Shown here: piece by piece, positions 1 to 32,820 of the stretch
Layout: each line of letters begins with the position of its first letter
Position numbering within the stretch: the first letter of the stretch is position 1
Source of the DNA: Prochlorococcus sp. AG-311-J23
GTDB taxonomy: Bacteria > Cyanobacteriota > Cyanobacteriia > PCC-6307 > Cyanobiaceae
Reading direction: 5' to 3'
NCBI GenBank assembly: GCA_003284375.1
Contig: QBVL01000002.1
Span: 1 to 32,820 of the forward strand
DNA: 32,820 nt
Translations under genes and position numbers: made by a program
Notes under the pieces: generated by a model
What the model saw: only the letters and a program-made list of their open reading frames with translations
The model's database searches: none
Told to the model about the DNA's origin: nothing

Positions 1-202
1 GACATGGCAATCTATCGTCCCTGGCTCATATTGCATATTAAATTTGAAAAAATTATTTTTAAAGCATTAATTAAATTAAAACTGTATTGATTGATTCAAT
101 ATTTTAAAAACTATTTTATTATTTAGTTTGTAAATAATAAATTTAAAAAATATAATTAAAAACTATATTTAACGAATGGAATGACTCTTTGCTAATTCGT
201 TG

Positions 203-343
203 TTAACCCATTTCAGCTTTCATGGCTTCATGGATTCTCTTACTCATGATTTCATGACCACAATATTGCAAGTGCACTTCTTGAGAGCTCTTAGCAGATT
301 TATTTTGAGAGTACTTGAGTCCTCTGTAAGTTAATTCAGCCAT
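203..343 (-). CDS. Small DUF4278-like protein (46 aa)
   Basis: An ATG-initiated 46-residue reading frame begins MAELTYRGLKYSQNK and ends KAEMG. The N-terminal L-T-Y-R-G pattern matches the start of DUF4278, a family of very small cyanobacterial proteins of unknown function that begin with a similar LTYRG stretch. The rest is basic and polar with one Cys-His pair (YCGHE), and there is no signal peptide or membrane segment. It is flanked by long AT-rich non-coding DNA and points the same way as the oxygenase gene to its right, but a gap of about 270 bases separates them, so it is probably transcribed alone. Function is unknown. The family call rests on the short N-terminal motif. Confidence 0.6.
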   Translation of the reverse strand: MAELTYRGLKYSQNKSAKSSQEVHLQYCGHEIMSKRIHEAMKAEMG

Positions 344-370
344 AAGAAAAAGTGCCATTGTTCAAGTCCC

Positions 371-415
371 CGTTCCATGGCCTGAATCTAACTGCGACTC
401 GAGTGGAGCCGAACG
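371..415. other. GC-rich stem-forming segment in AT-rich spacer
   Basis: Within an AT-rich spacer, about 60 bases from 361 are close to 55 percent GC. CGTTC at 371-375 pairs with GAACG at 411-415 and GGC at 379-381 with GCC at 408-410, leaving a three-base bulge. An eight-base palindrome containing CTCGAG lies between them. This could be a small RNA or remnant structure. A GTG-initiated frame of about 62 codons also crosses it but has no recognisable homology. I cannot name it. Confidence 0.25.
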
Positions 416-612
416 TCTATAGATACTACACAATTCATTCTCAATTTGTTGAAGCTTCTTCAAAAATTATTATCAATTTAGATCTGAAACTTTCTTTATT
501 TCAGGGATTAAGGTTGATTGGGAAAAATTATTGCTTATAGACTCTATGTAGAGATGGATCATTCTTTTCTGTATCTTACAAAATAATTGTGTGAAAAATA
601 TTTTTCTATTGA

Positions 613-1242
613 TTAACTTGCCAGTCTGGAAATGTATGAGTCTCTTGAACCTGCATTTATCCAACCGGTTGCGATTGTTTTGGAATCAATTTTGTTAACT
701 CTGCCTCTATGAATATGTGTTAATCCAGCAGGGAAAATAACTAATTTTCCTCGTTCAGCTGTCTCATGATATTCCTGCCAGTGGAATTCTGTACCTCCAG
801 ATTCGACATCATTGCAATAGAGAATCCAAGCTAAAACTCTATGAACCGGTTCGGTTTCTTCTTCGCTAATTGTCCAGTCGCAGTGCCATTTCTTAAATCC
901 TTCTCCAGGGGCGTAACGTTGTAAGTTGAAAATTGGATTGACAAATAATGATTGTTCTGGGGAACATTCACTAAAGAGAGGACGATCTTGAAGGTATTTT
1001 TGAAGCCCAGCATCGACTCCTCTTACAATCACCTCAGACAGGGCAAAGGCTTCTGGGTCAGTACGATCAATGGCTACAAGGCTGATATCAGTAGAAACTT
1101 TTGCAGGTTCTGAATCACTATTTGATCCATTACTGAAGGCAATACCATTGCGGTGCAAATCTTTTCGGCGATCAAAAAACGACATAACACCATCTGCAAC
1201 AGATTCAAAGCCCTTATTTCTATAGCTAGCAATCAAGTTCAT
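613..1242 (-). CDS. 2-oxoglutarate/Fe(II)-dependent oxygenase, prolyl-4-hydroxylase-like
   Basis: This 209-residue protein carries the signature of the 2OG-Fe(II) dioxygenase superfamily. The HxD iron ligands are H120 and D122 in the segment KKWHCDW. The distal histidine is H176 or H178 in PAGLTHIHRG, and a basic residue after it (K188 in SKTIATGW) is where the 2-oxoglutarate carboxylate is normally held. Enzymes of this type use O2 and 2-oxoglutarate to hydroxylate a protein side chain or small molecule, but the substrate cannot be read from sequence. No signal peptide is seen, so it is probably cytoplasmic. The start ATG is preceded by an AT-rich leader without a clear Shine-Dalgarno site. 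It stands alone, more than 150 bases from its nearest upstream neighbour. Confidence 0.85.
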   Translation of the reverse strand: MNLIASYRNKGFESVADGVMSFFDRRKDLHRNGIAFSNGSNSDSEPAKVSTDISLVAIDRTDPEAFALSEVIVRGVDAGLQKYLQDRPLFSECSPEQSLFVNPIFNLQRYAPGEGFKKWHCDWTISEEETEPVHRVLAWILYCNDVESGGTEFHWQEYHETAERGKLVIFPAGLTHIHRGRVNKIDSKTIATGWINAGSRDSYISRLAS

Positions 1243-1395
1243 AAATTTTTTTTAGGATTTTCAATCGTTAAAAAAGCCAAATAGCTTGTAATAATCACTT
1301 CGGCCTAAAAGTAATTAGGGGATGCCTACAAGATGCTACTTAATAAATAAGAAATGAGAAAAGTAAATCAACTGGTTTTAATTAAGTGCAGTAAA

Positions 1396-1551
1396 TCAAA
1401 CCACAGCTTGCTCTTTAATCGATCTTAAATATCTCTTCCTTTGACCACTGCCTTCAACTTCAAAATGCCAAGTAGGCTTTTTTCTATCGGATTGCTTTAA
1501 GTCAATTCCAGGATTTCTAGTACTTAACTTCTTCTTGATCTGTGTATTCAT
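1396..1551 (-). CDS. Small basic hypothetical protein (51 aa)
   Basis: An ATG frame of 51 codons encodes a strongly basic protein (start MNTQIKKKLSTRNPG, end IKEQAVV) with a central KPTWHFEVEGSGQRKRYLRS stretch. It has no membrane segment or signal peptide. The mixed composition and many charged residues in an otherwise stop-rich spacer support real coding. The family is not recognised. The alternation of W-H-F-E-V with basic residues could suit a nucleic-acid contact surface, but this is speculation. It lies between the oxygenase gene and another tiny gene on the same strand. Confidence 0.55.
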   Translation of the reverse strand: MNTQIKKKLSTRNPGIDLKQSDRKKPTWHFEVEGSGQRKRYLRSIKEQAVV

Positions 1552-1623
1552 TAAATTATTAAAGCACATTCACTCATTCTTACTGGTTCGGTCGTTACTT
1601 TCCCTCTTCTAAGACGGTTAAAA

Positions 1624-1651
1624 AAAAAGAGGCTAAACAAGGCCCCTTTTT
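1624..1651 (-). terminator. Rho-independent terminator after the 47-aa gene
   Basis: AAAAAGAGGC (1624-1633) and GCCCCTTTTT (1642-1651) form a ten-base stem with one A/C mismatch and an eight-base loop. Read leftward, the stem is followed by a run of T residues and lies 17 bases past the stop of the 47-residue gene, as expected for an intrinsic terminator. The A- and T-flanked arms could make it work in both directions. Confidence 0.6.
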
Positions 1652-1667
1652 AAATTTTCACCTTAAA

Positions 1668-1811
1668 TTAGGCAATTCCTTTGTTTTTATAAGGGTCATC
1701 TCTGAAAGGTTGTGCTTCAAAACTTGGAGGTGAATTATCTTTGTACGGGTGGAATAAAGCATTCCCCATCGCAATGAGTAATTCTTGAAACCAAAGAAGT
1801 GTTCTATCCAT
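1668..1811 (-). CDS. Small conserved picocyanobacterial protein (47 aa)
   Basis: An ATG frame of 47 codons is preceded by an AGAGGA ribosome-binding sequence about 6 bases upstream, which fixes the start. The product begins with a hydrophobic, probably helical stretch (MDRTLLWFQELLIAMGNALF) followed by a polar, proline-rich tail (HPYKDNSPPSFEAQPF...). It resembles a short hypothetical protein with an N-A-L-F-H-P-Y-K-D motif that I associate with marine Prochlorococcus and Synechococcus, but I have not verified this. The N-terminal helix may associate with membrane or partner proteins. A terminator hairpin lies directly downstream, so it is a single-gene unit. No function is known to me. Confidence 0.7.
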   Translation of the reverse strand: MDRTLLWFQELLIAMGNALFHPYKDNSPPSFEAQPFRDDPYKNKGIA

Positions 1812-1875
1812 TGTGTTCCTCTTGTGGGTTACTAGATATATAAGTTATGTGGAGCACTTATACATCAGTAAAAAC

Positions 1876-1948
1876 GCCTCTTTTTGAAGTTTTTCACTGT
1901 AGTCGATAGAAATTGAACAGTTTTCAATTTCCTATTAAAAAAAGAGGC
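1876..1948. repeat. Nested inverted repeat downstream of the WD40 gene
   Basis: GCCTCTTTTT at 1876-1885 is the exact reverse complement of AAAAAGAGGC at 1939-1948. Inside the 53-base loop a second perfect nine-base stem (GAAATTGAA 1909-1917 with TTCAATTTC 1923-1931) closes a five-base loop. The element begins 7 bases beyond the WD40 stop codon on the minus strand, so it could end or stabilise that transcript. The same AAAAAGAGGC arm occurs in the terminator at 1624-1633. Confidence 0.5.
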
Positions 1949-1955
1949 TTTTATT

Positions 1956-3029
1956 TTATGAGAATCCTTTAGGAGCCTGCTTGTTACGAACCTTGAAATC
2001 CCAAACAGTAATACCTCCATTGGCATTTACTGCAGCCAAGGCACAGTCATCAGGCCGCCAAGCGATTTGGCTGACAAGATCTCCTGCAAATGCACCTCCA
2101 ACAGGATCACCCTGACCATCTTTTTGGAGAAACCAGGAAAAGACTGAACCATCTCTGGCACCTGAGGCTAAGAGCATCCCGCTATGTGAGAAAGCGAGAC
2201 AAGAAATAGGTTCAGTATGAAGAATTAATTCCCCTGGAACAGTCCCTTCAGGACCATCTCCTTGAAAACTCCAAACAGTTACTCGATCACTACCCCCGGT
2301 AGCAAGAACTGTTCCAGTTTGATCAAAAGCTAGGTGGCTTGGTTTGCCAGGATATCCTGTCATCTCTGAATCTTGATCAGTTGAGCGACGCCAGAAATGA
2401 ACAGAATTATCCTGACTACCGCATGCCACTATGTCTCCATCAGGGCTAAGCACCATAGATACTAGTGAGCCTCTCCACTCCAACTTTTGATTGACCTTGT
2501 TGCTAACTACATCGAAAAAAGTTACCTGCCCATAGCATGCTGTTGCTAATTCATTTGAATTAGACCAAGCAATCGCGCTGACAGTACTGGGATGTTCTTC
2601 TGACCTCCAGTGTTCTTGACCTTTTTCATTAAACACATAGACGTATTTGGTGAAGACCACTGCTAAAAACTTACCGTCTGGAGACCACTTGATGTGCTCA
2701 ACCCACCCTTTCCCAAGTTCTAAAGTGTTAGTTGATTTACCCTCTTTGCTTTCCCATATCAATAACTTTCCGTCTTGGCCTGCAGTTGCAAAAGTATTTC
2801 CGTCTGGATGAATAGACATTGCGAGTAAGCCACCTTTGTGGATTTCCTTTGTTTGCCAAATGAGATTTCCGGACTTCCCTTCAAATGAGTAAAGCCCACC
2901 AGCAACGTCACCGACTAAAAAGGCTTTACCTTTTAGGGCCCATCCACAGACAATTACGTAGTCGTCAACTTGAGCAGACCAGCCCTTGTGAAGCATCCCT
3001 TTTGGACTGAATTCTTCTAGACCAGGCAC
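1956..3029 (-). CDS. WD40-repeat beta-propeller protein linked to the CobW GTPase
   Basis: The 357-residue protein consists almost entirely of WD40 units. About seven or eight repeats of roughly 40 residues can be traced, for example HKGGLLAMSIHPDG...LLIWES, HTEPISCLAFSHSG...VFSWF and VSQIAWRPDD...ITVWDF. It therefore folds as a propeller, usually a protein-interaction platform. No signal peptide or enzyme domain is seen. Its start lies inside the end of the CobW gene with a 13-base overlap, implying translational coupling. This places it as the last gene of the znuA-led zinc operon. Known WD40 proteins have no intrinsic metal role, so I infer that it scaffolds the client proteins of the metallochaperone. 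The function is otherwise unproven. Confidence 0.85.
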   Translation of the reverse strand: MPGLEEFSPKGMLHKGWSAQVDDYVIVCGWALKGKAFLVGDVAGGLYSFEGKSGNLIWQTKEIHKGGLLAMSIHPDGNTFATAGQDGKLLIWESKEGKSTNTLELGKGWVEHIKWSPDGKFLAVVFTKYVYVFNEKGQEHWRSEEHPSTVSAIAWSNSNELATACYGQVTFFDVVSNKVNQKLEWRGSLVSMVLSPDGDIVACGSQDNSVHFWRRSTDQDSEMTGYPGKPSHLAFDQTGTVLATGGSDRVTVWSFQGDGPEGTVPGELILHTEPISCLAFSHSGMLLASGARDGSVFSWFLQKDGQGDPVGGAFAGDLVSQIAWRPDDCALAAVNANGGITVWDFKVRNKQAPKGFS

Positions 3030-4399
3030 TTATCAAACTCCCTAATCATTTCTTTTTCATCAAGATTTCGACCGATAAATACAAGTTGGTTGCGGCGAGG
3101 TTCACTCCCCCATTCTTTATCAGGTTGAGCAGTGAAGAGCATATGTACTCCTTGAAACACTATTCTCTTAGACTCTCCCGCATAACTAATGAATCCCTTA
3201 GTCCGAAATATATCCACACCTTTTTCTGATAGGAGTCGACTTAACCATCTATTGAGTTTTTCTGGATCTACATCACCTACTCGCTCGATAGCGAATGAAC
3301 CCACTTCGTCGTCGTGTTCGTGCTCGGCTACCCACGTCCGCTCAGCTATTGGAGGAATTACAGAGATGTTCTGATCATTATTTATCTCGCCTGTAGGTGC
3401 ATTATTTACTTTAGTTAATTTCATATTAAACTCTTCTGCTGTGTGTTGAGTGAATAGACCTATATCCCTTTTCTTATCAACATCTATGAAGAAGGACTTA
3501 GTCCCTTCAGATTGAAGTTGAAGGCTCACATGCTTGCCGACTGGAACTGTCTCACCTGGATTCATAGGTTGTTCTTGTTCTGCATAGAGTCTCACGCATG
3601 ATTCAGCACCTGTGTTGAGAGCAGTCTCGTCTTTACCTTGGTCTGATAACAGGACGAGAGACATTGTGGGGTCTGGACCTTCTTCGAGCGTAAGTTCGTG
3701 TCGACCTTCTTCAAGTGAAAACACACCTGTCCACTCAAATGGATATTCTGGTTCAAGAAAAGTTGGACGACGCTGAAGTACTTGATCTAGATCAAAAGCA
3801 CTTAGATTGAGAACAGTATCAATTGAGACGTCTGCTTGTTTACTGCGTATTACTCGAGCCATACGATTCATATCGCGTAGACGTGACTCTAAGTTGTCGA
3901 GTGATTCATCTGAAACTAGATCAGTTTTATTTAAAACAAGGACATCAGCGAAGGCAACTTGCTCCGAACTTTCATCACTTCGCCCAAGTTGTTGTTCTAT
4001 GTGGGCTGCGTCCACAAGTGTGACTATGCCATCGAGTGAAAACTCATCACGGATTTCATCGTCCATGAAGAATGTCTGAGCTACAGGGCCAGGATCAGCA
4101 AGGCCAGTAGTCTCAACTAATACATAGTCAAATTTATCTCGCCTCTTCATGAGGTTTCCTAGTACACGAATTAAATCTCCACGTACGGTGCAGCAGATGC
4201 AACCATTAGACATCTCGAAAACCTCTTCATCAGCATTGATTACTAATCCTTGATCAATGCCAACTTCACCATATTCATTCTCAATGACAGCTATTTTTTT
4301 ACCGTGCTCTTCGCTCAGGATTCTATTGAGTAAAGTTGTTTTGCCAGATCCTAGAAACCCAGTCAGTATTGTTACTGGTACTTTTTGCTTGTTGCTCAT
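3017..4399 (-). CDS. COG0523 (CobW/ZNG1-type) GTPase metallochaperone with inserted domain
   Basis: This 460-residue P-loop GTPase shows Walker A GFLGSGKT (residues 14-21), the metal-binding CxCC motif as CICC (67-70), ETTGLADP (96-103) and the guanine-specificity motif NKTD (157-160). The CobW C-terminal domain covers about 355-460. COG0523 proteins hand metal to client enzymes, and zinc-regulated members act in zinc shortage. Between the GTPase and C-terminal domains, residues about 220-350 hold an extra domain (FEWTGVFSL ... LFTQHTAEEF) that resembles the insertion in the nearby ZnuA. The usual long poly-His linker is reduced to EHEHDDE (359-365). The start ATG is 9 bases after the preceding unknown gene, consistent with one operon under the Zur-box promoter. 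The zinc assignment comes from context; cobalt is less likely. Confidence 0.9.
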   Translation of the reverse strand: MSNKQKVPVTILTGFLGSGKTTLLNRILSEEHGKKIAVIENEYGEVGIDQGLVINADEEVFEMSNGCICCTVRGDLIRVLGNLMKRRDKFDYVLVETTGLADPGPVAQTFFMDDEIRDEFSLDGIVTLVDAAHIEQQLGRSDESSEQVAFADVLVLNKTDLVSDESLDNLESRLRDMNRMARVIRSKQADVSIDTVLNLSAFDLDQVLQRRPTFLEPEYPFEWTGVFSLEEGRHELTLEEGPDPTMSLVLLSDQGKDETALNTGAESCVRLYAEQEQPMNPGETVPVGKHVSLQLQSEGTKSFFIDVDKKRDIGLFTQHTAEEFNMKLTKVNNAPTGEINNDQNISVIPPIAERTWVAEHEHDDEVGSFAIERVGDVDPEKLNRWLSRLLSEKGVDIFRTKGFISYAGESKRIVFQGVHMLFTAQPDKEWGSEPRRNQLVFIGRNLDEKEMIREFDKCLV

Positions 4400-4408
4400 T
4401 TTCTTGAA

Positions 4409-4726
4409 TTAACGACGTGAACAATTAGAGCTGTCAAGAGAAATATCAGTTAACCAATTCTCTTGGATACCCAATAGTTCAAGTGATTTTAATTCAAAGT
4501 CATCCAGCTCATAATAATTGTATGGAACTTTTACTCTTAATGTATGTTTTCCATTCTCTTTTTTAAGCGAATGATTTGAAAATTGAAGTTCTTTTAGATT
4601 GTCATAGAAATCAGTTGATATAGTCAGTTTTAAGATTTTATCTTTATCCCATGGTCGTTTATCCATGAAACCTGCCTGGTCTTCCCAGTGTTGTTTGTAA
4701 ACTTTATATCCTTTGGTTGGAAACAA
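4409..4726 (-). CDS. Hypothetical protein in the zinc operon (TTG start, 105 aa)
   Basis: A 105-codon frame sits between znuA and the CobW gene on the same strand. No ATG precedes the first recognisable residues, so the longest form starts at TTG (MFPTKGYKVYKQHW...). An internal ATG at residue 21 (MDKRPWDKDK) is an alternative start. The body is charged, with a likely beta-rich core (KILKLTISTDFYDNL, KHTLRVKVPYNYYELD) and a C-terminal NCSRR. There is no signal peptide, membrane helix or obvious metal motif beyond one His and one Cys near the ends. I do not recognise the family. A strong hairpin just upstream overlaps its best Shine-Dalgarno-like sequence. By position it is likely co-expressed with zinc uptake and zinc-allocation genes. 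Confidence 0.6.
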   Translation of the reverse strand: MFPTKGYKVYKQHWEDQAGFMDKRPWDKDKILKLTISTDFYDNLKELQFSNHSLKKENGKHTLRVKVPYNYYELDDFELKSLELLGIQENWLTDISLDSSNCSRR

Positions 4727-4734
4727 TTTTTTTT

Positions 4735-4771
4735 CAATCCTGTGAACATTTTATAAATGTAGACAGGATTG
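4735..4771. promoter_or_regulatory. Strong intergenic hairpin between znuA and the unknown gene
   Basis: CAATCCTGT (4735-4743) pairs exactly with ACAGGATTG (4763-4771). An inner perfect stem ACATTT/AAATGT (4746-4751 with 4755-4760) closes a three-base loop, and only a two-by-two mismatch separates the stems. Two further T-A pairs extend the outer stem. On the minus strand it is followed by A residues rather than T, so it is not a classic terminator. The AGGA closest to the downstream TTG start lies in its 3' arm, which suggests control of translation or RNA processing within the znuA operon. Confidence 0.6.
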
Positions 4772-4783
4772 AACTTGTAAAAA

Positions 4784-6280
4784 TTAAGGGTTAATTAAAG
4801 AATTCCATTTCCCTTCAAGTTCATTACCCTCTTTCTCATCACATTCTCCACCAAGTGAATCAACAATTGTGCATGTGTTGTGGACTGCTACTGAAATAGT
4901 ATTTCCTGTTGGCATTAAACCATCAGAATATATTTGATTTGATGCTACAGGGGTGGAAGTTTGTCTGCTTAGGTTTTTCAATAACTTTGAAGTAGGCTTT
5001 TGCTCAGCGAATAACACTTTCACATTGTCTTCTTTGAGCTCGGTTATTACTTTTGCAATAGTCTGAGGTCGAAGACTGGAGGAATCACCAAGAACATCTA
5101 ATAAGCTCATGACTTTCAAACCAAATGCATCTCCGTAATATTCCATCGCTTTGTGCTTAGAAACAATCGTCCTTTGATTAGAGGGGATTGTAGCAACTTG
5201 TTTTTGAGTCCATTTATCTAAATCTTCCAAAATGGAATTCACAGATTGAGTTCTTTCTTTTAAAACTTTTTTAGTTTCTCTATCAAATAAGGAGATCTTC
5301 TTGTTGATATTTTTGGAAATTACATCTCCCATTTTGATGATGTTATGTGGATCATGCCAGATATGAGGATCTAATCCTCCATGATCATGGTGATGATGAT
5401 CTCCTTCATCTGGTACTTGGGCAATCGGTTCAATATCGTCTCCTGCAACATCTTTAAAGAAATGTTCATCGGCTTCAAACTCAAAAGGCATATGCTCAGT
5501 AAAGAAAGCGTATTTACCAGCTTTTTTGATTTCTACAGTAAATGTTGTGATGTCTTTCTTTTCATTAAATGTAAGAACGTAGGCTTTTTCTTGTGCAACA
5601 AGTTTGTCATTATTGCGCTTAACTTCTGAATTTTTGGATCCTAATAATTCTTTAGCAAGCTCTTCTGATGCTTCGATATCACCAGAGTTGAGGATAACCA
5701 TTTTCATTGCAGGATCTGCATAGTCTCCGTTGACTTTGGCAAAAGACCATTTGTAGGTTCCTGCTGAAAGGTCAAAAACACCAGCCCATTCAAAAGCTCC
5801 TTCTCCATGGCTATCGCCATGATCATCGTGGTCATCATGATCGTCATGTTTAGCAGCTGAATTATCGTCGTGGTCATCATGATCATCGTGGTCGTCATGA
5901 TCGTCTATTTCTATTGCACTTACGCCAACAACAACAGTTAAGGGATTATCTAACCATTTTTTCATTGCAGGGATCATCTCTGAACCAAGAGTAAATACTT
6001 GCTTCGCACTCTTTAGTGTTTGAGCTTGCTTTGGAGTGATCTTGACATCATGAACATCCTGGTTTCTGTCAATTAAGCAGGTTACGGGCGTTGAGGGTGG
6101 TGCAATTGCAGAGACAACATCACAAACCAATGGCTCTACAGCAACAATTGATTTTGTATTTGCCTGCGCTGTCTGGTTGATTCCAGAAAATAAAAATGCT
6201 CCAACAACAAGAGAACTTTTAAGAACTGTCTTACTGATTATGGGGTTATTCTTTTTTGACTGATTTAAAAAATTCAACAT
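4784..6280 (-). CDS. znuA: Zinc ABC transporter substrate-binding protein with His-rich insertion
   Basis: This 498-residue periplasmic zinc-binding protein is far longer than the usual 300 or so. A signal peptide ends near TAQA (residue 40). Likely zinc ligands are H77 (QDVHDVK), H306 or H309 in LDPHIWHDP, and H376 (VSKHKAM), with an acidic ligand towards the C terminus. The normal His loop is replaced by a giant insertion. It comprises Asp/His repeats (about 127-159), an extra domain (163-290, starting FEWAGVFDL and including FFTEHMPFEF) and a second His cluster (295-300). It delivers Zn2+ to ZnuB/ZnuC. Its promoter region is shared divergently with znuC and contains a Zur box. The genes downstream on this strand appear co-transcribed. 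The insertion's homology with the nearby CobW protein is discussed in the findings. Confidence 0.95.
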   Translation of the reverse strand: MLNFLNQSKKNNPIISKTVLKSSLVVGAFLFSGINQTAQANTKSIVAVEPLVCDVVSAIAPPSTPVTCLIDRNQDVHDVKITPKQAQTLKSAKQVFTLGSEMIPAMKKWLDNPLTVVVGVSAIEIDDHDDHDDHDDHDDNSAAKHDDHDDHDDHGDSHGEGAFEWAGVFDLSAGTYKWSFAKVNGDYADPAMKMVILNSGDIEASEELAKELLGSKNSEVKRNNDKLVAQEKAYVLTFNEKKDITTFTVEIKKAGKYAFFTEHMPFEFEADEHFFKDVAGDDIEPIAQVPDEGDHHHHDHGGLDPHIWHDPHNIIKMGDVISKNINKKISLFDRETKKVLKERTQSVNSILEDLDKWTQKQVATIPSNQRTIVSKHKAMEYYGDAFGLKVMSLLDVLGDSSSLRPQTIAKVITELKEDNVKVLFAEQKPTSKLLKNLSRQTSTPVASNQIYSDGLMPTGNTISVAVHNTCTIVDSLGGECDEKEGNELEGKWNSLINP

Positions 6281-6285
6281 TAAAA

Positions 6286-6291
6286 ATATTA
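6286..6291 (-). promoter_or_regulatory. Putative -10 element of znuA
   Basis: Read on the minus strand this is TAATAT, a few bases upstream of the znuA ATG. The -35 region, about 17 bases further upstream, would fall inside the Zur box at 6305-6319, so Zur binding would block polymerase. The position of the transcript start is inferred. Confidence 0.4.
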
Positions 6292-6304
6292 AAGCGTTTT
6301 AAAA

Positions 6305-6319
6305 CGATAATCATTTTCA
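6305..6319. promoter_or_regulatory. Zur box (zinc-uptake repressor operator)
   Basis: CGATAATCATTTTCA, with reverse complement TGAAAATGATTATCG, is a near-perfect 7-1-7 palindrome. It matches 13 of 15 positions of the cyanobacterial Zur consensus TGATAATNATTATCA. It lies in the 89-base divergent znuA/znuC spacer, where one operator could repress both directions when zinc is plentiful. A zur-like gene lies about 0.8 kb away. Confidence 0.8.
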
Positions 6320-6340
6320 TTCGGTCTTGGCAAGTATATT
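6314..6340 (+). promoter_or_regulatory. Putative znuC promoter
   Basis: TTTTCA (6314-6319) and TATATT (6335-6340) form a plausible sigma70-type pair with a short 15-base spacer ahead of the znuC ATG. The -35 hexamer overlaps the right half of the Zur box, so repression by Zur is expected. Both hexamers are weak matches. Confidence 0.35.
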
Positions 6341-6369
6341 ATGTTTCTTGTCAGCAAATCCTTTAATAG

Positions 6370-7065
6370 ATGCCTAGCTTGATTGCTGAAAATTTGACAT
6401 ATTCTTATTCAAGTAAAATTAAACCTGCTTTAAGCAACGTTTCTCTAAATCTTGAACAAGGTACTTTGACAGCTCTTGTTGGTCCAAATGGAGCTGGTAA
6501 GTCCACATTATTAAGCCTGCTGCAAGGGAGTAGTAATCCGGATCAAGGAGAAATTACTGTTGACGGAAAACCATTGAGACATAATCGATCTCAAGTGGCT
6601 TTGATGCCTCAGAGGGGGAAGCTGAATTGGAATTTTCCAATTACTGTTGAAGGATTAGTTTCTTTAGGTCGAGTCAATCATTCGAAATCGACTTGTTGTG
6701 AATTAGAAGCGGCTCTTCAGCGTGTTGGAATATCTCATTTAGCAAAAAGGCGACTTGATGCTTTATCTGGTGGTCAGCAACAAAGAGCATTACTCGCGAA
6801 AACCTTGATGAATCCTGCCAAAATATTTCTACTTGATGAACCTTGTTCCGCATTTGATCCCCCCGCAAAGGAAGACTTCTTATTAATTATCCGTCAATTA
6901 GCTGATTCTGGATTGACAGTCTTCGTCAGTAGTCACGATTGGGGCACATCATTAAATGCTTATGACAAGGTTGTTGTTCTAGATAAGATTATTTTGGCTT
7001 CTGGTAACCCTGAAGAGGTGCAGGAAAAACTTAGTTCAATTAACTATCTGAGATGGAAAATATAG
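6370..7065 (+). CDS. znuC: Zinc ABC transporter ATP-binding protein
   Basis: This 231-residue ABC ATPase carries Walker A GPNGAGKST (residues 38-46), a Q-loop region around VALMPQ, the ABC signature LSGGQQQR (132-139), Walker B FLLDEP (153-158) and a switch histidine in SSHDWG. It powers Zn2+ import with ZnuB and ZnuA at the cytoplasmic membrane. It is transcribed away from znuA across the shared Zur-box spacer. The zur gene lies downstream in the opposite direction with 26 bases between the stop codons, and znuB follows beyond it. Substrate assignment rests on the neighbours: a manganese transporter would have similar motifs, but the His-rich ZnuA and adjacent Zur favour zinc. Confidence 0.93.
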   Translation: MPSLIAENLTYSYSSKIKPALSNVSLNLEQGTLTALVGPNGAGKSTLLSLLQGSSNPDQGEITVDGKPLRHNRSQVALMPQRGKLNWNFPITVEGLVSLGRVNHSKSTCCELEAALQRVGISHLAKRRLDALSGGQQQRALLAKTLMNPAKIFLLDEPCSAFDPPAKEDFLLIIRQLADSGLTVFVSSHDWGTSLNAYDKVVVLDKIILASGNPEEVQEKLSSINYLRWKI

Positions 7066-7091
7066 TCGTGATTGATATTTATGCAATTCCA

Positions 7092-7529
7092 TCAAGCATT
7101 CATTTCTTGCGAACAATTTTGGCAGAGGCCAAAGTATTCAAGAGTATGAAACAACAGTTCAAATCTTTTAGAGGCTTTCTGGGGTACATGCATTGTTTTT
7201 ACTGGGCATCCCTGCAATCGAGTGGTTTCTCCGCAGCTTACGCAAGTTAAATGATGAATATCTCTTTCAACTGGGGCATAAAGGACCTCTCCGTTAGGTA
7301 GGTGTCTCGAGCGAATTAAGCCTTGCTTTACTAACGCTTGCAAGTTCCTGTATACAGTCGTCAGACCCATTGCCTTTTCACCATTATGAAATTTTCTATG
7401 CAGTTCTTGTCCACTCAACTCATCAGTACATCTCTTGAGTTCGTTGAGAAGTTGTTGCTGTCTCTTCGTGATGTCAGGCTTGCTTTTATTCATTAGCAAG
7501 ATCTCAATTTGATCTTTCTTCCTGACCAT
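7092..7529 (-). CDS. zur: Fur-family zinc uptake regulator
   Basis: This 145-residue Fur-family repressor has an N-terminal winged helix with a recognition helix around GLTTVYRNLQAL (residues 55-66). The C-terminal dimerisation domain shows the family pattern ERDIHHLTCVSCG, with paired structural zinc cysteines C96/C99 and C136/C139 (CQNC). Regulatory zinc would be sensed at His-rich positions such as H92-H93. The location inside the znu cluster and the Zur box nearby indicate Zur rather than an iron Fur. Fur-family proteins bind DNA when metal-loaded and repress uptake genes. The start at 7529 leaves only 17 bases to znuB. A second ATG at residue 13 would shorten it to 133 residues and has a better purine-rich upstream sequence. 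The gene is antisense to any znuC-znuB transcript. Confidence 0.88.
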   Translation of the reverse strand: MVRKKDQIEILLMNKSKPDITKRQQQLLNELKRCTDELSGQELHRKFHNGEKAMGLTTVYRNLQALVKQGLIRSRHLPNGEVLYAPVERDIHHLTCVSCGETTRLQGCPVKTMHVPQKASKRFELLFHTLEYFGLCQNCSQEMNA

Positions 7530-7546
7530 ACTAAATCATTTGCTTA

Positions 7547-8332
7547 ATGTCTTTTTTTAATACAAGTTGGTGGATAATTCCTCTTCTAATAACTTCCTTT
7601 TCAGGAGTGCTTTGCCCTGCGATGGGATCTGTATTGATAACTCATAAAAGGCTTCTTCAAGTCAATTTAATTTCACACTGTGTTTTACCAGGACTTGCCT
7701 TGGCTATGGCTCTTGGGATTGATCCATCTATTGGAGGTGTCTTAAGCGGATTAGTGGGAGCTATTGCTGCAGAAAGTTTGACAAATAAAAAAAATCAAAA
7801 TTATGAAGCTGTAATGAATACAATTCTTGCTGGTTCGATGGGGCTTGGTGTTTTGCTTATACCTCTACTTGGAATCAGGATTGATTTGGAAGCTGTTTTG
7901 TTTGGTGATTTATTAACTGCAAATTTGAGTGATTTATTAAGAACTCTGATTGCGTTCTCGGCATTCATTTGCCTAATGCTATTTGGTTACGACAAGCTTG
8001 TTCATATTGGCTTAGACCCAGAAGGAGCTGCTTCAAGTGGAGTTAATGTTTCGTTTTTGAACTTAGCCCTAGGTTTCACCACTGCACTTGTCATTGTGAG
8101 CTCAATGTCAGCAGTCGGGGTAATCCTTGTGATTGCGTTACTTTCAACCCCAACTTTGTTGGGGTTGCAGAAAGCTAGATCTCTATGGATTGCCATGCTT
8201 CGATCATCCATATTTGGATTAGTTTTATCACTCGTAGGTTTTTCACTAGCTATGATTATGAATTTGCCTCCAGGCCCTCTTATAAGCGTTCTGTGTGTCA
8301 TTTCATTGATTTTGCTTCCCAAGAATAATTAG
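7547..8332 (+). CDS. znuB: Zinc ABC transporter membrane permease
   Basis: The 261-residue, very hydrophobic protein has about seven to eight membrane helices and the ABC-3 (ZnuB/MntB) family pattern. Typical features are the N-terminal CPAMGSVLITHKRLLQVNLI segment, ISHCVLPGLALA, and the conserved SMSAVGVILVIALLSTPTLL helix near residues 180-200. It forms the channel for Zn2+ released by ZnuA and driven by ZnuC. Its ATG lies only 17 bases from the start of the divergent zur gene, and no room exists there for a separate promoter. It is therefore probably co-transcribed with znuC through the zur locus or driven from within zur. Confidence 0.92.
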   Translation: MSFFNTSWWIIPLLITSFSGVLCPAMGSVLITHKRLLQVNLISHCVLPGLALAMALGIDPSIGGVLSGLVGAIAAESLTNKKNQNYEAVMNTILAGSMGLGVLLIPLLGIRIDLEAVLFGDLLTANLSDLLRTLIAFSAFICLMLFGYDKLVHIGLDPEGAASSGVNVSFLNLALGFTTALVIVSSMSAVGVILVIALLSTPTLLGLQKARSLWIAMLRSSIFGLVLSLVGFSLAMIMNLPPGPLISVLCVISLILLPKNN

Positions 8333-8490
8333 ATTTAATTCAAAACCTGCTTAATTTTTATTGGCTTTATTTAATAAGACTTAAAGAAGATGGGATTAGA
8401 TCAAGAAATCTAAAAATAACAACGGATTGATTTTTGTTTGAATAAAATAATCAATGATTGCTTCTAATTCGTCCTTTTATTGATTGAATC

Positions 8491-9108
8491 ATGAAGAGAA
8501 CGCAACTTAATGTAAGTATTGATCCAAAACTCTTAGAAAAGATTAAAGAGAGTGCCAGGATTTCTGGTAAATCATTGGTTAGTTATGTCTCTGATTGTTT
8601 TGTTAATCAAATAGAGAACCTTCCTGTTGAATCGATAGATTCTAGATTTCAAACTATTGAACAAAGGCTTCAATTAATTGAAAATAATCTTCAATTGTCA
8701 GCACTTCAAGCTCAAAGAACCCCACCTTTTACATCTCAAGAAGTAGAAAATTTTAATGAATTCATCAAAGCTGTTTTTAGAAAAGAGTTAAAAAGAAAGG
8801 GATACAGATCAATGAAAGAGGCATGGAATGATTTTATAAATCATATAAATTGTTTTGAGCAATGGGATGAGACATGTTCTTTTAGACTTAAAGAGTCTCT
8901 TTTTATTGAACATGCTGATCCTTTAACAAGCGAAGAAATTAATCACCTTAAAGAAGGAGAAGTATGTCCTCAGCCAATCCGAACAGGGATAATTAATTGG
9001 ATAAACAATTCTGATAGAGGAGAATGTTGTTGTTCCGATAAAGATTTCCCTTCACAGCAGCAAATTTGCGAAAAAGGTTCAATGTTAGTCGAAGATATAT
9101 ATTCTTAG
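8491..9108 (+). CDS. Ribbon-helix-helix protein with Cys-rich C-terminal region
   Basis: The first 45 residues of this 205-residue protein (MKRTQLNVSIDPKLLEKIKE ... SLVSYVSDCFVNQI) fit a ribbon-helix-helix DNA-binding unit: a short strand followed by two helices. A probable coiled coil follows (about 52-80, SIDSRFQTIEQRLQLIENN). The C-terminal half holds scattered cysteines, including EVCPQP, GECCCSDKD and QQQIC, which could bind metal. RHH proteins are usually dimeric repressors. No toxin partner is next to it, so an antitoxin role is not supported. Its position between the zinc genes and the DUF3721 genes suggests, but does not show, a metal-related regulator. The start ATG follows an AT-rich spacer with no clear ribosome site. 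Confidence 0.6.
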   Translation: MKRTQLNVSIDPKLLEKIKESARISGKSLVSYVSDCFVNQIENLPVESIDSRFQTIEQRLQLIENNLQLSALQAQRTPPFTSQEVENFNEFIKAVFRKELKRKGYRSMKEAWNDFINHINCFEQWDETCSFRLKESLFIEHADPLTSEEINHLKEGEVCPQPIRTGIINWINNSDRGECCCSDKDFPSQQQICEKGSMLVEDIYS

Positions 9109-9239
9109 ATCAATTAAGATAATTTTTCGATAGTTAATTAAATCCTAAGTTGTTATTAAAAGAAGAAGAATTTGAATTGCTTTTATACTTATTTCCAAGA
9201 ATTTTATAGAACAACTTTAAATTCTCAATCGCTTCAAGA

Positions 9240-9683
9240 TTAGTTAGGTTTGATATGGATTGCACAAGGCATCCATAATTTACCCATCTTATGGACTCCA
9301 GCGCATCCGAGCTTTTTGGCTTCGATCTCTGCCTGAGATTTAGTTGGATATGCATAAATATTTTTTGAAGACGAAGAATTAGAAAGATTAATTGACTCAT
9401 GAATAGCATTGTTTTCTGGACTCCATACCTTTAGCCCCATAGTTGTTATTCCTGCAGAAAATATTCCCATTCCGACTATTGAGGCATTAACCACTCCCAT
9501 GGCTACAGCGCCAATAGAAACGACACCCATGGGAACAATTCCAATGCTAATAATACCCATGGGAACAATTCCAATAGAAATGAATCCAAGTGGTGCTATT
9601 CCAAATGCAATTTTTTTTGGTTTGCTTCCACAATGCGAAGGCGCTTCAGAATTGTTCTGATTGGTGCTATTTGAAGTTGTCAT
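9240..9683 (-). CDS. DUF3721 protein with decapeptide repeats
   Basis: This 147-residue protein has a Cys-containing polar N terminus (SHCGSKPKK), then five near-perfect ten-residue repeats at residues 31-80. The unit resembles PMGIISIGIV, with a Gly and Met every ten residues, and is hydrophobic enough to form a repetitive beta coil or a membrane-inserted stretch. A DUF3721 domain (about 110-143) closes the protein with the family's Cys-Ala-Gly-x-His-x-Met-Gly and WMPC motifs (C127, C140). Function is unknown. It follows a lipoprotein bearing the same DUF3721 domain with a 12-base gap, so the two are probably one operon. No cleavable signal peptide is evident; the repeats might anchor it to the membrane. 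Confidence 0.75.
   Translation of the reverse strand: MTTSNSTNQNNSEAPSHCGSKPKKIAFGIAPLGFISIGIVPMGIISIGIVPMGVVSIGAVAMGVVNASIVGMGIFSAGITTMGLKVWSPENNAIHESINLSNSSSSKNIYAYPTKSQAEIEAKKLGCAGVHKMGKLWMPCAIHIKPN
9525..9575. repeat. Tandem 30-bp DNA repeat in the decapeptide gene
   Basis: A 21-base identical stretch beginning ACCCATGGGAAC occurs at 9525-9545 and again at 9555-9575, a period of 30 bases that encodes the ten-residue protein repeat. The identity at DNA level suggests recent duplication of repeat units, so copy number may vary among strains. Confidence 0.8.
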
Positions 9684-9695
9684 TATCTAAAAATA

Positions 9696-9953
9696 TCAGT
9701 GGTGATGATGATTTCCCTCATGTGATTCATCTTTTCCTGCCTCTTCATGGTCAGTATGGCTTTGACAAGGCATCCATTTATCACCCATCCTATGAGCTCC
9801 GGTGCAATTAAAATCCTTGGCTGCTCTCTCTGCTTCTGTTTTGGTAGCAAATATTGAAAGGGTTTTACTTTCCTTAGAATTATCTGAGCATCCAATTAGG
9901 TAAAAAGATAAGGAAAGAACCAAAGTCGAAAGGATTGGTTTGAGATTATTCAC
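9696..9953 (-). CDS. DUF3721 lipoprotein with His-rich tail
   Basis: The 85-residue product starts at GTG with a lipoprotein signal peptide, lipobox LIGC at residues 19-22. After cleavage the mature protein is lipid-anchored through C22. A DUF3721 domain spans about residues 33-65 (CTGAHRMGDKWMPC, cysteines 50 and 63). The C-terminal tail is rich in His, Asp and Glu and ends in four histidines, which points to metal binding, probably Zn, Cu or Ni, outside the cytoplasmic membrane. It is the first gene of a two-gene unit with the decapeptide-repeat DUF3721 protein and sits near the zinc-uptake cluster. The GTG start is supported by a purine-rich AGAGAA just upstream. Metal specificity is inference. 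Confidence 0.75.
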   Translation of the reverse strand: MNNLKPILSTLVLSLSFYLIGCSDNSKESKTLSIFATKTEAERAAKDFNCTGAHRMGDKWMPCQSHTDHEEAGKDESHEGNHHHH

Positions 9954-10265
9954 TTCTCTAGTTTCGTCTAGATCTACTAGGTTCAGGCTAATTCATTAAT
10001 TGTCTTTGTCATCGAATATTTTTTAAATGACAAATAAAATTTTTATCAGTTATTCAGATAAAGCTGTTATTCATTTATTCAAAACTCTAGTTTATGAATT
10101 TGATAAAGTGAGAAATCAATACCACCAATGATTTTAGAGTGTATCTTGATTCTTTATAGAATAGTGGGCCAACCTTTATAGCCAACTGTCGAGCCCCCAT
10201 TGTGTTAGGGTCACTTGGTTATTAATTCAAGTAGAGACTGCTTTTTTAATTTTTCATATAAAATT
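9954..10265. other. Intergenic spacer between the DUF3721 lipoprotein gene and folE
   Basis: This 312-base AT-rich divergent spacer should hold both promoters. CTAG-TAGAT-CTAG-type short inverted repeats occur near 9960-9980. A more GC-rich patch at about 10160-10205 has a GCCAAC direct repeat and complementary TGGGC/GCCCC segments, perhaps part of the folE leader. No convincing tRNA, small RNA or Zur box was found. A 34-codon ATG frame at 10027-10131 lacks a ribosome site and homology. Confidence 0.4.
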
Positions 10266-11000
10266 ATGACTTCCAAATCGACAGATAAAGGCGTTAAAGA
10301 AAAAATAACTTTGCAACTAACATCAGAAATTATTCGTCATCGTTTGCGATCTGAAGGCGCAAGATTTCACGCAAACGATAATATTTCTGAATACATTTTT
10401 CCAGGCGAACTTGAAAGTCTTGAAAAAGAAGTAGCCATGAGAGTAAAAGAATTACTCAAGTCATTATTAATTGATGTAGATAATGACCATAACTCTCAAG
10501 AAACTGCAGAAAGAGTTTCAAGAATGTACATAAACGAAGTTTTTAAAGGTAGATACAAGAAACAACCTAAAGTTACAGATTTCCCAAATGCTAAGAATTT
10601 AGATGAAATATATACTCTTGGGCCAATAAGTGTTCGCTCTGCTTGTTCACATCATCTAGTCCCAATTATCGGTGACTGCTGGATTGGAATTAAGCCGGGA
10701 GATAAAGTTATTGGAATATCAAAGTTTGCTCGTGTAGCTGATTGGGTATTTTCTAGGCCTCATATTCAAGAAGAAGCTGTCATGATTCTTGCCGATGAAA
10801 TCGAAAGCTTGTGTGAACCTAAAGGTTTAGCAATTCTTGTTAAAGCTAAACATTTTTGTATGTGTTGGCGAGGAGTTAAAGAGCCTAATACAAGCATGAT
10901 TAATTCAGTAGTAAGAGGCGATTTCAGACATGATCCTAGTCTGAAACAAGAATTCTTTGAGCTTGTTAAACAGCAACCCAGTGCCTTGTCTTGTAATTAG
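10266..11000 (+). CDS. folE: GTP cyclohydrolase I
   Basis: This 244-residue protein of the GTP cyclohydrolase I family converts GTP to dihydroneopterin triphosphate, the first step to folate and pterins. Zinc ligands C127 (SACSHH), H130 and C198 (HFCMCWRG), catalytic H196, S152-K153-R156 (ISKFAR), Q168 (RPHIQEE) and R202 are all present, so it should be active. It diverges from the common bacterial form, with FCMCWRG in place of YCVKARG and some spacing differences. It may therefore be a paralogue, and zinc-regulated folE paralogues beside COG0523 genes are known in other bacteria. I chose the ATG at 10266; an upstream in-frame TTG at 10215 would add a non-conserved 17 residues. Only the locality links it to zinc. 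Confidence 0.85.
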   Translation: MTSKSTDKGVKEKITLQLTSEIIRHRLRSEGARFHANDNISEYIFPGELESLEKEVAMRVKELLKSLLIDVDNDHNSQETAERVSRMYINEVFKGRYKKQPKVTDFPNAKNLDEIYTLGPISVRSACSHHLVPIIGDCWIGIKPGDKVIGISKFARVADWVFSRPHIQEEAVMILADEIESLCEPKGLAILVKAKHFCMCWRGVKEPNTSMINSVVRGDFRHDPSLKQEFFELVKQQPSALSCN

Positions 11001-11175
11001 TGAGCAAAATTAATTATTAGTGTTTTACCATCTAGATCATCAGTCCTGACTTTGATCGTTTTGGTACTTCCTAAATATTTTTAATCTATACCTACGTTCA
11101 TGAGCTTCTTTTTTTATATATTTCCTTAACTTAAAGAAAACTTCAGGAATTAAATCGTGATTTGATTTTTGCTTA

Positions 11176-11247
11176 TGCCGATGAGTGGAATTGAACCACC
11201 GACCTACTGGTTACGAATCAGTTGCTCTACCCCTGAGCTACACCGGC
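11176..11247 (-). tRNA. tRNA-Thr (anticodon CGU)
   Basis: On the minus strand a full cloverleaf can be drawn. The acceptor is GCCGGTG with CATCGGC plus discriminator A. The D stem is GCTC/GAGC, the anticodon loop TTCGTAA (anticodon CGU, reading ACG threonine codons), and the T arm GGTGG-TTCAATT-CCACT. CCA is not encoded. The anticodon stem ACTGA/CCAGT has an A31/C39 mismatch at the loop end. Confidence 0.92.
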
Positions 11248-11280
11248 ACTAGAATAAATTTATCACTTATAAATTTATTT

Positions 11281-11547
11281 TTGAGTAATTCTAATAAGCC
11301 TGATTCTAATTTGGATCCTAATTTAAGAGCTCGATTGTTGAAGGAGACTAAAAATCCTTATCGGGGATTAAGAAGAGCTGTTTGGATAGCACTCTTCGGT
11401 TCAGCGGCCCTAGGCTTTTTTATTATGGTTACCAACGTCATTGCGGGAGATAATGTATCCATTAATGACCTTGCAATCCAAACTTCAGCATTAGTAATTC
11501 TCGGCTTTTTGTTATTTAAAGACAGAAGTAAAGAAGATAAAGACTAG
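11281..11547 (+). CDS. DUF3493 membrane protein (LPA1-like)
   Basis: The 88-residue product contains the DUF3493 motif ARLLKETKNPYRGLRRAVW, then two hydrophobic helices (roughly residues 35-55 and 63-78) and a charged tail ending RSKEDKD. Members of this cyanobacterial/plastid family are small thylakoid proteins. A plant relative (LPA, low PSII accumulation) is linked to photosystem II assembly, so a thylakoid role is likely but not shown here. No ATG exists in frame after the adjacent tRNA gene, so TTG at 11281 is the best start; any longer frame would run through the tRNA. It is followed convergently by infB with 58 bases between the stops. Confidence 0.75.
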   Translation: MSNSNKPDSNLDPNLRARLLKETKNPYRGLRRAVWIALFGSAALGFFIMVTNVIAGDNVSINDLAIQTSALVILGFLLFKDRSKEDKD

Positions 11548-11605
11548 CAATCCAACTTTGATTGGTTAGATATATTTACGCTATAGCTGGGATTGATAAG
11601 GGGGA

Positions 11606-14600
11606 TTAAGTTGTTAACTTTCTTCTTTGGGTCACAAGCTTGAAGGCTTCTATTTGATCACCTTCTTCCCAGTTGGCAAAGCGATCACAACCTATTCCAC
11701 ATTCGAAACCTGTTGATACATCTTTGACGTCATCTTTATTCCTTTTCAATGAGTCTAAATCGCCTTCGAAAACGACTTGTTTTCCTCTTTTAACTCTGGC
11801 TCGGCAATTACGTTGTATTTTTCCATTTGTTACGTAGCAACCAGCAACGGCACTTTTACCAATTGAGAATATTGCTCGAACCTCAGCGACCCCAAGTGCT
11901 TCTTCTACCATTTCTGGTTCTAGAAGACCCTCCATAGCTAATTGGATATCTTCTAAAAGCTTATAAATAACCTCGTAATCTCTTACGTCAACGCCATTTG
12001 CATCAGCGGCTCGTTTAGCGCCTGATGCCATTGAAGTATTGAATCCTACTATGACAGCACCAGAGGCGGCTGCTAAGTCAACATCAGTCTCAGTGATTTC
12101 ACCTGGAGCTGATAGCAATACTCTTACTTGGACTTCGTCTTTAGGAAGCTGCTCTAGAGAACCAAGTATTGCTTCTAAGCTTCCTTGAACATCAGCTTTG
12201 AGGATGATATTTAATTCTTTAAGTTCACCCTCACTTGCTTGCCCAGACATCGACGAAAGTGACACTCGTCTTGAAGCCATTTGCTGGGCAAGTCGAGCTG
12301 CACGAGCATCGTTTGCTCGTTCTCCAACCACTGCTCTCGCGGCTTTTTCATCTGGATAAACTTCGAATTCATCACCAGCTGTTGGAACTTCGCTAAAGCC
12401 AAGGGCTTCGACTGGATAAGATGGACCTGCTTCTTTAATCCTGGATCCATTTTCATCCACCATCGCTCTTACTTTTCCAAGTATTGGACCAGCTGCAACT
12501 ACATCTCCTGATTTGAGAGTGCCGTTTTGAACTAATAATGTTGCTACAGGCCCTTTCGCTTTGTCTAAGTGGGCTTCAATAACTGTACCTTTAGCCAATC
12601 TGTCTGGGTTTGCTTGTAAATCCTCTACCTCAGTTACGAGCAAAACCATCTCTAAAAGTTTATCGATGTTTTCTCCTTTAATTGCACTAACGGGAACCAT
12701 TACCACGTCTCCACCCCATTCTTCTGACAATAAATCATGCTCTGATAACTCTTGTTTTACGCGATCGGGAGAAGATCCTTCTTTATCAATTTTGTTTATT
12801 GCTACGACAATGGGGACTTTTGCTGCTCTTGCATGGCTAATAGCTTCTAGGGTTTGAGGCCTAACGCCATCATCAGCAGCTACAACTAAAATCGCTACAT
12901 CTGTGACCCTTGTTCCTCTAGCTCTCATCGCTGTAAAAGCTTCATGCCCAGGAGTGTCAAGAAAAGTAAGTTTCTTAGTCGATCCATCATGTTCAGTTTC
13001 AATTTGATAAGCGCCAATGTGTTGAGTAATGCCTCCAGCTTCCCCTGCGGCAACCCTTGCTTTTCTAATAGCGTCTAGTAAAGATGTTTTTCCATGATCA
13101 ACGTGCCCCATCACCGTAACGACGGGAGGTCTTCTAGTTAAGTATTTTAAATCTCCCTCCTCAATCATTTCAACTGTCTTCTTCGCTGCTTCTTCAACAT
13201 CATCTTGAAGAACAGGTACTCCGAATTCTTCAGCAACTGTTTCGATTGTCGCGAGATCTAGTGATTGAGTAACAGTTGCAGTAATTCCTTTGAAAAATAA
13301 TGATTTAATGATTTCCGAACTTTCAACACTCAACATGTCAGCAAGCTCTTGAACTGTGAGATTGTCTTCTGGAACAACAATCATTTCGGGTCTTACAAGT
13401 TTTGCTTCTCTAGCGGCTCTTAATTCCATCGCACGTCTTCGTTGCCTTTGACGAGTTGTTTCTTTTTTACGTTTTTTGAGAGCAGTTAAAGGCTTTCGAT
13501 TGTCTCTCTTTCCAGATTTGGGCTTCGATGGTCGAGCCAAGCTTGCTGAGAGAACAACTGCTTGTTGTTCCCCTGCGAATCCACCTCTTTCTGCAGTTAA
13601 TGCATCATCATTCTCTCCAATGATGTGGACTTTTTGACGCTGTTTTTGAGGAGATTTATTTCTTAAAGCATCAAGCTTTGCACTGTCATCCCAGTCAGGT
13701 CTTCCTGTCCTTCTTGGAGCTGCAGCGGTACCACCAGGTCTATAAGTTGGCTTTTTAGGAGCTGCTGGAGTTGGCCTGTTTACAGGTGGCCTTGCTCCAG
13801 TTGAGTTTTCTCTTTTAGGTCTAAGGCTAGTTGGGGAGTCAGTCTTTCTTTGTGGAGCATTTGGTCTGGCTTGTGGCTTTTGCAGTTGCATTAATTCACT
13901 AGGTGCAACTGGTTTTCTCATGCCAGTTGGAACCCCTGGTCGATTGTTAGAACGGTTTGGGCCACCAAGGGACCTAGTAGGAGATCCAGGTCTGTTTTGA
14001 ATACTCCCTCTTCCTGGTGCTCCAGCTCGTACTGGTGCTCCAGGACGGTTTTGACCTTGAGTAGGTCGATTTGATACTCCACCTCGATTGATACCTTGTC
14101 GATTTGGCGAAGCTGATCGACCTGACCCTCCCATTCTGTTATTAGGACTAGGTCGATTTGATACTCCTTGACGATTGGCAGAGGCTGGGGTTTTTGGTGC
14201 GCCAGGCCTTAATGGCATTATGGGTTTGTTTCTTGCTTCGTTTGTCTGAGGTTTATTTACAGGTTTTTCTCTTCGTATTGGTGCACCTACGAGTTCAAGA
14301 GTATTTCCTTTCGTTGGAGGCTGAGGCGTCCTCGACGATAAATTCTGTTTATTTTGACTTTTAATTCTTTGGATATTCCCTTGACCAGTTTTCTGAGGAG
14401 AAATATCACCTTGATTATTTCTTGTTTTTGCTTTTTGGTTATTAGGTTGTAAGTGTTTTTTATCTTGAATATTTATTTTTGGTCTGCTTGGAGGTGCTAA
14501 TGGTCTCTTTGGTTCCTGACGATTAATTTGCTGTGGTTGACTAATTGGTTTTTTAGATAATTCAGATCTTTTTGGTTGGTTGATGAATTTTTCATCTTTT

Positions 14601-15136
14601 TTTTGTTCGGGATGTGGAATAGTCCGCTCGGTTTGAGTTGAGGGCTTCGTAATAGTTGGTTTTACTTCTTCTCTTGGTTTTGGAGGTAATGGTTTGTTTG
14701 GTTTAGAGGGTGCGGTTATTTGCTGTTGTGCTGGAAATTTATTTTTTAATATTTTTTGGTTATTTGATTGAGATGATCCTTGGTTTTTGACTAAAGTTTG
14801 ACTTGGTTTTAAAGGGGTACTCAACTTTGCTTGTGAAAGCTCTGATTGATCGGGGATATTTTTAGATTCGGTCTTTTGATCCTTTTGAGTTTTGACAGGA
14901 CTTTTCTTAACGGAAAGAATTTGTTTATCTAATTTCTTGCTGGACTTAATGGTCGTTTTTAAATTATTGCTTGTTTTTAGAAAATCTTTGATTTGATTTG
15001 CCTCAAGACTGCTTATCGAGCTGCTGTGGCTCTTTGCTGCTATTGCAAGTTTTCGAGCTGCATCTAGCACATCTTTATTGTCAAGGCTTAAATCCTTGGA
15101 CAATTCATAAATTCTGATTTTGCCGCTGCTGGTCAT
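11606..15136 (-). CDS. infB: Translation initiation factor IF-2
   Basis: IF-2, 1176 residues, is the GTPase that brings initiator tRNA to the 30S subunit and promotes subunit joining. The G domain starts near residue 670 with [15 protein letters not shown] (G1), followed by [10 protein letters not shown] (G3) and [11 protein letters not shown] (G4), then the beta-barrel and C-terminal initiator-tRNA-binding domains. Residues about 50-540 form a very long disordered region rich in Pro, Arg, Asn, Gln and Gly, with repeated NRPG and PGAP-like motifs. This is longer than in E. coli (890 residues) but usual for marine cyanobacteria. The extreme N terminus ([20 protein letters not shown]) is the conserved IF2-N helix bundle. 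It is the last gene of the rimP-nusA-ylxR-infB unit, 59 bases after ylxR. Confidence 0.97.
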
Positions 15137-15195
15137 TAATGTTGTGCTTAAACTTTAAATTGGTTTTTGAGTTGAATGAGTTCTCCTAATGAACA

Positions 15196-15471
15196 TCATG
15201 CCTCAGTATCTGAATCAATGCAGGTATTAAGTTGTTTTTGGAGCATATCGAAAACGCTTGAGTGAATATCACATCTCAAGGCCTTTTGTAATCTTTTACG
15301 CTTCAAAGCTTCTTCAAAACATGACTCAGTTGGACAGAGATAGGCTGATCTTCCCATCCCGCCTGAGAAAACTACTCCATTCTGAAAATCTCTAGTAACT
15401 TTTAAAAAATACTTGCGATCAAGAACTTTTTTGCAAGTTACACACCTACGCAGAATGGGTTTTTGACTCAC
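15196..15471 (-). CDS. ylxR: YlxR/RnpM RNA-binding protein
   Basis: This 91-residue DUF448 protein has the family's core RRCVTCKKVLDRKYFLKVTRD, then GRSAYLCPTESCFEEALKRKRLQKAL. The paired cysteines (C10, C13 and C46, C51) and basic helix are typical. YlxR proteins bind RNA and modulate RNase P or transcription in other bacteria. The gene starts at GTG, and GTGA overlaps the nusA stop codon by four bases, a translational-coupling arrangement. Its place between nusA and infB is the classic bacterial order, which supports the call. Confidence 0.92.
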   Translation of the reverse strand: MSQKPILRRCVTCKKVLDRKYFLKVTRDFQNGVVFSGGMGRSAYLCPTESCFEEALKRKRLQKALRCDIHSSVFDMLQKQLNTCIDSDTEA

Positions 15472-16961
15472 CGGGTTCCTTCCTCTTCTGTAATTATTTT
15501 ATCTTCAGAAGTAACCACATCTTCAATTGTTTCCTCAATATCACTTTCTTCAGTTTCCGTGTCATCAGTATCGATATTTGAATCAGTTTCAGTAGATTCA
15601 AAATCAGATTCAGATTCTGTTTCATTACTATCGATATCTGACAATTGCTCATCTTGAAAGTCTTCTTCGTCTTCTGGCAGGGGGTAAAGCTCTCTTAGAC
15701 GTGCATCTTCTTCTGCTCTAGCTGCCTGTTCTGCCTCTAATCTCTTCTCAGCTTCTCTCTGTAAAGACTCTTCTTCTTCTCTTTGAGAAATTAATTCTGC
15801 AACCTCCGAATCTTCAGTGTCTTGATCATATTCTTGTGAATTTTTGATATCTATTTTCCATCCTGTAAGCCTTGCGGCAAGTCTTACATTTTGCCCTTCT
15901 CTTCCGATTGCGAGGCTAAGTTGATCAGGTGGGACCAAGACATGAGCATGCTGACCTTCTGGATCAACAAGTCTAACTACTTCAACTCTTGCTGGACTTA
16001 AAGAATTACAGATGTATTGAACAGGGTCTGCAGACCAACGAATTACATCTATTTTTTCTCCACGAAGTTCGTTTACTACTTGTTGAATGCGTGCCCCTCT
16101 AGCACCAATGCATGCTCCAACAGGGTCCACCTCTCTTTCAATACTGTCAACAGCTACTTTTGTTCTGGGGCCTACTGCTCTTGAAGGTGGATTTGCTTCA
16201 CGAGCAACAGCAACAATACGTACGGAACCCTCTTGAATTTCAGGAACTTCATTCTCAAATAAATAAACAACTAATCCAGCGTTTGACCTGCTAACAAAAA
16301 GTTGAGGCCCTCTCCTGGGAATTTCACTAACTTCTTTGAGGAATACTTTAAATGTTGCGTTTGCTCGATAATTATCATTTGGCAATTGATCTCGTCTTGG
16401 AAGCTCTGCTTCTACTTCTGGTCTACCTAAACCAGAGCTTACTGCCATAATTACTGACTGTCTTTCAAATCTAATGACCCTGGCAGTTAGAACTGGATCC
16501 TCTAGGTCAGCAAATTCCTCTTGAATCATTCTTCTTTGCTGATCTCTCAATTTTTGGGCTAAAACTTGCTTGGTTGTAGCTGCAGCCATTCTTCCAAAAT
16601 CTTCTTTCTCTGGAGTCACATCTAGTACAACGGTATCGCCAACTTGAGCGTCATCAGCAACTTGCATAACCTCAACTATTGCTATTTGATGATCATCGCT
16701 CTCAACCTCCTCAACTATTATTTTACTGGCTAAAACTCTATAACCCTCCTCTTCTAGATCCAAACCAACATCAAAGTTGCTAAAATAATCTTCCTCAAAA
16801 GGATCTTCACTGATACCTAAATAAAGGGTTCTTCGATATCGTTCATAACCTTTTAGAAGTGCTTCTCTCAAAGCAGCTTCGACGACTTGTGATGGAAGCT
16901 TTTTTTCCTCACTAATGTCTTCAATTAAGTTATTTAAGCCTGGGAGTAAAACAAGAGCCAT
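15468..16961 (-). CDS. nusA: Transcription elongation/antitermination factor NusA
   Basis: NusA, 497 residues, binds RNA polymerase and nascent RNA to control pausing and termination. An N-terminal polymerase-binding domain (about 1-125) is followed by an S1 domain and two KH domains. KH1 has the GxxG loop in GACIGARGARIQQVV near residue 290, and KH2 has LAIGREGQNVRLAARLTGW near residue 355. The last 90 residues form an extended acidic, Ser/Thr/Asp/Glu-rich tail, probably disordered, with a coiled helical stretch EREEEESLQREAEK just before. The acidic tail replaces the C-terminal repeats of enterobacterial NusA. The gene shares GTGA with ylxR and follows rimP after 55 bases. Confidence 0.95.
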   Translation of the reverse strand: MALVLLPGLNNLIEDISEEKKLPSQVVEAALREALLKGYERYRRTLYLGISEDPFEEDYFSNFDVGLDLEEEGYRVLASKIIVEEVESDDHQIAIVEVMQVADDAQVGDTVVLDVTPEKEDFGRMAAATTKQVLAQKLRDQQRRMIQEEFADLEDPVLTARVIRFERQSVIMAVSSGLGRPEVEAELPRRDQLPNDNYRANATFKVFLKEVSEIPRRGPQLFVSRSNAGLVVYLFENEVPEIQEGSVRIVAVAREANPPSRAVGPRTKVAVDSIEREVDPVGACIGARGARIQQVVNELRGEKIDVIRWSADPVQYICNSLSPARVEVVRLVDPEGQHAHVLVPPDQLSLAIGREGQNVRLAARLTGWKIDIKNSQEYDQDTEDSEVAELISQREEEESLQREAEKRLEAEQAARAEEDARLRELYPLPEDEEDFQDEQLSDIDSNETESESDFESTETDSNIDTDDTETEESDIEETIEDVVTSEDKIITEEEGTR

Positions 16962-17016
16962 CGATGATGGGATGTAGAGATGAGAATGATTGGGTTAGAT
17001 AATTACTATCTAGGTT

Positions 17017-17487
17017 TTAACCGGAGGGTGTTGTGAGTCGGACTTGGATCACGTCTTCGACCGGTATCCGTTGAGTTTTGCCTTTTTGATTTATATGAAG
17101 TTCATTATCTGTCCTTTTTAGAAGCAAACCGTTTGTTTGTTGTTGATTTTTTTTTAAATCCTGATAAGTAACTTCAATAGGAAAACCCTTGAATGTTTTA
17201 AAATCTTTTTCCTCTGTCAAGAAATCACCAATCCCCTCGCTGCTGATTTCAAGATTAAAAGGTTGATCAAGTATTGAAGAACCTTGGATAGCTTCATCAA
17301 TGTATTGACTAAGGATAGAACAGTCATCAAGAGTGACATTCTTTCCAGGATTTTTGTGTCGGATATTTACCTGAATTGATAAGGGGTTTAGATGAGTAAA
17401 CATCTTAAAATCAGTTACATCGAAGCCATAATTAGTAGCTGATTTTGCTGTGAGAACCTTCAATTCTGAAACGGTTTGATTAGACAA
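17017..17487 (-). CDS. rimP: Ribosome maturation factor RimP
   Basis: RimP (156 residues as called) is needed to mature the 30S subunit. The family core LEISSEGIGDFLTEEKDFKTFKGFPIEV (written across residues about 85-112) and the C-terminal domain ending EDVIQVRLTT are evident. The frame is open for another 27 codons upstream, but that part overlaps a good promoter and leader hairpin and has no conserved residues. TTG at 17487 (MSNQTVSELKVLT) is therefore the likely start, giving the usual family length of about 150. It is the first gene of the rimP-nusA-ylxR-infB operon. Confidence 0.88.
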   Translation of the reverse strand: MSNQTVSELKVLTAKSATNYGFDVTDFKMFTHLNPLSIQVNIRHKNPGKNVTLDDCSILSQYIDEAIQGSSILDQPFNLEISSEGIGDFLTEEKDFKTFKGFPIEVTYQDLKKNQQQTNGLLLKRTDNELHINQKGKTQRIPVEDVIQVRLTTPSG

Positions 17488-17502
17488 AAGGCAGTGTCGA
17501 AG

Positions 17503-17519
17503 TCGGGCAGGATGCCCGA
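17503..17519 (-). promoter_or_regulatory. Leader hairpin upstream of rimP
   Basis: TCGGGCA (17503-17509) and TGCCCGA (17513-17519) form a perfect seven-base stem with a three-base loop, GC-rich in an AT-rich genome. It lies in the short 5' leader between the predicted -10 box and the TTG start. It could control translation or early transcription of this ribosome-biogenesis operon. No T run follows, so it is not a simple terminator. Confidence 0.6.
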
Positions 17520-17544
17520 GTGGTTTATGTGTTGTCCCGCCTCT

Positions 17545-17572
17545 ATTATAAGAGGTACCGTCAGGCAATCAA
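17545..17572 (-). promoter_or_regulatory. Sigma70-type promoter of the rimP-nusA-infB operon
   Basis: On the minus strand TTGATT (17567-17572) and a perfect TATAAT (17545-17550) are separated by 16 bases. Transcription would begin near 17538, giving a leader of about 50 bases before the rimP TTG start. The -10 box sits inside the small inverted repeat CCTCT/AGAGG (17540-17555 region), which might also be an operator. Confidence 0.7.
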
Positions 17573-17693
17573 ATATTACTAGATAAAGGTTTCGGTTACC
17601 TCTAAAATCAAGTTCTTTTTATTTTGCATTCTTCTACTTTATTCTTTGCATAGGAAATTTCTGGTTATGGTTAGTTTTAGAAAGTTAGAGATC

Positions 17694-18810
<1,117 letters not shown>

Positions 18811-18847
18811 AAATCTTGCTACTGTCTTTTGAAAAAGGTACGACAAA

Positions 18848-19558
18848 ATGGATCTCCAAAATCAAATGAAACAAGCAGTTGCTCTAGCTGCTGTAGATCA
18901 AATTGAAAACGGGATGATTGTTGGCCTTGGCTCTGGTTCTACAGCTGCTTTAATGATTGAAGCTTTGGCTGTGAAAATAAAATCAAAAGAAATAAAAAAC
19001 GTTGTTGGAGTCACTACATCTTTTCAGGGTGAAGTTCTTGCATCTGAATTAGGAATACCACTGAAATCTCTCTCCTCGGTTTCAGTGATTGACCTTGCAA
19101 TTGATGGCGCAGATGAAGTTGATCCCAAATTTCAACTAATTAAAGGAGGAGGAGCGTGTCATGTTCAGGAAAAACTGGTGGCTGCTTTGGCTAAGAAATT
19201 TATAGTTGTGGTTGACTCCACAAAACTTGTTGAAAAATTGAACCTTGATTTCAAATTGCCAGTAGAGGTTCTTCCTTCTGCTTGGAAACAAGTCCAAAAA
19301 ACATTACAAGATCTTGGGGGAGAAGGAAAACTAAGAATGGCCCAGAAGAAGGCGGGACCTATAGTTACTGATCAGGGCAACTTGATACTTGATTTGAACT
19401 TTAGTGATGGTATCGACCAACCTGAACTATTGGAGAGTCAAATTAACAACATTCCAGGAGTCCTTGAAAATGGACTTTTTGTCAATCTGACAGATCAAGT
19501 ATTAGTTGGGAAAGTAGAAAATAATGAAGTAGGTGTTGAATCACTTAAGAAGATTTAG
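18848..19558 (+). CDS. rpiA: Ribose-5-phosphate isomerase A
   Basis: This 236-residue enzyme interconverts ribose 5-phosphate and ribulose 5-phosphate in the Calvin and pentose phosphate cycles. Family motifs are the phosphate loop GLGSGSTA (26-33), DGADEVDP (86-93) with catalytic acid D89, [11 protein letters not shown] (99-109) with catalytic E108, and VDSTKLV for substrate binding. Length matches the family (about 220-240). The ATG at 18848 lies 37 bases after the protease stop, suggesting co-transcription. The 3' end overlaps the convergent hisD by 14 bases. Confidence 0.95.
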
Positions 19559-20894
19559 AATTTCTAATTCGTATCGATTCTGCGTGACTATGCAACCCCT
19601 CGCTATTAGCTAAATGCACAACTGCATTTTTATTTTCATTAAAAGCTTCTCTTGAAAAATTAATAACTGAAGTATTTTTCATAAAAGTTTCTACTCCAAG
19701 AGCGCCAGCAAATCTTGCGGTCCCTGAAGTAGGAAGAGTGTGATTTGGTCCCCCAAGATAATCTCCAATAGCTTCCGGGCTCCATGGCCCCATAAATATT
19801 GCTCCAGCATTCTTGATTCTTTTTGATAATTCTTCTGGGTTCTCTACAAGTAATTCAAGATGTTCAGGAGCAAATGTATTGCTTAATTTTGCGCAATTCT
19901 CTAAGTTATCACAAAGGACTATTAAACCCCATTTAGAGATTGATTCTTGGCATATTTCTAATCTTGGATGATTAATTAATTGACGTTCAATTTCTGAAGG
20001 CAATTGTTCTGCTAATTTTTTATTAGTAGTGATTAATATTGCCGAAGCTAAAGGGTCATGCTCTGATTGAGCTAACATATCAGATGCAATATGCTCTAAT
20101 TTGGCTGATTGGTCAGCGATTATTAGGATTTCACTTGGACCAGCCAGTGAATCAATCCCTACCTTTCCATAAACTTTTTTCTTTGCCAAAGTTACATAAA
20201 TATTCCCTGGTCCAGTAATTACATCTACTTTTGGAATTGATTGAGTGCCACTGGCAAGGGCTCCAATCGCTTGAGCACCTCCGATACGAAAAACTTTGTT
20301 TATTCCAGCAAGGTGGGCCGCAGCTAGAACGGTTTGGTTTAACTCCCCATGAAAGTTGGCTGGAGAGACCATGATGATTTGATTTACTCCTGCAACATAA
20401 GCAGGAATAGCATTCATCAAAACAGTGCTTGGATAGGCGGCCCTCCCGCCAGGGATATATATTCCTGCTTTTTCAACGGGACTCCATTTTCGTCCTAATG
20501 TTTCACCATGGGGTCCGGTATAATCGATATTTTTTGGTACTTGAAGACTATGAAATTTTTCAATTCTTTTTTTTGCTAATAAAAGTGATTCTTGTAGTTC
20601 CTTTGGAGTTTCTTCCCAAGCTTTCATTATTAAATTTGATGGAACTTGAAATTTATCCGCTAGAAATCCATCAAAGCGAGAGGTATATTCTTTAAGTGCT
20701 TCATCCCCTCTTTCACTAACATTTTTAAGAATATCGTCGACTACTTTTATGGCTTTATCTTGAACATTTCCAGATGTTCTATCAGTGATATTCTTGAGTT
20801 CAAGCTGAGCCTGATCAATATTGTTAACCGTTTTTATAGTCAATCTTTTTGAAGGGGTCTCTTGAACCTCATTTTTATTAATCATTTTCGTCAT
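19545..20894 (-). CDS. hisD: Histidinol dehydrogenase
   Basis: This 449-residue zinc enzyme performs the last two oxidations of histidine biosynthesis with NAD+. Conserved features include [16 protein letters not shown] near residue 228, zinc/catalytic positions Q276-H279 in MLAQSEHD, E344-H345 in [10 protein letters not shown]378 and H385 in [15 protein letters not shown], and H437 near the end. The first 25 residues ([20 protein letters not shown]) are a poorly conserved extension. An alternative ATG three codons on is possible. The gene is convergent with rpiA, overlapping by 14 bases, and divergent from rpsT. Confidence 0.95.
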
Positions 20895-20967
20895 GAACTT
20901 TTGGCTATTGGTTCAATTTGATCATCTTATGCCTTAATTTAGATTTATGTAGATCTTCTTCATGGTC

Positions 20968-20994
20968 TTGAGGTAGTGTGGTTTAACATAAGAT
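20968..20994 (+). promoter_or_regulatory. Putative rpsT promoter
   Basis: TTGAGG (20968-20973) and TAAGAT (20989-20994) lie with a short 15-base spacer just ahead of the rpsT GTG. The -10 match is fair and the spacing slightly tight. The hisD start is about 70 bases to the left and divergent. Confidence 0.35.
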
Positions 20995-21005
20995 TAAAAA
21001 ATTAA

Positions 21006-21309
<304 letters not shown>

Positions 21310-21357
21310 GAATAAATAATCTAAGACCTATTATCGTAAGAACATTTTATTTTCATC

Positions 21358-22149
21358 TTGAGTGATTCCAAAAGTTCAATAATTGATAGCCATTGTCATA
21401 TTGTATTTTCTAACTTCAATGAGGATAGAGAAAAAGTAGCCGAAAGATGGAGATCACAAGGCGTTAAAGCATTGTTACATGCCTGTGTAGAGCCCTCTGA
21501 AATCCCTGCTATTAAATCAATGGCTGATCAATTTCCGGAGATGAGATATTCCGTAGGAGTACATCCTTTAGATTTACATCATTGGGGACCAGATACCGCA
21601 AATGTTTTAAAAAATGCAGCTCTCGATGATAGTCGAGTTGTTGCAATAGGAGAATTGGGACTTGACCTTTTCAAGGCAGAGAACTTGAGCGAGCAACTTT
21701 CAGTTTTAATGCCGCAATTAAGCTTGGCTTTTGAATTGGATTTGCCAGTCATTGTTCATTGCAGAGATGCAGCACATGAAATGCTAGAAGTTTTTTCTAA
21801 GCTTTCTAAATCTGGCCGCTGTCCAAAAGGGGTTATGCATTGTTGGAGTGGCAATGTCAAAGAGATGAGAGAGTTCCTTGATCTTGGCTTTTATATAAGT
21901 TTCAGTGGAAATGTAACTTTCAAAAACGCTTTTGATATTCATGAATGCGCCAAAGAAGTTCCGCAAAGTAGATTTCTAGTAGAAACCGATAGTCCTTTCT
22001 TGTCACCCGTCCCTCATAGAGGAAAAAGGAATGAACCCTCTTTCGTAAAGTATGTAGTAGAAAAAATTTCAGAGATTAGGAGTGAAAGCTTTTCTGAAAT
22101 TGCTGAGAAAACCACTCAAAACGCTAGGGAATTGTTTGCGTTGCCTTAA
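21358..22149 (+). CDS. tatD: TatD-family metal-dependent DNase/hydrolase
   Basis: This 263-residue TIM-barrel amidohydrolase has the TatD metal ligands H12 and H14 (DSHCH), E99 (IGELGLDL), H134 (IVHCRDA), H161 (MHCWSG) and D211 (ETDSPFL). TatD proteins are Mg2+/Mn2+-dependent nucleases with a role in DNA repair or turnover. The start is TTG at 21358, where the sequence begins at a conserved position just before the first metal motif; no in-frame ATG serves. It lies 48 bases after the corrected rpsT stop, probably in the same unit. Confidence 0.92.
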   Translation: MSDSKSSIIDSHCHIVFSNFNEDREKVAERWRSQGVKALLHACVEPSEIPAIKSMADQFPEMRYSVGVHPLDLHHWGPDTANVLKNAALDDSRVVAIGELGLDLFKAENLSEQLSVLMPQLSLAFELDLPVIVHCRDAAHEMLEVFSKLSKSGRCPKGVMHCWSGNVKEMREFLDLGFYISFSGNVTFKNAFDIHECAKEVPQSRFLVETDSPFLSPVPHRGKRNEPSFVKYVVEKISEIRSESFSEIAEKTTQNARELFALP

Positions 22150-22299
22150 ATATCATTATTTTCTCTAGTTTATTCTCTGATTTGAGTGTAAAATTAACTA
22201 TTGTCTTGCCTAGGCGTGGTATCTGCGCTTAAACCTTTAAGGTTCTACCTCTAGAGTTAGTTGGTTTGTTAGTTGATTAAGTAAGCTCAATTTAAAACT

Positions 22300-22323
22300 C
22301 AGTCTTCTAGAAGATTGTTTTTT
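22300..22323 (+). terminator. Terminator or attenuator in the rpoB leader
   Basis: CAGTCTT (22300-22306) and AAGATTG (22311-22317) form a seven-base stem with one G-T pair around the loop CTAG, followed immediately by six T (22318-22323). This is the full intrinsic-terminator layout. It lies 151 bases after tatD and 83 before rpoB, so it may end the rpsT-tatD transcript or attenuate read-through into rpoB. Confidence 0.6.
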
Positions 22324-22405
22324 GTTTTTTCTTTCTAAAAATCATTTTTCGACCTAAAGGACAAGACATAAACCCCGTCCTCTACATATAAACCCAGGTT
22401 CTCGA

Positions 22406-25400
22406 ATGAGCAGAAGCGCGATTCAGGTAGCCAAAGCAGCTACATATCTGCCTGATCTGGTTGAGGTGCAAAGATCAAGTTTTAAGTGGTTTTTGGAAAA
22501 AGGCTTGATAGAAGAATTAGACAATTTTTCTCCCATTACAGACTATACAGGCAAGCTTGAGTTACATTTTGTAGGATCAGAATACAAGCTTAAGCGTCCT
22601 AGGCATGATGTCGAAGAAGCAAAAAGAAGAGATGCAACCTTTGCTTCACAAATGTATGTCACTTGTCGCTTAGTTAACAAAGAGACCGGAGAGATTAAAG
22701 AACAAGAAGTTTTTATAGGTGAACTGCCTTTAATGACTGAACGTGGAACTTTTATTATTAATGGAGCTGAAAGAGTAATAGTCAATCAAATCGTTCGAAG
22801 TCCAGGAGTATATTTCAAAGACGAGCAAGATAAAAATGGTAGAAGAACTTATAATGCAAGCGTTATTCCTAATCGTGGAGCATGGTTAAAGTTTGAAACT
22901 GATAAAAACGATTTGCTTCATGTTCGTGTAGATAAAACACGAAAAATAAATGCTCATGTCTTAATGAGGGCAATGGGTTTGTCAGATAATGATGTTATAG
23001 ATAAATTACGACATCCTGAGTTTTATAAAAAGTCAATAGATGCAGCGAATGAGGAAGGTATAAGTTCAGAAGACCAAGCATTGTTAGAGCTTTATAAAAA
23101 GTTGAGACCAGGCGAGCCGCCTTCAGTAAGTGGTGGACAACAGTTGCTCCAGACAAGATTTTTTGATCCAAAACGATATGACTTAGGAAGAGTTGGTAGA
23201 TATAAAATAAACAAGAAATTACGCTTAACTATCCCTGACAACGTAAGAACACTTACAAATGAGGATGTTCTTTCTACTTTAGATTATTTAATCAATTTAG
23301 AGTTAGATGTTGGTGGCGCAACGTTGGATGATATTGACCATTTAGGTAATAGAAGAGTTAGGTCAGTCGGTGAACTTCTACAAAATCAAGTTCGAGTTGG
23401 TTTAAATAGACTCGAAAGGATAATTAAAGAGAGGATGACCGTTGGGGAAACAGATTCACTTACTCCTGCGCAATTGGTAAATCCAAAACCTCTTGTGGCA
23501 GCAATAAAAGAATTTTTTGGTTCAAGTCAATTAAGTCAATTTATGGATCAAACCAATCCATTAGCTGAATTAACGCATAAAAGACGTATTTCTGCTCTGG
23601 GGCCAGGAGGTTTGACTCGTGAAAGAGCTGGTTTTGCCGTTAGGGATATTCATCCATCTCACTACGGAAGACTTTGTCCGATTGAAACACCTGAAGGACC
23701 AAATGCAGGTTTGATTAATTCGTTAGCAACTCACGCAAGAGTAAATGAATACGGTTTTATTGAGACACCATTTTGGAAAGTAGAAAATGGTCGATTACTC
23801 AAGGAAGGTGATCCTATTTATCTTTCTGCAGATTTAGAAGATGAATGTAGGGTTGCCCCAGGTGATGTAGCTACAAATGAAGAGGGCAAAATAATGGCAG
23901 AACTTGTTCCAGTTAGGTATCGACAAGATTTTGAAACAGTTTCTCCTGAACAAGTTGATTATGTCCAACTATCTCCAGTACAGGTCATTTCTGTGGCTGC
24001 ATCCTTAATTCCATTTTTGGAACACGATGATGCTAATAGAGCTTTGATGGGTTCCAATATGCAGAGACAAGCAGTTCCTCTTTTGCGTCCAGAAAGGCCT
24101 TTGGTTGGGACTGGTTTGGAGACTCAAGTTGCTAGAGACTCAGGAATGGTTCCGATTTCAAAAGTAAATGGATCTGTGACTTATGTTGATGCGAATGCAA
24201 TTGTCGTTACCGATGATCAGGGAAATGATCACACTCATTACTTGCAAAAATATCAGAGATCTAATCAAGATACTTGCCTAAACCATCGGCCTATAGTTTT
24301 TAATGGTGACCCAGTAATCGTGGGGCAAGTTTTAGCTGATGGTTCGGCATGTGAGGGAGGGGAAATAGCTCTTGGTCAAAATGTATTAATTGCATACATG
24401 CCATGGGAAGGCTACAACTATGAAGATGCAATTCTTGTTAGTGAAAGGTTAGTTAAAGATGATCTATATACATCTGTACATATAGAAAAATATGAAATAG
24501 AAGCTCGTCAAACCAAGCTAGGTCCAGAAGAAATAACAAGAGAAATCCCAAATGTCTCAGAAGAAAGTCTTGGGAATTTGGATGAAATGGGAATAATACG
24601 AATAGGGGCTTTTGTTGAGAGTGGTGACATACTTGTTGGGAAAGTAACCCCTAAAGGGGAATCAGATCAGCCGCCTGAGGAAAAACTTTTAAGAGCTATT
24701 TTTGGAGAAAAAGCTAGAGATGTAAGAGATAACTCTCTACGAGTTCCCTCAACTGAAAGAGGACGAGTAGTTGATGTGAGAATTTATACAAGAGAGCAAG
24801 GTGATGAGCTACCACCTGGCGCAAATATGGTTGTAAGAGTCTATGTAGCGCAACGCAGAAAAATCCAAGTTGGCGATAAAATGGCAGGCAGGCATGGAAA
24901 TAAGGGAATTATAAGCAGAATACTACCAAGAGAGGATATGCCTTATCTTCCTGATGGCACACCTGTAGACATATGCCTCAATCCACTTGGAGTCCCAAGC
25001 AGAATGAATGTAGGGCAAGTATTTGAGCTTCTCATGGGTTGGGCTGCCTCAAACTTGAATTGCCGAGTTAAAATTGTCCCATTTGATGAGATGTATGGAC
25101 CAGAAATGTCTAATCAGACTGTACAAGCCTATTTAAAGGAGGCTGCAAAGCAGCCAGGTAAATCATGGGTATATAACCCTAAAGACCCTGGAAAATTACT
25201 CCTTAAAGATGGTCGAACAGGTGAGCCTTTTGATCAACCAGTTGCCGTTGGCTATGCTCACTTCCTAAAACTTGTTCACTTAGTCGATGATAAAATTCAT
25301 GCCCGCTCTACAGGTCCATATTCATTAGTTACTCAACAACCTCTTGGTGGAAAGGCTCAACAAGGTGGACAGAGACTTGGGGAAATGGAGGTATGGGCAC

Positions 25401-25693
25401 TTGAGGCTTATGGGGCAGCATACACTTTGCAAGAGCTGTTAACGGTAAAGTCTGATGACATGCAAGGTCGGAATGAGGCTCTTAATTCGATTGTTAAAGG
25501 CAAGCCAATTCCAAGGCCTGGGACTCCAGAATCTTTCAAAGTTTTAATGAGAGAACTTCAGTCCCTGGGATTAGATATTGGAGTTTATACCGATGATGGA
25601 AAAGAAGTTGATCTAATGCAAGATGTGAACCCTCGTAGAAGCACGCCAAGTAGACCTACATATGAATCATTAGGGAAAGAATACGAAGAGTAA
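22406..25693 (+). CDS. rpoB: RNA polymerase beta subunit
   Basis: The beta subunit, 1095 residues, is colinear with the cyanobacterial family. It shows the rifampicin-region segment [39 protein letters not shown] written around residue 395-415, EGPNAGLIN, and the [14 protein letters not shown] element near residue 825. The C terminus is the clamp-linked segment that meets the beta-prime chain. It is the first gene of the rpoB-rpoC1-rpoC2 cluster, with 43 bases to rpoC1, and its ATG is obvious by family. The leader of about 250 bases holds the promoter and a terminator-like hairpin. Confidence 0.98.
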
Positions 25694-25736
25694 TCGACTC
25701 AACCTAAACAAATCATCTAAAAACACTAATTCTCTC

Positions 25737-27644
25737 ATGACTAATAGCAATCTACGTACGGAAAATCATTTTGATTATGTAAAAATAAAACTAGCCTCGC
25801 CTGAAAGAGTAATGGAGTGGGGGCAAAGAACTTTGCCTAATGGTCAGGTTGTTGGAGAAGTAACTAAGCCAGAAACAATAAATTATCGAACACTTAAGCC
25901 TGAAATGGATGGATTGTTTTGTGAAAAGATTTTTGGTCCTTCAAAGGACTGGGAATGTCATTGTGGGAAATATAAGAGGGTTAGACATCGTGGCATTGTT
26001 TGTGAGAGGTGCGGTGTTGAAGTAACAGAAAGTCGGGTAAGGAGACATAGAATGGGATTTATTAAATTAGCAGCGCCCGTATCACATGTTTGGTATTTAA
26101 AAGGTATTCCTAGTTATGTAGCTATTTTGTTGGATATGCCTCTAAGAGATGTTGAGCAAATTGTTTACTTTAATTGTTATGTGGTCTTAGATATTGGAGA
26201 TAGTAAAGATCTAAAATATAAGCAGTTACTTACAGAAGATGAATGGCTTGAGATTGAAGACGAGATTTATGCTGAGGATTCAACTATTGAGAATGAACCT
26301 ATCGTTGGCATAGGTGCAGAGGCCTTAAAACAATTACTTGAAGATTTAAATTTAAAAGAAGTTGCTGAGCAATTACGAGAAGAAATTGCTACGAGTAAAG
26401 GTCAAAAAAGGGCTAAGCTTATAAAAAGATTAAGGGTAATAGATAACTTTATTGCTACAAGTGCAAGTCCAGAATGGATGGTTTTAGATGCGATACCTGT
26501 AATACCTCCTGATTTGAGACCTATGGTGCAACTAGATGGGGGCAGATTCGCTACCTCAGATTTAAATGATTTATATAGAAGAGTAATTAATAGGAACAAC
26601 CGTCTCGCTCGTCTTCAGGAAATACTAGCTCCAGAAATAATAGTCAGAAATGAAAAAAGGATGCTACAAGAGGCTGTAGATGCTCTTATTGATAATGGTA
26701 GAAGGGGAAGAACTGTAGTTGGTGCAAATAATCGCCCTTTGAAATCATTAAGCGATATTATCGAGGGTAAGCAAGGTAGATTTAGACAGAATTTGCTTGG
26801 AAAAAGAGTTGATTATTCAGGTCGCTCGGTAATAGTAGTTGGCCCCAAGTTGAAAATGCATCAATGTGGATTGCCAAAGGAAATGGCGATAGAGCTTTTT
26901 CAGCCATTTGTAATTCATAGATTGATTCGCCAGAATATTGTCAATAACATCAAAGCTGCAAAGAAATTAATACAGAAAGCAGACGATGAAGTAATGCAGG
27001 TATTGCAGGAAGTCATAGATGGTCATCCTATCCTGCTCAACCGTGCTCCTACTTTGCACCGATTAGGCATTCAAGCTTTTGAGCCTAAATTAGTTGCTGG
27101 ACGTGCCATACAACTACATCCATTAGTTTGTCCAGCTTTTAATGCTGATTTTGATGGAGATCAAATGGCTGTTCATGTACCTTTGGCAATTGAGGCGCAA
27201 ACAGAGGCAAGGATGTTAATGCTAGCGAGTAACAATATCCTATCCCCTGCAACTGGGGATCCAATAGTTACCCCATCTCAAGATATGGTCTTGGGGTCTT
27301 ACTACCTAACTGCAATTCAGCCTCAAGCAAATCAGCCGAAGTTCGGAGATTATGCAAATACCTATGCATCACTTGAAGACGTTTTACAAGCTCTTGAAGA
27401 TAAAAGAATAGATTTACATGATTGGGTTTGGGTTCGATTCTCTGGTGAAATAGAGGATGATGAAGAGCTTCAGAAACCTCGAAAGTCAGAGACTTTGAAA
27501 GATGGTACTCGTATTGAGGAATGGACATATCGGCGTGACCGATTAGATGAAGATGGAAGTTTAATTAGTCGTTATATATTGACTACGGTGGGCCGAGTCG
27601 TGATGAACCATACAATTATTGACGCCGTAGCCGCAACCTCATAA
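25737..27644 (+). CDS. rpoC1: RNA polymerase gamma subunit (N-terminal part of beta-prime)
   Basis: This 635-residue protein is the N-terminal portion of beta-prime, which cyanobacteria and plastids encode separately. The zinc-binding cysteines are C74, C76, C89 and C92 (CHCGK ... CERCG). The catalytic Mg2+ motif [12 protein letters not shown] is at about 468-479. The clamp and active-site helices are intact. It is split from rpoC2 by 41 bases, a standard cyanobacterial arrangement rather than a mutation. Length is as expected for the lineage. Confidence 0.98.
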
Positions 27645-27676
27645 ATCTTAGAACAAATCCACTTTTTCTTGAATAG

Positions 27677-31795
<4,119 letters not shown>

Positions 31796-31831
31796 GTGAA
31801 TTTTTCTACATTACTCTTTTAAATTTTCTAA

Positions 31832-32820
<989 letters not shown>

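Follow-up and report, generated by a model that had tools for sequence, protein, structure and literature searches.

A conserved domain inserted into both ZnuA and a COG0523 GTPase of Prochlorococcus, and its putative role in metal capture

The window analyzed here is a 32,820-nucleotide stretch of contig QBVL01000002.1 from Prochlorococcus sp. AG-311-J23 (assembly GCA_003284375.1), and contains a cluster of znu genes together with a gene for a COG0523/CobW GTPase. The znuA gene (4784..6280, minus strand) encodes a zinc ABC transporter substrate-binding protein of 498 residues (Pfam PF01297, 164.2 bits against a cut-off of 29). Divergent from it lies the gene for a znuC-like ABC ATPase (6370..7065, plus strand), followed by those for a Fur-family regulator (7092..7529, minus strand; Pfam FUR, 59.4 bits), which from its position is probably Zur, and a znuB-like permease (7547..8332, plus strand), with the znuC and znuB names resting on sequence and position. 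A possible Zur box (6305..6319, plus strand) upstream of znuA has two mismatches to the consensus, and the number of such matches across the window was not significant (7 observed against 4.5 expected, with 19 of 100 shuffles equally high). On the other side of znuA, a conserved 105-residue protein (4409..4726, minus strand), with no Pfam or NCBIfam match and kept in the loci of relatives, separates it from the gene for the 460-residue GTPase (3017..4399, minus strand). The end of the latter is overlapped by 13 bases by the start of a gene for a WD40-repeat protein (1956..3029, minus strand).

The two metal proteins each carry an insertion, and the first-pass annotation had proposed that these represent the same domain, located in the zinc-loading loop of ZnuA and between the GTPase and C-terminal domains of CobW; this placement holds. 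In ZnuA, the domain spans residues ~160–277 (5450..5803, minus strand), and the larger PF01297 stretch of the core begins at residue 280. The His-rich loading loop is present in the protein, and the domain is flanked by its two His/Asp-rich arms: HDDHDDHDDH... before it (residues ~121–159; 5804..5920, minus strand) and EGDHHHHDHGG after it (residues ~291–302; 5375..5410, minus strand). This form is presumably exported, as judged from the ZnuA family; a crude hydrophobicity scan of the window protein flagged no segment. In the GTPase, whose translation contains the CxCC metal motif as GCICC, PF02492 (cobW) matches at residues 8–184 with 207.7 bits and PF07683 (CobW_C) at 367–459 with 89 bits, and the cytosolic form of the domain lies between them at residues ~218–328 (3416..3748, minus strand). 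Residues 4–214 and 221–311 of Escherichia coli YjiA (1nij) align with residues 7–214 and 363–453, respectively, of the GTPase, indicating that the domain occupies a place where YjiA has six residues.

Several comparisons showed that ZnuA ~160–277 is homologous to COG0523 ~218–328, as had been noticed from the motifs FEWAGVF (from F163 of ZnuA) and FEWTGVF (from F221 of the GTPase), both of which were found as described. BLASTP with the whole proteins gave an E value of 6e-6 over ZnuA 160–330 and CobW 218–387, and Smith–Waterman alignment of the two segments gave a score of 76, compared with a mean of 28.7 (sd 4.9) and a best score of 55 for 2000 shuffled sequences. The profile comparison suggested in the annotation as a means of refutation, carried out with 14 ZnuA-type rows and 11 CobW-type rows, instead yielded a probability of 96.2% and an E value of 2.5e-9 over 102 columns. 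Because of this profile–profile score and of intermediates linking both forms, chance resemblance or motif convergence was ruled out. A search of the genome containing the window (77% complete) gave only these two proteins as matches at E ≤ 1.

Both domains were predicted to be β-sandwiches (pLDDT 89 and 93). The models of the ZnuA and COG0523 domains, which the annotation had expected to differ if its proposal were wrong, agree in the order of strands and helix; since both were built from the same sequence set, this agreement is not an independent test of the fold. Among solved structures, the closest folds are those of GOLD, carbohydrate-binding, and comparable β-sandwiches, with the GOLD domain of SEC14-like proteins sharing 4% identity in a match below the trust level. 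None of the sequence families of Pfam, NCBIfam, or the PDB credibly matches the domain. When 46 members were scanned singly, the top Pfam model, DUF7055, appeared in three of them (best E 0.018) and the top NCBIfam model in two (best E 0.034), both taken as chance. ZrgA (PF10986) reached 17.1 bits, below its cut-off of 27.4, only over the His tract at residues 121–163 of ZnuA, and gave no match to the domain scanned alone; no match to a ZinT model was obtained with either window domain, with one relative, or with any of the 46 members. A literature search of partial coverage, including parts of PMC10957091, PMC2770081, PMC8786288, PMC9337993, and PMC10642216, found no description of the domain, and a prior mention is possible.

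In a diverse alignment of 46 rows, seven columns (E, W, G, D, H, E, and F) are invariant; the E, W, and G were among the letters of the pattern used to retrieve 43 of these rows, and the D, H, last E, and F lie outside the pattern. The H and E singled out in the annotation, correctly numbered as H263/E267 in FFTEHMPFEF of ZnuA and H319/E323 in LFTQHTAEEF of the GTPase, do have a special status, and two further conserved acidic residues join them. The resulting polar tetrad, E164/D189/H263/E267 in ZnuA and E222/D243/H319/E323 in the GTPase, is almost always kept. Furthermore, all nine scored positions are kept in 45 aligned ZnuA rows (including close relatives and one doubtful double copy), two stand-alone rows, and one membrane row, a set that includes matches from profile or tblastn searches run without the pattern.

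A pattern scan of public genomes yielded at least 544 confirmed relatives, of which 80 were retained, from many bacterial phyla and one archaeon; among viral contigs, five pattern matches included no relative. Far from being limited to the two copies first noticed, the domain is widespread, and at least four kinds of protein carry it: COG0523 GTPases, ZnuA, stand-alone proteins, and one membrane protein. The domain-bearing GTPases usually have an adjoining WD40 gene: a WD40 homologue is found in 74 of 84 such loci, in 73 of them downstream on the same strand. ZnuA homologues accompany 26 of the 84 loci, and homologues of the Fur family 12. Most ZnuA proteins are without the domain, including all 26 ZnuA homologues listed. 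Domain-bearing ZnuA was found in picocyanobacteria, one verrucomicrobium, and haloarchaea, the haloarchaeal proteins having the domain in the same loop as the window ZnuA. One ZnuA loop (L027, genome G067) holds two intact copies; a second apparent double copy (L013, G078) was not accepted as a duplication because a run of unread letters passes through it. Stand-alone haloarchaeal proteins have His-rich tracts on both flanks of the domain, and one such copy lies directly after ureG-D-E-F of a urease operon; the neighbors of another stand-alone protein (L083) include no annotated metal genes. The membrane protein, from Alicyclobacillus, in which short tracts with His residues flank the domain, has no Pfam or NCBIfam match and adjoins genes for a cation transporter and a metal regulator.

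In a domain tree of 75 rows, reduced by identity from 188, the exported copies (13 ZnuA and two stand-alone) are split at a 100/92 branch from the COG0523 side, which comprises 59 COG0523 copies together with the membrane one; the tree is midpoint-rooted, has few columns and an unsettled bootstrap, and omits copies shorter than ~95 model positions and thereby nearly all degenerate ones. With the two groups on opposite sides of this branch, recent copying from cobW to znuA within this lineage was rejected. The lineages of the exported and of the cytosolic form are old and distinct, neither being a recent copy of the other. A single clade of domain-bearing ZnuA was likewise rejected (p-AU 8.1e-5) in a 22-row tree of ZnuA cores with the domain removed; left out of it were ZnuA fragments cut off at the edge of a locus, twelve rows from Poribacteria, and two from picocyanobacteria. 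Because this tree contains long branches, it makes likely, but does not demonstrate, that the domain was repeatedly gained, lost, or exchanged in ZnuA.

Degenerate copies in COG0523 proteins were found in a verrucomicrobial sample. In 11 of 12, the D loop is filled by an insertion rich in His, and changes are seen at the H/E end; in the twelfth (L189), a His tract follows the domain. Between the domain and the C-terminal domain, the degenerate proteins have 14–36 His residues, whereas 119 intact ones have a median of 6 and never more than 9. A His-rich stretch, defined as at least 7 His in 30 residues by a threshold chosen after the counts were seen, is present in all 12 degenerate proteins, in 10 of 27 domain-less COG0523 proteins, and in none of 130 intact ones (Fisher p 4.5e-9 for intact versus domain-less). 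The degenerate proteins were all sampled from a single phylum, with related rows counted apart, so that few evolutionary events are represented and the p-values overstate. The remaining 17 domain-less proteins are not His-rich, and overall His counts do not differ between the domain-less and intact groups (Mann–Whitney p 0.78). None of the COG0523 proteins examined combines an intact tetrad with a His-rich linker.

We consider it probable that the domain is a portable module for capturing and handing over a divalent metal, most likely zinc. Of the two roles that the annotation had offered for it, zinc sensing or capture, capture fits better and nothing points to sensing, with metal binding itself still putative. 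In the proposed mechanism, the Glu-Asp-His-Glu residues of a small β-sandwich with one helix would meet in space to form a metal site, which may bind zinc and pass it on. Embedded in the His-rich loading loop of ZnuA, the domain would hold metal close to the binding cleft; between the CxCC GTPase and C-terminal domains of COG0523 proteins, it would take over the job of the His-rich linker that related GTPases may carry at this position. The best reading is that the domain may stand in for, or work with, His-rich loops, and the window ZnuA, which has it together with His-rich arms rather than in their stead, speaks against pure replacement. Also weighing against this reading are the domain-less COG0523 proteins, most of which lack a His-rich stretch, the many ZnuA proteins that manage without the domain, and the stand-alone copy with no annotated metal genes at its side.

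An unlikely but more serious competitor than those that follow is a protein-docking module that binds the WD40 partner or a client in COG0523 proteins, and the permease or another partner in ZnuA, with the conserved residues being structural or at the interface. The WD40 gene adjoining most domain-COG0523 loci, the separate lineage of the cytosolic form, and the clustering of prokaryotic COG0523 subfamily 5 with WD40-repeat genes and znuABC, as reported by Haas et al. (2009; PMC2770081), are consistent with docking. However, no gene is annotated as WD40 in four haloarchaeal loci (some neighbors are hypothetical) whose ZnuA or stand-alone copies keep the same residues, and a metal better explains the replacement by His-rich stretches. 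Less probable still is that the metal is nickel, cobalt, manganese, iron, or calcium, or varies with the host protein: E/D/H/E sets are also common for Fe, Mn, and Ca, one copy follows a urease operon, and the substrate of the Alicyclobacillus membrane protein is not assigned, but ZnuA-type transporter and Fur-family genes recur nearby. The nearest solved folds would suit a domain that serves as a spacer or for stability, or a jelly roll binding a ligand such as a metallophore or glycan, with no metal site, which we regard as very improbable.

Extending the capture and hand-over role, we propose, tentatively and at somewhat less than even chance, a hitherto unnamed family of metal-binding domains in Bacteria and Archaea, inserted into metal-transit loops of unrelated metal proteins on the two sides of the membrane. 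If so, its hosts would be an importer, a chaperone GTPase, a membrane protein, and a lipoprotein. In place of a His-rich tract, a folded domain of general use would then catch zinc and pass it on, and would supply the missing metal-entry site for a large class of COG0523 chaperones. To our knowledge, the linker of these chaperones has been little studied; it now has a conserved domain in common with a zinc importer, and natural variants in which histidines replace it. For marine picocyanobacteria, which live at very low zinc, the domain would be a candidate new component of zinc uptake that can be put to the test. The analysis also singles out a domain for which the Pfam and NCBIfam searches yielded no model.

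With respect to known systems, the window GTPase resembles COG0523 (CobW/ZNG1-type G3E GTPases) subfamily 5 in its CxCC GTPase and CobW_C domains and in the WD40 and znuABC genes clustered around it, which is the neighborhood of that subfamily; according to the same study (PMC2770081), eukaryotic COG0523 proteins share a subfamily with the WD40-neighbored ones. It differs from the solved homologue YjiA in having an extra linker domain of ~110 residues. The window ZnuA is like known ZnuA in its PF01297 core and His-rich loop, but unlike the 26 listed homologues, its loop contains a domain predicted to fold. In AdcA, a folded metal-binding ZinT domain is fused C-terminally to a zinc substrate-binding protein; the window ZnuA would likewise combine such a protein with a metal-binding domain, predicted from sequence and located in the loop instead of at the C-terminus. 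In ZnuA and in ZNG2-type COG0523 proteins, His-rich loops or linkers occupy the positions of the inserted domain and probably do the same job; the domain differs from these His tracts in being conserved and predicted to fold.

The inserted segments of ZnuA (residues ~160–277) and of the COG0523 GTPase (residues ~218–328) are homologous by sequence comparison, confirming the resemblance proposed in the first-pass annotation, in which the conserved His and Glu residues (H263 and E267 in ZnuA; H319 and E323 in the GTPase) had also been placed correctly to the residue. These segments are the sole two copies of the domain found in the window's genome (assembly 1.43 Mb, 77% complete). Pfam matched the ordinary protein cores on both sides of the inserts and nothing credible inside them, no curated family for the domain was found, and the insertion site in the GTPase corresponds to six residues in Escherichia coli YjiA (structure 1nij). 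The predicted models of the ZnuA form (pLDDT 89.1, pTM 0.82) and COG0523 form (pLDDT 92.8, pTM 0.84) both show three strands, a helix, and then more strands, although the underlying alignments contain identical rows, so that the two models are not independent. Overall, the domain is real and widespread.

Seven columns, namely E, W, G, D, H, E, and F, are invariant across 46 diverse rows, with the search pattern behind 43 of these rows including E, W, and G but excluding D, H, the last E, and F. By class, all nine scored positions are kept in 45/45 ZnuA rows, 2/2 stand-alone rows, and the single membrane row, with close relatives, some genomes twice, and a doubtful double copy (locus L013) being counted among the rows. 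For the COG0523 proteins (173 rows), retention was counted over the rows that have a residue at a given position: D is kept in 155 of 162, H in 144 of 145, and the last E in all 139. Rows with a gap at these positions (11, 28, and 34, respectively) come partly from truncated loci and partly from a degenerate group with an altered E/D/H/E tetrad.

The window's gene cluster has the appearance of a complete set for zinc uptake. The minus strand carries the genes for a WD40 protein (1956–3029), the COG0523 GTPase (3017–4399), which the WD40 gene overlaps, a 105-residue protein (4409–4726) with no Pfam or NCBIfam match and with 54–99% identity in loci of relatives, ZnuA (4784–6280), and a Fur-family regulator, probably Zur (7092–7529); on the plus strand lie znuC-like (6370–7065) and znuB-like (7547–8332) genes, named from sequence and position. 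Two adjoining small proteins are encoded on the minus strand at 9240–9683 and 9696–9953, each with a DUF3721 match near its C-terminus; the former contains GLTT repeats and the latter ends in a His tail.

The distribution of the domain is widespread but patchy. Of 151 genomes of the window's family, 30 yielded the ZnuA form and 38 the COG0523 form (the family-wide tables record a match of any kind in 36 and 38 genomes in the respective searches). All 30 genomes with the ZnuA form also have the COG0523 form, and eight, three of which (G021, G101, and G112) are listed as at least 90% complete, have the COG0523 form alone, indicating that the latter is more widely kept. One ZnuA in a relative's genome (L027, G067) carries two intact, diverged tandem copies. 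At the phylum level, matches were obtained in 31 of 386 genomes. Sampling by profile found the domain in 14/145 genomes of Verrucomicrobiota, 1/249 of Pseudomonadota (the centre genome alone), and 2/151, 11/181, and 12/179 genomes of the phyla of a Thaumarchaeota, a Ktedonobacter (Chloroflexota), and an Acidobacteriales locus, respectively, each phylum sample including a centre genome picked because it bears the domain.

A pattern scan of genome contigs returned at least 594 stretches, at least 544 of them confirmed relatives, and the best 80 loci contain 81 copies, of which 80 belong to COG0523 proteins and one to ZnuA, a ratio giving little information on host-class frequencies because these loci are the most similar to a COG0523 query. 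The sole ZnuA copy, identified as ZnuA by Pfam, is verrucomicrobial, with both forms side by side as in the window. A tblastn search of 72,556 plasmid records gave 11 matches, seven of them haloarchaeal, and nine of the 11 loci were inspected. In haloarchaeal ZnuA (L082, L086, and L087) the domain occupies the same His-rich loop, and two further haloarchaeal proteins (L083 and L088) comprise little beyond the domain, which is flanked by His-rich tracts and an N-terminus that, judged by eye, resembles that of a lipoprotein; of the two, only L083 has a segment flagged by a crude hydrophobicity scan. A Halosolutus record annotated as hypothetical gives a 70% match to both over the domain, and in an Alicyclobacillus protein (L081) the domain is flanked by hydrophobic segments.

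In the domain tree, which is midpoint-rooted and built on few columns with unsettled bootstrap values, a well-supported branch parts exported copies from the COG0523 copies and the membrane copy. The tree of ZnuA cores, in which long branches are present, does not follow it, suggesting that more than one gain, loss, or exchange of the exported domain probably took place. The COG0523 domain of one locus in the Chloroflexota sample (L207, G1152) groups with picocyanobacterial ones (100/96), possibly reflecting gene transfer or contamination.

The Verrucomicrobiota sample includes 11 COG0523 proteins (L190–L200) in which a His-rich insertion fills the loop expected to hold D, the FTxHxxxEF end is altered, and FEW is mostly retained; a twelfth (L189) keeps just the final E of the tetrad and has a His tract after the domain. 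Intact copies also exist among Verrucomicrobiota, for example the two of L128. Between the start of the domain and the C-terminal domain, the median number of His residues is six in 119 intact proteins (maximum nine), compared with a range of 14 to 36 in the 12 degenerate ones, with 27 proteins that could not be parsed left out. At least seven His residues in any 30-residue window were found in 0/130 intact (maximum six) and 12/12 degenerate proteins, a threshold chosen after the counts were seen and applied to degenerate proteins representing few independent events. However, His-rich stretches occur in only 10 of the 27 COG0523 proteins that lack the domain, and the counts for these 27 overall are no different from those of intact proteins (p 0.78), which argues against a simple replacement rule. 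On the basis of where the domain occurs, which polar residues it conserves, and how His-rich loops take its place, putative metal capture and hand-over is, with fair though not strong confidence, the best explanation of its role.

No metal gene is annotated next to L083, which means that metal loci do not account for all of the domain's settings. The Natrinema stand-alone protein (L088, 3875–4426) is encoded directly after a urease operon, and a nickel link is possible. Among 84 loci encoding domain-bearing COG0523 proteins (the best 80 of the pattern scan plus L078, L079, L084, and L085), homologues of the window's WD40 protein, ZnuA core, and Fur-family regulator were found in at least 74, 26, and 12, respectively, these counts being lower bounds since some loci end early; the domain is absent from all 26 of the listed ZnuA homologues. 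Haas et al. (2009; PMC2770081) describe WD40 and znuABC genes as neighbours of prokaryotic COG0523 subfamily 5, in passages that make no mention of the inserted domain.
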